Below are positions 1 to 64,000 of a stretch of 64,000 bases of DNA, in pieces. Source of the stretch: Erythrobacter sp. QSSC1-22B (GTDB taxonomy: Bacteria > Pseudomonadota > Alphaproteobacteria > Sphingomonadales > Sphingomonadaceae); contig NZ_LZRP01000006.1 in assembly GCF_001678665.1 (NCBI RefSeq), positions 186,001 to 250,000 on the forward strand, written 5' to 3'. Position 1 is the stretch's first letter, and each line of letters starts with the position of its first letter. The notes under the pieces were generated by a model. It was not told where the DNA came from, searched no databases, and saw only the letters and a list, made by a program, of their open reading frames with translations. Position numbers and translations under genes: made by a program.

Positions 1-51
1 TCCGGTCGCCCGATGGCGCAGCACGGTTGCAAGGCGGTCGTCGAAATGCAT
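1..51 (-). CDS. Possible N-terminal fragment of a sensor histidine kinase, cut by the window edge
   Basis: On the minus strand an ATG at 51 opens a frame of 17 codons that runs off the left edge, beginning MHFDDRLATVLRH. A purine-rich GGAG lies a few bases upstream, a plausible ribosome binding site. From memory, sphingomonad sensor kinases often start with a very similar MxFDDRLxTVLR block, so a kinase divergent to the Lrp-type regulator is the best guess. Only 17 residues are visible and no catalytic domain can be seen. Confidence 0.35.
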   Translation of the reverse strand, partial: MHFDDRLATVLRHRATG

Positions 52-309
52 GGTTCTCCGGGGTGTGCGTTGGGATCGACGCCTTACCTGACGCTCGGGT
101 TCGACAGGCTTGTCGGTGACCCGGACGCCCTCTCACCTATGCCTTCATATCTGTGTAACGAACAGGCTGAACACAAAGTTGCACCCGCGTTGCAAAGCGG
201 GACAATTGCTGGCAAGAACAACATTATTAGCATAACGCGCAGCGTCGCGGCACAAGCTTTCGCACTTGCAGCGAAACCTGTCGCGCCAGCCGTATTGGGG
301 GCTCGTACA

Positions 310-774
310 ATGGCAAACCTCGACACTATCGATCGTCGCCTGCTGGCGGAATTGCAGGACGACGGGCGAATGACCAATGTCGAGCTTGCCCATCGCGTCG
401 GCCTCACCGCGCCGCCCTGCCTGAGGCGGGTCCGCGCGCTCGAGGAACTGGGCGTGATTCGCGGCTATCACGCCGATCTCGATTCTGCGAAGCTGGGCTA
501 CTCGATCACGGTCTTCGCCATGGTCAGCCTGCGCAGCCAGGCCGAGGGGGACCTGCGGGAATTCGAGGCGGCGATGGCCGATCTGCCCGAGGTGCGCGAA
601 GTGCACATGCTCAATGGCGAGATCGATTTCATCCTCAAGATCGTGAGCGAGGATCTGCAGCGGTTTCAGGAATTCCTGACCAGCAAGCTGACGCCGGCGC
701 CCAATGTCGCCAGCGTCAAGACGTCGCTGACGATCCGCACCAGCAAGAACCAGCCCGGTGTCCCGCTGGGGTAG
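310..774 (+). CDS. Lrp/AsnC family transcriptional regulator
   Basis: A 154-residue protein of the usual Lrp/AsnC size. Residues about 4-60 form the AsnC-type winged helix (DTIDRRLLAELQDDGRMTN, then a recognition helix near LTAPPCLRRVRALEE). The rest is the RAM/AsnC ligand-binding domain, ending near VKTSLTIRTSK. The family binds amino acids or other small effectors and assembles as dimers to octamers on DNA. The open frame extends upstream to 13, but family homology begins at the ATG at 310, so that start is chosen. Its stop is followed five bases later by the GFA gene, suggesting co-transcription. The effector cannot be told from sequence. Confidence 0.9.
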   Translation: MANLDTIDRRLLAELQDDGRMTNVELAHRVGLTAPPCLRRVRALEELGVIRGYHADLDSAKLGYSITVFAMVSLRSQAEGDLREFEAAMADLPEVREVHMLNGEIDFILKIVSEDLQRFQEFLTSKLTPAPNVASVKTSLTIRTSKNQPGVPLG

Positions 775-778
775 TCCC

Positions 779-1216
779 ATGGCAGGCGCCGGGGACAGCA
801 TAGCGGGACGCTGCCTGTGTGGCGGCGTCACCATCGCTCTCGACAATCCCAAGCGTCAGGTCGAACTTTGCCACTGCGATATGTGCCGACGCTGGGGCGG
901 TGCCTTCTACGCGGCGCTGAGCGGCACCGATTTCACCATTACCGGCGAGGGCTCGATCACGCAGTTCCGTTCAAGCGAATGGGCGGAACGCGCCTTCTGC
1001 AAGGTCTGCGGCAGCAATCTGTGGTATCGCTTTCTGCCCACCGGGAACCGCAGCTTCCTCGCCGGACTGTTTCCCGATGCCGTGAATTTCCCGATCGAGC
1101 GCGAGATTTTCGTCGATGAGCGCGCGGCATGGTGCGAGGTTTCCGGTGGCCATCCCAAGTTGACCGGTGCTCAGGCGATTGCCGAGGCCGAGGCGGCAGG
1201 GTTTACCTTCGACTGA
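779..1216 (+). CDS. GFA family (glutathione-dependent formaldehyde-activating-like) zinc protein
   Basis: A protein of 145 residues with the cysteine pattern of the GFA / CENP-V fold: CLCGG near the N-terminus, CHCDMCRRWGG in the middle and CKVCGSNLWY further on, which bind structural and catalytic zinc. Family members are usually annotated as S-(hydroxymethyl)glutathione synthase-like, but for most the substrate is unproven. A GTG at 758 would add seven residues and overlap the lrp-type gene; the ATG at 779 places the first Cys motif at the usual distance. It directly follows the Lrp-type gene. It converges on accC, whose stop lies 15 bp away. Confidence 0.85.
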   Translation: MAGAGDSIAGRCLCGGVTIALDNPKRQVELCHCDMCRRWGGAFYAALSGTDFTITGEGSITQFRSSEWAERAFCKVCGSNLWYRFLPTGNRSFLAGLFPDAVNFPIEREIFVDERAAWCEVSGGHPKLTGAQAIAEAEAAGFTFD

Positions 1217-1231
1217 GCGAGCGAAGCCGCG

Positions 1232-2581
1232 TCAGACCTCGCGCTCTTTCAGCCAGTCCTCGAGCCATTTGATCGAATACTCGCCGCTCAGGACATCGTC
1301 CTGAGCAAGCAGCGCCTGATGCAGCGGGATGCTGGTCTTGACCCCTTCGATCACCATTTCGTCGAGCGCACGGCGCAGCCGCATGATGCATTTCTCGCGG
1401 CTGCGGCCATAGACGATCAGCTTGGCGATCATGCTGTCGTAATAGGGCGGGACCCGGTAGCCGGCATAGAGCCCGCTATCGACCCGGACATGCATGCAGC
1501 CCGCGGCGTGGTAATAGGTCACATCGCCCGGGCTGGGAGCGAAGGTGAAGGGGTCCTCTGCGTTGATCCGGCACTCGATCGCATGGCCCTTGAACTCGAC
1601 CTCGTCCTGCGTAACCGACAGTGGCTTGCCCTCGGCGATGCGGATCTGTTCGCGCACCAGATCGATCCCGGTGATCATCTCTGTGACCGGGTGTTCGACC
1701 TGCAGCCGGGTGTTCATCTCGATGAAGTAGAACTCGCCATCTTCCCACAGGAATTCGATCGTCCCCGCGCCGCGATAGCCCATATCGGCCATCGCCTTGG
1801 AGCAGATATTGCCCATCCGATTGCGGTCTTCCTCGCCCAGTACGGGGGAGGGGGCTTCCTCGAGCACCTTCTGGTGGCGGCGCTGGAGCGAGCAGTCGCG
1901 CTCGCCCAGATGGATTGCCGCACCCTTGCCGTCGCCCAGGATCTGGAACTCGATGTGGCGCGGATTGCCGAGATATTTCTCGATATAGACGGTGGCGTCG
2001 CCAAAGGCCGACTTGGCCTCGTTGCCCGCCTGCCGCATCAGCGTCTCGAGCGTGTCCTCGCTCTCGCAGACCTTCATCCCGCGCCCACCGCCGCCCGAGG
2101 CGGCCTTGATGATGACCGGGTAGCCGATCTCCTGCGCGATCTCCCGCGCCTCGTCGAAATCGCTGACCGCGCCCGCCGAACCCGGTACCAGCGGCAGGCC
2201 GAGCGCGCCCGCGGTGCGTTTGGCCTCGACCTTGTCGCCCATGGTGCGGATATGTTCGGGCTTGGGCCCGATCCAGGCGATGTCGTGCGCCTCGACGATC
2301 TCGGCGAACTTGGCATTTTCCGAGAGGAAGCCATAGCCGGGATGGATCGCATCGGCGTGTGATATCTCGGCTGCGGAGATGATATTGGCGATGTTGAGAT
2401 AGCTCTCACTCGCCGGAGCGGGGCCGATGCAGACCGCGTGATCGGCAAGCCGGACATGCATGGCATCGGCGTCGGCGGTGGAGTGCACCGCCACCGTCTC
2501 GATGCCCATTTCATGCGCCGCGCGGTGGATTCGCAGGGCGATTTCGCCGCGATTGGCGATCAGGATTCTGGTGATTTCCAT
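1232..2581 (-). CDS. accC: Acetyl-CoA carboxylase, biotin carboxylase subunit
   Basis: A 449-residue protein, the normal AccC length, carrying out ATP-dependent carboxylation of biotin on BCCP, the first step of malonyl-CoA formation. Visible landmarks: the N-terminal [13 protein letters not shown] block, the glycine-rich ATP-grasp loop GGGGRGMKV, and the active-site stretch [16 protein letters not shown]. The gene starts eight bases after accB on the minus strand and forms the aroQ-accB-accC order that is common in alphaproteobacteria. AccA and AccD are not in the window. No anomaly seen. Confidence 0.98.
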
Positions 2582-2589
2582 GGGCGCGC

Positions 2590-3084
2590 TCAGCCGATGA
2601 CGACCAGCGGCTGATCGAATTCGACCGGCTGGGAGTTCTCGACGAGGATGGCCTTGACCGTGCCCGAGGCATCGGCGGCGATCGGATTCATCACTTTCAT
2701 CGCTTCGATGATCAACAGCGTATCGCCCGCTTCCACGGTATCGCCGACCTTGATGAAATCGGCGGCGCCGGGTTCGGGCGCCATATAAACGGTGCCGACC
2801 ATCGGCGATTTCATTGCATCGGCGTGCGCGGCGAGGAGCGCGGGTGCATCGGCTCCGGGCGCATGCGAGGGCGCGGCGGCGGCGGGAACCGCGGCGGGTT
2901 GCGGTGCCGCTGCGGCGACCGGCGCGGCACTGATCGTGCGCGCAACGCGGATTTTGCGATCGTCGTCTTCGACCTCGATCTCGGTCAGACCCGACTCCGC
3001 AAGCAGCTCAGCCAGCTCGCGCACCAGATCCATATCGACATTCATACCGGGTTTCTCACCGGAGCCGCTCTTTCGTTCCGCCAT
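2590..3084 (-). CDS. accB: Acetyl-CoA carboxylase biotin carboxyl carrier protein
   Basis: A 164-residue BCCP. The N-terminal part (to about residue 50) is the interaction domain. An Ala/Pro-rich linker follows. The C-terminal 80 residues are the biotinyl domain with the attachment motif EAMKVMN, in which the lysine is biotinylated, and the closing QPLVVIG. The start is the ATG at 3084; a second ATG 13 residues in (MNVDMDL) is possible. It sits between aroQ and accC on the minus strand and is probably transcribed with them. Confidence 0.96.
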
Positions 3085-3140
3085 GGGATTCCTTGTTTGT
3101 TATTTGCCCGACCTATGCGCGTGAGGCGTCCGTGTTGCAA

Positions 3141-3166
3141 GGGGGGCACAAGGTCATGCACCCCCC
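3141..3166 (-). other. GC-rich hairpin between aroQ and accB
   Basis: Six G and six C bases flank a 14-base interior; two wobble pairs and two further pairs can extend the stem to about ten. It lies in the 95-bp gap between aroQ and accB. It lacks a run of T on the minus strand, so it is not a classical terminator. It could act as a processing or attenuation hairpin that sets aroQ and accBC levels apart. Confidence 0.35.
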
Positions 3167-3179
3167 GTGCGGCCCCGTT

Positions 3180-3650
3180 TTACAGCGCCGCGGCACGTTC
3201 CAGCGCCACGACATAGGATTGCGCGCCAAGGCCCTGCACGGTGTCCACCGCCGCCATGCCGACATAGGACAGGTGGCGGAATTCCTCGCGTTGCGACGGG
3301 TCCGAGAGATGCACTTCGATCACCGGTAGCGCGATCGCGCGGATCGCATCGAGCAGTGCGATCGAGGTGTGGGTATAGGCCCCTGCGTTGAGCAGCACCG
3401 AGGCAAATCCTTCACTCTCGGCCTGCTGCAGCCAGTCGAGCAGCACGCCCTCGTGGTTGGACTGGCGGCATTCGACCTCGAGCCCGAGCTCCTCGCCACG
3501 CGCTTCGAGCAGCGCTGCGATATCCGCCAGCGTGGCGCTGCCGTAGATTGCGGGTTCGCGTGTCCCAAGCAGGTTGAGATTGGGTCCGTTGAGGACGAGG
3601 ATCCGGCGGGTTTGCGTCGCGGAGTGCGGGGGCGGGGGGCTGGAAGGCAT
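3180..3650 (-). CDS. aroQ: 3-dehydroquinate dehydratase, type II
   Basis: A 156-residue type II dehydroquinase of the shikimate pathway (3-dehydroquinate to 3-dehydroshikimate). The signature ILVLNGPNLNLLGTRE is near residue 17 with the catalytic tyrosine shortly after (IYG). Further active-site parts are QSNHEG, LNAGAYTHTSIAL and VEVHLS-like VIEVHLSD. The open frame continues far upstream, but homology begins just before the GPNLNLLG block, so the ATG at 3650 is chosen. First gene of the aroQ-accB-accC operon and divergent from the broken reductase gene upstream. Confidence 0.96.
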   Translation of the reverse strand: MPSSPPPPHSATQTRRILVLNGPNLNLLGTREPAIYGSATLADIAALLEARGEELGLEVECRQSNHEGVLLDWLQQAESEGFASVLLNAGAYTHTSIALLDAIRAIALPVIEVHLSDPSQREEFRHLSYVGMAAVDTVQGLGAQSYVVALERAAAL

Positions 3651-3896
3651 GGCGCGAGGCCTAGCCCGATGGACGCCGGTCTGTCGACGGTTTCGATGCC
3701 GAACCGCGCTCTTGCCCCGCTGCAGCGCGGGATCGGAACCCCGCTGGCGGAACTTTGGACAATGCGCGGCAGCCGTTTGCCGCGACCATGATCGACACGA
3801 TCCGACCAGTGCAGCAGGCGCCCGACGGGTGCAATGCCGGTCGGTCGAGTATGCTCCGTCGCGGGCACGAACAACCCCGCCGAAAAGAATTTCAAT

Positions 3897-4936
3897 TTGA
3901 GCAAGACAGCATTGGTGGCCGGAGTGACCGGCATCGGCGGCAGCGCGACGGCGGCGCTGCTGGTCGAGCAGGGATGGACGGTCTACGGGCTCGCGCGCAG
4001 CGGGACCCAGCAGGACGGGGTCCAGTCGGTCGCTGCCGACCTGCTGGACGCCAGCGCGACAGTCGAAGCGCTCGCGGACATCAACCCCGATGCGATCTTC
4101 ATCACCACCTGGCTCCGGCAAGAGACCGAGGCCGAGAATATCCGCGTCAACGCGGCGATGGTCCGCAACCTGCTCAAGGGTGTCCCCCGGGCGCCGCAGC
4201 ACGTCGCTCTGGTTACCGGGCTCAAGCATTATCTCGGTCCGTTCGAGGCTTACGGCAAGGGCTCGCTGCCGCAGACTCCGTTCCGCGAGGAACAGGGTCG
4301 GCTCGACGTCGAAAACTTCTATTACGCGCAGGAAGACGAGGTCTTTGCCGCCGCCGAACGCGATGGCTTCACCTGGAGCGTCCACCGCCCGCACACGGTT
4401 ATCGGCAAGGCGGTCGGCAATGCCATGAACATGGGGACCACGCTCGCGGTCTACGCCACGCTGTGCCGCGAGACAGGGCGGCCCTTCACCTTCCCCGGCT
4501 CCTCCGCGCAGTGGAGCGGGCTAACCGACATGACCGACGCCGGGCAACTGGCCCGCCACCTGCTGTGGGCCACCGAGACCGAGGCGGCGCATGATCAGGC
4601 GTTCAACATCGTCAATGGCGATGTCTTCCGCTGGCGATCGCCGAGTGGTTCGGCATCGAGGCGGCGCCCTTCGATGGCACCGAGCGCCCGCTCGAACAAC
4701 AGATGGCGGATGACGCGGGCGTGTGGCGCGCCATCGCCGAGCGCGAGGGACTTGCCGAGCCAGACCTCGCCCGGCTCGCATCGCCCTGGCACACCGACGC
4801 CGATCTCGGTCGTCCGATCGAGGTGGTGACCGACATGTCGAAGAGCCGGCGGCTCGGCTTCACCGGGTACCAGCCGACCGACGATGCGTTTTTCACGCTG
4901 TTCGAACAGCTGCGCGAGCAGCGGCTGATTTCGTAG
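3897..4936 (+). pseudogene. Broken PRISE-type (progesterone 5-beta-reductase / iridoid synthase-like) SDR oxidoreductase
   Basis: The first frame encodes an extended SDR with an early Rossmann motif (ALVAGVTGIGG), the PRISE block GLKHYLGPFEAYG and the YYAQED/YxxxK-region substitute NFYYAQEDEVF. Identity holds to FNIVNGDVFRW, ending at 4634. From 4634 the family sequence resumes in another frame (IAEWFGIEAAPFDGTERPLE) and runs to the stop at 4936. About five residues of the usual RWMWP-like stretch are missing, so a deletion of roughly 16 bp (net loss 3n+1) broke the gene. The start is uncertain: TTG at 3897 puts the first beta strand at the normal distance; an ATG at 3834 is also in frame. 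Confidence 0.75.
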
Positions 4937-5190
4937 GAGGGCTGGGGCGCCGCAGCGAAAACATCTCGCACTGCAGCCGCGGTTGGGCGGTTGCGAGTCG
5001 ACAAATCCGTTCGCGAGTCGAGTTTGGAACGGAAGTGCGGAGGTCCGGTATCAATCGTGTCGCGAAAAAGCGGCGTTTCAGCTAGCGACCCAATCACGGT
5101 CTTGGCTAGAAATTTTGTCGTTTCTAACAATTTGCAAATCAAACTTCCCGATCCAGCGGAATAGTGGCATCTTCCTAAATCAAAGCGCTT
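4937..5190. other. Intergenic, GC-poor, no gene recognised
   Basis: Between the broken reductase and the transposase remnant no reading frame with a recognisable product was seen on either strand. Base composition is poorer in GC than the flanking genes. It includes the short block GCTAGCGACCCA (5081-5092), which resembles the ACGACCCA element found at several other intergenic places in this window. Confidence 0.5.
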
Positions 5191-5355
5191 CGGTCTTATC
5201 AGCCGAGGCGCTGGGTCGTCGAACGCCTCTTCGCCTGTATCAACCGAAACCGGCGCCTCGCTAAAGACTTCGAAGCCTCGGTCGCATCGGCCAAAGCCTT
5301 CCTTTACGCCGCTTCCATCACGCTGCTCGTCCGCCGTATCGGTCGCTCAGCATGA
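5191..5355 (+). pseudogene. C-terminal remnant of an IS5-family transposase
   Basis: A frame closed by TGA at 5353-5355 reads RWVVERLFACINRNRRLAKDFEA-like sequence. This matches the conserved C-terminus of IS5/IS1182-type DDE transposases (the RxxVERxFA...NRRL region carrying the last catalytic Glu). The preceding catalytic Asp domains are absent, and no start codon precedes it, so only about 50 residues remain. It shows past insertion at the left edge of the variable region holding the PEPxxWA genes. Confidence 0.7.
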
Positions 5356-5485
5356 GTTCTGAAGCCGACTCTAAGATAAAATCGTGTGCAGATCGCAGAC
5401 GAGAAAAAAGGTTAAGCGATTCTAAATTTTGACTCGACTGCTGCGAGTCTGTGTGGTTTTCCTTTCGAAGAGAAGGAGAGCGAAG

Positions 5486-6466
5486 ATGAGAGCCAAATTG
5501 AAACTAAGTGCATTCGCGGCCACCTTGACGATGACGTTGATGGCCAGTCCTGCCTACGCAGCGACCGAGATCAGTTCGATTATTGTGTTCGGAGACAGCC
5601 TCGTTGATGCTGGCAATATATTCGCGTCGACTGGTGGAACAGTGCCGTCGCCGAGCTTGGGCTACTTCGAGGGCAGGTTCACTAATGGCTACAACTATCC
5701 TGACCTTCTGAGCCTTGATTTGTTTGGTAGACCGACCGTCGCCTCTCTCGACGGCGGGACCAATTTTGCTTTCGGGGGCGCACGGGCAACAACAACCTCG
5801 GGCGTTCCAGATTTGGCAGAACAGTTCGGTTTGTTCTCTCGCTCTGGCCAACCTATCGATTCCACCGGCCTCTACATCCTCAATTTCGGCGGCAATGACA
5901 TCTTCGCCACGCTAGGGGCCGGCGCTCCGACAGGCTATGCATCTGACGAAGCCTTTCTTCGCGAGGCGGCAGCCCTTTACGCGGGCGGCGTGCAGTTCCT
6001 CGCAGACCGGGGAGCCAACAACATCTTCATCACCGGTTTCCCGGTCGCCGGCCCTGGGCTGACCAGTTCACTTCAAGCGGAAGGTTTTCTGACCACCGAA
6101 CTTGACAGAATTAACTTAAGTCCTGACGTCAACCTACTTCGCTTCGACTATCTCGACTTCTTTCAGCGTGTTAACACAGATCCAACCGTATTCGGACTTC
6201 CAGTAGACTTGAACTTTACCACGGCTTGCCAAGCAGCATCTGCTTTACCCGATTGCACCGGCTACTTTTACTTCGACAACACGCATCCGACGGCCGCAAT
6301 CCAGCAAGCCGCTTATTCTGACATGAACCGGCAATTCCAGTTTGCTGCCATCGCTGCAGTGCCCGAACCGGGCACCTGGGCGATGATGCTGCTTGGCTTC
6401 GGCTTTATCGGCAGCGCAATGCGTTCTGCCAAGCGGAGGCAGAAGGTAACCGTTTTCTACGCCTGA
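5486..6466 (+). CDS. Secreted SGNH/GDSL hydrolase with PEPxxWA-CTERM anchor
   Basis: A 326-residue exported esterase/lipase-type protein. Residues 1-25 are a signal peptide ending AYA. Block I is FGDSLVDAGN with the nucleophile Ser38. Block III is FGGNDIF. Block V is FDNTHPT, supplying catalytic Asp and His. The last 35 residues are PEPGTWAMMLLGFGFIG followed by a basic tail, the PEPxxWA-CTERM sorting signal processed by exosortase-type enzymes. The ATG at 5486 follows a strong AGAAGGAGAG site. The natural substrate is unknown. It is the first of three PEPxxWA genes here and ends in a strong terminator. Confidence 0.88.
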   Translation: MRAKLKLSAFAATLTMTLMASPAYAATEISSIIVFGDSLVDAGNIFASTGGTVPSPSLGYFEGRFTNGYNYPDLLSLDLFGRPTVASLDGGTNFAFGGARATTTSGVPDLAEQFGLFSRSGQPIDSTGLYILNFGGNDIFATLGAGAPTGYASDEAFLREAAALYAGGVQFLADRGANNIFITGFPVAGPGLTSSLQAEGFLTTELDRINLSPDVNLLRFDYLDFFQRVNTDPTVFGLPVDLNFTTACQAASALPDCTGYFYFDNTHPTAAIQQAAYSDMNRQFQFAAIAAVPEPGTWAMMLLGFGFIGSAMRSAKRRQKVTVFYA

Positions 6467-6490
6467 CAGCGATCCGCGCGTAGTGAGCAG

Positions 6491-6520
6491 CGCCGCTGGT
6501 CAAAAGACTGGCGGCGTTTT
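6491..6520 (+). terminator. Rho-independent terminator of the SGNH hydrolase gene
   Basis: Arms CGCCGCTGGTC and GACTGGCGGCG pair over 11 bp (two G-T wobbles) around an AAAA loop, then TTTTGCTTT. A near-identical hairpin ends the next PEPxxWA gene. Confidence 0.85.
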
Positions 6521-6951
6521 GCTTTGCGGACGGCATGGCACCTAATCACCCCAATTCACGCCGTTCACGGTGCTATGCCACAACCCTGAAATCGGACGGG
6601 CACTTATCGCCTGATTTTCACCAAAAGCTGCCTGTCGCGTAACGACCCACAAGCGGACATCGCCGATTAATGCAGTGGGTTGTCGCTGCGGAGCACTCCC
6701 TAACCTACATTTTACTTGGTTCGAAACCCAAACTTAGATGGAGCATTCCGTCCCGATTCTAATATCATTCGACACGAATAAAAATCCTATCGTTGTTTTT
6801 TATTAATTATGATATTCAAAACTTCGGCAAAATATAATCGCCGGGTCGCGCCCATTCTTTTGCGCTTTGGTTGATCGGTCATTGGCTCGCAATTTCAGTT
6901 ATTTATGAGCCTCGAACTGGAGACCAAGAGCATCAACAAAGGAAAATAAAA
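6521..6951. other. Intergenic region with homologous 3' block and an AT-rich leader
   Basis: The first 130 bases (to about 6649) are homologous to the stretch behind the second PEPxxWA gene. The rest, 6700-6860, is strongly AT-rich, probably the promoter/leader of the gene starting at 6952. No open frame with a recognisable product was seen. Confidence 0.5.
6605..6649. repeat. 45-bp repeat, copy 1 (ends GTCGCGTAACGACCCA)
   Basis: This stretch matches 7771-7815 with only a few differences, starting TATCGCCTGATTTTC and ending AACGACCCA. It lies about 85 bp behind the terminator of the preceding gene in both copies, so terminator plus repeat form one duplicated 3' block of about 160 bp. The AACGACCCA end also recurs at 48715-48727. 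Confidence 0.8.
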
Positions 6952-7632
6952 ATGCGCATTCCGATATTTATTGCCGCAAGCCTGTCCATTGTGCCGACCC
7001 CTGCTTCGGCAGCTGCATTTGTCGATGAAGCTGCCTGGCGTGCTGCCGTTTTCGATGTCTATGGCTTAGAGATCTTTGATGCTTTGCCGGCGGGCTCCGA
7101 CGTGAACACTCTACCGGCACTTGGCATCCGCTTCCTACCGCTGAACGACGGAACTCAACCGACAGTTCAGGCTTACGCCAACACTGGTGGAGTGGTGAAG
7201 TCTGGCCCCAACAACCTTCTCAACGACCGCGATTTCAGTCTACCCGCGCGGGGCCCAATCAACGTAGTGCCACTTAATCTGGGCGATTCGATTTTTGGAT
7301 TGGGTATGTGGAATGTAGGCGGCGACGACCAATTGCGCCTCACATTCTATGATTCCTCGGGTGGGATTATAGAACAGGTGACTTCCGCTCCTTCATTCGG
7401 CTTTTTTGGAATCGTAAACTCTATGGGCGCGGCAAGGGCTGAAGTCGACTTTGTCGGCGGAAATGGCTACGCACCGACGGATGATTGGCAAGCTGCGGCT
7501 CGCAGGGTAATCGTTCCAGGCGCTGTTCCCGAACCTTCAACATGGGCAATGATGCTCCTCGGCTTCGGATTCGTCGGCGGAGGTATGCGCTCAGCTAAGC
7601 GTCGACAGAAGGTTACCGTTTCTTACGCTTGA
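6952..7632 (+). CDS. PEPxxWA-CTERM domain protein of unknown function
   Basis: A 226-residue exported protein. The ATG at 6952 follows AAAGGAAAATAAA and gives a signal peptide ending ASA near residue 21. The middle, about 170 residues, looks like the beta-rich, non-enzymatic domain found in many PEP-CTERM proteins (FDALPAGSDVNTLPALGIRF type opening). No catalytic motif was recognised. The C-terminus PEPSTWAMMLLGFGFVG plus a basic tail is the sorting signal, nearly identical to those of the two neighbours. Likely exported and processed at the cell surface; possible role in matrix or envelope structure is inference from the family. Confidence 0.82.
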   Translation: MRIPIFIAASLSIVPTPASAAAFVDEAAWRAAVFDVYGLEIFDALPAGSDVNTLPALGIRFLPLNDGTQPTVQAYANTGGVVKSGPNNLLNDRDFSLPARGPINVVPLNLGDSIFGLGMWNVGGDDQLRLTFYDSSGGIIEQVTSAPSFGFFGIVNSMGAARAEVDFVGGNGYAPTDDWQAAARRVIVPGAVPEPSTWAMMLLGFGFVGGGMRSAKRRQKVTVSYA

Positions 7633-7655
7633 TTGGAACTCCAAGCGTGTTGCGA

Positions 7656-7686
7656 GCGCCGCTGGTCGAAAGGCTGGTGGCGCTTT
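7656..7686 (+). terminator. Rho-independent terminator of the second PEPxxWA gene
   Basis: GCGCCGCTGGTC pairs with GGCTGGTGGCGC over 12 bp (with wobbles) around a GAAA tetraloop, followed by TTTGCTGTTTT. The 5' arm is identical to the terminator at 6491-6520. The 3' arm differs only at positions that keep pairing. Confidence 0.82.
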
Positions 7687-7770
7687 GCTGTTTTGCAGGA
7701 AGGGCAACTAACCACCCCATTTAGCGCCGTTCCTGGTGGCTCGTCACGACCCCGAAACCGGTCAGGCTGC

Positions 7771-7815
7771 TATCGCCTGATTTTCTCCAAGAGCTGCCTG
7801 TCGCATAACGACCCA
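7771..7815. repeat. 45-bp repeat, copy 2 (ends GTCGCATAACGACCCA)
   Basis: Second copy of the element at 6605-6649, at the same distance behind the terminator. It lies in the 336-bp gap between two convergent PEPxxWA genes (7633-7968), which holds no other recognisable feature apart from the terminators. Confidence 0.8.
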
Positions 7816-7925
7816 ATTCCAGCCTTTCGTCAATGCCGGGGTTTTATTTGTGGTCGGGACATGGAGGCAGTGGGATCAGCACCAGAACGCCAGACTCTGG
7901 TGAAGATCGGCACCTCTGCTCGAGG

Positions 7926-7955
7926 GAAAGCGCCGCCAGCCTTTCGGCCAGCGAC
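7926..7955 (-). terminator. Probable terminator of the third PEPxxWA gene
   Basis: Read on the minus strand, CGCTGGCC, a GAAA loop and GGCTGGCG form an 8-bp stem, followed by GCGCTTTCC. The sequence is clearly related to the two plus-strand terminators at 6491 and 7656, but the T-run is short. Confidence 0.6.
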
Positions 7956-7968
7956 GATTTCCAATAAA

Positions 7969-8655
7969 TCATGCGTAAGAAACGGTAAGCTTATGCCGTC
8001 GCTTTGCTGACCGCATTGCACCACCAACAAAGCCAAAACCAAGTAGCATCATTGCCCATGTAGACGGTTCAGGCACAGCGCCTGCAACGTCTTGGGACAC
8101 GGTAATGTCGTCAAACTGGAGGAAGCCGCCGGTGCCTACGCTCGGCCTGAAACTGAAGCTCGAAATTGCGCCCACGTTGAAACTCAGCAAGTTGCGATTA
8201 GCCACACCCGTAGAAGAGATCGTTTCGGTTCTCGTTACAGTCGATCCATCGCCGAGGTTGAAATTGAAAACCGCATCTTGTGTTGCAACGCCGAATCCAC
8301 TTGAATTGTTAGTATTTGACGCAAGGACCAGCGACTCTAGCGTGAAAACGCTACCATCGATTCTCTCCAGTGAGACGACGGCACTTCCTGCGAAGTTGAC
8401 TAGCGCTGCGCCAACGCGGTCAATATTGTTAATGGTATTTGCAGAAGTAACGAAGCACGAAGGCTGACCGTTGAAGTTGCTTACAGGGCAAACACTTGAC
8501 GATAGGCGATACCCATTGCTCTCGTATGAACCATAAACATAAGTTCTGCCCCTGTCTGGCTTCAATTCATCGAAGTCGATGACGGTGGCGGCGCTTGCAG
8601 GAGTAGTCAAAACGGCAGCAGTGAGCGCCACGAGAATTTTTCGTGTTGAAATCAT
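7969..8655 (-). CDS. PEPxxWA-CTERM domain protein of unknown function
   Basis: A 228-residue exported protein with an N-terminal signal peptide (MISTRKILVALTAAVL...PASA). Its mature domain opens with VIDFDELKP and is beta-rich with few charged residues. Two cysteines lie close together (VCPVSNFNGQPSCF), possibly a disulfide. The end is PEPSTWAMMLLGFGFVG with a basic tail, nearly identical to the neighbouring two. It is convergent with the gene ending at 7632. Family knowledge gives only surface export and processing. Confidence 0.82.
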   Translation of the reverse strand: MISTRKILVALTAAVLTTPASAATVIDFDELKPDRGRTYVYGSYESNGYRLSSSVCPVSNFNGQPSCFVTSANTINNIDRVGAALVNFAGSAVVSLERIDGSVFTLESLVLASNTNNSSGFGVATQDAVFNFNLGDGSTVTRTETISSTGVANRNLLSFNVGAISSFSFRPSVGTGGFLQFDDITVSQDVAGAVPEPSTWAMMLLGFGFVGGAMRSAKRRHKLTVSYA

Positions 8656-8818
8656 GTTGAGACCCTAATTAGCCGGTGCAGAATGCACCTAACGCAGCGC
8701 TAACCCTGCTTTGTGACGCCCACGCTACCAATCGTTGAAATTCCGTTTCGGGAAATGCCGCAAGGGAATGGCGATGCGGGGCGCAGTGGCAATTTTGCCA
8801 ACAAGTAGCGTTCGGCAC

Positions 8819-9655
8819 GGCTCTGTCAGAGCAAATGCACCGGGTGGTAAGGAGTGGCGGGTCAGGACGGTCCGATGCCCTGCCCAAAAAAGCCAGCCCG
8901 CCCGTTTCGCTACTTCAATTCGTCGCCGGAGGTGATCCGGCTGGTAGTGATGATGTACGTCCGCTTCCCGCTGTCGCTGCGCAATGTGGAAGACCTGCTG
9001 GCGGAGCGCGGCATCGACATCTGCCACGAGACGGTACGGCACTGGTGGAACAGGTTCGGCCCGCTGTTTGCTGCTGACATCCGCCGACAGCGGGTAAGCC
9101 GCATGCGAGGATTCCGCCAATGGCGTTAGCATCTCGACGAGGTCTACGTGAAGATCAACGGAAAGATGCATTACCTCTGGCGAGCGGTGGATCAGGAGTG
9201 CGAGGTGCTTGAGAGCTACGTCACGAAGACCCGGGACAAGGCCGCAGCGCTCAGATTCATGAAGAAGACGCTCAGGCGCCACGGTTCGCCCTCCATGATC
9301 ACCACCGATGGTCTGCGATCCTACAAGGCAGCGATGAGCAAGCTCGGCTGCGAGCAGAAGCAGGAGATTGGCCGTTGGGCCAACAATCGGGTTGAGAACT
9401 CACACCTGCCGTTCCGACGACGAGAGCGGGCGATGCTGCGCTTTCGACAGATGAGCGCGCTACAAAAGTTCGCCTCCGTTCATGCCAACGTCCACAATCA
9501 CTTCAACTCCGAACGTCACCTGATCGACCGAAAAACTTACAAGACCCGTCGCTCGGCCGCCCTGACCGAGTGGCAGAACCTTATGGTCTGAACCAGGCCG
9601 GGGAAGGGGATAGCCGCGCCGATCGGAGACAAGTTGCGATTAGATTGACAGCACC
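8819..9655 (+). mobile_element. IS6-family insertion sequence, about 837 bp
   Basis: Length and gene content fit IS6 elements. The outer ends are GGCTCTGTCA on the left and, as reverse complement, GGTGCTGTCA on the right: eight of ten bases match, and GG...CTGTCA agrees with the usual IS6 ends. The eight bases outside (CGGCAC side versus GTCCCGAG side) do not match, so no target duplication is visible. That fits deletion or recombination next to the element, and the right end lies inside a truncated MBL/rhodanese gene. The transposase carries a nonsense codon, so the copy is probably dead. Confidence 0.75.
8875..9591 (+). pseudogene. IS6-family transposase interrupted by an in-frame TAG
   Basis: The frame starts with MPCPKKPARPFRYFNSSPEV and holds the usual helix-turn-helix region (DICHETVRHWWNRFGP). 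The DDE catalytic residues are all visible: Asp in HLDEV, Asp in ITTDG, Glu in NRVENSH. At 9127-9129 a TAG stands where family members have TGG (W-H-L-D-E), and the frame is otherwise open on both sides. One base change therefore explains the inactivation. Restart at the ATG at 9148 would lose the first catalytic Asp. Confidence 0.85.
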
Positions 9656-10493
9656 GTCCCGAGGCATAGGCCATGGGTTCGCGGATATCGACAAGGTGGG
9701 TTGCGTTGCTTTCGCGCAATTGCGCCAGGCTCAGATTGCTCGGTCTTGCGATGCGGGGCGCCGGTGTGCCGCCTTCGAGATTGAGGCGTTCCATCAATCG
9801 GAAATACGGCGGCTGATAGTGATTTTCTGCCACCTTGAAGTCGATGAAAGCGTCCCGGCTTGCGAACTGGAGACGCGGATTGTTGGTGCGCTCGTGACCC
9901 ACGGTCGAGAATTCGCGTTCGGCCATGCCGGAGCCACAGACCGACCCTGCGCCATGCGCGGGATAGATGATGGTTTGGTCGCCAAGGGCCAGGATCTTGT
10001 GCAGCGAATCCCACAACAGGCCGGCTACCTCACGCTTGCGGTCGGGGTAGAAATCGGTGCGGCCGACATCGCCGACGAACAGGGCGTCGCCGGTAAAGAC
10101 GCCCACCGGACCCTTCGGATATTCGCGATCATGGAGCACGTAGGCCAAGTTGTCGTCGGTATGACCCGGCGTTTCCATCGCCTCGATCACGAGCTGGCCG
10201 ATTTCGAACCGATCGCCTTCGCGGGCGGTCTCGGCGTAAACCACCTCGCCCCCCGGATTGGGACCATGAAGAACCTTCGCACCGGTCCAGCCCGCCAGCA
10301 CGGGCGCGCCCGAGACCAGATCCTCGTTGCGGTGAGTTTCGAAGATGTGGGTGATCGCAAGGCCTTCGGCTCTCGCCTTCTCGACATAGATCTCGCAATC
10401 GCGCCGGGGATCGATGACCGCCGCCTGTCCTCCCGAACCGATCAGGTAGGACAGATGGGACAGTCCCGGGGTCTTGATTTTCTCAAGCAACAT
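9656..10493 (-). pseudogene. MBL-fold/rhodanese (CstB-like persulfide dioxygenase-sulfurtransferase), 3' end removed by IS6
   Basis: The gene encodes about 279 genuine residues: a metallo-beta-lactamase domain of the glyoxalase II/ETHE1 type. THRNEDLVSG replaces the usual THxHxDH, as in CstB-like proteins; METPGHTDD, FTGDALFVGDVGRTDF and YPAHGAGSVCG follow. Then comes the start of a rhodanese domain (THLVDIREPMAYASG). At 9655 the sequence passes into the IS6 end; about 40 foreign residues follow to a stop at 9537. The family normally runs to some 450 residues with the catalytic rhodanese Cys, which is lost here. The MBL half might still fold and act. The context of sulfide genes agrees with a persulfide role. 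Confidence 0.8.
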
Positions 10494-10669
10494 GGCGGCA
10501 TTCCCTTCGAACTGGAGTTTTCCTGTCGTGATTGAAGTGGATGAGGGGGCGCGGCGTTCCCACGTCCCCCTTATCGGTCAATTCACCTTGGTTGTCCGCA
10601 GACCTGCAATCCGCCTTGCATCGCCCGCGTAAACCGCTTCCATCACAGGGTGGCTGAGAACAGTGGGCA

Positions 10670-12492
10670 TCAGATCATGCCTCTGGGCATGTCGGCAGGC
10701 GGCACCGCTTCGGATCCGCCATTCATCGACAGCTCGTGAAACGCCCGGTTCTGCGAAAGGAACACCCGGCCGTTGAGTTCTTCGACGAAGGGCGTGCGCA
10801 ACAGGCGATCCATAACCGGCCCCTTGACCTCCGACAGGTGCAGGCCGATCCCCGCATCGCCCAGCCGGTGATTGATCGCCTCGATGCTCTCGAGGCCCGA
10901 TGCGTCGATTTCGTTCACGGCGCTGCACATCAGAATCACATGCCGGACCTCGGGCTGCTCTGCCACACGCTCGAGGACGTATTCCTCCAGCCAGCGCGCG
11001 TTGAGATAGGTCAGGCTTTCGTCGATGCGGATCGACAGCACATGGGGAACGGTGAAGACCTTGTGCCGCTCGACATTGCGGAAGTGCTCGGTCTCCGGGA
11101 CCCGCCCTACGATCGCCGCGTGCGGGCGGCTGGCGCGCCACAGATAGAGCAGCAGGCCGACTGCGACCCCCGCGATGACGCCCATCTCGACGCCGACGAG
11201 AAGCGTCACGACGATGGTTGCCATATGCGCCGCGAAATCCGCCTTGGAATAGCGCCACAGCAGTCGGGGTGTCTTGAGATCGACCAGGCTCAGCACGGCA
11301 ACGATAATCGTCGCTGCGAGCGTGGCGATGGGCAAAGAAAACAGCAGTGGCGTCAGGAACAGGGTCGCGAGCGCAATGCCCATTGCGGTGTAGGCCCCCG
11401 CCGCAGGGGTTTGCGCGCCGGCATCGAAATTGACAGCCGATCGCGCAAAGCCACCGGTGACCGGGTAGCCGCCCGAGAAAGCGCTGGCGATATTGGACGC
11501 GCCAAGTCCGATCAGTTCCTGGTCCGGGGCGATGCGTTGGCGGCGCTTGGCGGCGAGGGTCTGCGCGACGGAAACGCTCTCGACGAAGCCGATGATCGAA
11601 ATGAGCAGGGCCGGTACCCAAAGCTGCTCGATCAACGCCAGGTCGGTCGAGGGCAGCGCGAAGGGCGGGAGCCCCTGCGGTATCGCCCCGACGAGATTCA
11701 CGCCTCTCGCTCCGAGATCGAAGATGATGGCCGCCAGGATGGTGGCGGCCACGGCAATCACGGGGCCGCCCTTGGCACCGATGTCGGCTAGGCGAGGGGG
11801 GAGGCCAATGCGTACAAGCAACGGCTTGAGGCCCTTGCGCACCCAGAACAGAAACGCTGTTGCCGGGATGCCGACGGCCAGGGTCCAGAGATTGATCCCC
11901 CCGATCGAAGCCGCAAGCGAGCCGAGCATATCGGGCCAGTTGTCCCCGCCCGCGGAAGTGCCGAGAATATGCTTGATCTGGCTGGTCGCGATTAACAGTC
12001 CGCTTGCGGTGATGAAGCCGCTGATGACCGGGTGCGAGAGCAGATTGGCGAGGAAGCCGAGGCGCAACAGGCCGAGAATCGCGAGCATGACGCCGGACAG
12101 CGCCGCCAGCGTCATGGCCGCTTCCAGATACAGTTCCGTACCCTGCGCGGCCACTGCACCCGCCGCGCTGGCTGTCATCAGCGAAAGGACCGCGACCGGC
12201 CCGACCGCCAGCGTCCGGCTGGTGCCGAAGATGGCATAGGCGATCAGCGGCAGGATCGACGCGTAGAGCCCGACTACCGGCGGCAAGCCAGCCAGCAAGG
12301 CATAGGCAAGACTTTGCGGGATCAGCATGATCGTGACGATCACCGCGGCGACGAGATCACTGGTCAGTATCGAGGAATTGTAGCCCCGGCCCCATTCGAG
12401 GATCGGGAAATATTGGGCCAGGACGCCGCCGCGCGTGCCCTGTCCGGGTGCCAAGGCGCCCGTCGTTCCTTGCTCGGGGCCGCCAGCCGGCA

Positions 12493-12493
<1 letters not shown>
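10670..12493 (-). CDS. SulP family anion permease with STAS domain
   Basis: A 607-residue membrane protein. The SulP transmembrane core (12-14 helices) begins near residue 35 (VAAVIVTIMLIPQSLAYALLAGLPPVVGLY) and includes SIIGFVESVSVAQTLA. A C-terminal STAS domain follows (IRIDESLTYLNARWLEE; MCSAVNEIDASGLESIEAI). SulP proteins carry sulfate, bicarbonate or related anions; here the sulfur genes favour sulfate or another sulfur oxyanion. The ATG at 12493 overlaps the stop of the sulfide:quinone reductase gene as TGATG, so translational coupling is likely. Confidence 0.92.
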
Positions 12494-13725
<1,232 letters not shown>

Positions 13726-13748
13726 GGCAATCTCTCCGATTTGTTTGT

Positions 13749-14162
13749 CTATTCGCCCATTCGATCGCGCAGACCCGATAGATCGTACCCGGCTTCGCGC
13801 GCGCGGGCGAGGCGTTCATCGACCGCGAGGTGTTCGGGATTGGCCAGGGCGTCCAGCGTGATCGAGCGGGTGCCTGTCCGGCAGTAGGCCAGTACCTTGC
13901 CGGCCGCTTCTTCGCGGACTTTGCGAAAGGCGGAGACGGCGCCGCCGGGAAATTCCCCGCCCGCCACCGGAATAAAATGAAATTCGATGCCCGCTTCCCG
14001 CGCGGCATCGCGCATCAGCTCGGCACTCGGTTGATCGGGGTCTTCCAGGTCGGGCCGGTTGCAGATGAGCGTGCTGAATCCCTGATCGGAGAGATGCTGC
14101 GTCTCCTCAGGTGCTATTTGCGGCGCGACCGCAAAGGTTTTGGATACGTGTTTGACGGCCAT
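13749..14162 (-). CDS. TIGR01244 family sulfur transferase / DSP-like phosphatase (Blh N-domain type)
   Basis: A 137-residue protein of the beta-lactamase-hydrolase-associated phosphatase family. The P-loop AYCRTGTRSI (C-x5-R, Cys about residue 95) is that of dual-specificity phosphatases and is thought to act in sulfur transfer. The opening reads KTFAVAPQIAPEE and GFSTLICNRPDLED. In other bacteria this domain is fused to the ETHE1-like MBL domain in the bifunctional protein Blh, controlled by BigR. Here the two parts are separate genes in one operon. The stop-start overlap with the next upstream gene is TGATG. Confidence 0.88.
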   Translation of the reverse strand: MAVKHVSKTFAVAPQIAPEETQHLSDQGFSTLICNRPDLEDPDQPSAELMRDAAREAGIEFHFIPVAGGEFPGGAVSAFRKVREEAAGKVLAYCRTGTRSITLDALANPEHLAVDERLARAREAGYDLSGLRDRMGE

Positions 14163-14581
14163 CAACTCTGCCTTTCGATCAGCTGGACGAGGCCCATGCC
14201 TGCCAGCATCGCCACGACGAAAATCGCGGCGGCTGTCGGCTCGATCACCAGTGCGGCGATCCCGGGTCCGGGACACAGCCCGGCAACACCCCAGCCGATG
14301 CCGAACAAGGCGGAACCGCCGATGAGACGCGGCGTCAGGTCGGAGCGATCGGGGAGGAAGAACTTCTCGGCAAAGAGCGGTTGATCCATCCGCGCTACGA
14401 ACCGCCAGGCTATCGCCATCACGAACGCAGCGCTGCCCATCACGAAGGCGAGGGTGGGATCCCAGCTGCCGAATATATCGAGAAAGCCACGCACCCGGGC
14501 AGGGTCGGTCATCCCTCCCAGTGCCAGTCCGGCACCGAAAATCGTACCGGAGACGAGGGGCCAGAACATGCGCGCGTTCAT
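14162..14581 (-). CDS. YeeE/YedE family protein, C-terminal half type (DUF6691)
   Basis: A 139-residue protein with about four transmembrane segments and the motif GLALGGMTDPARVRGFLD near residue 20, together with GWGVAGLCPGPGIA, whose Cys is conserved. Proteins of this kind pair with the partner encoded just upstream to form a YeeE/YedE transporter for thiosulfate or other sulfur species. The start at 14581 overlaps the end of that partner by four bases. Found typically next to SQR, Blh and BigR genes. Confidence 0.88.
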   Translation of the reverse strand: MNARMFWPLVSGTIFGAGLALGGMTDPARVRGFLDIFGSWDPTLAFVMGSAAFVMAIAWRFVARMDQPLFAEKFFLPDRSDLTPRLIGGSALFGIGWGVAGLCPGPGIAALVIEPTAAAIFVVAMLAGMGLVQLIERQS

Positions 14582-15027
14582 CGCAGCACTTCCAGGCCCA
14601 TGGCATTCATGGCTGCGACGGTGGCTATCCCCGCTGCCATGAAGGTGATCGTCGCGACCAGCGAGCGGGCCGATAGACGACTGACGCCGCAAACGCCGTG
14701 TCCGCTGGTGCAACCGCTGCCTAGCCGCGTTCCGATGCCGACCAGCAGTCCGGCGATCACGAGCGGAACGGGCCCGGCAAAGCTCGCTTCAAGGCCTCCC
14801 GTCATGATGGTGACAAGGAGCGCACCCAGCGGCAGGCCGATCACGAATGCCCAAGCACCAATGCGGGATATGCCGCTTCCGCCCAACCCGACCGCCTTGG
14901 CGGCAAGGCCGGAAACCCCGGCGATCCGGCCGGAACCGAGCAACATGATTGCTGCTGCGAGGCCGATCAGTAGGCCGCCCGCCAAACCGGCGAGTGGCGC
15001 GGCGTCTGGAAATCCGGGTAGGCTCAT
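14578..15027 (-). CDS. YeeE/YedE family protein, N-terminal half type
   Basis: A 149-residue membrane protein with four or five hydrophobic segments and the motif GTRLGSGCTSGHGVCGVSRLSARS. Its cysteines match the sulfur-handling Cys of the YeeE fold, in which thiosulfate is passed along a cysteine path. With the gene at 14162-14581 it makes one complete transporter from two half-size proteins. It overlaps the preceding MBL gene by four bases, so the whole minus-strand operon is translationally linked. Confidence 0.9.
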   Translation of the reverse strand: MSLPGFPDAAPLAGLAGGLLIGLAAAIMLLGSGRIAGVSGLAAKAVGLGGSGISRIGAWAFVIGLPLGALLVTIMTGGLEASFAGPVPLVIAGLLVGIGTRLGSGCTSGHGVCGVSRLSARSLVATITFMAAGIATVAAMNAMGLEVLR

Positions 15028-15953
15028 ACCGCGTTGACCGGAATTTTGATGTAGCTGACGCCATTGTCTTCAGGATCGGGCAAGCGTCCACCACGGATGT
15101 TCACCTGCACCGAGGGCATGATCAGATTGGGCATGGCGAGGGTCTTGTCGCGGCTGGTTCGCATCTCGACGAACTCGTCCTCGGTCACGCCGTCCTTGAC
15201 GTGAACATTGCTTTCGCGCTGCTGCCCGACAGTCGTTTCCCACGCGTAATCGTCGCGCCCCGGGGCCTTGTAGTCGTGGCACAGGAACAAGCGGGTTTCG
15301 TTCGGAAGCGAGAGCAGCCGACGGATCGACCGGAACAGTTGATGCGCGTCACCGCCCGGGAAATCGGCCCGGGCGGTGCCGAAATCGGGCATGAAGATCG
15401 TATCGCCGACGAAAGCGGCATCGCCGATGACGAAGGCCATGTCGGCCGGAGTATGGCCGGGGACGTGCAGGGCGATGCTTTCGAGCTCGCCAAGACGGAA
15501 GGTCTCACCGTCGTCGAACAGTTTGTCGAACTGGGATCCGTCGCGCTCGAAATCGGTGCCGGCGTTGAATAACTTACCGAATACTTCCTGGACGCGGATG
15601 ATGCCGCGCCCGATGGCGAGCTTTCCGCCTAGCTTTTCCTGCAGGTAGGGCGCTGCCGAAATATGGTCGGCATGTGCATGGGTCTCGATCAGCCACGTTA
15701 CTTTCAGATTTTTCGAAGTGATATATTCGATAATCCGGTCGGCCGAGCCATTCGAGGTGCGCCCGGACGCCGCTTCGAAATCGAGAACCGAATCGATTAT
15801 GGCGGCTTCGTGCGTTTTGGGGTCGTGCGCGACGTAGGAAACCGTATTGGTCGCTTCGTCGAAGAAGCCCGCAATTGAGGGGCGAAGGCATCTGTCGTGC
15901 CGCGCCCGATCGATCTGAGCCGAAGCCTGGCCTAGCGGTTGGTCTTCCTGCAT
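15024..15953 (-). CDS. MBL-fold persulfide dioxygenase-like protein (ETHE1/Blh type)
   Basis: A 309-residue metallo-hydrolase. The metal motif THAHADHISAAPYLQ lies near residue 95, then HVPGHTPADMAFVIGD, FVGDTIFMPDFGTARADFPGG and LFLCHDY. All belong to the ETHE1-like group that oxidises glutathione persulfide to sulfite. The C-terminal 80 residues (DDYAWETTVGQQRESNVHVK... LPDPEDNGVSYIKIPVN) are typical of bacterial Blh proteins. The start MQEDQPLGQ at 15953 is chosen because the frame further upstream covers the divergent promoter region. First gene of the sulfide operon. Confidence 0.92.
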   Translation of the reverse strand: MQEDQPLGQASAQIDRARHDRCLRPSIAGFFDEATNTVSYVAHDPKTHEAAIIDSVLDFEAASGRTSNGSADRIIEYITSKNLKVTWLIETHAHADHISAAPYLQEKLGGKLAIGRGIIRVQEVFGKLFNAGTDFERDGSQFDKLFDDGETFRLGELESIALHVPGHTPADMAFVIGDAAFVGDTIFMPDFGTARADFPGGDAHQLFRSIRRLLSLPNETRLFLCHDYKAPGRDDYAWETTVGQQRESNVHVKDGVTEDEFVEMRTSRDKTLAMPNLIMPSVQVNIRGGRLPDPEDNGVSYIKIPVNAV

Positions 15954-15973
15954 GTCACGGTCCTTAAGTCGAT

Positions 15974-16019
15974 TACATAAAGTGATTATATGTATTGCAT
16001 TCCCGATATCAAGTGATAT
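15974..16019. promoter_or_regulatory. Divergent promoter/operator with two inverted repeats
   Basis: In the gap between the divergent MBL and peroxiredoxin genes lie TACATA-N9-TATGTA (15974-15994) and ATATCA-AG-TGATAT (16006-16019), both perfect inverted repeats in AT-rich DNA. The word AAGTGAT occurs in both, 31 bp apart (15980 and 16011), about three helix turns. The ArsR-family regulator encoded at 16698 is the natural candidate to bind. Related BigR/SqrR regulators bind AT-rich palindromes at sulfide operons. Confidence 0.6.
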
Positions 16020-16029
16020 GCGGATGGTC

Positions 16030-16701
16030 ATGGACTCGAACACAATTAATGGTTTTGCCCAAAAGACGGCGCCTTGCGCTGGCTTACGCATCGGGGATGC
16101 CGCTCCCGATTTTACTGCCCGAAGCACCACGGGCGATGTCCGGCTGTCGGAATATCGCGGCCGTTGGCTGGTCCTTTTTTCCCACCCGGCCGACTTCACC
16201 CCGGTTTGCACCACCGAGTTCGTTGCGCTCGCCCGCGAAGCCGATGAGTTTGAGCGGCGGGGCTGCGGGTTGATGGCCCTTTCGGTCGACAGCCTGTTTT
16301 CCCATTTCGCATGGCTCCGTATGATCCGCGACCGGTTCGATGTTGAAGTCCGGTTTCCGATTTTGGAAGATCCGACCCTTGTGATCGCTATGGCCTATGG
16401 GATGGTTAGGCCCGAGGATCACGACAGTTCCGCCGTCCGCACGACATTCTTCATCGATCCCGAGGGCAAGATCCGAGCGATGGCATGCTATCCCGCTAAC
16501 GTCGGACGATCGATACCGGAAATGCTGCGGACGCTCGATGCGCTTCAGGCGGTCGACGAAGGACCCGTCCTCGCCCCTGCAAATTGGCTGCCGGGGCAGA
16601 ATCTGCTGCGCCAGCCCACTGCGAAGCTGGACGATGTCTTCGCCGCAAAGGACCAGTCGGATTGGTTCCTCCGCGAGGTGAAGGGACGACCGCGGACATG
16701 A
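16030..16701 (+). CDS. Peroxiredoxin (AhpC/TSA family, Prx6-like)
   Basis: About 223 residues. The peroxidatic Cys lies in HPADFTPVCTTEFVALA. Partner residues are visible in RTTFFIDPEGKIRAM. The long C-terminal part ending GQNLL and the general order fit the 1-Cys/Prx6-type group, which reduces peroxides with thiol donors. The start is uncertain: in-frame ATGs at 16018, 16024 and 16030; 16018 lies inside the palindrome, so 16030 is preferred. Divergent to the sulfide operon and joined to the ArsR gene by an ATGA overlap. It may deal with peroxides or persulfides formed in sulfide oxidation. Confidence 0.9.
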   Translation: MDSNTINGFAQKTAPCAGLRIGDAAPDFTARSTTGDVRLSEYRGRWLVLFSHPADFTPVCTTEFVALAREADEFERRGCGLMALSVDSLFSHFAWLRMIRDRFDVEVRFPILEDPTLVIAMAYGMVRPEDHDSSAVRTTFFIDPEGKIRAMACYPANVGRSIPEMLRTLDALQAVDEGPVLAPANWLPGQNLLRQPTAKLDDVFAAKDQSDWFLREVKGRPRT

Positions 16702-17036
16702 GCGAAGAGACTATTGTCGAGGCGCTGAAAGCCGCCGCTCATCCGGTCCGGTTCCGGATCCTGCGCGCCCTCTCCGGGAAAGAACGCAATGTCGGCGAGA
16801 TCGATGCAGTGGCGCAGATCGGACAGCCCACGCTATCGCAACAACTCGCCGTTTTGCGCAACACCGGCCTGGTTCAGACCCGCAAGGAGGCCAAGCTTGT
16901 CTTCTATAGGCTCGACGAAGAGAAAATCGCCGAACTGTCGGCTACTCTGGGCGGACTGGTCGGCCTGGAAGCCGAGGGAGGTTCCTCGGCGCGGCGACCT
17001 GCTTCCGGAGTTGCCAGTTTCGCCCGGCTGACCTGA
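16698..17036 (+). CDS. ArsR/SmtB family regulator, cysteine-free
   Basis: A 112-residue winged-helix protein: ALKAAAHPVRFRILRAL, GQPTLSQQLAVLRNTGLVQTRKEAKLVFYRLDEEKI. The recognition helix and wing are clear. Sulfide-responsive relatives (BigR, SqrR) sense persulfide through two cysteines, but this protein contains no cysteine at all, and no His/Asp metal cluster is obvious. It overlaps the peroxiredoxin gene by four bases and lies beside the sulfide cluster, so it probably binds the divergent operator. What it senses is not visible. The C-terminal 20 residues are low complexity. Confidence 0.88.
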   Translation: MSEETIVEALKAAAHPVRFRILRALSGKERNVGEIDAVAQIGQPTLSQQLAVLRNTGLVQTRKEAKLVFYRLDEEKIAELSATLGGLVGLEAEGGSSARRPASGVASFARLT

Positions 17037-17301
17037 CGAAGATGTTCCTCGCATCGAGCGGATTGCAAATACGTCGGCCTTCCGATGTGCGTTGGATGAG
17101 CGTTCGCCGACCCAGGAGCGTGTCTCTGGGGCGAAATTCGCCCCTTGCTGTCAGACTTGTACGTTGAAGCGCAAAACCAAACCTAGTTGAGCCATTCATC
17201 AAACAGGAAGGTCCGGATCGATCGCCCTCTCACCCTTCCCGTCATCCGAACCGCGAACCATGCGATCAGCTTTACTTCCTTTCCCAGAATAGGATCGATC
17301 G

Positions 17302-17838
17302 ATGCAGATGTTCAGAAGCGGGGCCATTCTCGTTGCATTGTTGGCAACCCCGACGTTGGCCCAGACCCAGCCTCGGCTCGTGCCCGGTTTTGGAACCTAT
17401 TTCGACATTCCCGAACCATTCGAAAAACTTGATCCGCAGCTGCGCTACAAGGTGGTGTTCGATGTGGCGCAGGCCGCGCGCAAACCGGGCGAAGTGCACC
17501 AGGGGCTGGAACGGGTAGCGCGCATGGTCAATCTTCTGGGTCGCCACGGTGGCACTGTGCATCCTGGCGATATCGTTGTGACGTTGCACGGATCCGCCGC
17601 AAAGACCGCACTGACGGCGGCGGCGTTCGCCGAGCGATTCGATGGAGAAACCAACCCGAACGCCGAACTGATCCGGCAACTGAGCCTGGCCGGAGTGAGT
17701 GTCCGGCTCTGCGGGCAATCTATGGCTGCCAACGGGTTTGCGCGCGGCGAGGTGAACCCGGATGTGCAGATTGACATCTCGGCGATCACGACGCTCGCGA
17801 CTCTGCAATTGCAAGGCAACGCGGTCATTCAGGACTGA
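17302..17838 (+). CDS. Periplasmic DsrE-like sulfur protein
   Basis: A 178-residue protein with a signal peptide (MQMFRSGAILVALLATPTLA). The mature part has the DsrE/DsrF fold pattern: FDVAQAARKPGEVHQGLERVARMVNLL, IVVTLHGSAAKTALT, and VRLCGQSMAANG with the single conserved Cys that carries persulfide in this family. A start at the ATG at 17308 (M3) is also possible. The 265-bp gap before it holds no recognised gene. Position beside the sulfide cluster supports a role in periplasmic sulfur carriage. Confidence 0.88.
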   Translation: MQMFRSGAILVALLATPTLAQTQPRLVPGFGTYFDIPEPFEKLDPQLRYKVVFDVAQAARKPGEVHQGLERVARMVNLLGRHGGTVHPGDIVVTLHGSAAKTALTAAAFAERFDGETNPNAELIRQLSLAGVSVRLCGQSMAANGFARGEVNPDVQIDISAITTLATLQLQGNAVIQD

Positions 17839-17912
17839 AGCGTCAAAACCGATGCGTTCGCGCCAGCGCCGCCCCGCATCTCCCTACCTTTTGCTCCGGG
17901 TTTCAAGATATC

Positions 17913-18083
17913 ATGGGCGACGATGATCATGTCTATGACGAGGAAACCGGCGAGTGGATGCTCACGGCGAAACTGGTCGAGCGCAAAGCCGCCGGCGATA
18001 GGGTCGAGGTGCGCGAGACGATGAATACCGCCATTCGGCTTCCGAATGCCTCCAGGTACGAGTTCCGGAACATTCCGGAGTGA
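17913..18083 (+). CDS. Small acidic hypothetical protein
   Basis: An ATG at 17913 opens a 56-codon frame ending TGA at 18083. The protein begins MGDDDHVYDEETGEWML and is rich in acidic residues early and mixed later (RKAAGDRVEVRETMNTAIRL). No signal peptide or membrane segment. I do not recognise the family. It stands alone between the DsrE gene and the receiver gene, with a weak upstream purine stretch. Confidence 0.4.
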   Translation: MGDDDHVYDEETGEWMLTAKLVERKAAGDRVEVRETMNTAIRLPNASRYEFRNIPE

Positions 18084-18134
18084 TCCTCCGAAGAATCTGG
18101 GCCACTTTGTCAGCGCAACACATGGGGAATCACA

Positions 18135-18485
18135 ATGTCTCACGCGCTGATCATCGACGACAACATGGTCGTAAGCCGCGCCATTCAGGACCAGTTGACT
18201 GCCTGCGGCTTCGATAGCTTCGATCATGCTTGGAGCGAGCGGCAGGCACTCGACGCCGCCGAACGGTGCAATCCCGATCTCATCGTCGTCGGCGATCACA
18301 TCGTGAGTGGCTCGCCTCTTGAGCTCGCCCGTCAACTCGCGACCCGAACCGATGCCGCGATACTCGCGATCACTGCCGACAGCTATTCCTTCGGACGGTC
18401 CCTGCCCGCCAACGCGCAAATCGATGGCCCCTACCCGCTGAGCGAACTCCAGGAGGCGATCGTGTCGGCCGGGGCCGACATATGA
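18135..18485 (+). CDS. Stand-alone receiver-like protein with atypical active site
   Basis: A 116-residue protein with the CheY-like start ALIIDDN (acidic pair Asp8-Asp9). The phosphoacceptor strand reads PDLIVVGDHIV: the position normally held by Asp is Gly53, with Asp54 one residue later. The invariant Lys of the final strand (KPF) is replaced in GPYPLSEL. No output domain. Thus phosphorylation, if any, would be unusual; a phosphate-independent protein-interaction role is possible. The following pcm gene begins 52 bp downstream. Confidence 0.8.
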   Translation: MSHALIIDDNMVVSRAIQDQLTACGFDSFDHAWSERQALDAAERCNPDLIVVGDHIVSGSPLELARQLATRTDAAILAITADSYSFGRSLPANAQIDGPYPLSELQEAIVSAGADI

Positions 18486-18537
18486 CGATTTCCGAAAGAC
18501 CAGCATCAGGAGCGAGGCTGGCCAGAAGGTTACCTGC

Positions 18538-19239
18538 ATGACGACCAGAAGAGTCCGCGAACGCCATGCGATGGTCGATCGCCAGATCATCGCCAGGGGA
18601 ATCACCGACACAGCCATCCTCGCCGCGTTTCGGGAGGTTCCGCGAGAATTGTTCGTCGAGCCGGGCATGGAAGAGTCCGCCTATGCGGATGGCCCTCTGC
18701 CGATTGGCGAGGGGCAGACCATCAGCCAGCCCTTTATCGTGGCCAGCATGATCGATGCAGCGGATGTGAAGCGCGGCGACCGCGTTCTGGAAGTCGGCGC
18801 GGGATCGGGTTACGCGGCTGCCGTGCTGTCGCGCATCGCCAAGAGCGTCTTTGCGATCGAGCGTCATGCAGTCCTGGTCCAGCGATCGCGCGAGCGGATC
18901 GACCACCTCGGCTACGACAATTGCTCGATCCTATCCGGGGACGGCACGAAGGGCTTGCTCGAGGAGGCGCCGTTCGATGCCATTCTGGTTGCTGCCCGGA
19001 TCGAGGCGATACCCGAAGCGCTCAAGCGGCAACTCGAGATCGGCGGAACTCTGGTTATCCCGGTGGGAGGGGAAGATGTCCAGCAGCTGCAGTCTGTCGT
19101 CCGGACGGGCGAGGAAAGCTGGCGCAGCCGCGATATCACCCCGGTTCGATTCGTACCCCTGCTCGAAGGCGTGGTGGGCGAAGCTGGAACCGGGGCGACT
19201 TGCGATCAATGCAACGACAGCAAACGGGAGAGAGCCTGA
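18538..19239 (+). CDS. pcm: Protein-L-isoaspartate O-methyltransferase
   Basis: A 233-residue SAM-dependent enzyme that starts repair of isoaspartyl residues in aged proteins. The N-terminal block VRERHAMVDRQIIARGI, the PCMT motif PIGEGQTISQPFIVASM, SAM motif VLEVGAGSGYAAAVLS and AIERH are all visible. The C-terminus (ATCDQCNDSKRERA) is slightly longer than usual and Cys-containing. The start at 18538 is the ATG before TTRRVRERHAM. Paired in many alphaproteobacteria with stress genes; here only the receiver-like gene is near. Confidence 0.94.
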   Translation: MTTRRVRERHAMVDRQIIARGITDTAILAAFREVPRELFVEPGMEESAYADGPLPIGEGQTISQPFIVASMIDAADVKRGDRVLEVGAGSGYAAAVLSRIAKSVFAIERHAVLVQRSRERIDHLGYDNCSILSGDGTKGLLEEAPFDAILVAARIEAIPEALKRQLEIGGTLVIPVGGEDVQQLQSVVRTGEESWRSRDITPVRFVPLLEGVVGEAGTGATCDQCNDSKRERA

Positions 19240-19241
19240 TC

Positions 19242-19528
19242 ATGGCCAATGAGAAGTCCGCGAGCTCCTGGAGGGCGCTGTCCTCGCAGTTGCAAACCTC
19301 GAACGCCGGTATGGGCGGCGCGTCCTGAGGTGGGCCACTGCCCTGGGATTGGTTCTCACCGGCGCGGCCTTCGCCACTTTGGTTATCGTCATGGCGCTTT
19401 CGGGAGATCGACCGAAGGCCCCCGCAATAATTTTGGGGCACGAAGCTGCCCCGGTTTGCCTGAACCAATGGCAGGTTTCAGGACCAAGCCGTGACCAACC
19501 GAATGACCGAGATTGGGCGCAAAGCTGA
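19242..19528 (+). pseudogene. Possible frameshifted small membrane protein
   Basis: An ATG at 19242, right after pcm, opens only 28 codons. In the frame two bases on, an open stretch reads EVRELLEGAVLAVANLERRYGRR, then a good transmembrane helix (WATALGLVLTGAAFATLVIVMAL) and a hydrophilic tail with one Cys, ending TGA at 19526-19528. That frame has no start before its TM segment. The likeliest reading is one small gene with a frameshift within its first codons. Function unknown. Confidence 0.35.
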
Positions 19529-20219
19529 CGCTAACATCACCGCGGCTCTTGTGAATAAGGTCGCGAAGATTCCGTCGCTGAATTTGGGGGATCTAACGGG
19601 GTAGTTTGCGGATTGGGCCTAAAAAACAATATTCAAATCGAAAGCTATCAACGTTAATTTGAGGCCCTCCCTCTCCGCCATTTATTCCGGTATTCCTGCT
19701 CTCGACGTCAATGCGGCTTGCCAGGTGGCGCGTAACCGCGGGATTCGGCCCGTATAACCGTGCTGGTTTCCGCATCTCATCGAAGAACAGGCGGGCCATT
19801 TCTCGCCATCTGCGGTCCAATTTCCGACCAAAGCTGCGCCATCGGACTTGCAGGAACCACGATAACCGGAATGGCGAAGGCAGCTTGCGGCGCCGACGAA
19901 CGGCGTTCTGGGCGCAAATCTGGCCATCGGACGCTGCATCTTAGCGACGGATAATTGGTTCCATGCGAGGACTACAGATAGCGTAGCCATCCGATGGGTG
20001 CATATGTTAGGCGCATCGGTGCCGCTTAAAAACGGATTTTCCGCCGTCGGGTCAGAATTTACGCTCAATAGAAGAATTGCAATTGGTGTCGCGCCGTCTT
20101 GATGGCCGTAGCTCGTTGATGGCCGTAGCTCGATTTTTAAGCGCCGAAATTTTCATCGCCGATGGCAATGGGCCGTTGAATTTTGCAAAGAGAGAACAAT
20201 CCAGCGGAATGCAACTGCC
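19529..20219. other. Gene-poor stretch of about 690 bases
   Basis: No frame with a recognisable product was seen on either strand; short frames here have no family features. The GC content is lower than in neighbouring genes. The last 120 bases include a tandem 17-bp repeat and should hold the promoter of the FNR-type gene at 20220. No FNR-type box is visible in it. Confidence 0.5.
20099..20132. repeat. Perfect tandem duplication of a 17-bp unit
   Basis: TTGATGGCCGTAGCTCG occurs twice back to back (20099-20115 and 20116-20132), 88 bp upstream of the FNR-type regulator gene. It may be a recent slippage event or a regulatory direct repeat. Confidence 0.8.
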
Positions 20220-20948
20220 ATGATTTTCTGCCAAGCCTGTTCGGTGCGCAATCGGGCGATCTGCGCCGATCTCGACGACGACGAGATCGCGCTTCTGAAC
20301 GACATAGGCCGGCCGATGCATCTGGATCCGGGCGAGCACCTGCTCTGGGAAGGGGAGGATGCGGTCCTGGTGGCAAATGTCGTGGATGGCGTGATGAAAC
20401 TGTCCACACAGACAGCGGATGGGAAGGAACAGATCCTTGGTCTTGCCTATCCCTCGGACTTCCTTGGCCGACCGTTCGGGGAAACCACACCCTATAGCGT
20501 AGAAGCACTCACGAGAACGCAGGTATGCGTGCTTCCGCGCGCCGAGTTCGAGCGCTTCGCTCGCGGACATCCGCGGCTGGAACACAAATTGCTCGAGCGG
20601 ACCTTGACCGAACTCGATCGTACGCGCCGCTGGATGCTGTTGCTTGGACGGATGAATGCGGAACAGAAACTGGCGAGTTTTCTGCTCGAAACCGCCGAAC
20701 GTCTTGCGCCCCCCGCCGGCGATGTGGTTATCGAGGGAACTCCGCGCGAGCTGGTTCTGCCGTTGTCCCGCCAGCAGATCGCCGACATCCTGGGGCTGAC
20801 GATCGAGACAGTCAGCCGCCAGTTCACCAAAATGAAGAACGAAGGCCTGATCGAGGTGCTCGGTCGCAGGGAGATCGCGATCCTCCGGCCAGAGGCTCTC
20901 AAGGATCGCGCCGCACACCCCTCTCCTACTAGCCGTCGGGATACCTAG
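20220..20948 (+). CDS. FNR-type (FnrL) oxygen-responsive regulator with [4Fe-4S] cysteines
   Basis: A 242-residue Crp/Fnr protein. N-terminal Cys4, Cys7 and Cys15 (FCQACSVRNRAIC) plus Cys103 (TQVCVLP) fit the four ligands of the FNR/FnrL oxygen-labile cluster. The cyclic-nucleotide-like beta roll covers residues 20-130. The HTH reads LSRQQIADILGLTIETVSRQ, whose E-x-x-S-R is the FNR pattern for TTGAT half-sites. It likely activates the cbb3 genes at low oxygen. Its stop TAG overlaps the stop of the convergent ompW-type gene in a shared CTAG. Confidence 0.93.
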   Translation: MIFCQACSVRNRAICADLDDDEIALLNDIGRPMHLDPGEHLLWEGEDAVLVANVVDGVMKLSTQTADGKEQILGLAYPSDFLGRPFGETTPYSVEALTRTQVCVLPRAEFERFARGHPRLEHKLLERTLTELDRTRRWMLLLGRMNAEQKLASFLLETAERLAPPAGDVVIEGTPRELVLPLSRQQIADILGLTIETVSRQFTKMKNEGLIEVLGRREIAILRPEALKDRAAHPSPTSRRDT

Positions 20949-21619
20949 AACCGATAGGCCAGACCCGCGCTGACGACCCAGGGGTCAAGCCTGCGCTCGG
21001 TCTGGATAGCGATAGTATCGCCCACGAACCAGCGGGCCGTGGTGTCGATGAAATAGCGCTTGGCATCGAGGCTGAACCCGAGGCCGCGATCGTTCAACGG
21101 AACATCCACACCGGCCTGCAGCACCAGGCCGAACTCGTCCGACAGATCGAAATTGGTCACGCCGAGCGGCAGGGTGGCAGCGCCAGGATCTTCGCCGAGG
21201 AAGATGAAATAGGCGGGACCTGCACCGATATAGGGTTTTGCGACGCCGAGATCGAATTGGTATTTCGCCGTGATTGTTGCCGGGATAAGTTTCGCATCGG
21301 CGACCAGCTCCGCGCCGGGTAGCCCGCTGACCCCGTCAACATTGTGTTGCGTCAGGCAACAGATCGTTTCCAGCGAGAGATTCTGGGTCAGGAAATACTC
21401 GATGGCGACGGTCGGCACGACATTGTCGTTGGCCTTGGTTTGGGTGCCCGCAGGCAGTCCGACGCTGTCGATTTCGACTTCGACAATTTTGCCGTCGGGC
21501 AGCACGCCAGTGACGAACGCCTTGACCTGTACGGAACCGCTGCGGTCCTGTGCGGCGACCGTTCCGGGAAGGATCGAGGCGCCCACTATCAGCGCGCCGA
21601 CCATGACTGAAGTTCTCAT
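20945..21619 (-). CDS. OmpW family outer-membrane protein
   Basis: A 224-residue protein with a signal peptide ending VAA near residue 22 and the eight-stranded OmpW barrel. Typical blocks: VVPTVAIEYFLTQNLSLETICC, TITAKYQFD, KPYIGAGPAYFIF, GFSLDAKRYFI and a final LAYRF, with the terminal Phe of outer-membrane proteins. The ATG at 21619 follows AGGACAGG. OmpW proteins pass small hydrophobic molecules and are often FNR-controlled. A box of that kind lies in the divergent promoter, at 21710-21723. Confidence 0.92.
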   Translation of the reverse strand: MRTSVMVGALIVGASILPGTVAAQDRSGSVQVKAFVTGVLPDGKIVEVEIDSVGLPAGTQTKANDNVVPTVAIEYFLTQNLSLETICCLTQHNVDGVSGLPGAELVADAKLIPATITAKYQFDLGVAKPYIGAGPAYFIFLGEDPGAATLPLGVTNFDLSDEFGLVLQAGVDVPLNDRGLGFSLDAKRYFIDTTARWFVGDTIAIQTERRLDPWVVSAGLAYRF

Positions 21620-21709
21620 TGACCTGTCCTGGCGATGCACTAGCCGCCCCGTGCGGCCTATTCGCTTGCATCGACGCGCGCTCAATCGCCTCAATCCGCC
21701 GGGAGTTCA

Positions 21710-21723
21710 TTGACCAGGATCAA
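21710..21723. promoter_or_regulatory. FNR/FixK-type box between ompW-type and fixK-like genes
   Basis: TTGACCAGGATCAA matches the consensus TTGAT-N4-ATCAA with one mismatch in the left half. It is placed about 90 bp from the OmpW start and 36 bp before the regulator start at 21759, able to serve either gene. Confidence 0.75.
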
Positions 21724-21758
21724 TGACCGGCAAGTTTTGCGCCTGCATAGCCCAGAGT

Positions 21759-22484
21759 ATGCAATACCACCGGGCCCCGGCGACCACGACCTTTCCCGAG
21801 CTTTTCGAGCTCTTCGTGCAGGCTGTCCTTCCCCAAAGCCTGGCGGATGCGGCCTATCTCCAGCTTCAGGCTATGGGGCGTTACGCCAGTGCGGTTGCGG
21901 GGGGTGTGATCCTTGAAGACGGCGACCAGCATCAGGTCGTCTTCGTGGCCCAAGGGGCGACCAAGCTGGTGGCGCACGCTTCCGGTGGCCGCGAGCAGGT
22001 GGTCGCGTTTCACTTCGAGGGCGATCTGATATCGGTTTCGAGCCGGGGCGCGCATTCCTACACGCTGTGCGCGCTGCAGGACTGCGAGTTGGTCGCTTTT
22101 CCCGCTGAGGACTTCCTTGGTCTCGCGCGGAGCGAGCCCGGCCTGTTGAACGAAGTGCTCGATCGCGTGCTAACCTCCTTGAGCCGCAGCCGCGAGAAGT
22201 TGATTACGCTGGGACGCAAGACTGCGCAGGAGCGGGTTGCGGGGTTCCTCGTCACCATGGCCGAGCGGATCGGGACGCCTCGGGAAGGCGGCTGCCTGCT
22301 GCATTTGCCGATGTCCCGTCGCGATATGGCGGACAGCCTCGGGCTGACGATCGAAACGATAAGTCGCCAGCTCACCGAACTGCGGGAGGCGGGCTTGATC
22401 GCAACCTCGGGCCGTTCGGACGTGCACATCTGCGATATTGCCGCCTTGGAGGCTCGCGCCGGCCAACTTGCTGCAGCCGCTTGA
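21759..22484 (+). CDS. Crp/Fnr family regulator, FixK-like (no N-terminal Fe-S cysteines)
   Basis: About 241 residues: beta roll (VILEDGDQHQVVFVAQGATKL..., VVAFHFEGDLISV) and the HTH MSRRDMADSLGLTIETISRQ with the FNR E-x-x-S-R pattern. Unlike the protein at 20220 it lacks the Cys cluster, so it fits the FixK group that acts downstream of an oxygen sensor. Start at 21759 is chosen because the ATG at 21723 overlaps the FNR box; that longer form would carry CAC near its start but still no four-Cys set. Directly upstream of ccoN. Confidence 0.88.
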   Translation: MQYHRAPATTTFPELFELFVQAVLPQSLADAAYLQLQAMGRYASAVAGGVILEDGDQHQVVFVAQGATKLVAHASGGREQVVAFHFEGDLISVSSRGAHSYTLCALQDCELVAFPAEDFLGLARSEPGLLNEVLDRVLTSLSRSREKLITLGRKTAQERVAGFLVTMAERIGTPREGGCLLHLPMSRRDMADSLGLTIETISRQLTELREAGLIATSGRSDVHICDIAALEARAGQLAAAA

Positions 22485-22497
22485 ATATTTTCCCGTT

Positions 22498-22511
22498 TTG
22501 ATCTGGATCAA
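22498..22511 (+). promoter_or_regulatory. Perfect FNR/FixK box upstream of ccoN
   Basis: TTGATCTGGATCAA has two perfect half-sites. Its centre lies about 60 bp before the ccoN start, so a transcription start 20-30 bp further on would put it at the class II position near -41.5. Confidence 0.88.
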
Positions 22512-22564
22512 TGCGGCCTGCCCCGGCCCGTCATAGACGCAACCCCATTGGACGGAGAAACTGA

Positions 22565-24223
22565 ATGCAAGCGGAAGCTGCGCTTGGCCGCGTAGGCCTA
22601 TGGTTCGGGGTATTGTTGCTGGCGATTGTCGCTGCGGCCAATGCGGCCGACAGCGGATTTGCAACGCACGCCTGGATCGTCGGAACGGTCGCCTTCGTGC
22701 TCATGTGGATGAGCGCGGCACGGTTCGATCCGGTGGGGAAGGCGCAGGGCTTCTTCCGCATGCCCGAAGGCCCCTCGCGCTACGATGACGATGTCATCCG
22801 CTGGGGTGTCCTGGCGACGACCTTCTGGGGCCTGGTGGGGTTGCTCGCGGGTCTGTTCATCGCGCTGCAGCTTGCTTTCCCCGAGCTCAATTTCCAGCCC
22901 TATTTCAATTTCGGCCGGTTGCGCCCGCTGCACACATCGGCGGTGATTTTCGCGTTTGGCGGCAACGCCTTGATCGCGACCAGCTTCTATGTCGTCCAGC
23001 GCACCTGCCGCGCGCAGCTCGCGTTCCCCAGCCTCGCCCGGTTCGTGTTCTGGGGTTACCAGATGTTCATCGTGCTGGCGGCGAGCGGCTACCTCCTCGG
23101 GGTTACCCAGAGCAAGGAATATGCCGAGCCGGAATGGTATGTCGATATCTGGCTGACGATCGTCTGGGTTGCTTATGCAGCGGTGTTCATCGGCACGATC
23201 CTGAAGCGCAAAGAACCCCACATCTACGTGGCCAACTGGTTCTACCTCGCCTTCATCATCACGATCGCGATGCTGCATATCGTCAACAATCTGGCGATGC
23301 CGGTGAGCCTGTTGGGATCGCGCAGCTACAGCGCCTTCGCCGGGGTGCAGGATGCGCTCACGCAATGGTGGTACGGCCATAATGCGGTCGGTTTCTTCCT
23401 GACCGCCGGCTTCCTCGCGATGATGTATTATTTCGTGCCCAAGCAGGCCGAGCGACCGATCTATTCCTACCGCCTGTCGATCATCCACTTCTGGTCGCTG
23501 ATCTTCCTCTACATCTGGGCAGGGCCGCACCATTTGCACTACACCGCGCTGCCCGACTGGGCGCAGACGCTGGGAATGGTGTTCTCGATCATGCTGTGGA
23601 TGCCCAGCTGGGGCGGGATGATCAACGGACTGATGACGCTCAACGGCGCGTGGGACAAGGTCCGCACCGATCCGATCATCCGCATGATGGTGATGGCGCT
23701 GGCTTTCTACGGCATCGCCACCTTCGAGGGCCCGATGCTGAGCATCAAGGCAGTCAACTCGCTGTCTCACTACACCGATTGGACCATCGGTCATGTCCAT
23801 GCCGGGGCGCTCGGCTGGAACGGGATGATCACCTTCGCAGCGCTATATTACCTCGTGCCGCGGTTGTGGAAGCGCGAGCGGATGTACTCGCTGCAGATGA
23901 TCAACTGGCACTTCTGGCTCGCTACGGTGGGGATCGTTTTCTACGCCGCCAGCATGTGGGTGGCGGGGATCACCCAGGGCCTGATGTGGCGCGAGTACGG
24001 AGCCGACGGCTATCTGGTGAACAGCTTCGCCGATACCGTCGAGGCGCTGTTCGAGATGTATGTCCTGCGCGCGTTCGGGGGGCTCCTCTACCTCGCTGGT
24101 TCGCTCGTGATGACCTACAATATCTGGATGACTCTCCTCGGTAAGCTGCGCGAGGAAAAGCCGATGAGCGACGCTGCCTACGACGCGGAAAAAGACCGCC
24201 CGATCGTCGCAACCGCGAATTGA
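22565..24223 (+). CDS. ccoN: cbb3-type cytochrome c oxidase subunit I
   Basis: A 552-residue heme-copper oxidase core protein of the C family with about 12-14 membrane helices. Conserved blocks: [28 protein letters not shown] near residue 120, [33 protein letters not shown], and [19 protein letters not shown] with the His pair ligating CuB. Heme ligand histidines appear in HIVNN and the late [21 protein letters not shown] site precedes the ATG. It heads the ccoNOQPGHIS operon. Confidence 0.98.
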
Positions 24224-24233
24224 AGGCCGACCA

Positions 24234-25040
24234 ATGACCACTCCATCGAACCTGCCCGACGACAAGGATCTGGCGAACGAGCCGCCGGATGTCTCGGCGA
24301 CGGTCAAGGCGCATAAGAAGATCGAGCGCAACGTCACCCTGCTCGCGGTCGGGACCTTCATCGCGGTCGCCATTGGCGGTGTGGTCGAGATCGCTCCGCT
24401 GTTCTGGGTCGACAACACGATCGAGGAAGTGGAGGGGATGCGGCCCTACACCCCGCTCGAACAGGCTGGGCGCGACATTTATGTCCGCGAAGGCTGCTAC
24501 ACCTGCCACAGCCAGATGATCCGCCCGTTCCGCGACGAGGTCGAACGTTACGGCCATTACAGCCTGGCAGCCGAAAGCATGTACGATCACCCGTTCCAAT
24601 GGGGGTCCAAGCGCACCGGGCCCGATCTGGCGCGCGTCGGCGGGCGTTATTCGGACGAGTGGCATGTCCAGCACCTGCAGAACCCGCAAAGCGTGGTGCC
24701 CCAGAGCGTCATGCCGCAATACGGGTTCCTGCTCGAAACCGATCTCCCGATCGATGACCCGGCGGCAGCCCTTGTGGCGCTGCGCCGCGTGGGCGTGCCC
24801 TATTCCGACAGGGACATCGAGCTCGCGCTCAACGACATCGTCGCCCAGGCCGACCCCGATGTCGATCCGGGGGACCTCGCCGAACGCTATCCCAAGACGC
24901 AGATCCGCGATTTCGACGGCAATCCCGATCGCCTGACCGAGATGGATGCGCTTGTCGCCTATCTTCAGATGCTCGGCACGCTGGTCGATTTCAGCAGCGC
25001 CGCAGCGCAGGAAGAGCTGGCCGAGGAGACGGGTCGATGA
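24234..25040 (+). CDS. ccoO: cbb3-type cytochrome c oxidase subunit II (mono-heme)
   Basis: A 268-residue membrane-anchored cytochrome c. One transmembrane helix ([18 protein letters not shown]) is followed by the single heme site CYTCHSQM near residue 90, with [17 protein letters not shown] and an axial Met in [10 protein letters not shown]. The N-terminal extension of about 35 polar residues is longer than usual. Its stop overlaps the ccoQ start by four bases. Confidence 0.97.
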
Positions 25041-25201
25041 GCTTCTACGAGCAATTGCGCCACTTCGCCGACAGCTACTTTCTCGTCGTCATGTTCGCGG
25101 TGTTCATCACCCTTTGCGCGTGGCCGTTCCGGCCCGGATCGCGGCGCCACGTCGATGCGGCGCGCGATTCCATCTTCGAGGACGATCACGATGGTGAATA
25201 A
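25037..25201 (+). CDS. ccoQ: cbb3 oxidase small subunit CcoQ
   Basis: A 54-residue peptide with one membrane helix ([23 protein letters not shown]) and a charged C-terminal tail, as in CcoQ/FixQ. ATGA overlap with ccoO and an 11-bp overlap with ccoP. It helps assembly or stability of the complex. Confidence 0.92.
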
Positions 25202-26102
25202 GCGGATCGACGAAGCGACCGGCACCGAGACCGTCGGCCACGAATGGGACGGGATCGAGGAACTCGACACGCCGATGCCGCGCTGGTGGCTGTGGACTTT
25301 CTACGCCACGATCGCCTGGAGCCTGGTGTATGTCGTCCTCTACCCGGCCTGGCCGATGGTGGAAAAGGCAACCGACGGGGTGCTTGGGTGGAGCAGCCGC
25401 GGCCAGTTGGCCGAAGAAATGAGCGTCGCCGACCTGGCGCAAGCCGGGGTGCGCGAACGGCTCTCGCGGATTCCCATAGAGCGTCTGCCGGACGACAGTG
25501 CGTTGATGGCACAAGCGGTGGCTGGCGGCGCGGCGGCTTTCAAGGTCAATTGCGTCCAGTGTCACGGCTCGGGCGCGGCAGGTAGCCAAACGCTCGGCTA
25601 TCCCAACCTCAACGACGACGCCTGGCTGTGGGGCGGCGACTTGCGCGCGATCGAATACACCCTGGTCCACGGCATCCGTCAGGCTGGCCACGACGCAACC
25701 CGGACCAGTCTGATGCCCCCATTCGCCGGGGTATTTACGCCGCAGCAAATGGATGCGCTGGTCGACCATGTGCTTTCGCTGAGCGGCAAGGCCGAGTCCG
25801 GGCCGGTCGGCGCGCAAATTTACGCCGACAATTGCGCGCTGTGTCACGGTCCGCAGGGTGGGGGCAATCGGGAGCTGGGCGCACCGCGGCTCAACGATGC
25901 GATCTGGTTGCGCGGCGGCAGCCGCGAGGCGATCGCGCGCCAGGTCATCGACCCCAAGCTGGGGATGATGCCCGGTTGGGGTGAACGGCTCGACCCGGTG
26001 ACCATCAAGATGCTGGCAGCCTATGTCCACTCGCTCGGGGGAGGGGAAGACTTCCTGGAGGTCGCCGAGAACCCGGCGATACAAGTCGATGAAACACCGT
26101 GA
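25191..26102 (+). CDS. ccoP: cbb3-type oxidase di-heme subunit III
   Basis: A 303-residue protein with the CcoP opening (GTETVGHEWDGIEELDTPMPRWWLWTFYATI), one membrane helix, and two cytochrome c domains: CVQCHGSG (residue 121) and CALCHGPQ (about residue 215). Axial Met candidates are in SLMPPFAG and GMMPGWG. It takes electrons from soluble or membrane cytochromes to CcoO/CcoN. The start [11 protein letters not shown] at 25191 lies inside ccoQ. Confidence 0.97.
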   Translation: MVNKRIDEATGTETVGHEWDGIEELDTPMPRWWLWTFYATIAWSLVYVVLYPAWPMVEKATDGVLGWSSRGQLAEEMSVADLAQAGVRERLSRIPIERLPDDSALMAQAVAGGAAAFKVNCVQCHGSGAAGSQTLGYPNLNDDAWLWGGDLRAIEYTLVHGIRQAGHDATRTSLMPPFAGVFTPQQMDALVDHVLSLSGKAESGPVGAQIYADNCALCHGPQGGGNRELGAPRLNDAIWLRGGSREAIARQVIDPKLGMMPGWGERLDPVTIKMLAAYVHSLGGGEDFLEVAENPAIQVDETP

Positions 26103-27648
26103 CGGCAGCGATCGTATAGGGGAGGACGGGATCGCCAAACCCGGGGATCCCGTCTCCAGCGCGGTGGCCGGGCCAGACGCGACCGGCGAGCGCCACGAGC
26201 CGCACGAGCCACCGCGCGAGCACCTGCCTGCCAAGCTGTTCGAGAAGGGCAAGCAGGTCCATAACAAGCGGATCGACGGGCCCTTCCGCCGCTTCAAATG
26301 GGCGATGATGATCGTCACGCTGGCGATCTATTACATCACGCCATGGCTGCGCTGGGATCGCGGACCCTACGCGCCCGACCAGGCGGTGCTGATCGATCTC
26401 GCGAACCGCCGCTTCTACATGTTTGGCATCGAGATCTGGCCGCACGAATTCTACTTCGTCGCCGGCCTGTTGATCATGGCCGGGCTGGGCCTGTTTCTGG
26501 TCACCAGCGCGGTTGGCCGGGCGTGGTGCGGCTATGCCTGTCCGCAGACCGTTTGGACCGATCTGTTCCAGCATGTCGACCGCTTCGTCGATGGCGATCG
26601 CAATGCCCGCATCCGGCTCGACGCTGCGCCATGGGGGGCGAAAAAAGTCGCCCGGCGCGGGTTCAAATGGTCGCTCTATCTGGCGATCGGCTTCGTCACC
26701 GGCGGGGCCTGGATCCTCTATTTCGCCGATGCGCCGACCTTGTTTGGTGATTTCTTCGCCGGCGAGGCGGCATTCGTCGCTTATGTCACCGTCGCGATCC
26801 TGACCTTCACCACCTTCGCGCTTGGGGGCTTCATGCGCGAACAGGTGTGCATCTACATGTGTCCCTGGCCGCGTATCCAGACCGCGATGCTCGACGAGAA
26901 ATCGCTGGTGGTCACCTACAAGGATTGGCGCGGCGAACCGCGCGGCAGCGTCAAGAAGGCGCAGAAAGACCCCGAGCATTTCGGCGACTGCATCGACTGC
27001 AATCTGTGCGTGGCAGTGTGCCCGACAGGGATCGATATCCGCGAAGGGCCGCAGGTCGGCTGCATCACCTGCGCGCTGTGCATCGACGCCTGCGACAAGG
27101 TGATGGCCGATATCGGCCGGCCGCGCGGGCTGATCGACTACGCCACGCTCGATGATTGCGAGCGCGAGGCCAGAGGCGAGGAACCGCGTCCGATCTGGAA
27201 GGCGCTGCTGCGGCCGCGCACGATCGCTTACTTCCTGATCTGGGGTTCGATCGGTCTGGCGCTCCTGTTCGCGCTGGGCGTGCGCAGTCACACCGAAGTG
27301 ACGGTCTCGCCCGATCGAAACCCTCCCTTCATGCTGATGAGCGACGGCTCGGTGCGCAATTCCTACACGCTCAGGCTGCGCAATATGGAAAGCCGCCCGC
27401 GCGACATGGAGATCGCGATCGAAGGGCTGCCTGGCGCCATGATGTGGTCGGACACAATTCGCCGCAGCGATGCTGCCGCAAGGCAGACGGTCACCGTTGC
27501 CGCCGATCAGATCGAGACGGTCCGCGGCTATGTGATGGTCCCCGAGGGGACTCGGGCACAGGACTTCGTGTTCCGGGTGACCTCGCTGGACGAGCAGCGC
27601 GAGACCGATACCGCCGAAACGCGCTTTTCGGCGCCGGGAGACGAATGA
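26089..27648 (+). CDS. ccoG: CcoG/FixG family cbb3 assembly ferredoxin
   Basis: A 519-residue membrane protein with polyferredoxin. Membrane segments surround GRAWCGYACPQTVWTDLFQHV; the two cluster motifs are CIDCNLCVAVCPTG and CITCALCIDACDKVM. The C-terminal 120 residues form the Ig-like FixG domain (NSYTLRLRNMESRPRDMEI). Known CcoG proteins reduce copper for the CcoN CuB site. It overlaps ccoP at the start and ccoH at the end (ATGA). A 60-residue polar N-terminal stretch is Pro/Glu/His rich. Confidence 0.96.
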   Translation: MKHRDGSDRIGEDGIAKPGDPVSSAVAGPDATGERHEPHEPPREHLPAKLFEKGKQVHNKRIDGPFRRFKWAMMIVTLAIYYITPWLRWDRGPYAPDQAVLIDLANRRFYMFGIEIWPHEFYFVAGLLIMAGLGLFLVTSAVGRAWCGYACPQTVWTDLFQHVDRFVDGDRNARIRLDAAPWGAKKVARRGFKWSLYLAIGFVTGGAWILYFADAPTLFGDFFAGEAAFVAYVTVAILTFTTFALGGFMREQVCIYMCPWPRIQTAMLDEKSLVVTYKDWRGEPRGSVKKAQKDPEHFGDCIDCNLCVAVCPTGIDIREGPQVGCITCALCIDACDKVMADIGRPRGLIDYATLDDCEREARGEEPRPIWKALLRPRTIAYFLIWGSIGLALLFALGVRSHTEVTVSPDRNPPFMLMSDGSVRNSYTLRLRNMESRPRDMEIAIEGLPGAMMWSDTIRRSDAAARQTVTVAADQIETVRGYVMVPEGTRAQDFVFRVTSLDEQRETDTAETRFSAPGDE

Positions 27649-28094
27649 TGAAACGCGAGTTTACGGGTCGCCACATGACCGCAGTTCTGGTTGGCGGGTT
27701 CGGGATCGTGGTCGCCGTCAATTTCTACATGGCGAGCCTGGCAACGCATGGTTTCGGCGGCGTGGTGGTGAAAAACTCCTACGTCGCCAGCCAGAAGTTC
27801 AACAGCTGGCTGGACGCGGCCCGCGAGCAGGACACGCTCGGATGGTCCGCCAGCGTCGAGCGCGGCAGCGACGGACGCTTGCTGGTCGCCACCCAGGGTG
27901 TGCCCGCCGACGCAGCTGTTTCGGCAGAACTGCGCCGTCCACTGGGCGATGCGGAAAGGACCGATCTGGATTTCCAGGCGACGGGATCGGGGGGCTTCGT
28001 TTCGACCGCCCCTGTGGCTGAAGGGCGATGGATTGTGCGGATCGCCATCGAGAATGCCGACCGACGATGGGTGAACGAAAGCCGGATCGAATGA
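27645..28094 (+). CDS. ccoH: FixH family protein
   Basis: A 149-residue protein with an N-terminal membrane helix (MTAVLVGGFGIVVAVNFYMA), the FixH core VVVKNSYVASQKFNSWLDAAREQDTLGW and a periplasmic beta domain ending GRWIVRIAIENADRRW. It is needed for cbb3 assembly in other species. Both ends overlap neighbours by four bases, with ccoG and ccoI. Confidence 0.94.
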   Translation: MMKREFTGRHMTAVLVGGFGIVVAVNFYMASLATHGFGGVVVKNSYVASQKFNSWLDAAREQDTLGWSASVERGSDGRLLVATQGVPADAAVSAELRRPLGDAERTDLDFQATGSGGFVSTAPVAEGRWIVRIAIENADRRWVNESRIE

Positions 28095-30226
28095 ACGCGC
28101 CCGCGACTCTCGCCATACCCGAGGAAACCGCGTTTATCGACACGCGCTTCACCGTCCCGGGCATGCGCTGCGCCGGGTGTATCGCCAAGATCGAGCGCGG
28201 CCTCGCCGAGGTCGAGGGCATCGAGGTGGCGCGGGTCAATTTCTCGGCCAAGCGGGTCGCGGTCCGGCATTCCCGCTCGCTCGACGAACCGGCGCTGCTC
28301 GATGCCTTGCGCCGGTTGGGCTTCGAGGCGCAGGCCGCAGCGGACAATCCGCTGGCGCAGGACGACCGCGAAACGAAGATGCTGCTCCGCGCTCTCGCGG
28401 TGGCCGGGTTCGGGATGATGAACATCATGCTGTTCTCGGTCAGCATCTGGTCGGGATTGGGCGGGGTCACGCGCGAGCTGTTCCATTGGCTGTCGGCGCT
28501 GATTGCGCTGCCGGTCGTGGCCTATACCGGACGGCCCTTCTTCGCCTCGGCCGTCATGGCGCTGCGGTATGGTCGCACCAATATGGACGTGCCCATCTCG
28601 ATCGGCGTGCTCCTGGCAACCGGGCTGAGTCTCTACGAAACGATCCGCGGCGGAGAGCACGCCTATTTCGACAGCGCGGTGATGCTGCTGTTCTTCCTGC
28701 TCGCCGGGCGCGCGCTCGATGCGACCATGCGCAACCGGACCCGGGCCGGAATCGGGGCCCTGCTCGGCAGGATGGGGCGCAGCGCCGGGGTGATACAGCC
28801 CGATGGCACGATCGTCCGGATCGAAGCGGACCGGCTCGAACCCGGCATGCTCATGCTCGTCGCTGCGGGCGAGGCGCTGGCGGCGGACGGCATCATCGAG
28901 GAGGGACGCGGCACGATCGACAATGCGATGCTGACCGGGGAAAGTGCTCCCGAGCAGGCTGCCGCGGGTGACCCGGTTTTCGCCGGCGCGATCAATCTGT
29001 TCGAACCGCTCCGTGTGCGGGTCTCTGCAGTGGCCGACGACACCGTGCTTGCCGGCATCGCGCGGCTGATGGACGAGGCCGGGCAATCGCGCAGCCGCTA
29101 TGTCCGCATCGCCGACCGCGCGTCGCGCCTCTATGCCCCGGTGGTGCATACTCTCGCCGTTCTGGCGTTCGTGGGCTGGATGATGGCGGGGGCAGGGTGG
29201 CACCAGTCGCTGGTGATCGCGATCGCGGTTCTGATCATCACCTGCCCCTGCGCCATGGGCCTGGCGGTTCCCGCCGCGCAGGTGGTCGCTTCGGGCGCCT
29301 TGATCCGCAAGGGCTTGCTGGTGAAGGATGGCAGCGCGCTGGAGCGTCTGGCCGAGGTGGACACTGCGCTGTTCGACAAGACCGGAACGCTGACGCTGGG
29401 AGAACTGCGCGCCGATGTCGTTGGCCTCGACGAAGAGGTGAGGAGGATCGCACTGGCGCTGGCGCAGCAGAGCCGCCATCCGCTGAGCGTCGGCCTCGCC
29501 AAAACGCTGGCCGCCTTGCGGATTGTGCCGGTCGAGCTGACGGATGTGCGTGAAACAGGCGGCAGCGGCATCACCGGGCTCTGGGGCCAGGTCGATGTCG
29601 CGCTCGAGCGACCCGCGGTCGCGACCGCGCGGACCAGCGTGTCCTTGCGGATCGGACAAACCAGCTGGAGCATCGGGTTCGAGGACCAGTTGCGTTCCGA
29701 CGCCAAAGCAACCCTGTTTTCGCTTCAGGCGCTGGGACTGCGACCGGCGATCGTCTCGGGAGACGATCCGGCCGCAGTTGCCGAAATTGCCCAAGAATTG
29801 GGTATCGAGGGTACAGGAGCGATGAAGCCGGCGGAGAAGTTGTCCCAGCTCGAGGACCTCAAGCGCGCCGGGCACCGTCCGCTCATGGTCGGCGATGGGC
29901 TCAACGACGGACCGGCGCTCGCTGCCGCGCATGCCTCGATCGCACCCGGCACTGCCAGCGACGCCAGCCGGCAGGCGGCGGACGCAGTTTTCATCGGTGA
30001 AAGCCTCATGCCCGTAGCACTGGCGATCCAGGTGGCGCGCCGGACGATGGCGATCGTGCGACAGAATTTCGGCTTTGCCATCGGTTACAATATCCTCGCT
30101 GTTCCGCTGGCGGTTTCCGGTCTGGTCACGCCGCTGATCGCCGCTGTCGCCATGTCGCTCAGCTCGCTGGTCGTGGTCGGCAATTCGCTGCGGCTCGCAG
30201 GCGCAGCAAAGGTGCCGCCCGCATGA
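28091..30226 (+). CDS. ccoI: Copper-transporting P-type ATPase for cbb3 assembly
   Basis: A 711-residue P1B-type ATPase. An N-terminal metal-binding domain carries MRCAGCIAKIE. The actuator has TGESAPEQA, the translocation motif is ITCPCAMGLAVPAAQ, the phosphorylation site is FDKTGTLTLG and the hinge is GDGLNDGPALAAA. CcoI supplies copper to the CuB site of CcoN. The start at 28091 (ATGA overlap with ccoH) is preferred to ATGs at 28028 and 28067 that lie inside ccoH. Confidence 0.97.
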   Translation: MNAPATLAIPEETAFIDTRFTVPGMRCAGCIAKIERGLAEVEGIEVARVNFSAKRVAVRHSRSLDEPALLDALRRLGFEAQAAADNPLAQDDRETKMLLRALAVAGFGMMNIMLFSVSIWSGLGGVTRELFHWLSALIALPVVAYTGRPFFASAVMALRYGRTNMDVPISIGVLLATGLSLYETIRGGEHAYFDSAVMLLFFLLAGRALDATMRNRTRAGIGALLGRMGRSAGVIQPDGTIVRIEADRLEPGMLMLVAAGEALAADGIIEEGRGTIDNAMLTGESAPEQAAAGDPVFAGAINLFEPLRVRVSAVADDTVLAGIARLMDEAGQSRSRYVRIADRASRLYAPVVHTLAVLAFVGWMMAGAGWHQSLVIAIAVLIITCPCAMGLAVPAAQVVASGALIRKGLLVKDGSALERLAEVDTALFDKTGTLTLGELRADVVGLDEEVRRIALALAQQSRHPLSVGLAKTLAALRIVPVELTDVRETGGSGITGLWGQVDVALERPAVATARTSVSLRIGQTSWSIGFEDQLRSDAKATLFSLQALGLRPAIVSGDDPAAVAEIAQELGIEGTGAMKPAEKLSQLEDLKRAGHRPLMVGDGLNDGPALAAAHASIAPGTASDASRQAADAVFIGESLMPVALAIQVARRTMAIVRQNFGFAIGYNILAVPLAVSGLVTPLIAAVAMSLSSLVVVGNSLRLAGAAKVPPA

Positions 30227-30375
30227 GCGTTCTCGCCTTCCTCATCCCGATCGCGCTGGGCATGGGCGCGGCCGGCCTGGCGTTCTTTTTCTGGGCGATG
30301 CGCGACGGCCAGTTCGAGGATCTCGATGGCGCGGCCAACCGCGTTCTGATCGATGAGGACGAGGAGCCGGACTGA
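30223..30375 (+). CDS. ccoS: cbb3 oxidase maturation protein CcoS
   Basis: A 50-residue single-helix protein: MSVLAFLIPIALGMGAAGLAFFFWAMRDGQFEDLDG followed by an acidic tail. The FxWAxxxGQFEDLDG stretch is diagnostic. ATGA overlap with ccoI. It ends the eight-gene cluster. Confidence 0.95.
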   Translation: MSVLAFLIPIALGMGAAGLAFFFWAMRDGQFEDLDGAANRVLIDEDEEPD

Positions 30376-30684
30376 GCCCGGTTTGATCCAGCGCGATGGT
30401 CCGGTTTTGTCCTCGCGCTCAAAAGGCGATTTGTGGTTTTAGCTTCCCGACCTGCTCGCAACGCCTGTCCCGCGCTATACCGGTTTTCCGATCGCGAACC
30501 AATTCGGCGGCATCGATCCGGGTGCCTCTCCAACTGCTTTGGAGAGCATGGAAGGGGAGGTTGGTTTCACGCCCATACCCCGTTCTGCCAGAAGATGTTT
30601 TTCTGATGCGGCTGACACACACGAGCGGTGGGATGCAGAAACTGGTTCGAAACCTCTCTTGCCGCGCGGTCGTCTTCGTGATCG
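30376..30684. other. Intergenic region between convergent ccoS and BCCT genes
   Basis: About 309 bases without a recognisable gene. A hairpin with 8-bp arms CTCTCCAA/TTGGAGAG and a 5-base loop sits at 30526-30546, without a T-run; it may help to end one of the converging transcripts. Confidence 0.45.
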
Positions 30685-32673
30685 TCACGTCATCCGGCGG
30701 GTGTGGCGGAACCGCGCATAGCGATTGAGCAGGTCATTGATCAGCTGATCTTGGGTCAACCCGGTCACGTCGTGCGGCTGATCGCCCTCGGAACTGTGCG
30801 CCATCGCGCGGAAGTGGCGCTGCTCTGCGCCCGAAGATTTGGGTCTTTCCAGCCAGGCGAAGCTGGGCGAGAGAAAGCTTCTTGGTCGAACCGTATACTG
30901 GAAATCGCCTCCTTCGCCGTGCGGAATCGTCAGGTCGAGGCGGTCGGCTTCCTCGGATATCTCGGGCGAGAAGCCGGTCTCGCGCATCTGATCGGCGACC
31001 GCTTCCAGCGCCGGCCTGGCGGTCGTGGCGATGAAGCTCTTTATCTGGTCGGCGCTCAAGTGCTGCATCAACGTGGTGAGGCGCTGCTGCCAGCTGAGTT
31101 CGGGATCGCCCACGGCAGTTTCGGCGCTGGATAGATCGATCGTCGATCCGACCTTTTCCATCTGCAATGCGCGCAACAGCCCAAAGCAAATGAAAATCAT
31201 GATGACCGCAAAGGGCAGGGCGCTGGCGATGGCAGCAGTCTGCAGCGCCTGGAGGCCGCCGGCTAGGAGCAGGACGCCGGCGATCGTCCCGGCACAGACA
31301 GCCCAGAAGATCCGCTGCCAGACGGGCGGGTTCTCAACCGCCCCCGACGTAATCGTGTCGATGACGAGGGCGCCAGAATCCGCGGAGGTCACGAAGAAGG
31401 TGATCACCAGAAGTGTCGCGACGAAGGAGGTGACCGTGCTGAATGGCAGTTCCGCCAGCGTCTCGAACAGAGCGACGGGAAGATTGGTGAGAGCGGTCTG
31501 AGCGATGGGAGCAATACCGTTCATGTCGAGATAGATCGCGGTATTGCCGAAGACGGTCATCCAAAGAAAGCTGAACAGCACGGGCACCAGCAGGACACCG
31601 CTGATGAATTCGCGGATTGTCCGCCCCCGGGAAATACGCGCAATGAACATGCCCACGAAGGGTGACCAGGCGATCCACCATCCCCAGTAGAACAGGGTCC
31701 AGTCGCCAAGCCACGGGTTGGGTTCGTAAGCGTAGAGGCGGAAGGTCCGCTGGACGAGCGAGTCGAGATAGGCACCGATGTTTTGCAGATACGCGTCGAG
31801 CAGGAATATCGTCGGACCTGCGAACATGACGAAACCGAGCAGCATGACGGCAAGGATGATGTTGAGTTCCGACAAACGCTTCACGCCTTTGTCGAGCCCG
31901 AGAAAAACCGACAGCGTCGCGATCGCGGTGATCACTGCGATCAGCAGCAATTGCGTGGTTACCGAAACGGGAACGCCGAACAGGTGATCAAGACCTGCAT
32001 TCACCTGCAGCACGCCGAGGCCGAGCGATGTCGCCACCCCGAACATCGTCCCGAGGACTGCGAAGATGTCGACGGCATGGCCGATCGGTCCGTAGATGCG
32101 CTGCCCGATCAGAGGATACAGCGGCGAGCGAAGTGCCAGCGGCAGCCCGCGCCGAAACGAGAAATACGCCAGGGCCAGGCCGACGACAATGTAGATCGCC
32201 CAGGCGTGGAGGCCCCAGTGCAGGAAGGTCAGAACCATCGCCTGCCGCGCAGCCTCGATTGTGCCACCCTCCCCGGTCGGTGGAGCGGCATAATGCTGGA
32301 TAGGCTCGGCTACGCCGAAGAATACGAGACCGATGCCCATTCCGGCACTGAACAGCATCGCAAACCATGACAGGTAGCTATAGTCGGGCTCGCTCTCATC
32401 GGGCCCGAGCTTCACTTCGCCGTGTCGGCTGAACATGAGGTAGATGACGAAAACCAGGAACCCGGCAACCGAGGCCACGTAGAACCAGCCGAAATCCGCG
32501 ACGATGACTGCCTGAACGCGCGAAAACAGCACCGCTGCCGGTTCCGCAAAGACAGCCCCGAAGATGGCGAAGAGCAGGATCAGTCCAGCGGAGATGTAGA
32601 AGACGGGTGGATTGACCTGAATCCGGGCGCTGCGCTTTAGTGGGGCGGCTTCCGTCAAAACGGGATCGGACAA
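30685..32673 (-). CDS. BCCT family betaine/choline/carnitine transporter
   Basis: A 662-residue membrane protein with 12 predicted helices. Signatures: GMGIGLVFFGVAEPIQHYAAPP, FLHWGLHAWAIYIVVGLALAYFSFRRG and the helix-8 region FYWGWWIAWSPFVGMFIARISRGRT, typical for the BetT branch. The C-terminal 120-residue cytoplasmic tail is long, as in osmotically regulated members. It imports quaternary ammonium compounds by ion symport. No betaine or choline catabolic gene is nearby, so the substrate is open. Confidence 0.94.
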   Translation of the reverse strand: MSDPVLTEAAPLKRSARIQVNPPVFYISAGLILLFAIFGAVFAEPAAVLFSRVQAVIVADFGWFYVASVAGFLVFVIYLMFSRHGEVKLGPDESEPDYSYLSWFAMLFSAGMGIGLVFFGVAEPIQHYAAPPTGEGGTIEAARQAMVLTFLHWGLHAWAIYIVVGLALAYFSFRRGLPLALRSPLYPLIGQRIYGPIGHAVDIFAVLGTMFGVATSLGLGVLQVNAGLDHLFGVPVSVTTQLLLIAVITAIATLSVFLGLDKGVKRLSELNIILAVMLLGFVMFAGPTIFLLDAYLQNIGAYLDSLVQRTFRLYAYEPNPWLGDWTLFYWGWWIAWSPFVGMFIARISRGRTIREFISGVLLVPVLFSFLWMTVFGNTAIYLDMNGIAPIAQTALTNLPVALFETLAELPFSTVTSFVATLLVITFFVTSADSGALVIDTITSGAVENPPVWQRIFWAVCAGTIAGVLLLAGGLQALQTAAIASALPFAVIMIFICFGLLRALQMEKVGSTIDLSSAETAVGDPELSWQQRLTTLMQHLSADQIKSFIATTARPALEAVADQMRETGFSPEISEEADRLDLTIPHGEGGDFQYTVRPRSFLSPSFAWLERPKSSGAEQRHFRAMAHSSEGDQPHDVTGLTQDQLINDLLNRYARFRHTRRMT

Positions 32674-33032
32674 GGCATCTTCCTGTTGGTGTGCGGCATA
32701 GTCTGCCGAACGCGGCGCACCCCCTCAGGGGAAGCGGGTCGAGCGCGGCTGCCATGGATGTCGGGCGCGGGAGTATCCGAAGGGCGCCGCAAGGGCAAAT
32801 GCGCCTGCTCGAGCATCGGTGCGGGGCGGTACGACAGGAATTTTGGCGATCACCAGCCATTTCGCGCCTGGAGCCAGCTCAATGGGGTAGCCTGCAGGGG
32901 CAACCCCACGCGTCGAAAATCGACCGAACCGGACCCATGAAAGCCGGCGGATCGGCTTTTACAGGACCGACCCAGCGGTGTCCTTCTGCTCGCCCGGCCG
33001 CTCTATCCGGGGGCAGGTGACAGTCGTTCCGA
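32674..33032. other. Intergenic region upstream of the BCCT gene
   Basis: About 359 bases with no supported gene. It holds the promoter side of the BCCT gene and the 3' side of the kds operon. I see no clear terminator or repeat. Confidence 0.45.
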
Positions 33033-33860
33033 CTACCCGGGCAGGGTCTTGGCGAGTCGGTCGAACGATTGGAGCCTGGCAAGCATTTCGGGCATATCCT
33101 TTAGCGGCACCATATTGGGCCCGTCGCTTGGCGCGACATCGGGATTTTCGTGGGTCTCCACGAAAAGCGCAGCCACTCCCACGGCAACCGCGGCACGCGC
33201 GAGCACAGGCACGAATTCCCGCTGCCCCCCCGATCGCTCGCCTTCTCCTCCGGGCTGCTGCACCGAATGCGTCGCGTCGAAGACGATGGGGAAGCCGGTC
33301 TCGGCCATGATCGGCAGCGAACGCATGTCGCTCACCAGCGTATTGTAACCGAAGCTGGCGCCGCGCTCGCATAGTAAGAGCCGCTCGTTCCCGGTGGCGA
33401 CGACCTTCGCGGCGACGTTCTTCATATCCCACGGTGCCAGGAACTGGCCCTTCTTGATGTTGATCGCGCAGCCTGTTTCGGCGGCAGCGACCAGCAAGTC
33501 GGTCTGGCGACAGAGGAACGCGGGAATCTGGAGCACGTCCACGGCCTCGGCCACCGGAGCGCACTGTGCGGCATCATGAACGTCGGTGATCACCGGGCAT
33601 CCGAAGCGTTCGCGGACTTCTGCGAATACCTCCAGCGCCTTGTCCAGGCCAATGCCGCGCGGCGATCCGATCGAGGTGCGATTGCCTTTGTCGAAGGATG
33701 ATTTGTAGATGAGGCCGATGCCGAGCGTTTCGCACATCTCGTGAAGCGCAGCAGCCATCTCGAGAGCGTGAGCGCGGCTCTCCATGGCGCATGGTCCCGC
33801 GATCAGGACGAATGGCCTGTCGTTGGCAATCTCCAGCGCGCCTACTGTTACGGTCTTCAT
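33033..33860 (-). CDS. kdsA: 3-deoxy-8-phosphooctulonate synthase, metal-dependent type
   Basis: A 275-residue enzyme condensing arabinose 5-phosphate with PEP to Kdo-8-phosphate. Visible: [87 protein letters not shown] and HSVQQPGG. Cys24 in GPCAMES marks the metal-dependent class, since the E. coli type has Asn there. A GTG at 33869 could add three residues. Last gene of the operon 37351-33033; the gap to the fusion gene is 12 bp. Kdo is not expected in most sphingomonad envelopes, which makes this locus notable. Confidence 0.95.
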
Positions 33861-33872
33861 CGCTGTCACTCC

Positions 33873-35183
33873 TCAGAACGTCCCACACTCGGCGAGGATC
33901 TCGCCGATGTCGCGACCGCGCGCCGCGTACATTCGGATCCGCGCTTCATTGCTCATCACGTCCCAGGCGGCGGCTTCGACTTCGTCCCAGCGCTCTTTCG
34001 GAACGACAATCACGCCATCTTCGTCGGCAAATACGATGTCGTCGTTGCAGACCCGTACCCCCCCCATTTCGATCGGGCGGTTCATGGCTCGGACAGTGCC
34101 TTCCAGCTTGATGTCGTTGCAGTTGCTGGCGCGTGCATAAACCGGGAAACCCAGGGCCCGGACATCGGCGGTGTCTCGCGTCGCTCCGTCGATCACGGCG
34201 CCGACCGCGCCCGAACGGACCGCCAAATTGGCGTTGAGATCCCCGAAATAGGCGCGGTCTGGCACATCGGTCGCCACCATGATCACGTCCCCTGAGCGTA
34301 CAAACCGATAGGAATCGAGGGCGTTGTAGATACCCTTCCAGGCATCCGGTGGGTCGTCAGGGCCAAGCCGACGCAGCTCCAGCGTCTTGGCCCGGCCAAG
34401 CAGCTTGCCGCCACTGGTGGGGCGAAGACCGGGTGCAAGGACCGCGGGAATAGCCAGGTCCTTGCAGATATCCGCTAGGACTGTCGAAGAAAGGTGCGAG
34501 ATCATTGCCCGAAATCGCGTCACTTGCGTCGCGCGCTGGCCGGCTGCGACGGTCTCGGCGATGATGAGATCGGAACCGCGATTGATGTCGATCTGCTCGA
34601 TGGGATCGAGGTCGAAAAGGATCGGCCGAGAACCGTAACGGCGCGTCGGAACTCCGCCGCTTGCGGACCGGCGCACGATGTAGAGGCTCATGGCCTCGAT
34701 GACCGTCGCGGGCAGATCCACACTGTTGGGAATGCGGCCGGTGCCATAGGCAGGCGCGCTGCCGTCCCAGCAATATTGCTTTGCACGGGTAACCGCCACG
34801 AGGCTATCGGCGGCCGGATCGGCCAGCAGTGCCTCGATTGCGCGCGAAATAGTTGCGGCAGAGACGAAGGGCGCTGTGCACAGCAGTTGAATCCAGACGT
34901 CCGCGTCGGGACGCTGGCTGCATTCCCAGGCAAACATTTCATGACCGTCGGTAGCGTTGCTGGCGAGCGCCGCAGGGCGCGCCAGCCGCGAGATCGGCAG
35001 GTCGGTCGCCAAATCAGCCAAAGCATCGGACTCGGTGTCGAGGCACACTTCGGTGACAGCAGGGCACTCGAGCGCCTGACGCAGCTTGCGCTTGAAAAGA
35101 TAGTCGCCGTCGAGGACAGCGATATTCTTGTCGGGAATCCGCTCGCTATGGCCCTTGGCGGGTACGAACACGACGATATTCAT
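33873..35183 (-). CDS. Fusion of a CMP-ulosonate (NeuA/KdsB-like) cytidylyltransferase with an RraA/HMG-aldolase-like domain
   Basis: A 436-residue two-domain protein. Residues 1 to about 220 are a cytidylyltransferase: VPAKGHSERIPDKN (residues 7-20, the CTP loop), QLLCTAPFV, and PIEQIDINRGSDLIIAE, the usual NeuA C-terminal motif. Residues about 225-436 are RraA-like: LSSTVLADICKDL, LGRAKTL, SGDVIMVATD, and D315-x20-R336-D337 (in FGDLN ... DGATRD), exactly the metal/pyruvate motif of HMG and CHA aldolases, followed by GFPVYARA and EDGVIVVPKE. The first domain should activate a 2-keto-3-deoxy acid with CMP. The second resembles enzymes that split or form 4-hydroxy-2-oxo acids. The role of the fusion is unknown to me. 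Confidence 0.9.
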   Translation of the reverse strand: MNIVVFVPAKGHSERIPDKNIAVLDGDYLFKRKLRQALECPAVTEVCLDTESDALADLATDLPISRLARPAALASNATDGHEMFAWECSQRPDADVWIQLLCTAPFVSAATISRAIEALLADPAADSLVAVTRAKQYCWDGSAPAYGTGRIPNSVDLPATVIEAMSLYIVRRSASGGVPTRRYGSRPILFDLDPIEQIDINRGSDLIIAETVAAGQRATQVTRFRAMISHLSSTVLADICKDLAIPAVLAPGLRPTSGGKLLGRAKTLELRRLGPDDPPDAWKGIYNALDSYRFVRSGDVIMVATDVPDRAYFGDLNANLAVRSGAVGAVIDGATRDTADVRALGFPVYARASNCNDIKLEGTVRAMNRPIEMGGVRVCNDDIVFADEDGVIVVPKERWDEVEAAAWDVMSNEARIRMYAARGRDIGEILAECGTF

Positions 35184-35186
35184 CGG

Positions 35187-36179
35187 TCAGCCCTGCAGCA
35201 GATCATTGGCGTGGAGCATGCCGCGAAGCCTGCCCGCTCCGTCCACGACGGGCAGAACAAGCCAACCGGCGGAACCTGCGCTTTGGATCAGCAGAGCGTC
35301 GCCGACGTTGGCTTCGATCCCGATCACCCGTGGGCTGGGCTGCATGATCTCGCCGGCGGTGGCAGTGTGCACAGCGCAATTAGCCTGAACGTGCCGACGC
35401 ACATCCCCGTCGACAACCAGCCCGAGCAGGCGGCCATCCTTATCGACCACGCAAGCGGCGCCCATCCGTTTGCTGGACATCATCGTAAGCAGATCCACGA
35501 ATGAAGCCGAGGGTGCGAGCTTGGGCAGATCGTCGCCTTCGCGCATGAAGCTGGCGACCGGAATCATCTGACGGCCGAGCAGCCCTGCGGGATGATGACG
35601 AAGGAAATCCTCCCGCGTGAAGCCACGCGTCCTGCTCACCGCGACCGCGAGCGCATCTCCGATCGCGAGATGCAGTGTCGTGCTCGATGTCGGTGCCATG
35701 CCGATGTGGTCCGCTTCGCGCGCGACCTCGGCTGGAATAAGGTGGTCGACCGCGCGTGCCAGCGGTGACTCGGAGCGCCCGATGATGCCCACCAATGTGC
35801 AGCCACGGGCTTTCAGGGGTGGGACGATCCGAACGATTTCGTCGGTGGAACCGCTGTTCGATAGAATTATGACAACGCTACCCGATTCCACCGCACCCAG
35901 ATCGCCGTGCGCTGCTTCGGCCGCGTTGACGAACAGCGCGGCCGTGCCGAGGCTGGAGAACGTCGCCGCTAGCTTGGCAGCGACATGTCCCGATTTGCCG
36001 ACACCGAGCAGAACAATCGGCCTTTCTTGCCGGGCAAGCAGCGCGACGGTCTCGGCCACCGCGGCGAAGCTTCCATGCAGGAAGCTCGACAGCGCATTCC
36101 GCTCGGCCGCGATAACATCGCAGAACCACGCGGTCGCCAGATCGGGCGAGGCCGGAGATATGGCGGTCAGTGCATTCAT
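35187..36179 (-). CDS. kdsD: Arabinose-5-phosphate isomerase (KdsD/KpsF/GutQ family)
   Basis: A 330-residue protein: SIS domain (LLGVGKSGHVAAKLAATFSS, EAAHGDLGAVE, IILSNSGSTDEI) and two CBS domains (from about residue 210: ASFMREGDDLPKLAPSAS... and ATAGEIMQPSPRVI...). It converts ribulose 5-phosphate to arabinose 5-phosphate, the sugar substrate of KdsA. Start MNALTAISP at 36179 overlaps the upstream gene's stop by four bases; the stop is 3 bp before the fusion gene. Its presence with kdsA and the cytidylyltransferase makes a full route to a CMP-activated ulosonate. Confidence 0.92.
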   Translation of the reverse strand: MNALTAISPASPDLATAWFCDVIAAERNALSSFLHGSFAAVAETVALLARQERPIVLLGVGKSGHVAAKLAATFSSLGTAALFVNAAEAAHGDLGAVESGSVVIILSNSGSTDEIVRIVPPLKARGCTLVGIIGRSESPLARAVDHLIPAEVAREADHIGMAPTSSTTLHLAIGDALAVAVSRTRGFTREDFLRHHPAGLLGRQMIPVASFMREGDDLPKLAPSASFVDLLTMMSSKRMGAACVVDKDGRLLGLVVDGDVRRHVQANCAVHTATAGEIMQPSPRVIGIEANVGDALLIQSAGSAGWLVLPVVDGAGRLRGMLHANDLLQG

Positions 36180-37351
36180 CGGTTCACCTGTGACGCTGCA
36201 TCGAAGCGCGCGAAACTCTGCTCCCAGCGAGCGGGGTCGACGGGGTTGTCCAGTCGGCCAAGCAGTGCCGCCGCCGAGAGATCGGGATCGTTCGGATCGA
36301 GCAGACTGTTTGCGATATGGAACGCAAACCATCGGCGGGCGTCGCCGCGATCGGCCGCGATCGCGCTACCTTGTGCCACGGCGGGCAGGAAGCTTGCGAG
36401 GTCCGCATAGGCGTTGAGCCATTCACCGGTCTTGAACCGCGACCGCCGAAGCATCGGTGTGCCGAAGAACGCCGCGGCCGAATAGACCTTGGAATCGCCC
36501 ACCATCATCCCGTCAGCGTCGCGCGCCAGCAGCATCGTGGTATTTTGGCCAGTTGGGTCGGTCCGGGGGAGCAACTTCATTCGCGAACCATGCAAAGCAA
36601 CCTCCGCCTCGAGAGCGCTGTTGTCGACATGCTGCTCGTTGAGCGGATGATTGGTGATCGCCAGGAAGAACGAATCGTCGATGCTTGCAGCCAGTTCGGC
36701 GATGAGGCGATGATTGGGCACTGCGCCAATGCGGTGCTTCGTGAAGAAGTTCTCCTGATGCTCATATTCGAGCGGGAGTGCGAGGATGGGTCGGTCGGTG
36801 GGGAGCGCCGCCCATTTTTGGAAAGTGTTGCGCATCTCCCGGCTTGGCTCAGCGAGACATGCCAACGAATTCCATACCGGTGCGATAAGACGATCAAGCT
36901 CTGCCCATTCGGCTGTGCCGAGGTCGGGCAGCAAGCCGTGATCGAAAGGTTGCTCCTGCAGGACGATCCAGCTGGGAGGAAACGACAGCGGCGATGCACC
37001 GCCTTCCGCCATGTACCGCACGACGCCCGGGAACTCCCGCACCGTGTTGCAGTCTGCCGAGCGAGACAGCACATAGTCCGGCGCCAGGTTTCTGACGAAT
37101 TCGACGATGCCGGCACGCTCGACGGCGTCTGTCCGCATGGTTGGGTGATTTTCGTCGTCCGCGATGTGCCACGCTATCTGTGGCAGATCCGCGCAAGCCG
37201 CGAGCTCACGGTTGCCGATCCCGGTGCCGCGCCACGGAACCGGTACCAGCACGTGCACTTCGTGGCTGCTCGCCATGCAGCGGATGATCGGTTCGACGAT
37301 ATGGTCGAACCACCAGGGCGTGATCACCGGAAGGTAGAAGAGAATCTTCAC
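36176..37351 (-). CDS. Putative glycosyltransferase (possibly ulosonate/Kdo transferase), no family assigned
   Basis: A 391-residue soluble protein without signal peptide. Start MKILFYLPVITPWWFDHIVEPII is like the first Rossmann strand of GT-B enzymes. The C-terminal half has features of nucleotide-sugar binding: PILALPLEYEHQENFF, ITNHPLNEQHVDN, and DGMMVGDSKVYSAAAFFGTPMLRR, which resembles the donor-site helix seen in capsule-type transferases (KpsS/KpsC class). This is resemblance by eye only. First gene of the four-gene operon, so it probably uses the CMP-sugar made by the other three. A capsule-modifying or export-linked protein is an alternative. Confidence 0.6.
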   Translation of the reverse strand: MKILFYLPVITPWWFDHIVEPIIRCMASSHEVHVLVPVPWRGTGIGNRELAACADLPQIAWHIADDENHPTMRTDAVERAGIVEFVRNLAPDYVLSRSADCNTVREFPGVVRYMAEGGASPLSFPPSWIVLQEQPFDHGLLPDLGTAEWAELDRLIAPVWNSLACLAEPSREMRNTFQKWAALPTDRPILALPLEYEHQENFFTKHRIGAVPNHRLIAELAASIDDSFFLAITNHPLNEQHVDNSALEAEVALHGSRMKLLPRTDPTGQNTTMLLARDADGMMVGDSKVYSAAAFFGTPMLRRSRFKTGEWLNAYADLASFLPAVAQGSAIAADRGDARRWFAFHIANSLLDPNDPDLSAAALLGRLDNPVDPARWEQSFARFDAASQVNR

Positions 37352-37718
37352 GCAAATCCCAGCTTCAGTGTGAATGTCGCATCGTTCGCGGCTTGGGCGG
37401 GAGTAGCGCTTGAACCGCGCAAGCTCTTCGGGCCCATCCCGCTCGGCGTGCGATGGCTACACACGTCTTATAGAAAGGCCGTCGCCCGCGAGGAGCGCTC
37501 GGTGGGAAAAAATTGCCTAGTGCGGCGCGATACGGAGCGGATCCTTGCGGACCATCGCGCCAGCCCGGTATGTGCCGCTCACTGTGACCCGTGCCCGACG
37601 GAGTACCGTCCGCTGGTACATCCCGGCGCAGGCTTGTCGGCGGCGCAAATTATCGCAACGATCGGCGCATCGGGATCGCTCGCCTGCCACCCGGCAAGGG
37701 ACAGCCGGGCCCGCAGGG
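37352..37718. other. Intergenic region upstream of the Kdo-type operon
   Basis: About 367 bases that should contain the promoter of the minus-strand operon starting at 37351. No recognisable gene, repeat or operator was seen. Confidence 0.45.
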
Positions 37719-38306
37719 TCATTCCCTGTTGAGAAGCGCAGTCTCGAACTGCCCCTCGGTATCCACGCAATTTCCAGCGTCGGCTTCGGAGAATGCGTCG
37801 GCCTTGCGGCACAGCCTTGCGACAAACCGGCCCGCGACCGAAGCTACGCCATCCTCGAGCGAAAGCGATTCCACGATCACCTCGGTTTCGGTCTCATTGC
37901 CTTCGTTCATGAAAAAGGGAGCGCTCATTCCCTCCGGAAAGTAGGACACCGCCGCCTCGCTTACCGACGCCGATGCATCATCGCCCATCAGCGAAATATT
38001 CACCGAAAACACATTGTGCATCATGCTCTCAGCAGCGGGATCATGCGCCTGAATGGTCAGCATGGTCATGGGCCCGATCGCCATGAATTCGGCCGTCGAG
38101 GTTCCCTCCGACGGCATATCGAGCGTTTCGCCGCGATAGGCGCTGCCATCGATCATGCCGACGATTTCGCCAACGCGCTGCTTGTCGATCCGGCCGCCGA
38201 GCTCGCTTTCGGTCCGGTCTTCGGGGCTCGACGGCGAACACCCTGCGGCCAGGATACAGCCAAGCAAAGCCATAGTGCAGGCACGGAATCTCGATAGAGG
38301 TTTCAT
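37719..38306 (-). CDS. Putative lipoprotein of unknown function
   Basis: A 195-residue protein with a lipoprotein signal (ALLGCILAAGC; Cys23 as the lipid site). The mature part is rich in acidic residues and Met, beta-like, with a central GPMTMLTIQAHDP and two late Cys (ARLCRKADAF, NCVDTEG) that could form a disulfide. I recognise no family. It is followed by a second exported protein on the other side (38332), in the order 39150 to 38332, then 38306 to 37719, possibly co-transcribed (25-bp gap). Confidence 0.7.
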   Translation of the reverse strand: MKPLSRFRACTMALLGCILAAGCSPSSPEDRTESELGGRIDKQRVGEIVGMIDGSAYRGETLDMPSEGTSTAEFMAIGPMTMLTIQAHDPAAESMMHNVFSVNISLMGDDASASVSEAAVSYFPEGMSAPFFMNEGNETETEVIVESLSLEDGVASVAGRFVARLCRKADAFSEADAGNCVDTEGQFETALLNRE

Positions 38307-38331
38307 CTGGGGCGACCTTGCGTTTGAGTGC

Positions 38332-39150
38332 CTAGGGAAATGACCAGCCGTCGTGTTCGATGCGGAATATCCGGATTGGCGCGCCGGGCCGTTCGGGGTC
38401 GGCGCGCAGCCTGAAGACCGCGGTGTGCGGCTGGCCGAAGTTCACGATGGCGACATTCAGGGTGATCATGCCGCGCAGCATGGGTTGGTCCCGGTCGGGC
38501 TCAGGCTCGCCGACGGTACCGTCGAAATCCTGGGCTCCGTAAAGCGGATCGGCCTGAAGTGGCCGCGTCTGCATGCCCGCCACGACATCCGAGGAGAAAT
38601 AATTGCCGGCATTGGCGGGAGCGAGCGGTTGGGGCCCACCCATTCTTGCCAGATCGGCGGCCTCGTAGAGCGCGCGGACAAGATCCTGCGCGTGCGCGAT
38701 CAGGTCCTCGCCCGCCACCGCATTCGGTCCAATCGTCGGCGAATCCACTGGCTCATAGCCGTCTTCGACCAGGAAGCGCTGGAGCACCCAACCGGCCTTG
38801 CTCAGATCGGCCGAGCGCATCAGGCACCAGCGCGGCGGAAGCGCGTCGATCTGCGCCTGGCTCAACGTCTGATACGACGCCATCAGCAGCAGCGGAACGC
38901 AGGTGACCTGGTGGAGACCCCGCTCGTCATGCGCGAAAGTGTCGATGATGAGATATTCGGTGCCTGGCCCCATCCTGGCGTTGAGCGCATCGTCGGCTGC
39001 GACATCGTGGACCCGCCAGGCATCGGGACCATGCCCGTCGATCTCCGCTTGAGCGGGGAATGGCAGCAGGCAAAGGCCGAGCAGGGCCATAGCGGCCGAT
39101 ACGATCCCGAATACGGTGTCGCCAGTGGTGCGCGATCGAGCTTTTGTCAT
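38332..39150 (-). CDS. Exported protein with SH3-like N-terminal domain
   Basis: A 272-residue protein. A hydrophobic segment ending PAQA near residue 36 is a signal peptide. The next part (WRVHDVAADDALNARMGPGTEYLIID) matches bacterial SH3b domains, often cell-wall binding; two Cys follow (VTCVPLL, RWCLM). The remaining half, with GITLNVAIVNFGQPHTAVFRL-like beta strands, is not recognised. It ends 25 bp before the lipoprotein gene. Confidence 0.72.
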   Translation of the reverse strand: MTKARSRTTGDTVFGIVSAAMALLGLCLLPFPAQAEIDGHGPDAWRVHDVAADDALNARMGPGTEYLIIDTFAHDERGLHQVTCVPLLLMASYQTLSQAQIDALPPRWCLMRSADLSKAGWVLQRFLVEDGYEPVDSPTIGPNAVAGEDLIAHAQDLVRALYEAADLARMGGPQPLAPANAGNYFSSDVVAGMQTRPLQADPLYGAQDFDGTVGEPEPDRDQPMLRGMITLNVAIVNFGQPHTAVFRLRADPERPGAPIRIFRIEHDGWSFP

Positions 39151-39334
39151 CGTCTTCCCCCATGACTGACCGTCCCATGACGGTCGGGCGAACCCAAAAC
39201 GGACCCTAGGGACGGATCGTAGCGGTCTTGCTATCGCTTGGCGCCGAACCGCTTCGGCGCCTGCATGCCAAGGTAATGCCGCAGCGAACCGATGCCGTTA
39301 ATAGTGCAAATGCCCCATCGGCGGCATTTCGCAG

Positions 39335-40336
39335 TCAGGATTGGTCGCGGCTGATGAGCGAGGCGAGCGCCGCCTTGTTCGAGACGCCGAGCTTTTCGTA
39401 AATCCGCACGATCTGGTTGCGGACCGTCGATGGTGCGGTGCCGAGTTCGCGCGCGACCTGTTTGCCGCTCAGCCCCGAAGCGAACAGCTCCGCCACCTGG
39501 CTTTCGCGCCGCGACAGTCGCGTCAGGACTGAAACGACCGACAGGTGGACGAAATACTTGCTGCCAAAGGGCGACATGCGCGCCCTGACCGTGTCGCCTT
39601 CCCACCGGCCCGCCCGTCGCAGCGATGCCATCGCCTCGCGCGGGATGCTGGCGACACGCCCGCCCCACGCGTTCTGCGCCAGATCGCGAAACGGGCCCTG
39701 CACCGACAGGATCGTGCCATCATTGCCTACCAGCGCCACGGCTTCGTGCTCCAGCGTATCACCCTGGCCCCACAGCTCCCGGTTCACCCGCATGGCCTGC
39801 GACAAATGGGGCATCAGCATCTGCTTGAAGGCACGCTGATCCTCCGTGAACTTCCAATGCCGGTCGGCGGCGCAAAGCCCGACAAAGCTGACGTAACCGT
39901 CCGACTGCTCGGACACGATGGTTGCCATCATCTGCGATGCGCCGAACCGGCGCCAGTGCTCGTTATAGGCCATGTCTGCGCGATAGTTCGGGACATCGTC
40001 GAACCGCGCGGTGGTGCCCAGATTGCCCAGCGTGATATCGCAAAAGGCATCGCGCTCGGCCACGGACTCCCACTCACCCAGAACGGCGGGGCTCTGATCG
40101 AGCACCGTCAGGTCGGTGACGAGGCGGCCATCCGCCAATCCACCACCCCAGACGGCGAAATCGAATGGCACAATGTCCTGCAGGTTCCTGAGTACGCGAC
40201 GGCGCAGCTCGTCGGGTCCGAACTCGCTCACATCATGGTACAATTCCAGAAGAAAATCGCTGAGCTGGTTCGGTTGATCGTTGAAACTCACGCGCCCCCC
40301 AGCTGTTGCTCCACCTCGTTCGCGGGCATTCTTCAC
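39335..40336 (-). CDS. LuxR-type helix-turn-helix transcriptional regulator
   Basis: About 333 residues. The N-terminal 250 have no clear domain but resemble PAS/GAF-like sensing regions of sphingomonad LuxR proteins. The C-terminal 65 residues are a GerE/LuxR HTH: LSRRESQVAELFASGLSGKQVARELGTAPSTVRNQI. The start is a GTG at 40336; a GTG at 40291 (VSFNDQPNQL) is an alternative. Targets unknown; neighbours are the SH3-like and Yip1 genes. Confidence 0.88.
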   Translation of the reverse strand: MKNARERGGATAGGRVSFNDQPNQLSDFLLELYHDVSEFGPDELRRRVLRNLQDIVPFDFAVWGGGLADGRLVTDLTVLDQSPAVLGEWESVAERDAFCDITLGNLGTTARFDDVPNYRADMAYNEHWRRFGASQMMATIVSEQSDGYVSFVGLCAADRHWKFTEDQRAFKQMLMPHLSQAMRVNRELWGQGDTLEHEAVALVGNDGTILSVQGPFRDLAQNAWGGRVASIPREAMASLRRAGRWEGDTVRARMSPFGSKYFVHLSVVSVLTRLSRRESQVAELFASGLSGKQVARELGTAPSTVRNQIVRIYEKLGVSNKAALASLISRDQS

Positions 40337-40649
40337 TATGGGACGAAAACGGGCAACCCCAGTCTTTCAGCGTAGGTCAAGATGCCCGGCCTGCTCGGGC
40401 TGTACTGAGTTTGTCCAGACTGAATGCATTGAATTTCAATAATTCGATAGCATTTCGCGCCCCTTGGACTGACCCTCAATGCGACTGCTGCGCCCGGCGT
40501 TCGGATCGATCCGAGCGTATCGGGCCGTGCTTGTTTGCCGGACCGATACCGCAGCGTGCCGGTGTCCGTAGAGCAAATGCACTATTTCATGCGCACCCCG
40601 CACAAGGAATACCGCGACCCTTGGGTGCAATCCGTGGGGGAGCCGAAAA
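40337..40649. other. Divergent intergenic region
   Basis: About 313 bases between the LuxR-type gene and the Yip1 gene. It contains a perfect 12-bp palindrome CGGATCGATCCG at 40503-40514, a possible operator. No gene seen. Confidence 0.45.
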
Positions 40650-41939
40650 ATGAACCAGCCGGGCCAGAACGAAGAAAAATTCAGCGCGACCGCTGCAGCA
40701 TCGCCCGAAAGAACGGGCGAAGTTCCTGGAGCTACAGTTCATGAAACGTCACGCGAGACTGCGCAGCTCGGTGAGCGAGTGAAGAACATTTTGCTCAGGC
40801 CCACCGCCGAATGGGAGCGGATCGAGCGGGAACCGGCATCGATCGGCGGGCTCTATATGCGCTATGTCGGGCCGCTCGCCGCAATCCCGCCCTTGGCGAC
40901 GCTGATCGGCACGCTGGCATTTGGCTATCCGGGGTTCCTCGGGACCTATCGCCCGACTTTTCTGGAAGCGGTGGTGTCAGCCCTTGTCCAATACGGGCTG
41001 ACGCTGGTCGGGGTATTCGTACTGGCGCTGGTCATCAATGCGCTGGCCCCGCGTTTCGATGCCCGACCGGACAAGGTGCAGGCCTTCAAGGTCGCGGCCT
41101 ATTCGGCAACCGCGGCATGGGTGGCAGGCATTTTCAGTCTGCTGCCCGCCCTTTCGATCCTGTCGATCCTCAGTCTTTACAGCCTCTACCTGCTCTATCT
41201 CGGGCTCCCCCGGCTGATGCAGGCGCCCCGGGAAAAGGCTCTTTCATACACCGGGGTCGTCGTGCTTGCGATGCTGGTCGCGGGTTTCGTGATCGGGGCG
41301 ATCTCCGCTCCGATAGCGGGCCAGCTGGGCGGTGCCGCGGGGCCCGGCGGCGGTTTTGCTTCTGCGATCGAGGACGGCGACGGGACGGGCGCTCCCGGGA
41401 CGATCGCCCTGCCCGGTGGAGGCTCCATCGATCTTGGCGCGATGGCGTCGTCGGCTGAGAAAGGCGGAGCGGTCGAGGCCGCTCTCGGGGGCAGTCCGGC
41501 GGCACCGCTCGATCAGAAGTTTCTTGCCTCGCTGCTGCCCGAAACCGTGGCGGGCCTGCCCATGACCGAACGCCAGAATGCCTCGCTGGGCACCGGCATC
41601 GGCTCGAATGCCCAGGTTCGCTACGGCAGCGGCAACACCTCCATCGAGCTAGAGATCGTCGATATGTCCGCGCTCGGCGGAATGGCCGCCATGGCCGGCA
41701 CCATGGGGATGGAAAGCGAGAGCGAGACGGCAACCGGTTACGAACGGACCGGCACCGTGAACGGCCGATTGACGATCGAGAAATGGGACAGCGCAAGCGA
41801 GCGCGGCACCTACAGCGTCGTCGTGGGAAATCGCGCGATTGTGAGAGCGGAAGGCCGGGGTGTCGATATGCAGCAAATGAAATCCGCCGTGCACGGCATC
41901 GATTTCAGCGGGATCGAGCGGGCAGCGAATGGGGACTGA
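40650..41939 (+). CDS. Yip1 domain membrane protein
   Basis: A 429-residue protein. After a polar 55-residue start (NILLRPTAEWERIEREPASIGGLYMRYV is the Yip1 entry motif) come five to six membrane helices up to about residue 220. A Gly/Ala-rich linker and a soluble C-terminal domain follow (VAGLPMTERQNASLGTGIGSNAQVRYGSGN... SYSVVVGNRAIVRAEGRG). Yip1-like proteins are of unknown role in bacteria. RBS GTGGGGGAG precedes the ATG. Confidence 0.82.
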   Translation: MNQPGQNEEKFSATAAASPERTGEVPGATVHETSRETAQLGERVKNILLRPTAEWERIEREPASIGGLYMRYVGPLAAIPPLATLIGTLAFGYPGFLGTYRPTFLEAVVSALVQYGLTLVGVFVLALVINALAPRFDARPDKVQAFKVAAYSATAAWVAGIFSLLPALSILSILSLYSLYLLYLGLPRLMQAPREKALSYTGVVVLAMLVAGFVIGAISAPIAGQLGGAAGPGGGFASAIEDGDGTGAPGTIALPGGGSIDLGAMASSAEKGGAVEAALGGSPAAPLDQKFLASLLPETVAGLPMTERQNASLGTGIGSNAQVRYGSGNTSIELEIVDMSALGGMAAMAGTMGMESESETATGYERTGTVNGRLTIEKWDSASERGTYSVVVGNRAIVRAEGRGVDMQQMKSAVHGIDFSGIERAANGD

Positions 41940-42035
41940 TGTCCGCCTCCGATCATCCCCTTTTCCGCGTCATTGCGACGGCCAATTCCTGCGCTGGCGC
42001 GTTGAAGCCTTGGCGGCACTGAGAAAAAGGGGGCA

Positions 42036-42803
42036 ATGATGAGCCAGGATGACGACGACGACAAGAGCAGGCTAGAGCGGCTGCAGCTTGCGCTGGTACA
42101 GACCCAGCAGGCGGCGCTACAGTCCGGTCAGCGGATCGTGCTGGTACTCGAAGGCCGCGACAGCGCGGGCAAGGATGGTTCGATCAAGCGGATCACCGAA
42201 TATCTTTCGGTGCGCGCCACTCGCGTGGTGGCGCTGCCAAAGCCGTCAGACCGCGAGCGGAGTCAGTGGTATTTCCAGCGCTATATCGAGCACCTCCCCG
42301 GAGCCGGCGAGTTCGTGATCTTCAACCGCTCGTGGTACAACCGTGCCGGGGTGGAGGTGGTGATGGGGTTCTCGCCGCCCGAGGCGCAGGCCGCTTTCCT
42401 CCGCGATGCCCCCGATTTCGAGCGCATGCTCGCCGAGAGCGGGATCAAGCTGGTCAAGCTTTGGCTCGACATCTCGAAGGAGGAGCAGGGCAGGCGGCTG
42501 GACGCGCGGCGCAGCGATCCGCTCAAAGCGCTCAAGGTGTCCGATATGGATCGGGTGGCGCAGGAAAAATGGAGCGACTATTCGGATGCGCGCGATACCA
42601 TGCTGACGCGCACGCACACCCCGATCGCGCCGTGGTATTGCGTCCGCGCGGATCGCAAGGTTCCCGCTCGGCGGGCGATCATCCAGCACATATTGAGCGA
42701 GGTGGCGCCAGCCGAGATACTGCAGGACGTGGCGCCTCCCGACCCCGAAATCCTGTTCCCCTTCGAACTGGCGGCTCTGGAGGACGGGCGGCTCGCGCCG
42801 TGA
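42036..42803 (+). CDS. ppk2: Polyphosphate kinase 2 family protein
   Basis: A 255-residue PPK2 that transfers phosphate between polyphosphate and nucleotides. Walker A is LEGRDSAGKDGSIKRI, then PKPSDRERSQWYFQRYIEHLPGAGE, the Walker B-like FNRSWYNRAGVE, and the lid region KLWLDISKEEQGRR. Class I PPK2 are near 300 residues, so this is a short one-domain form; preferred nucleotide not decidable. It is preceded by the Yip1 gene (95 bp). An ATG at 42039 is an equally good start. Confidence 0.94.
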   Translation: MMSQDDDDDKSRLERLQLALVQTQQAALQSGQRIVLVLEGRDSAGKDGSIKRITEYLSVRATRVVALPKPSDRERSQWYFQRYIEHLPGAGEFVIFNRSWYNRAGVEVVMGFSPPEAQAAFLRDAPDFERMLAESGIKLVKLWLDISKEEQGRRLDARRSDPLKALKVSDMDRVAQEKWSDYSDARDTMLTRTHTPIAPWYCVRADRKVPARRAIIQHILSEVAPAEILQDVAPPDPEILFPFELAALEDGRLAP

Positions 42804-43065
42804 GCCAGGCGGCGCGCATTCCGTGGCTCCCGGAATCGAATTTCCCGGCGATCTTCCTGTGCGCGGGCGCGTGGATCACCGCGGTCGGGCACGACCGGCT
42901 CGACGGCATGAGCGGGCTCGGCCACGACGAAAGTTAGCCTGCGCGAGATACCGGGCCGCCAGTCGCGCACCGCGGTCGGCACATCGCAATGCGGGCTAGC
43001 TTCGAGACACGGCTTGCGCCGGCTTCAGCTAGCCGGGCCGGTCGGACCGGCGGCTCCAGCTCGGT

Positions 43066-43389
43066 TCAGGACTTGCGCTTCTTGCGCGCGGCGTATTTCG
43101 CGTCGCGAGCGGCCTTGCGTTCGGCTTCGGTCGGCTCGGGCTTTTCGCGCTCGGCCTTGGCCTCGGCGCGCTTCTCCTGCTCGATCCGCTGCGCTTCCTC
43201 GCGCTCCGCCTTGATCGCTTTGCGCTTGGCCGCAGCCTTGGCTTCACGCGCCTTCTGGCGTTCGGCACCCGCGGCGAGTTCGGCTTCGTCGGGCTTGGGC
43301 GCGGCCTTCAGCTTTTCCAGCGCGCTCTTCTTGGCGCGGGCCGAGGCGGCTGCCCGGTCCTGAAACCCCGGATCCTTGAAACCCTTCAT
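43066..43389 (-). CDS. DUF6481 family lysine/alanine-rich protein
   Basis: A 107-residue, highly charged coiled-coil-like protein beginning MKGFKDPGFQDRAAASARAK, the typical start of this alphaproteobacterial family; the rest is Ala/Glu/Lys/Arg repeats ending in KKRKS. No signal or membrane segment. Function unknown; basic tail suggests nucleic acid or membrane surface binding. Confidence 0.8.
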   Translation of the reverse strand: MKGFKDPGFQDRAAASARAKKSALEKLKAAPKPDEAELAAGAERQKAREAKAAAKRKAIKAEREEAQRIEQEKRAEAKAEREKPEPTEAERKAARDAKYAARKKRKS

Positions 43390-43538
43390 CGAAATTCGCT
43401 CCTGAATGCAGAAAGTGTGAATGCAATTGGTGAAATCCGGCCCGTTTGCGGTGCGCTTTCGTGTTCGAAATGGCACTCGCAGGACCGGCCTGCGAGGCCG
43501 TTAGGGCATTTTTCGCCGGATCGCCACTCTTGTGAACA

Positions 43539-44201
43539 TCACGCAGGGTTGCGCGGTTCCCGGAGCGAAGGCTCGAACCACACCATCGGTTCGCCCGCCG
43601 CCCACGGCTCGACCCGCAGCATGATCGCGCCGAAGAGGTCGGATGCGAGGTGACGGTCGAGCCAGTGGCGCAGGCGCGCGAGCGGCTGCGCGTCGAACCA
43701 GGCCCGATCGACCGCGACGAATTGCCGCACGAAGGGCAGGATCGCGGCGTCGCTGAAACCGCGCGCCTGGCCGCCAAGCTGGTCCCGCCCAGCCAGCCGG
43801 GCGTCGAGAACCTCGAGAAACGCCGCCCCTTCGGCGCGGTGCGCCGGCGCATCGGTTCCGTCGCGTTCGGCGTATTTGTAGCGGTCGAGCGAGCGCTTGA
43901 AGGGCCCGTCGCAGCTGGCGATCAGATCGGCATCCGCACGCGCCAGCCAGCCCTCGGGGTCGTTCCGTGCCAATGCCCAGCGCATGATATCCACGCTCTC
44001 CTCGAGCACTGTCCCGTCCGCCAGCACCAGCACGGGCACCGTCCCCTTGGACGAGGCCTCGAGCAGGCTCGGCGGCTTGTCGCGCAGCCGCACCTCGCGC
44101 AATTCGCAGCGCGTGCCGCTTATCGCCAGCGCCAGCCGCGCGCGCATCGCATAGGGGCAGCGGCGAAAGCTGTAGAGCACGGGGGCGGCTGCATCCGTCA
44201 T
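43539..44201 (-). CDS. Glutathione S-transferase
   Basis: A 220-residue GST: N-terminal thioredoxin fold with YSFRRCPYAMRARLAL (Cys in CPYA) and the cis-Pro/ES motif KGTVPVLVLADGTVLEESVDIMRW; all-helical C-terminal domain. The Cys-type active site suggests a glutaredoxin-like or omega-type enzyme. ATG at 44201 overlaps the end of the TrhO gene by four bases, as in a coupled pair. Confidence 0.93.
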   Translation of the reverse strand: MTDAAAPVLYSFRRCPYAMRARLALAISGTRCELREVRLRDKPPSLLEASSKGTVPVLVLADGTVLEESVDIMRWALARNDPEGWLARADADLIASCDGPFKRSLDRYKYAERDGTDAPAHRAEGAAFLEVLDARLAGRDQLGGQARGFSDAAILPFVRQFVAVDRAWFDAQPLARLRHWLDRHLASDLFGAIMLRVEPWAAGEPMVWFEPSLREPRNPA

Positions 44202-45163
44202 CGAACCGGGCTCCCGGTCCCGCGCGTCCGGGGGCGAGCGGCGGCCGCCGCGTTGAGCGCGGCCTGACGGCGCCGTTCGCGCAAGGTCGCGCGCTGCTCC
44301 TCGCTCCGTTCGCCATGGCACGCGGCGCAGCTCACTTCCGCCTCGTAATGCGGGGAGGCTGCATCCTGCGCGCTGATCGGACGACCGCAGGCGAGGCAGG
44401 CGTCGTGGCTGCCGGGCGCCAGCCCGTGCCCGATCGCCACCCGCTGGTCGAAGACATAGCATTCGCCGCGCCACAGGCTGTCCGCCTCGGGCACCGCCTC
44501 GAGATAGGCCAGGATGCCGCCTTTCAGATGATAGACCTCCTCGACGCCCTCCTCCTTGAGGAAGGCGGTCGATTTCTCGCAGCGGATCCCGCCGGTGCAG
44601 AACATCGCCACCCGGGGCTGGCGGCCCGTGCCGAGCAATTCCTCGCGCTTGCCGCGAAACCATTCGGGAAATTCGCGAAAGCTGCGCGTCGCGGGGTCGA
44701 TCGCGCCTGCAAAGCTGCCGATCGCCACCTCGTAATCATTGCGGGTGTCGATCACGATCGTGTCCGGGTCGGCGATCAGCGCGTTCCAGTCGTGCGGGGC
44801 GACATAGGTGCCCGCAGCCGCGCGCGGATCTATCCCGGGCTCGCCCATGGTGACGATCTCGGGTTTCACCCGCACCTTCATGCGCTCGAACGGCATGGCG
44901 GCGGCGGTGGACAGCTTGACGTCGAGATCGGCGCAATCGGGCAGCGCGCGGATATGCGCGAGCACTCGCGCGATGCTGTCCGGCGCTCCGGCGATGGTGC
45001 CGTTGATCCCCTCCGGCGCGAGCAGCAGCGTGCCGCGGATGGCCTGCTCGGCGCACAGCGCCTCGAGCGCCGCGCGCAAGGGCTCGCAGTCCTCGAACCG
45101 CGCGAAACGGTAGAGCGCGGCCACGGAGACGGGGGCCGGTGAGCGGGGATGGGCGCTGGGCAT
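44198..45163 (-). CDS. trhO: tRNA uridine(34) hydroxylase / rhodanese-like protein TrhO (YceA)
   Basis: A 321-residue protein: the N-terminal YceA domain (APVSVAALYRFARFEDCEPLR... RGTLLLAPEGINGTIAG) and a rhodanese domain (VIDTRNDYEVAIGSFAGAIDP, catalytic loop CTGGIRCEKS). A C-terminal Cys-rich tail (HDACLACGRPIS, SCAACHGE) resembles a zinc ribbon and is found in some family members. It makes 5-hydroxyuridine at tRNA position 34. ATG at 45163 (MPSAHPRSP) preferred; ATG at 45175 also possible. Confidence 0.94.
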   Translation of the reverse strand: MPSAHPRSPAPVSVAALYRFARFEDCEPLRAALEALCAEQAIRGTLLLAPEGINGTIAGAPDSIARVLAHIRALPDCADLDVKLSTAAAMPFERMKVRVKPEIVTMGEPGIDPRAAAGTYVAPHDWNALIADPDTIVIDTRNDYEVAIGSFAGAIDPATRSFREFPEWFRGKREELLGTGRQPRVAMFCTGGIRCEKSTAFLKEEGVEEVYHLKGGILAYLEAVPEADSLWRGECYVFDQRVAIGHGLAPGSHDACLACGRPISAQDAASPHYEAEVSCAACHGERSEEQRATLRERRRQAALNAAAAARPRTRGTGSPVR

Positions 45164-45398
45164 CGCAGGCCCCATAGCGCCAGACCCGCCGCGCGTCAGC
45201 ACCGATCCATCCCCGGCAACGGATCCGCAGCACTGCCGGGCTTGCACCCGCGGCAGCGACAGGCGATATTCATCGCTCCATCACTAGGGGCTGCGGCCTC
45301 CACGCAAACACGGGCAGGACGAAAGCGCTATCTCGGTCGTCGAACACAGCGCTCCCGAGCGAGAGGCCCGGCGGTTCGCGCTTCCGCGCCTGCCCGAG

Positions 45399-46157
45399 AT
45401 GGTTCCGCGCCGCGTGGCCGCGATCGCCGCCGCGCTTGCGATCGAGCTGCTGATCCTGTGGGTGTTGCTAAGCCTCGGCGTCGGCGGCGGGGCAGGCACA
45501 CCCTCGACCACCAGCGTCACTACCTTCGACGCCAGCGAGGCCATCCGCCCCGAGGCGCAGGAGGAGGAGACCCCGCCGCAAGCCCCGCAGGCGGACTCCG
45601 CCGCCCCCACCGCACCGCAGGACCCGTCACCCGCCACGCCGCAACCGGCCAGCCCGCTGACGCTGCCGCCCAGCGCCCTGCCGCGCGAAAGCCAGGTTTT
45701 CGTTCCGCCGGCTCTGCCTCAGCCCGAGGCCACACCCGAAACCCCCGCACCGCCATCGCCCCCGCGCGCCACCGCGGTCATCCGCCCGGGTGCCGAGTAT
45801 GGCCCGGCCAACCGGCCCCGCGCCGGCGCGCCGGACAGCGAGGTGGTGGGCGCCGCTCCCGATGGCTCGCCGCTCTACGCCGCGCGCTGGTATCGCGAGC
45901 CGACCAATCAGGAGCTCGCGGGCTATCTCTCCGCCGCGCGCGGGCCGGGGTGGGGGCTGATCGCCTGCAAGACCGCGCCCAACTGGCGGGTCGAGGATTG
46001 CGTGATCGTCGGCGAGAGCCCCGCGGGTTCGGCCATCGCCCGCTCGGCGCAGGCCGCCGCGTGGCAATTCCAGGTCCGCCCCCCCCGGGTCGGCGGGTCG
46101 TACCAGGTCGGTGCCTGGGTGCGGATCCGGATCACCTATGCGATGCTGCCGGGGTAG
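45399..46157 (+). CDS. TonB-like proline-rich membrane protein
   Basis: A 252-residue protein with one N-terminal transmembrane helix (AAIAAALAIELLILWVLLSLGVG), a Pro/Ala/Glu-rich linker of about 110 residues and a compact C-terminal domain (ARWYREPTNQELAGYLSAARGPGWGLIACK..., ending VRIRITYAML). The layout and end are like TonB, but the helix lacks the SHLS motif and no ExbBD is near. The frame is open further upstream, so the start may be earlier. Confidence 0.75.
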   Translation: MVPRRVAAIAAALAIELLILWVLLSLGVGGGAGTPSTTSVTTFDASEAIRPEAQEEETPPQAPQADSAAPTAPQDPSPATPQPASPLTLPPSALPRESQVFVPPALPQPEATPETPAPPSPPRATAVIRPGAEYGPANRPRAGAPDSEVVGAAPDGSPLYAARWYREPTNQELAGYLSAARGPGWGLIACKTAPNWRVEDCVIVGESPAGSAIARSAQAAAWQFQVRPPRVGGSYQVGAWVRIRITYAMLPG

Positions 46158-46196
46158 GGCGGCCATTAGAGCGGCCAACGGGGCGGCAAAAGCGCC

Positions 46197-47525
46197 TCAG
46201 CCCTGCTGGCGGATTGCCACGCTCACCGGCTTGCCCGTGGCATCAGGCACCATTAGCACCATCGGGGTGGAGGGCGCCGCGCCCGTGGCGCGCATCCGCT
46301 GCTGCCCTGCCACCAGCGCGTCGTAATATTCCTCGCCCGCGGGCTCGTCGTTCACCGCGAGCACCGGATAGTCGCTCCGCCCCACCGGCCAGTCGATGAC
46401 ATCGGTCGCAGGCTCGTAATCCCCGTTGCGGTCGAGATAGGCCACCCCCTGGTTGAGCGTGACGACATTCTCCAGCCCGGTGAAGCGGTGCGCGACCCCG
46501 CGCGGGATCACCAGCGTGCGATGCGCGCAGGGGCTGAACCGCAGCGCCACCTGCGCATGCAGCGTCGCGGAGCCGCGGCGACAGTCGACGAACTGCACCT
46601 CGACGCTGGCATCGTCGCTACCCAGGAAGGTCAGATGGTCGTCCTGCCCCAGATGGATGCCGAAGGCGTCGTGGGCATAGGGCGCGGTGCCGTGGTCGAC
46701 CATGTAATAGGGGCGGGTTTCGAAAAACGGGCGGATCCCCGACGCCGGGCCGCTCTCGACATAGGCGAGCTGTTGCCAGTGCAACCCCGCGATCGGCGGG
46801 ATCGGCTCGTCGCGCGGCTCGACCCCGCGCTGCGCGCGTTCGCTGATCTTGAGCTTGCGCGGGCTGCCCGAGGCATCGCGGGTATCGACCGTATAGGCGT
46901 GCGAATGCGCGAGATGCGCCATCCCCTCGCGCTGGCGCTCGGCCAGCAGGCGGTAGAAGACATCGGAAGCGGGGCGCGCATTGGGATGGAACCGCGGCGC
47001 GCGCGGGCCTTCGGTCTCGGCCGGGCCCTTAGTCTCACTCTCCGCCGTTTCCGCATCGGCGACCGAGTGCGGCACATTGACGATATCCGCATCCATGTCC
47101 CACTCCTGTTCGCCCGCCGCCCAGCGTGCCGGATCGGGGAGGTACACCGCGTAATTGTTCACCGTGTCGATCTGTTCGAGCCCGTCGAAATCATGCGCGA
47201 CCCCGGGCGGGATCCGCAGCTCGTATTCCGAACCGGGCGCAAATTGCACCGTCAGCCGCCGCCCACCGGTGGGCGAACCGGCGCGCAGATCCATGAACCG
47301 TGCGGTGATGATGCGATCGGGCGCGCCGAGGAAGGTCAGCCGGTCTTCCTGCCCGAGATGGACCCCGTAATGGCCATAGCTGAACTTCTCGCGCCCGTGG
47401 AACACCACGTTGAAGCTGCGCCGCGTGGCGACGGGCACCACGAACGACTGGCCTCCGTTGGGTAGCCGCCAGTTGCGGCTCCAGCGGAGGCCAGCGATCG
47501 CCGCGAGGTCGGGTCGGTCGGTCAT
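46197..47525 (-). CDS. Tandem cupin protein (RmlC-like, internal duplication)
   Basis: About 442 residues. Two repeats with the same order: HYGVHLGQEDRLTFLGAPDR ... LRIPPGVAHDFDGLEQIDTVNN near residues 55-140, and FGIHLGQDDHLTFLGSDDAS ... LVIPRGVAHRFTGLENVVTLNQ near 285-370. GxHxG-like and PxGVAH motifs mark cupins akin to dTDP-4-dehydrorhamnose 3,5-epimerase, but the His/Asp catalytic pair of RmlC is not clear. A 130-residue linker with acidic repeats separates them. The ATG at 47525 is chosen; the frame opens at 47552. Confidence 0.75.
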   Translation of the reverse strand: MTDRPDLAAIAGLRWSRNWRLPNGGQSFVVPVATRRSFNVVFHGREKFSYGHYGVHLGQEDRLTFLGAPDRIITARFMDLRAGSPTGGRRLTVQFAPGSEYELRIPPGVAHDFDGLEQIDTVNNYAVYLPDPARWAAGEQEWDMDADIVNVPHSVADAETAESETKGPAETEGPRAPRFHPNARPASDVFYRLLAERQREGMAHLAHSHAYTVDTRDASGSPRKLKISERAQRGVEPRDEPIPPIAGLHWQQLAYVESGPASGIRPFFETRPYYMVDHGTAPYAHDAFGIHLGQDDHLTFLGSDDASVEVQFVDCRRGSATLHAQVALRFSPCAHRTLVIPRGVAHRFTGLENVVTLNQGVAYLDRNGDYEPATDVIDWPVGRSDYPVLAVNDEPAGEEYYDALVAGQQRMRATGAAPSTPMVLMVPDATGKPVSVAIRQQG

Positions 47526-47566
47526 GATCCGCATCCTCATCCGCGCTTTCATCGCTTCCGGCGGCC

Positions 47567-47899
47567 CTAGCCGAGCACCTCGACATGGTGGCCGGCCGAG
47601 CGCGCTTCGCGGATCAGCGTCTCGAGATCGGCATCGGGGAAGCTGGCGGAGAAGGCGCTGACCGCCGCCATCTTGATGCCCGCCACCGCGGCGGAGATTT
47701 CCCGCCCGACCGCGCCGCGCTTGGGATCGGAGGTCAGGTAATGGATCATCAGGCTCTGCAGCGCCTGATCGCCCGCGACCGCCTTCTTGCCCTGCGTGTC
47801 GATCAGCCGGGTCACCGCGACATCGAACGACCCGTCGGCCTCGTCGGGCAAGTCGCGATAGAGCGACGACAGGAACTTGCGTCCGTTTTCCTTTTTCAT
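47567..47899 (-). CDS. Hypothetical protein, 110 residues
   Basis: An ATG at 47899 with a strong GGAAGGATGAAG site gives 110 residues: mainly helical, KKENGRKFLSSLYRDLPDEADGSFDVAVTRLIDTQGKKAVAGDQALQSLMIHYLT, with no signal or membrane segment. Family not recognised. It ends 14 bp before the start region of the cupin gene and may be in one operon. Confidence 0.6.
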   Translation of the reverse strand: MKKENGRKFLSSLYRDLPDEADGSFDVAVTRLIDTQGKKAVAGDQALQSLMIHYLTSDPKRGAVGREISAAVAGIKMAAVSAFSASFPDADLETLIREARSAGHHVEVLG

Positions 47900-48387
47900 G
47901 ACTTCATCCTTCCATAAAAGCGGAGCTGGATTGGGACACGAATTAGGCAAATGGTCCCCGACTCGTCCGCCGTTACTGGGTGCCATACTTGGGGGTGTTG
48001 GCGGGCAGGGGGATAGGTCCGAATTGGAGATATAGGTTGGGGCGGAGGCGCGCGGATGGCGGAGTCTAGGGTGCGAGGGTGCCGCAAATTGCGCGGGCAG
48101 TGGCAAGCCAGTTCAATTTGGGCTGACGTTGATGGCAGCCAGTCAGCAAACGCCCCAGTTTGCGACATTCGCGACAAGAAGTTCGTTCCCCGAAAGCTAC
48201 CATTCAATCGGCAACACCTTAAGCGCGGGAATTGGGCCGATTGCTGACAGGCAGGTTTTGGCAACTGTAGCTATAAAAGCTGCTTTTCATGAACCGACCC
48301 TTGGTGGGCCAGTTCACGCCGCTCTGTTTTGGCGCCTACGGAACGACTTAATCGGCGGAGGATTGTGTTCGGAAAGGAGACAAGCCG
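47900..48387. other. GC-poor intergenic region
   Basis: About 490 bases without a supported gene. A GAATTGGGCCGATTGCTGAC block near 48228 resembles GAATTGGGCCATTTACCGAC near 48656, another sign of dispersed short repeats. Confidence 0.4.
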
Positions 48388-48549
48388 ATGATGGCATTGA
48401 TTACGCTTATTGCTACCGTTCTGTTGCCGCCGCTTGGCGTTGCGCTCAAGCATGGGTTGGGCAAGACGTTCCTAATCAATCTAGTCCTTACGATAATTCT
48501 GTTCATTCCAGGGTTGGTTCATGGCATCTATGTCAATTACATGCGTTGA
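48388..48549 (+). CDS. Pmp3/YqaE family small membrane protein
   Basis: A 53-residue protein of two membrane helices: MALITLIATVLLPPLGVALKHGLGKTFLINLVLTIILFIPGLVHGIYVNY. The PPLGVAL...GLGKTFLINLxLT pattern is typical of the Pmp3/YqaE stress-induced proteolipids. Strong RBS GGAAAGGAGACAAG seven bases before the ATG at 48388. Alone between GC-poor gaps, possibly a horizontally gained gene. Confidence 0.88.
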   Translation: MMALITLIATVLLPPLGVALKHGLGKTFLINLVLTIILFIPGLVHGIYVNYMR

Positions 48550-49085
48550 GAAGAGGGGCGGCGAGCGCTCGTTCGCATCCCTAAAAACGGCTATGTCTGT
48601 TGCCGAGATACGGCCCTGATAACGATTGCTTGTAAAAAAATTCGCGTAAGGTCCGGAATTGGGCCATTTACCGACTGTCCGCTTTTAGCTTGCTGCTATC
48701 GAAAGCCGATATTCCGCTAACGACCCAGTAGCTGCCACGGGGTGAACTCCACTGCATACTGAAACCTGCCACTCCCTCATGTTATACGCTTCAGCAGGTT
48801 GCGGATCGGGAGCAGATTATCCGCTTCGCGACGGTGCAAAAAGAGAGCAGTCTCCAGCGGCTTCCTCCGGTCGATAGGCCCGAAAAATTGTGCTGCGGAA
48901 GTTTCGCGCATTGAGCGAACTCTGTGTGAGGCGGCTCGCCATGAATGGCTCCGAAAGGCAATTGAACACATGAAAATCATTAATTTTCCCTTAACCTTTT
49001 GGCGATCTCACGTTAGCCTCGCAATCGGGTTAGGGGGCGATTCGTCACTGGTCGTGCTCTCTTCGTAAAAACATTGGGGGACTGC
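48550..49085. other. GC-poor leader region with an ACGACCCA element
   Basis: About 536 bases before the autotransporter gene. CGCTAACGACCCA at 48715-48727 matches the end of the 45-bp repeats at 6649 and 7815. AT-rich DNA at 48970-49010 likely holds the promoter of the following gene. No gene recognised. Confidence 0.45.
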
Positions 49086-52000
49086 ATGATCAACAACACC
49101 GCACTGCGTCACGGCCTACTGGCTGCGACTTCCGCCCTAGTCCTGTCGCTGCCGGTCGCCGCTTCGGCGCAAGACCGTGTCGCGCCCGTCGTCAGCGTGA
49201 GCGGACCTGCCTCGGCCTCCGTTGCCGACTTCAGCGTAGCGCCGGACAGAGACCCGGATATCATCACCCGCGATGACATCAGCCCCAATGTCACGGCGCC
49301 GGCAGGCAGCCTCGACAGCGGGGTCACCGGTGTTGGCCAGATGGCCGTTCGTGCCAACCCCGCCACCTTAGGGCTTGGTTTGTGCACCGGAACATTGATA
49401 AATCCGCGCACCGTCATTTTCGCAGCTCATTGCGTAAACACGCGTGCAGCCGCCAGCTATGGCCAGCCAACCGGCGGCGTTCCCATTAGCTTCGGCTTCA
49501 ATGCGGACAATCGGCCAGCTTTGCTACAATGGCTGGGCCTGAATGGCGGGACACTTTATGCGAGCAATCCGGCTCTCAACATCTATAACGTGGAAGACGT
49601 CTGGTACGATCCGCGTTCGCTGGACCTCGGCCCCGGACTAGGCTTTTTACAGGCCGATATCGCCATCGCTACACTCGATACGCCAGCCTTCGACATCCCG
49701 ACCTGGGCAATGCTGTTTACCCCGCTCGACGGGCAGGAACACACTACGATTGTCGGTTATGGCGGGCGCGGCACCAACGCTTCCGGTAATATCGGCATCG
49801 ATTTCCGCCGTCGGATCGCAGAAAATTATGTCTCGTTTCTCGGATCGCTCGACGACCTCGACGAAGGTATCGGATTTGGTTCCAGCGGCCAGCTGCCGCA
49901 AAACCTTTATTTCACTGGGTTCACCGACCCCAGCGGCGTATATGATGTGAACCAGCTCAAGCTGGACTTTGGCATCTTCGGTCCTGGCGACACTTCGCTG
50001 CCACGGGAAGGCACGACCGCAGGGGGAGATTCCGGTGGCCCGCTGGTCCTTGATGAAAAATACGATAAAGACGTAATCCTCGGGGTTCTTTCCGGCGGCG
50101 GCAGCATCTTCGGGGCTGCCGCTTTTGGCGATGCCTATGGCAGTTACAGCTTCTATCAGCCGCTCCATGCCTTTTGGCAGATCATCGTCGCCAACAATCC
50201 CTATGTCTACGCGACCACCAAGGGGCAAGACGGACAGTGGACCGATCCGGACCACTGGATACAGGCAATGGACCCGAACTACCTTGTCGCCCTGGATGGC
50301 GAACTCATCAACCGCCTGCCCGATGCTCCCGGCGCAGAAATAAGCGCCGATGGTGCGAAATACGGTGAGGTCTGCGGCATCGAACTGGTGTTCCCCTTTC
50401 CCAAGGCTGGCTGCACCGAGTTTGAGCAGGATGCAATTGTCGGGGCAACCGGGCCGCAGTTCTTTGTCGAGGGCGGACCGGGCACCGAGAACTTCGTGCC
50501 GAACAACATCACCGCCAATCCTCAACAAGGCATCCGCCCGCGCTATTTCGATGTGACGCTCAGCTCGGGCAAGACCACCCTATCGGGCGCGGACATCGAG
50601 ATCGATCGGTTGACGCTCGACGGGCCGGCGATCCTCGATATCAAGCGCCAAGCGGCTCTTCGATCATTGGGTGATTTCACGCAAATCGCCGGCTGGACCA
50701 ATATCGACGGTTTCCTGAGCGCCAACGAAGCGTTCCAACTGACCGGCTTGATCACGGGAACCGGCACCTTGCGGGCGCCGTTTTTCACTTCGGTTGCGGG
50801 GGTCGTGGCACCGGGCGGAGCGGACCAAATCGGCACCCTCACAATAGACGGCAATGCAATTTTCGCATCGGGCGCAGCGTTGTTTATCGATGCCGGTCGC
50901 GCCGGCGCGGACAAATTGTCCGTTACCGGGACGTTATCGCTGTCCGATCCGAACGACATCGCCGGCACCGGCGCGTCGCTCGTCTTCAACAAGGCCAAGG
51001 GCGCGGCGCCCCGGCATGGGCAGTCTTTCACTATTGCCAGCGCGGCTGGCGGGATCGAAGGGCAATTCGCAAAAGTCTATTCCTTCCAAGGCGTTCTGCG
51101 GCCGGAGCTCACCTACACCAGTGACTCCATAAATGCCGAATTGCGCGCCGGAGCGCTGGTAGAAATCATCGGTGGGAACGATCCGACCGCCCGAGCCTTT
51201 GCCAAGGCTCTCGATACGCTCCGCGACGGCTCATATGATGCGCTCTACAACCTGTACGGCAGTATCGACCTGATGGATGGCGCTGCGCTGACGCGGGCAT
51301 TGAGCAGCCTGGCACCGCGCTCTCCGGAGCAGGGGCGACAATTGTTTGAACGCCAGGGCAATACCTTGTTCGGTTCGGTGACCGACCGGCTTTCGATGAT
51401 GGGGACGCAAGGCTCGGGCACGCTCAGTGTCGTTGGCGCGCCGCTGGGTGCCATTGACCGCGATGGCATGAGCCGCGCGACACAGCTCGCCCAGGCCGGT
51501 TTTGCCGGGCTTGCTCCTGACCGTCAGCAAGTCGCGCTACCCGAAGGCATTTCGGGCTTCGTCACGGGTGGCGTGTTCGGCGCGAAAGACCTCTCCTTCT
51601 CGGGCGACCGGATCGAGGACGGCGCGCGGTCGACCTATATCGGCATGGGTCTGGAACACGAGGTTGCGCGCGACTTCGTAGTCGGCGTCGCCGCCGGTCA
51701 TGCCAGCGGGCTGAGCGCCAATGGCAACGACCAGGCTCGGTCGCGGCTGGATCAGGCCTCGGTCTATGGCAGCTACAAGTTGGGCGGCGCAGCTTATGTC
51801 GGCTTTGCGGCGAACATGGAGCAGGCCAAGATACGCACCAACCGCACCGGGTTCGGTGCGGAGGGCGGCGTCGGTCTATTCGGGCAGCAGGACGCATCGC
51901 GCATGATCGCCTTGACCGAAGCCGGTGTGAATCTCGGCGTCACCCAGGGTCTGACACTCACACCGCGCGTGCAGCTCGGCTACAGCCGGACCAAACTGTC

Positions 52001-52379
52001 CAATCTCAACGAGCTGGGCGGAGAAGCAGCGCTGGCCATCGACGACATCACGACGCAACGGGTCGATGCCAAACTGGGGCTGAAACTGGCTGGTTCGCAG
52101 TCGCTCGGCAATGGATGGACCTTCGTCCCGCAGATCCAGGCCGATTATGTCCGCCTGCTTGACGGCGCGAACAGCGGGTTGGATGTCCGCTTCGCGGCTG
52201 CCGACCATGTGACTATCTCCTTGCCGTTCGCCAATGGCGACAGCAATTGGGGCGAGCTCAAGGGCGGTCTCGCCATCAGCAAGGGCCCGGTGAAGTTCGG
52301 CGCGGGCGTCGAGACCAGCGTTGGCCGCAGCGAATTGCGCAACGACCGCGCGGTGGTGGATATGACATTCCGCTTCTGA
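49086..52379 (+). CDS. Autotransporter with trypsin-like serine protease passenger
   Basis: A 1097-residue protein. Signal peptide ends ASA near residue 28. The S1-type protease follows: LCTGTLINPRTVIFAAHCV (His), QADIAIATLD (Asp) and GTTAGGDSGGPLV (Ser), all three triad parts present. A beta-helix/passenger region with PEP-type repeats follows. The last 280 residues are an autotransporter barrel (SGFVTGGVFGAKDLSFSGDRI ... ending VVDMTFRF with terminal Phe). Exported and possibly self-released. The ATG at 49086 is used; the frame opens at 49074. GC content is lower in the protease part. Confidence 0.93.
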   Translation: MINNTALRHGLLAATSALVLSLPVAASAQDRVAPVVSVSGPASASVADFSVAPDRDPDIITRDDISPNVTAPAGSLDSGVTGVGQMAVRANPATLGLGLCTGTLINPRTVIFAAHCVNTRAAASYGQPTGGVPISFGFNADNRPALLQWLGLNGGTLYASNPALNIYNVEDVWYDPRSLDLGPGLGFLQADIAIATLDTPAFDIPTWAMLFTPLDGQEHTTIVGYGGRGTNASGNIGIDFRRRIAENYVSFLGSLDDLDEGIGFGSSGQLPQNLYFTGFTDPSGVYDVNQLKLDFGIFGPGDTSLPREGTTAGGDSGGPLVLDEKYDKDVILGVLSGGGSIFGAAAFGDAYGSYSFYQPLHAFWQIIVANNPYVYATTKGQDGQWTDPDHWIQAMDPNYLVALDGELINRLPDAPGAEISADGAKYGEVCGIELVFPFPKAGCTEFEQDAIVGATGPQFFVEGGPGTENFVPNNITANPQQGIRPRYFDVTLSSGKTTLSGADIEIDRLTLDGPAILDIKRQAALRSLGDFTQIAGWTNIDGFLSANEAFQLTGLITGTGTLRAPFFTSVAGVVAPGGADQIGTLTIDGNAIFASGAALFIDAGRAGADKLSVTGTLSLSDPNDIAGTGASLVFNKAKGAAPRHGQSFTIASAAGGIEGQFAKVYSFQGVLRPELTYTSDSINAELRAGALVEIIGGNDPTARAFAKALDTLRDGSYDALYNLYGSIDLMDGAALTRALSSLAPRSPEQGRQLFERQGNTLFGSVTDRLSMMGTQGSGTLSVVGAPLGAIDRDGMSRATQLAQAGFAGLAPDRQQVALPEGISGFVTGGVFGAKDLSFSGDRIEDGARSTYIGMGLEHEVARDFVVGVAAGHASGLSANGNDQARSRLDQASVYGSYKLGGAAYVGFAANMEQAKIRTNRTGFGAEGGVGLFGQQDASRMIALTEAGVNLGVTQGLTLTPRVQLGYSRTKLSNLNELGGEAALAIDDITTQRVDAKLGLKLAGSQSLGNGWTFVPQIQADYVRLLDGANSGLDVRFAAADHVTISLPFANGDSNWGELKGGLAISKGPVKFGAGVETSVGRSELRNDRAVVDMTFRF

Positions 52380-52399
52380 GCCGATAAAACCATGACACG

Positions 52400-52430
52400 G
52401 GGCTGCCGGAGCAATCCGGCGGCCCTTTTT
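52400..52430 (+). terminator. Rho-independent terminator of the autotransporter gene
   Basis: GGGCTGCCGG and CCGGCGGCCC form a 10-bp stem (one G-T) around AGCAAT, followed by TTTTT. Confidence 0.88.
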
Positions 52431-52463
52431 CATGCCCGCAGGAAGCCGGAAGGGTTGCAGAAC

Positions 52464-52853
52464 CTAACCGCAGCGCAAGGAAAGTATGACATCCGCTCCA
52501 TCAAGCTCAATCGTTAGCCGGTCGGACTGGTAATCCATCGAGATTACTTGGCCCGGTCGCACCGGGCGCAACGAGGCAGCACCGCTCGCACTCAACAGCG
52601 TAGTCTCGCTTGCTGCGTCAAATTGTCGCCCAATCCATTCATGCATGGCTTCGCCGTCGCAGATCTCGAATGCACCGGAAAATCGTTCCGTCGGTTCGCG
52701 CGGATTCACCGATCCGCGCAGAGGAGGCGCGGTTACCGCTGTACCTGCACTTGGTCCATTCTGCGCCTCAACGTCCGCCACCAAGGCGATATCTTGCACA
52801 CAAGCAGTTATAAGCATCGGCGCGAGGGCGCACGAGATAAAACGGAGGATCAT
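52464..52853 (-). CDS. Candidate I78-family peptidase inhibitor lipoprotein
   Basis: A 129-residue protein. The lipoprotein-like signal (ALAPMLITAC, Cys18) is followed by a linker and the I78 domain: ICDGEAMHEWIGRQFDAASETTLL, then the core RPVRPGQVISMDYQSDRLTIELDGADVILSLRCG. The MDYxxDRL...CG pattern is the mark of this potato-inhibitor-like family, which blocks serine proteases. It converges on the protease autotransporter gene, 33 bp behind its terminator; such pairing may protect the cell from its own enzyme. Confidence 0.75.
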   Translation of the reverse strand: MILRFISCALAPMLITACVQDIALVADVEAQNGPSAGTAVTAPPLRGSVNPREPTERFSGAFEICDGEAMHEWIGRQFDAASETTLLSASGAASLRPVRPGQVISMDYQSDRLTIELDGADVILSLRCG

Positions 52854-53216
52854 CTTGCTACACTACGCCGTCTGTATTGACTCGTCCACCTTACCTTGCG
52901 CCACCCTCATGTATCGCTGTCCCTAATTTCCGGACTAATCGGGCGACCCAACGCCTGGCAGATTATCAGCCAACACCAAAAATCTATTAGACTAAACAGA
53001 ATATTGTTTAAAGCTTTGCGTAAGGTTTAATTTCGGTAGTTTTCGGGTTAGCTTAATTGCGCAATGAAGGTCTCATAATTGGCACGTAGCTGCCGAGCGA
53101 GCTGAACAGCTAAACGTCTTGTTACCAAGTCTAACCTCCTAAAAGCGGACCGGAAGCTTTCCACCCCAACAGCGGACCTTCATCAATCCGCCCCCCAAGC
53201 CCGAAACCCGCCCCTC
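52854..53216. other. AT-rich intergenic region
   Basis: About 363 bases, unusually AT-rich at 52960-53060, without a recognised gene. It ends near the stop of the holin gene. A promoter for the inhibitor gene should lie at its left side. Confidence 0.45.
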
Positions 53217-53630
53217 CTACCGATCCACGCCCTTCGCCTTGCCCCACTGCCGCGCGGCGGTGTAGCCGAGGTAGCCGGTGCCGAAGAGCGCGTAGAGCGG
53301 CTCGGGAAGGCCCGCGAGATAGGCGTTCATCCCCGCGGCGATATCCTTCGCGGTAGCGGGGGAGAAGGCGGCGAGCACGCCCATTGGCAGCGCCCAAAGC
53401 AGCAGGACATAGATCACGTAGAGGAACGACGGCCGCGCGCGGCTGGTCCAGGGGTCCTCCGAGCCCGCTTCGGCGACGATCGCCGCCAGCCGCGCCTCGA
53501 TTGTGCGCAATTCCTGCGTTCCCTCCATCTGGAGCAATTCCAGCTTGGCGCGGGCGCGCGCCTCCTTGTCGGGGATCAGCTTGTCGAGCAGCGAGGCGAG
53601 CGGACCGATGAGCGTTTCTACGAGTGCCAT
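53217..53630 (-). CDS. GTA-type holin (3TM family)
   Basis: A 137-residue protein: polar helical start (VETLIGPLASLLDKLIPDKEARARAKLELLQME), then membrane stretches in SFLYVIYVLLLWALPMGVLAAF and LYALFGTGYLGYTAARQWGK. This is the layout of the GTA_holin_3TM family that releases gene transfer agents in Rhodobacterales and relatives. RBS GGAG precedes the ATG. No endolysin or other GTA gene is adjacent, so it stands alone here. Confidence 0.8.
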   Translation of the reverse strand: MALVETLIGPLASLLDKLIPDKEARARAKLELLQMEGTQELRTIEARLAAIVAEAGSEDPWTSRARPSFLYVIYVLLLWALPMGVLAAFSPATAKDIAAGMNAYLAGLPEPLYALFGTGYLGYTAARQWGKAKGVDR

Positions 53631-53719
53631 GCGTGGGTTCTCCTTCCGATTCGCCGGAAGTGTGAACCATATTGGTTAGTGTAGGAAAGTGAAAAGTGCC
53701 GGAGAGGCCCTTGAGCCGA

Positions 53720-54457
53720 CTATCCGGTCAGCCCCGCGCGATCCGCTGGCGTTTCGACCGGCTCGTCGCGCTCCTTGCGCTCGGAATAGCGGTCGACCAG
53801 CTGCGCGGCGTGCGGGCGCAGCAGCACGGTGAAGCGGACCAGCTCCTCCATCACGTCGACGATGCGGTCGTAATAGGGCGAGGGGTTCATCCGCCCCGCC
53901 TCGTCGAATTCCTCATAGGCCTTGGCGATCGAGGACTGGTTGGGGATGGTCACCATCCGCATCCAGCGCCCGAGCATGCGCAGCGCGTTGATGGTGTTGA
54001 AGCTCTGCGATCCGGCGCTGACCTGCATCACCGCCAGCGTTCGCCCCTGCGTCGGGCGCAGGCCCTTGTAGGCCAGCGGCAGGTGATCGATCTGCGCCTT
54101 CATGATCCCGGTCATCTGGCCGTGGCGCTCGGGGCTGCACCACACCTGACCCTCGGACCACAGCGAATGCTCGCGCAATTCCGCCACTGCGGGGTGGTCG
54201 TCATCCGCCACCTGGTCGGGCAGCGGCAGGTCGCAAGGGTCGAAGATCCGCGTCTCGCATCCGAACCGCCGGAGCAGCCGCGCCGCTTCTTCTACCGCCA
54301 GCCGCGAGTAGGAGCGGGTGCGCAAGCTCCCGTAGAGCAGCAGGATGCGCGGCGGCGGGTCGAGCGCGCCGAGCCCGGCGGCGGGCCGGGCGCGCAGATA
54401 TTCCTCGCGCAGGGCAGGCAGGTGGTCGGGATCGGCGAGAGGGCGCAGGCGGGTCAT
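53720..54457 (-). CDS. arsH: Arsenical resistance flavoprotein ArsH
   Basis: A 245-residue NADPH-dependent FMN reductase: [25 protein letters not shown] (FMN loop), [21 protein letters not shown] and [17 protein letters not shown]. ArsH oxidises trivalent organoarsenicals. The ATG at 54457 precedes [21 protein letters not shown]. It is last in arsR-acr3-arsH, 23 bp behind acr3. No arsC is present in the window. Confidence 0.95.
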
Positions 54458-54480
54458 CGGCAGCTTTCGGTTCGGGCGTT

Positions 54481-55548
54481 TCAGGCGGCCGGGAAGCGGT
54501 TGCGGGTGCGGTTGGCATAGGCGACGAGGCTGAGCATCACTGGTACCTCGACCAGTACGCCGACCACGGTCGCCAGCGCTGCGCCGCTCGACAGGCCGAA
54601 CAGCCCGATCGCCACCGCCACCGCCAGTTCGAAGAAATTGGAAGTGCCGATCATCGCGCAGGGCGCCGCGATATTGTGCGGCACCTTCCACGCCCAGGCG
54701 GCGGCATAGGCGAGCGCGAAGATACCGTAGGACTGGATCACGATCGGGATCGCGATCAGCACGATCAGCAGCGGATTGCCGACGATGGTTTCCGCCTGGA
54801 AGGCGAACAACAGCACCACCGTCGCCAGCAGGCCGATGATCGACCAGGGTTTGAGCCGCGCGGTGAAGGCGTCGACCGCGCCTTCGTCGCCATCATGGCT
54901 GGCGACCACCTGCCGCCGGGCGATGCCGCCCGCCACCAGCGGGACCACGACATAGAGCCCGACCGAGAGCAGCAGCGTCTCCCACGGCACGACGATATCG
55001 GTGACGCCCAGCAGCAGCGCCACGATCGGCGCGAAGGCGACGATCATGATCAGATCGTTCACCGAGACCTGCACCAGCGTATAGGCCGGATCGCCCTTGG
55101 TCAGCTGCGACCAGACGAAGACCATCGCGGTGCAGGGCGCGGCGCCGAGCAGGATCAGCCCGGCGATATACTGGTCGGCCTCGCCCTCCGTCATCAGCCC
55201 GGAATAGAGGTAATCGAAGAACAGCACCGCCAGCGCGGCCATGGTGAAGGGCTTGATCAGCCAGTTGACCACCAGCGTGATCACCAGCCCCTTGGGCTTG
55301 CGGCCGATATCCTTGATGCTGCCGAAATCGACCCCGACCATCATGGGGAAGATCATCGCCCAGATCAGCACCGCGACCACCAGATTGACCGAGGCGTATT
55401 CGAACCCCGCCATGACCCCGACCAGAGCGGGCGCGATCAGCCCCAGCGCGATCCCGGCGAGGATGGCGCCCAGCACCCAAAGCGAAAGATAGCGCTCGAA
55501 ACTGCCCAGCGCGGAGGTGCCGGGTTCGGGTTTAGCCAGCGGGGTCAT
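54481..55548 (-). CDS. acr3: Arsenite efflux pump of the ACR3 family
   Basis: A 355-residue protein with ten membrane helices; the functional Cys region is [36 protein letters not shown], diagnostic for ACR3. It exports arsenite with the proton gradient. The start [10 protein letters not shown] at 55548 overlaps arsR by four bases. Confidence 0.95.
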
Positions 55549-55922
55549 TGGGCGAGCCGGGCGTCGGCACTGGCGCCTTCCTCGCGCGGGCAGGCGGCCA
55601 GTTCGGGCAGATCGGCGCACAGCCGCGGGTCGCCCTGACAGCAGTTCTCCATCAGGAAGCCCATCAACCGGCGCATCCCGTCATAGTGCGCGCGGTAGCG
55701 GATGACGCGGCTCTCGCGCTGCGAGATGGCGAGCCGGGCGCGTTCGAGATTGGCGAGATGATGCGACATGGTGGATGGGGGCACGTTGCAGGCCTGCGCG
55801 ATTTCGCCCGCCATCATGCCCTCGGGGCCCGCCTGGACGAGCTTGCGGAACACCGTAAGTCGCGTCTCGTGCGCCAGCGCGGCCAGCGCATCGACGGCCC
55901 AGATCTGTTCGGTTTCGGCCAT
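55545..55922 (-). CDS. arsR: ArsR family arsenic repressor
   Basis: A 125-residue winged-helix protein: [39 protein letters not shown]. Cys residues in the C-terminal part ([14 protein letters not shown]) form a likely As(III) site of the C-terminal-cysteine type, unlike the Cys-free ArsR at 16698. First gene of the ars operon. Confidence 0.95.
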
Positions 55923-56037
55923 GTTCGCCCCTTAATACCGGAGCGGAGATAGTGTGCGCAGGAGGCTCGTCAATCGATAATTCGAAATCTATCGAATTAT
56001 GCGGTCTATGCAATCCTGTTCTGGTCGTGGCGCCCGC

Positions 56038-56904
56038 TCAGCGGACCATCAGCACCGGGGCCTTGACCGTGCGGACCATCTCGCTGGTCGTGCTGCCAAG
56101 GATCATCCGGCGGATCGGCGAATGCCCATAGGCACCCATTAGCAGCAGCGCGTCTTCGGTAGCCGCCACGACGCCCGGGATCACCTGCTCGGCCTTGCCG
56201 CGTTCCATGATCGCGGTGACCGAATGCTCGGGCGCGAAACCGGCTTCGGCCCTGGCCAGCCTGGCGCGGTCGGTCTCGCTGCTCGCCTCGGCCATTACGA
56301 TGGTGACCGGCAGGCCCTCGAACAGCGGCGAGTTTGCCAGCCGCTCGAGCGCGCGGTCGGCGGCGGGGCTGGCGTCATAGGCGAAGACGATATGTTTGGG
56401 CTCGGAATAATCGCGCGAGGCGACCAGCACCGGCCTGGCGCTGGCGCGGACAACGCGCTCGATCATGGATCCGATATGGTCGCCCGCCGATTCATGCGCG
56501 ACGCCGCGCTTGCCGAGTACCAGCAAGCGGGCGCTCTCTTCGCGTTCGAGAATCGTTTCGACCACCCCGCCATGGCGGTGCAGCGCGGCGACCTCGGCAA
56601 CGCCGGCTTCGCGCAGCATCTGCTCGCCCGCGGCCAGCAATACGCGGCCTTTCCCGATCTCGATCCGGCTGCTGTCCCGCGACAGGCGCACCAGCTCTTC
56701 CATCAGGTCGCTCTTGACCCCGAGCCCGATCGCGCCCGACAGATCCTTGCGCGCGGTGACCGGATCGGGATGCTGCACCACGTGGAGCAGTTCCACGGGA
56801 AGTGAGAGCCGCACCGCCGCCCAGGCGGCGTAGCGGCAGACGCTGGTGGCATAGGTCGAGGCGTCGATCGCCGCGAGTACGTGTTCCAAGGTTCTCTCTC
56901 CCAC
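56038..56904 (-). CDS. Universal stress protein with two UspA domains
   Basis: A 288-residue tandem Usp. Each half has the alpha/beta fold; the second ends with GAYGHSPIRRMILGSTTSEMVRTVKAPVLMVR, the ATP-binding G-x2-G-x9-GS/T pattern, while the first half has GKRGVAHESAGDHIGSMIERVVRASARPVLV. Probably binds ATP. Its ATG at 56904 directly abuts the stop of the SulP gene, so the two are surely translated together. Confidence 0.93.
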   Translation of the reverse strand: MGERTLEHVLAAIDASTYATSVCRYAAWAAVRLSLPVELLHVVQHPDPVTARKDLSGAIGLGVKSDLMEELVRLSRDSSRIEIGKGRVLLAAGEQMLREAGVAEVAALHRHGGVVETILEREESARLLVLGKRGVAHESAGDHIGSMIERVVRASARPVLVASRDYSEPKHIVFAYDASPAADRALERLANSPLFEGLPVTIVMAEASSETDRARLARAEAGFAPEHSVTAIMERGKAEQVIPGVVAATEDALLLMGAYGHSPIRRMILGSTTSEMVRTVKAPVLMVR

Positions 56905-58389
56905 TCAGTGCGCGCCAAGCTGCCCGTCGGCGCCCGGCTTGTCGTGAATTGCATAGCGATCGATCATCGCCGCGCTGGCATCGTTGAGGCCCAGCACCTC
57001 GACCTCGGTCCCCTCGCGGCGGAACTTGAGGATCGCCTTGTCGAGCGTACCCACCGCCGAGATGTCCCAGAAATGCGCCTGGCTGACGTCGATGACGACG
57101 CGGTCGAGTACCTCCTTGTAGTCGAAGGCCGAAACGAAGCTGTCGGAGGAGGCGAAGAACACCTGTCCGCCGATGGCATAAGTCCGGATGCGACCATCCG
57201 CGGACAGGTCGGTCTCGACGGTGAACATCTGCTTGACCTTGCCGGCGAAGAACAGACCCGAAAGGATCACGCCCGCCAGCACGCCCTGCGCCAGATCGTG
57301 GGTCCAGACCACGATGATGACGGTCACGAGCATGACCACCGAGGATTGCCAGGGGTGGATGCGGATATCCTTGATCGAACGCCACGAGAAGGTGCCGATC
57401 GAGACCATGATCATCACCGCGACCAGCGCCGCCATCGGGATGATCGCCACCAGCGATCCCAGCACCAGCAGCAGGAACAGCAGGAACACGCCCGATACCA
57501 TGGTCGAAAGCCGCGTCTCGCCGCCCGATTTCACGTTGATGACCGACTGGCCGATCATCGCGCAGCCGCCCATACCGCCAAGGAAGCCGGTGAAGAAATT
57601 GGCGATGCCCTGGCCCTTCATCTCGCGCTGCTTGTCCGAGCCGGTGTCGGTCAGATCGTCGACGATCTGCGCGGTCAGCATCGATTCCAGCAGCCCGACC
57701 GCCGCCATGGTCAGCGAATAGGGCAGGATGATCTGCAGCGTCTCGAGCGTGAAGGGCACGTCGGGGATCAACCACGCGGGCAGCGCGGAGGGGAGTTCGC
57801 CCATATCGCCGACGGTGCGGACGTCGAAGCCCATATAGAACACCACCGCCGTCAGCACCGCAATCGCCACCAGCGGCGAAGGGATCGCCCTGGTCAGCAT
57901 TGGCATCAGGTAGATGATCGCGAGGCCCGCAGCGACCAGCGCATAGGTGAGCAATGGCACGCCGGTCAGCTCGGGCAATTGCGCCATGAAGATCAGGATC
58001 GCCAGCGCGTTGACGAAGCCGGTAATGACCGAGCGCGAGACGTATTGCATCAACAGGTGGAGCCGCAGGTAGCCCGCGATCACCTGGATGACGCCCATAA
58101 GGACGGTTGCGGCGAAGAGATAGTCGACCCCGTACTCGCGCACCAGCGGGACGACGATGACCGCGACTGCGGCGGTGGCGGCGGAAATCATGCCCGGGCG
58201 GCCACCGACCAGCGCGATGATCACCGCGATCGAGAACGAGGCGTAGAGGCCGACACGCGGATCGACGCCCGCGATGATCGAGAAACCGATCGCCTCGGGG
58301 ATCAGCGCAAGCGCCACGACGATCCCGGCGAGAATGTCGCGCCGGGGATTGGAAAGCCATTCGCGCTTGAGCGTATCGATATCGAACAT
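56905..58389 (-). CDS. SulP family anion transporter (bicarbonate/sulfate type)
   Basis: A 494-residue membrane protein starting [42 protein letters not shown]. It has the SulP membrane core and a C-terminal STAS domain ([31 protein letters not shown]). It is shorter and different from the SulP at 10670. Linked with a Usp gene, so it might carry bicarbonate under stress; the substrate is not decidable. Start at 58389 chosen by homology to the first strand. Confidence 0.92.
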
Positions 58390-58613
58390 GGGGATGATTG
58401 CCTGACCCACACAACCGGCGTGACGCAAGGGAACGGCGCAAGGCGACGACCACGATGTGCGAAGGGAATTGCCGGTTTGAACATTGTCCCGGGGATAGGC
58501 GCCGGGCCGAGCCACCCGGCAGCGCCGGGTCCGATGGATAGGCGCGCCTCTATGTCACAAAATGGGATGCTGCAAGTGCGAACGCCTGAGCGAGCGCACC
58601 CGAGCGGTCGCCG

Positions 58614-60809
58614 CTACCAGCGGATAAGGGGCAGGATCGATGCATTGTTGTCGGTCCAGGCCCGCAGCGCCGGGCGGGGCAGCGGCTCCCAGGCGAAATC
58701 CTTATCGCCTTCCAGCCGGGCCAGCGCCTGCTCGTCGCGCGCCAGCGCTATCCACACCGATGGGGTCAAACCTTCGGCAAGATCCTCGTCGTCGAAGCGC
58801 AACCGCCCCTGCCACCCCTGCGCCTCTGCGAGCGCCGAGACCATCGGTGCCAGATCGATAAAACGGTTGGAGATATGCACCAGCAGCAACCCGTCGCGAT
58901 CCAGCGCGCGGCCATAGGTTGCGAAGGCCTCCTCGGTCATCAGATGCAGCGGGATCGAATCCGAGGAGAAGGCGTCGATCGCCAGCAGATCGAAACGGCC
59001 TGCGGGTTCTTTCGCCAGCTCCAGCCGCGCATCGCCGATCACCATCCGCGCATCGGGAGCGCAGTCGGAGAGGAAGGTAAAGCTCCCGTCTCGCGAATAG
59101 GACAGGATTTGCGGATCGATCTCAAACAAGGTCCAGCGCTGTGTCGGCTTGCGGTAGCAGGCGAGCGTCCCCGCACCGAGCCCGACAATCCCGATTGCGG
59201 CATCGGGCGCGGCGCCGTTGAGCGCAATGCCGATCCCGGCGGAATCGCCATAATAGCTGGTCGGGTCGCGGCGGCGCTCGGGGTCGAGCCATTGGCGGCC
59301 ATGATTGGTGGTTCCGTGGTTGAGCTGGCGGAACCGCCCGCCCTCGGTCTCGACCACGCTGTAGACCCCGAAATAGGTCCGCGACCGTTCGCCCTGTGCG
59401 CTGAGCGCCAGTGTCGAGAGCCCGCCGTGACCGAGCATCAGCAGTGCCGCGACTGTGACAAACGCGGGGCGAACGCCGACCAGTGCGACCCCGATCAGCA
59501 CCATCGCGGCAATCAGCGCGAGGATCGTCTCGCCGTCGCCCGCCTCAGTGGCGCGGTGGAGCAGCCAGGAGAGCAGCGTCGCCAGCACGACCAGCGCGAT
59601 GACGAGCGCCTTGCCCGCGGTTCGATCGCTCAAGAAGGCGCGCACCCGCTCGATCACCAGCGTCTGCGGCATCAGCGCTGCCGCCGCGAGCAGCAGGATC
59701 GCGTGCTCGTAGATCCAGTCGAACAGCACCGGTGCGAGCAGCGCGGTGAAAGCGCCGCCCAGCGCGCCACCGGCGGCGACGATCAGATAGAAATAGGTCA
59801 GCTGCGAGGGATCGGGGCGCAGCGCGTAGAGCCTGCCGTGGAGCGCCACCGCCAGCACGAACAGCAGCCCGACCATCGCCAGCGCGATCGCCGGATTGGC
59901 CTGCCCGCCCGAAACCATTGCGAAGCAGCCCGCAGCGAGCAGCAGCACGGGTGCCATCCGGGTCAGGATCCGGGTCCAGTGACCGGCGTCAGAAAAGGCC
60001 ACCGAGAAACTGAGCAGGTAGAGCCCGAGCGGGATTACCCACAACAGCGGCATCGCCATGATGTCGGTGGTCAGCAGCGTGGTGGTCGAGAGCATCAGCC
60101 CCGAGGGGACTGCGGCTAGTGCCAGCCACACCAGCACGATGCGCGTTGCGGGCCGTTCGGCGCGTGGCTGCACCGGCTCTGCGGTCGCCTCAGCGGTTTT
60201 CCAGCGCTGCGCCACGGCCAGCATTGAGAGCAGGATCAGCACGCCATAACCCAGCGACCACAGTTCGCTCTGCGCGCTCAGCGACAGCCGCGGTTCAAGC
60301 CACAGCGGGTAGGCGAGCAGGCCGGTGAAGCTGCCCAGATTGGAAGCCGCATAGAGCGGATAGGGGTTGCCTGCACCCGGCGCCGCGGCGAACCAGCGCT
60401 GGATCAGCGAGGCCTGCGCCGCGACCAGCAGGAACACCGGTCCGACCGTCAGCGCCAGCAGCGCCGGGACCCACAGCACTTCCCACCCGGCAGCGGGCGG
60501 GGCGATATCGGCCAGCGATATCGGCAGCACCAGGGCCGCCAGCAGCAGCAGCGCGATATGGACGATACCCTGTCGCCGCAGCGGCCAGCGGCTCAGCAGA
60601 TGGGCATAGGCATAGCCGCCCAGCAGCAGCAGCTGGAACACCAGCATCGCGCTGTTCCAGACATTGGGCGCGCCGCCGAGCTGCGGCAGCGCGAGGCGCG
60701 CTACGAGCGGCTGGATCAAGAACAACAGGAAACTGCCCGCGAAGATGACCAGCGCGAACAGCGCCCGTCGCGGCTTCTGAGGCGCGCTCGTTTGCATGGA
60801 CTGGCTCAT
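58614..60809 (-). CDS. Fused membrane (MFS-like) / spermidine synthase-like protein
   Basis: A 731-residue protein. The first 460 residues carry about 12-14 membrane helices (FAGSFLLFLIQPLVARLALPQLGGAPNVWN is the typical start). The last 220 are a methyltransferase-fold spermidine synthase-like domain: GIVGLGAGTLACYRKPTQRWTLFEIDPQ, MVIGDARLELAKEP and FDLLAIDAFSSDSIPLHLMTEEAF. The role of these fusions is unknown; no speD or speE is adjacent. Confidence 0.93.
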   Translation of the reverse strand: MSQSMQTSAPQKPRRALFALVIFAGSFLLFLIQPLVARLALPQLGGAPNVWNSAMLVFQLLLLGGYAYAHLLSRWPLRRQGIVHIALLLLAALVLPISLADIAPPAAGWEVLWVPALLALTVGPVFLLVAAQASLIQRWFAAAPGAGNPYPLYAASNLGSFTGLLAYPLWLEPRLSLSAQSELWSLGYGVLILLSMLAVAQRWKTAEATAEPVQPRAERPATRIVLVWLALAAVPSGLMLSTTTLLTTDIMAMPLLWVIPLGLYLLSFSVAFSDAGHWTRILTRMAPVLLLAAGCFAMVSGGQANPAIALAMVGLLFVLAVALHGRLYALRPDPSQLTYFYLIVAAGGALGGAFTALLAPVLFDWIYEHAILLLAAAALMPQTLVIERVRAFLSDRTAGKALVIALVVLATLLSWLLHRATEAGDGETILALIAAMVLIGVALVGVRPAFVTVAALLMLGHGGLSTLALSAQGERSRTYFGVYSVVETEGGRFRQLNHGTTNHGRQWLDPERRRDPTSYYGDSAGIGIALNGAAPDAAIGIVGLGAGTLACYRKPTQRWTLFEIDPQILSYSRDGSFTFLSDCAPDARMVIGDARLELAKEPAGRFDLLAIDAFSSDSIPLHLMTEEAFATYGRALDRDGLLLVHISNRFIDLAPMVSALAEAQGWQGRLRFDDEDLAEGLTPSVWIALARDEQALARLEGDKDFAWEPLPRPALRAWTDNNASILPLIRW

Positions 60810-61018
60810 CGCATCCCAACTGATTGACGCTTACGGATGCGGTACGGTGCCGACACGCGGCTCGGTTATCTCAACCCTCGCAAGGGAACAACCGGCAAAC
60901 CGCCGCTTTGCATCGGATCGGGACACGCGGAACCGCGAAACAGGTGCAGCGGCGAGGGGGCCTCGTCGGCAAATCCTGGACGAATGGGTATCCGGTCGCG
61001 AGCCGATGGCCGGCTTCG

Positions 61019-61867
61019 TTAGCGGAGCGACCACGAAAGGCCGTGGAAGCTGATGCCGGCGAAGGAATCCCAGCTCGAGACCGCTTGTGCAACCTCGATT
61101 GCAGCATCGAACATCCGCTGTTCGTTGCCGAGGAAACTGATCCGGTCGGGCGGGGTCTCGCCTGCGACCGGGCCGGCCTCCAGAGCGATCCGTACGGGTT
61201 TGCTTGCTTCGACACCCCAATGGAGAAGCGGCCGAGCCAGATCCGCTACAAGCGCGGCTTCGGTGCGGTAGCCCATGATTGTCACTGCTTTTACCGAGGG
61301 TTCGACATCGCGGAGAAATCGGACACCGCAGGCTTCGTCCGCGACCCAGAATGGCAGGACGAGGTGGACCTGCGCGCCCACGGCTCGCGCCAGCGCATTT
61401 ACAGCAGCGCTCCAGGCGCGATAGTCCACGGGTGGCTTTCCCCAGCCTTGCAGCACGTAGGGTTCGATATCGTACTGAATTTCCGCAAGCTGTGCGTCGG
61501 CTGGCGCATTCGCCCGATAGCGCGCGATGGCACGCGCTCGATCCAGCGCTTTGGACAGGCCATTAGTCAGAACCATTCTCGGATCGCCCTCGACTGCTTC
61601 GACAGCGATCTTCGCTTGGGCTGCGGCACGGACAAACCTGCTCAGTTCGGCTTCGTGACGGACGCACCTGTCGGCGATCGTCAGGGTGATGTAGAGGTGG
61701 TTGAGCTTGCGTGTCACAGCATCGCGGATGAGCGCGTCACAGCCCTCTTGCCATGCTGCGGGCTCCCATGCCCAGGCGCCCGCGTCGAACCCGTGCCATT
61801 CCTTTGCAGGCGGCAGATGGACATCGGTCACCTCGGGCGAGCCCGCAAGCAGGGGCAGGTGTGGCAT
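61019..61867 (-). CDS. TIM-barrel-like protein, possibly glycoside hydrolase
   Basis: A 282-residue protein without clear signal peptide. Its order of strands and acidic residues (LAEIQYDIEPYVLQGWGKP; VKAVTIMGYRTEAALV; PVRIALEAGPVAGETPP; FAGISFHGLSWSL) fits a (beta/alpha)8 barrel. The DxE in QYDIEPY could be the acid pair. The family is not recognised with certainty. It is divergent to the response regulator and YaiO-type genes and so may act on the same polysaccharide. Confidence 0.6.
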   Translation of the reverse strand: MPHLPLLAGSPEVTDVHLPPAKEWHGFDAGAWAWEPAAWQEGCDALIRDAVTRKLNHLYITLTIADRCVRHEAELSRFVRAAAQAKIAVEAVEGDPRMVLTNGLSKALDRARAIARYRANAPADAQLAEIQYDIEPYVLQGWGKPPVDYRAWSAAVNALARAVGAQVHLVLPFWVADEACGVRFLRDVEPSVKAVTIMGYRTEAALVADLARPLLHWGVEASKPVRIALEAGPVAGETPPDRISFLGNEQRMFDAAIEVAQAVSSWDSFAGISFHGLSWSLR

Positions 61868-62157
61868 TGAAAAAACAGTCTGCGATTGGCGGATGTGGAG
61901 GGTCTCACATCAAGGCGCCAAGAGCACAAGATGGTCTTTCCGAGAAGGCCATCTGACCAAAAGAAGTAGGCGATGTCCTATAACGGATGCTTGCGCCTCG
62001 CATGACCGACGAGCGGAAGAGACGCGCCAGGGTCGGCAAAACCGAAGTGAACCGCCAGATAGCAAGCTGCCTGTGGCCGGCGGGCTTCGGCTGTCAAGCT
62101 GACATCAATCTTGAAGCGACTAACGAAATGTGAATGTTTGGAGTGAAAAGCAACCCA

Positions 62158-62529
62158 ATGAAAACAGTCTTGGTGGTAGACGACGAGCCGCTCCTCACGG
62201 AGCTGCTGGAATTCAGGCTTGCTGCGCGCGATTACAATCCCATCGTAGCGCGCGATGGGCGTGAGGCGCTTGCCAGGCTGGAGGATTCGGCGCCCGATGC
62301 GGTGGTGCTCGACGCGATGATGCCGGTGCATGACGGGTTCGAGGTGCTGCGGCGGATGAGAGCCTCGGAAGCGCATGCTCTCACTCCGGTGATCATGCTC
62401 ACCGCGCGAAGAGGCGAACAGGATATCGTCGGCGCCCTCGAGCTTGGGGCCAACGATTACCTGTTGAAGCCTTTCATGCCGGAAGAATTGCTGGCGCGGC
62501 TCGAGAGGCTGCTGAAGGACGCGCCATGA
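62158..62529 (+). CDS. Response regulator receiver protein (single domain)
   Basis: A 123-residue CheY-type protein: VLVVDDEPLLTELLEF, phosphoacceptor Asp in VVLDAMMPVHDGFEVL, MLTARRGEQDI and the Lys in YLLKPFMPEELLARLE. All active-site residues are present. The ATG at 62158 is preferred to 62134. Its stop overlaps the next gene's start by four bases, so it is tied to the YaiO-like gene. Confidence 0.93.
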   Translation: MKTVLVVDDEPLLTELLEFRLAARDYNPIVARDGREALARLEDSAPDAVVLDAMMPVHDGFEVLRRMRASEAHALTPVIMLTARRGEQDIVGALELGANDYLLKPFMPEELLARLERLLKDAP

Positions 62530-63548
62530 AATCCGCATCGCTTGCCACTGCGCTCCTGATTGGAGTGCTAACCGCAGCGCCATCGCCCGCTATGGCGCAG
62601 CCAAGCCCCTATGAGGAAGCGGTCGCTGCACGGTTGGCGGGCGATCCCGGCAGGGCAGTCGAATTGCTTGAACCCTGGGTGGCTGCAAACCCTCAGGACC
62701 TGGATGCGCGCGTGCAGCTGGGATACGCCTTGCTGGCTGTGAACGAGACAGATGCGGCAGCGGCCGAGTTCCGCTTCGTGCTCGCGGGAGCGCCCGATTA
62801 TGTGGATGCGGCCCAGGGGCTCGCGCTGATCGAGCAGCGACGCGGGGTTCCTACAGTGCGGCAAGGTTTTTTCTACGTCGAAGGAGCGATCAGCGACCTG
62901 TCGCAGGGGCGGGAGGGCTGGAGCGAGGTCGCTGCGGGCGCGCTGGTGCCGTTGAGCGCGACGGTATCGTCGAACCTCAGGGCAACCCACTATCGCCGCT
63001 TCGGTATCGAGGATGCGGAACTCGCGATCGGGGCTACGGTTCAGGCCGCTGCGAACAGCTGGTTCACTTTCAACGGTTCCATCACGCCATCGGCCGATTT
63101 CCGTCCCGAGTGGAGTGCCGGAGTGGGCGTCGAGCAGCGTTTGACGAATTCTGCCAACCCGTTGGTCGTCGGATTCGATGCGAGTTTTCAGCGCTTTCCG
63201 GTCCAGGATGTTCTGCTTCTCTCGCCAGTGGTCACCCAGTATTTCGATGATGGGCGCTATTCGATAACGGCGCGTGCCAACGCAATTCGGGCAGGGGGCG
63301 GATCGTTCCGCCTGGGTACTTCGGTGCGGGCGGACCATTACGCGCGTGAGCGGCTGCGATTTTTCCTTGGTGCGGCGACCGGACCCGATACCGACCTGGG
63401 CGTGGTCACCAACACGACGGCCTTGTTCGCGGGGACCGAATTTCCTCTCACCCGCACCATTTCAATGACCGCATCGGCCGCGCACGAATGGCGTGATGAC
63501 GACCTTGATCGTACCGAAGGAAGACTGGGCCTCAGGTTCGGCTTCTGA
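62526..63548 (+). CDS. YaiO-like outer-membrane protein with TPR start
   Basis: A 340-residue exported protein; signal peptide ends AMA near residue 24. TPR-like helices (YEEAVAARLAGDPGRAVELLEPWVAANPQDLDARVQLGYALLA) are followed by a beta-barrel of about 230 residues: AAGALVPLSATVSSNLRATHYRRFG ... RTISMTASAAHEWRDDDLDRTEGRLGLRFGF, ending in Phe as in barrel proteins. Similar proteins accompany exopolysaccharide (poly-GlcNAc-like) secretion. Confidence 0.88.
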   Translation: MKSASLATALLIGVLTAAPSPAMAQPSPYEEAVAARLAGDPGRAVELLEPWVAANPQDLDARVQLGYALLAVNETDAAAAEFRFVLAGAPDYVDAAQGLALIEQRRGVPTVRQGFFYVEGAISDLSQGREGWSEVAAGALVPLSATVSSNLRATHYRRFGIEDAELAIGATVQAAANSWFTFNGSITPSADFRPEWSAGVGVEQRLTNSANPLVVGFDASFQRFPVQDVLLLSPVVTQYFDDGRYSITARANAIRAGGGSFRLGTSVRADHYARERLRFFLGAATGPDTDLGVVTNTTALFAGTEFPLTRTISMTASAAHEWRDDDLDRTEGRLGLRFGF

Positions 63549-63554
63549 CGATCG

Positions 63555-64000
63555 ATGACTGCGCTTGTAACCTTATGGAGCGCGTCGCTGGTGCTGTGTC
63601 TAGCAGGGGCGTTCATGCTGTCCTTGCTAATCGTTGCGCGCATCTTTGCCGAACGGGCTTCGCACAATACGGAGCACGTCCGCAAACGGCTGGTACCGGT
63701 ACTTCTGGGCGGAGATGCGAATGTTGACAGGGTCTTCGGCCTCGAATTGCGGGTCGCCACCCGCCTGACCCTCGAACTGGCCGAATTCACGCGCGGAACA
63801 GATCAGGTCGAATTGCTGGCGGTTGCCGATGCGCTGGGCGTGCCTGGTTTTCTTCACAAGCGGTCTCGCTCGCGAACCGCACAGAAACGACTGACGGCGA
63901 TCGAGGCGCTGGCGCTGTTCGACAATTATACCGATGTCGTTGAGTACGCGCTCAACGACACCAACCCGCATGTAAGACTGGGAGCGGCGCTCGCTCTGTC
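63555..64000 (+). CDS. HEAT-repeat membrane protein, C-terminus beyond the window
   Basis: An ATG at 63555, seven bases behind the YaiO-like stop, opens a frame still open at the edge (148 residues). A membrane helix comes first (TLWSASLVLCLAGAFMLSLLIVARIFAE), then helical repeats (LTAIEALALFDNYTDVVEYALNDTNPHVRLGAALALS), the usual HEAT look. In sphingomonads this kind of gene stands before a family 2 glycosyltransferase in polysaccharide loci; that part is not seen here. Confidence 0.8.
   Translation, partial: MTALVTLWSASLVLCLAGAFMLSLLIVARIFAERASHNTEHVRKRLVPVLLGGDANVDRVFGLELRVATRLTLELAEFTRGTDQVELLAVADALGVPGFLHKRSRSRTAQKRLTAIEALALFDNYTDVVEYALNDTNPHVRLGAALAL

Follow-up and report, generated by a model that had tools for sequence, protein, structure and literature searches.

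The window, meaning the whole 64,000-nucleotide stretch of Erythrobacter sp. QSSC1-22B DNA that was analyzed, contains a tight minus-strand operon that begins with a glycosyltransferase-like gene and continues with KpsF/KdsD, a gene for a cytidylyltransferase fused to an RraA-like domain, and KdsA:

36176-37351, minus strand: putative CMP-sugar glycosyltransferase (GT-B-like model; invariant His235-Pro236)
35187-36179, minus strand: KpsF/KdsD arabinose-5-phosphate isomerase with SIS and CBS domains (TIGR00393, 241 bits against a cut-off of 203.7)
33873-35183, minus strand: fusion protein of 436 aa, cytidylyltransferase plus RraA-like domain (open frame; Pfam PF02348 and PF03737)
34500-35183, minus strand: N-terminal cytidylyltransferase domain of the fusion, residues 1-228, border approximate (Pfam, model and fold search, NeuA-side clade)
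33876-34499, minus strand: C-terminal RraA-like domain of the fusion, residues 229-436, border approximate (Pfam; top PDB match 3noj)
33033-33869, minus strand: KdsA, Kdo-8-phosphate synthase (TIGR01362, 402 bits against a cut-off of 314)

The minus-strand frame of the fusion runs through 436 codons free of inner stops, and the plus-strand frame at the same position is interrupted by stops. An earlier note on this DNA had read a single 436-residue, two-domain protein here, strand unstated, in a Kdo-type operon; the translation bears out the protein and places it on the minus strand, and the operon is borne out by KdsA and a KpsF/KdsD-like gene in the same orientation (TIGR01362, TIGR00393). 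KdsD, KdsA, and a CMP-transfer enzyme, the combination by which a Kdo operon was recognized, are all present in the window. The fusion starts 3 nt after KdsD, and KdsA follows the fusion after 3 nt if it starts at GTG or after 12 nt if it starts at ATG. KdsD was scanned as a longer listed ORF from 36332; comparison with a relative (L052) points to the Met at 36179 as the likely start, which the glycosyltransferase stop overlaps by 4 nt. A search of the genome at E<=1e-40 detected no other KdsA, and KdsC (TIGR01670) gave no match there at E<=1e-5.

The glycosyltransferase-like protein has no match in Pfam or NCBIfam, and no PDB relative was found by sequence profile. Its model (pLDDT 91.6) is GT-B-like in appearance, and the top TM-score among the 50 matches listed (0.49 both ways) is to the beta-Kdo transferase domain of WbbB (5fa0), a partial match that stands eighth by E-value with an rmsd of 9.0. 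The His235-Pro236 pair is invariant in 21 sequences; an SK pair is invariant too. According to the available part of the source, a (K/R)XHP motif is common to sialyltransferases and retaining Kdo transferases (PMC12887879); in the five sequences aligned here, the K/R is not retained. The protein may represent a new family of CMP-ulosonate transferases.

In the fusion, Pfam finds CTP_transf_3 (PF02348) at residues 5-133 (E 3.1e-14, 53.8 bits against a cut-off of 22.6) and the RraA-like family (PF03737) at residues 237-393 (E 3.5e-28, 99.2 bits against a cut-off of 24.5), so that both proposed domains, including the RraA-like similarity, exceed the curated cut-offs. The NCBIfam matches are all far under their cut-offs: NF005442, which scores highest for the RraA-like domain (85.5 bits against 593), and LigK/PcmE aldolase models at the C-terminus, and PseF and KdsB models at the N-terminus. 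An AlphaFold2 model of the fusion built from 58 sequences is confident (mean pLDDT 94.6, pTM 0.89). The top Foldseek match is HMG/CHA aldolase 3noj, along with other RraA proteins and CMP-sialate synthetases, and the first CMP-Kdo synthetase appears only at rank 35. Compared with seven relatives, dN/dS (Nei-Gojobori) is 0.07-0.14 for the cytidylyltransferase domain and 0.07-0.15 for the RraA domain, rough values given that 10 of the 14 dS values exceed 1; purifying selection on the two domains is similar.

Relatives were identified in 139 of 181 candidate stretches from named genomes, and the best 80 of these 139 were analyzed. By record taxonomy, these 80 comprise 60 Pseudomonadota, 10 Fidelibacterota, 4 Bacillota, 3 Acidobacteriota, 1 Planctomycetota, and 2 unassigned; the Fidelibacterota labels belong to MAGs that may be mis-binned because their neighborhoods resemble Rhodospirillaceae loci. 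Together with the window and three others, the set comes to 84 loci carrying the fused match (L003 and L055 share a genome, as do L032 and L102), and 81 of the 84 proteins are longer than 380 residues. Recurrence of the same fused match at 84 loci excludes chance joining or read-through and reveals a widespread family, not a one-off. Copies with both domains are nevertheless rare in sampled genomes of the window's own family (2 of 199, window included), and a class-wide sample gave 3 of 385 genomes with copies covering both domains (window included, one partial). The plasmid match H1 (query 88-423), a candidate distant fusion, was rejected as a 223-aa stand-alone frame resembling HMG/CHA aldolase (named by eye).

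Among 50 IMG/VR stretches, 38 proved to be relatives, yielding 35 viral loci; the match extends from residue <=10 to residue >=425 in 34 of the 35, and the remaining one (L200) is split. Neither the window protein nor a viral copy matched any of 50,697 records of cultured phages at E<=1e-5, and PHROG gave no match at E<=0.001. Four phage-type genes lie beside two viral copies, with RecA and DnaB_C over cut-off and gp32 and DNAG_N below. GT29 sialyltransferase-family genes also occur in viral contigs: one (L191, 5400-5999) is directly beside the fusion, with a GT29 match that exceeds the cut-off, and the other (L200, 6705-7457) adjoins the split cytidylyltransferase.

Residue conservation was counted in 81 bacterial rows (84 loci less three rows shorter than 380 residues) and in 33 viral frames longer than 340 aa from the 35 viral loci. 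Residues 311-318 were a search pattern of both the named-genome and the IMG/VR scans, with residues 1-9 (named genomes) and 98-106 (IMG/VR) as second patterns; conservation at pattern residues, Leu101 and Asp/Glu315 included, is therefore partly by construction. Three features of the cytidylyltransferase domain were located:

35124-35165, minus strand: CTP loop, residues 7-20 (FVPAKGHSERIPDKN region), with K10, R15, K19, and N20 (conservation)
34881-34883, minus strand: Leu101, where NeuA has its catalytic Gln (Gln104 in N. meningitidis; alignments)
34581-34583, minus strand: Asn201, replacing the NeuA metal ligand Asp211 (alignments with 1qwj and two NeuA/PseF-like rows)

The CTP loop lies where the earlier note had described it, and K10, R15, K19, and N20 are present in all 81 bacterial rows and in 32 of the 33 viral rows (gap in one). 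At the Leu101 position, a pattern residue for which murine CMAS (1qwj) and two NeuA/PseF-like rows were aligned, Leu occupies 81 of 81 bacterial rows. Residue 201 is Asn in 80 of the 81 bacterial and 28 of the 33 viral rows, the other five viral rows having Asp. From the set that characterizes NeuA-type enzymes, namely Gln104 and the Asp209/Asp211 pair, the fusion retains only Asp209, as Asp199. The metal site of the meningococcal enzyme includes Gln104 and both Asp, and D211A lowers kcat 15,000-fold in that enzyme, as reported in the available part of the study (PMC2901514). The altered site may bind its metal in another way, or the domain may be slow or have a different mode of action; the changed residues L101 and N201 count against a reading in which the domain is an active synthetase.

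In the cytidylyltransferase tree, the fusion groups with NeuA-like rows and the KdsB side separates at 100/100; several branches are long in this tree, as in the RraA tree discussed below. The KdsB side derives from 12 supplied loci, 9 of which yielded a frame by the motif rule, and all 5 of these 9 rows that were tested scored over a KdsB cut-off. For the fusion, the best KdsB model gives 38.4 bits against a cut-off of 193. A canonical KdsB identity is thus ruled out by tree and cut-offs. The fusion had been called a NeuA/KdsB-like synthetase; its place in the CMP-sugar synthetase family, on the NeuA side, stands, and the KdsB side falls away (tree, fold search). The cytidylyltransferases of L035 and L004, a separate CTP_transf_3 subgroup, have the shifted Gln as in the fusions but both metal Asp residues.

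The RraA-like domain contains the following predicted active-site features:

34173-34241, minus strand: D315-x20-R336-D337, equivalent to D102, R123, and D124 of HMG/CHA aldolase (alignments)
34113-34115, minus strand: Asp357, where the HMG/CHA aldolase pocket has Gly144 (conservation)
33945-33947, minus strand: Glu413, equivalent to the metal-binding Glu199 of HMG/CHA aldolase (alignment)

Translation and alignments confirm that the D315-x20-R336-D337 motif is intact, as had been claimed. R336 and D337 are invariant, occurring in every one of the 81 bacterial and 33 viral rows; residue 315, within a search pattern, is D in 62 and E in 19 of the bacterial rows. E413 is present in 80 of the 81 bacterial rows (gap in one) and in all 33 viral rows; its pairing with Glu199 was taken from one of two alignments, the other, pairwise, being gapped there and offset by 2. 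For the P. putida aldolase, R123 is reported to be essential and the metal to be bound by D124 and E199 (PMC5065237, available part). The PF03737 score, the D-x20-R-D motif, and the metal Glu assign the domain to the RraA-like/class II pyruvate aldolases; it lies outside the HMG/CHA aldolase (LigK/PcmE) equivalog, at 80.7 bits for TIGR02798 against a cut-off of 304.5. We have high confidence that the predicted RraA catalytic site is intact in the fusion.

Asp357 is present in 81 of 81 bacterial rows, 33 of 33 viral rows, and both split RraA proteins (see below), at a position that adjoins the Thr145/Lys147 anion site of HMG/CHA aldolase. It was considered as a signature exclusive to CMP-linked RraA and dropped, being present in ordinary RraA too: 2 of 30 ordinary RraA proteins, a redundant set, have Asp there, as do 9 of the 10 rows that another 17 loci yielded, in varied gene contexts (frame calling missed the RraA in 7 of these loci). 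Thr335 was seen in CMP-linked RraA alone (0 of the 30 ordinary proteins and 0 of the 10 further rows).

Among the 84 fusion loci, a KdsD-like gene is near in at least 38, KdsA in at least 24, either in at least 42, and both in at least 20, all lower bounds given the simple longest-frame gene calls and limited flanks. Neither gene lies within the flanks examined at 42 of the 84 bacterial and 35 of the 35 viral loci, which counts against the pathway that we favor below. The row in L113 (Paenibacillus amylolyticus) consists of an ABC-2 transporter, a Wzt-like ATPase, the fusion, KdsD, KdsA, a HAD protein, and Capsule_synth (PF05159); that in L107 (Defluviitaleaceae MAG) consists of the fusion, KdsA, KdsD, and a HAD protein, and in the genome search both HAD stretches exceed the KdsC cut-off. 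In L116, KdsD and a Capsule_synth (PF05159) protein are encoded downstream. Among sphingomonads, TIGR01670 (KdsC) had no match at E<=1e-5 in any of the 7 genomes searched, another point against the favored pathway. At nine sphingomonad loci, an inositol-monophosphatase-family gene lies immediately beyond the site of KdsA and in the other orientation, for example, L044 10144-10956 (minus strand), with KdsA called in 7 of the 9 and Pfam run on one; the window has none at that site. It may be a Kdo-8-phosphate phosphatase in genomes of this group, in which KdsC was not detected.

Each of the 28 genomes searched (27 with the fusion and G578 with a split form) encodes one KdsA at E<=1e-40, which in three Firmicutes genomes sits inside the fusion locus. 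The LPS Kdo transferase WaaA (PF04413) was not found in 14 of the 28 genomes, including the window's own, 9 sphingomonads, and the 3 Firmicutes tested; therefore, the sugar in these organisms presumably serves a glycan other than LPS. Three WaaA-less genomes (G582, G583, and G590) encode KdsB over its curated cut-off in addition to the fusion, yet one KdsA each, which fits two activated sugars from one Kdo source or plain redundancy. Of 19 genomes, three (Paenibacillus and two sphingomonads) have no CTP_transf_3 match at E<=1e-5 other than the fusion, which is thus the likely activating enzyme there. The window genome encodes one other CTP_transf_3 protein, PseF-like and below cut-off. This second cytidylyltransferase (L002, contig C2, 244174 region) adjoins NeuB-like, acetyltransferase-like, and aminotransferase-like frames, named by eye, and its own frame is seemingly interrupted near the start (assembly or real).

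Two loci encode the domains as separate proteins. In L161 (genome G578, 8677-12509, minus strand), a pentose-phosphate-epimerase-like protein, a DAHP-synthase-like protein, a cytidylyltransferase joined to a HAD part, and a stand-alone RraA are encoded in a row; the HAD part falls narrowly short of the KdsC cut-off (100.9 bits against 106.95), and the four genes possibly make up a CMP-heptulosonate pathway. The viral contig L200 encodes a cytidylyltransferase, GT29, a stand-alone RraA, and NeuB. The fusion and both split cytidylyltransferases form one clade (96/94). In the RraA tree, the fusions and split forms fall on one side at just 88/83, together with L022 and L028, ordinary RraA proteins that carry Asp at the 357 position and have UxuA or an enolase-superfamily protein as neighbors. 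These two families include sugar-acid dehydratases. A search of 398 genomes for further split forms with the L034 RraA as query, conducted without a positive control, gave no match at E<=1e-25. The synthase differs from one context to another (KdsA, DAHP-synthase-like, NeuB), but the RraA partner stays; therefore, the substrate feature that it recognizes is probably the shared 2-oxo-3-deoxy-4-hydroxy acid core (C1-C4). Action on this core, as originally suggested, is supported in that the domain accompanies this type of cytidylyltransferase whatever synthase adjoins.

A role of the fusion in a CMP-ulosonate pathway can be assigned with high confidence. As for the reaction, our preferred reading, to which we give a probability of roughly 0.38, is that the fusion is a bifunctional CMP-ulosonate synthetase in which the RraA domain is a C4 epimerase acting before activation, for a glycan other than LPS. 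KdsD would provide arabinose-5-phosphate, from which KdsA, with PEP, would make Kdo-8-phosphate, and a phosphatase would release the free sugar acid. The RraA domain, as a metal-dependent pyruvate-enolate enzyme, would act on the free open-chain 2-oxo-3-deoxy-4-hydroxy acid, cleaving and re-forming the C3-C4 bond with net inversion at C4. It would do so before activation because retro-aldol cleavage requires the keto acid in its free form; altering the stereochemistry once the sugar is activated, which had also been envisaged, is not reasonable by this route, C2 presumably being locked as a glycosyl phosphate. The N-terminal domain would then couple the sugar acid to CMP, this transfer would draw the epimerization equilibrium forward, and the product would be the activated C4 epimer of Kdo (3-deoxy-D-gluco-octulosonate), the substrate of the adjoining glycosyltransferase. 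In favor of this reading are the tight operon, the retained RraA residues, the similar selection on both domains, the single KdsA per genome, the genomes in which WaaA was not found, the split relatives, and Asp357 next to the anion site, although its occurrence in ordinary RraA speaks against it. FlDet, of the RraA family, offers a precedent in using a 2-keto-3-deoxy sugar acid (PMC8563752, available part). Net inversion captured by CMP transfer also seems to us the most sensible role for a domain that shares its chain with the enzyme consuming the sugar. The activity of both domains and the substrate are inferred along with the C4 inversion, and confidence in the epimerase step is low to moderate. 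Known enzymes with the RraA fold either cleave their substrate (HMG/CHA aldolase) or dehydrate and decarboxylate it (FlDet; PMC8563752, available part). Epimerization by an RraA protein was not found in the literature searched, which counts against the preferred reading, and no C4 epimer of Kdo was named among the matches listed in the open-licence literature (titles and abstract starts).

The same residues could instead serve to destroy the sugar. As a true aldolase, the RraA domain would cleave unactivated ulosonate to pyruvate and an aldose, for proofreading or recycling, and the activated sugar would be ordinary Kdo. This is compatible with HMG/CHA aldolase 3noj as the best solved-structure match, with the retained metal and enolate residues, and with nearby glycosyltransferases that suit Kdo, namely Capsule_synth (PF05159) in L113 and L116 and the GT-B-like protein with its highest listed TM-score to WbbB. 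We consider it unlikely because it would amount to a futile cycle within an enzyme that consumes the same sugar, and because the viral copies retain the RraA domain with no obvious catabolic need. Aldol chemistry is reversible, and the domain could also run in the direction of synthesis, from pyruvate and an aldose, making KdsA needless; loci with neither KdsA nor KdsD in their flanks (42/84 bacterial and 35/35 viral) would be explained in this way. We give this idea very little credence as the main route, contrary to one suggestion of the earlier note, considering that all 28 genomes tested encode a KdsA, the three Firmicutes inside the fusion locus.

A further possibility is an FlDet-type dehydratase that would remove the C4 hydroxyl of the ulosonate, with a deoxy/keto variant being activated. 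The precedent, FlDet, is an Mg2+-activated RraA-family enzyme that dehydrates and decarboxylates 2-keto-3-deoxy-glucarate and, in the available part of the report, was active on just one of the 2-keto acids tested (PMC8563752). The enolate chemistry would be similar. However, Kdo lacks the second carboxylate that the FlDet reaction removes, and no operon-shared partner gene for a dehydrated sugar was seen, many neighbors being without annotation; this reading appears improbable. Roughly as doubtful is a non-catalytic RraA domain with a structural or regulatory part, such as an oligomer scaffold, for which E. coli RraA, which binds and modulates the RNA degradosome (PMC5065237, available part), provides the model. 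A scaffold would not need R336, D337, and E413, yet these are retained across phyla and in viral contigs (81/81 and 33/33 rows for the first two, 80/81 and 33/33 for E413).

Extending the preferred C4 epimerase reading beyond the window, we tentatively envisage, as an on balance rather unlikely possibility, an undescribed CMP-ulosonate branch with an RraA C4 epimerase and its own cytidylyltransferase that would place C4-epimeric Kdo on non-LPS surface glycans of sphingomonads and Gram-positive bacteria, bacterial viruses making this sugar as well, with the split forms acting likewise on heptulosonates and sialic-acid-like sugars. RraA-like proteins are common and mostly unassigned, and the conserved fusion links one RraA branch to a definite pathway. 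If the RraA domain alters the sugar, several phyla would have an unrecognized activated sugar in their surface glycans, and viruses of bacteria would have it too; if it destroys the sugar, this would be a new form of quality control. A plain KdsB or NeuA label is unsuitable for such proteins, and KdsA/KdsD beside the fusion should not be read as a sign of LPS.

Both domains are of known kinds, and it is the conserved fusion and its pathway role that appear undescribed in the open-licence literature searched; no description of the RraA-cytidylyltransferase architecture and no characterized protein possessing it was found there, in line with what the earlier note had surmised. The RraA domain shares with HMG/CHA aldolase the fold and the residues D102, R123, D124, and E199 (D315, R336, D337, and E413) but is joined to a cytidylyltransferase, has Asp357 in place of Gly144, and belongs to a sugar-acid biosynthesis operon rather than to aromatic degradation. 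Like the NeuA CMP-sialate synthetases (1eyr, 6ifd, 1qwj) and the CMP-Kdn synthetase PpNeuA (9t4z) of PF02348, the N-terminal domain has the common fold, the CTP loop, and the equivalent of Asp209 (Asp199); in contrast to NeuA, Gln104 and Asp211 are replaced by Leu101 and Asn201, and the partners are KdsA and KdsD instead of NeuB. KdsB has the same pathway position adjoining KdsA and KdsD but lies on the other side of the tree (100/100), and KdsB models score the fusion far under their cut-offs. FlDet likewise belongs to the RraA family and works on a 2-keto-3-deoxy sugar acid but, in the available part of its description, is catabolic and stand-alone, with an aldarate substrate (PMC8563752). 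Gram-positive Kdo genes, including kpsC, are known from the Kdo gene island of Bacillus coahuilensis, where one gene is named kdsB (PMC4744853, available part). Finally, the bifunctional hexulose-6-phosphate synthase/RraA proteins (NF005442) also join RraA to a sugar enzyme, with a partner domain that differs from that of the fusion.
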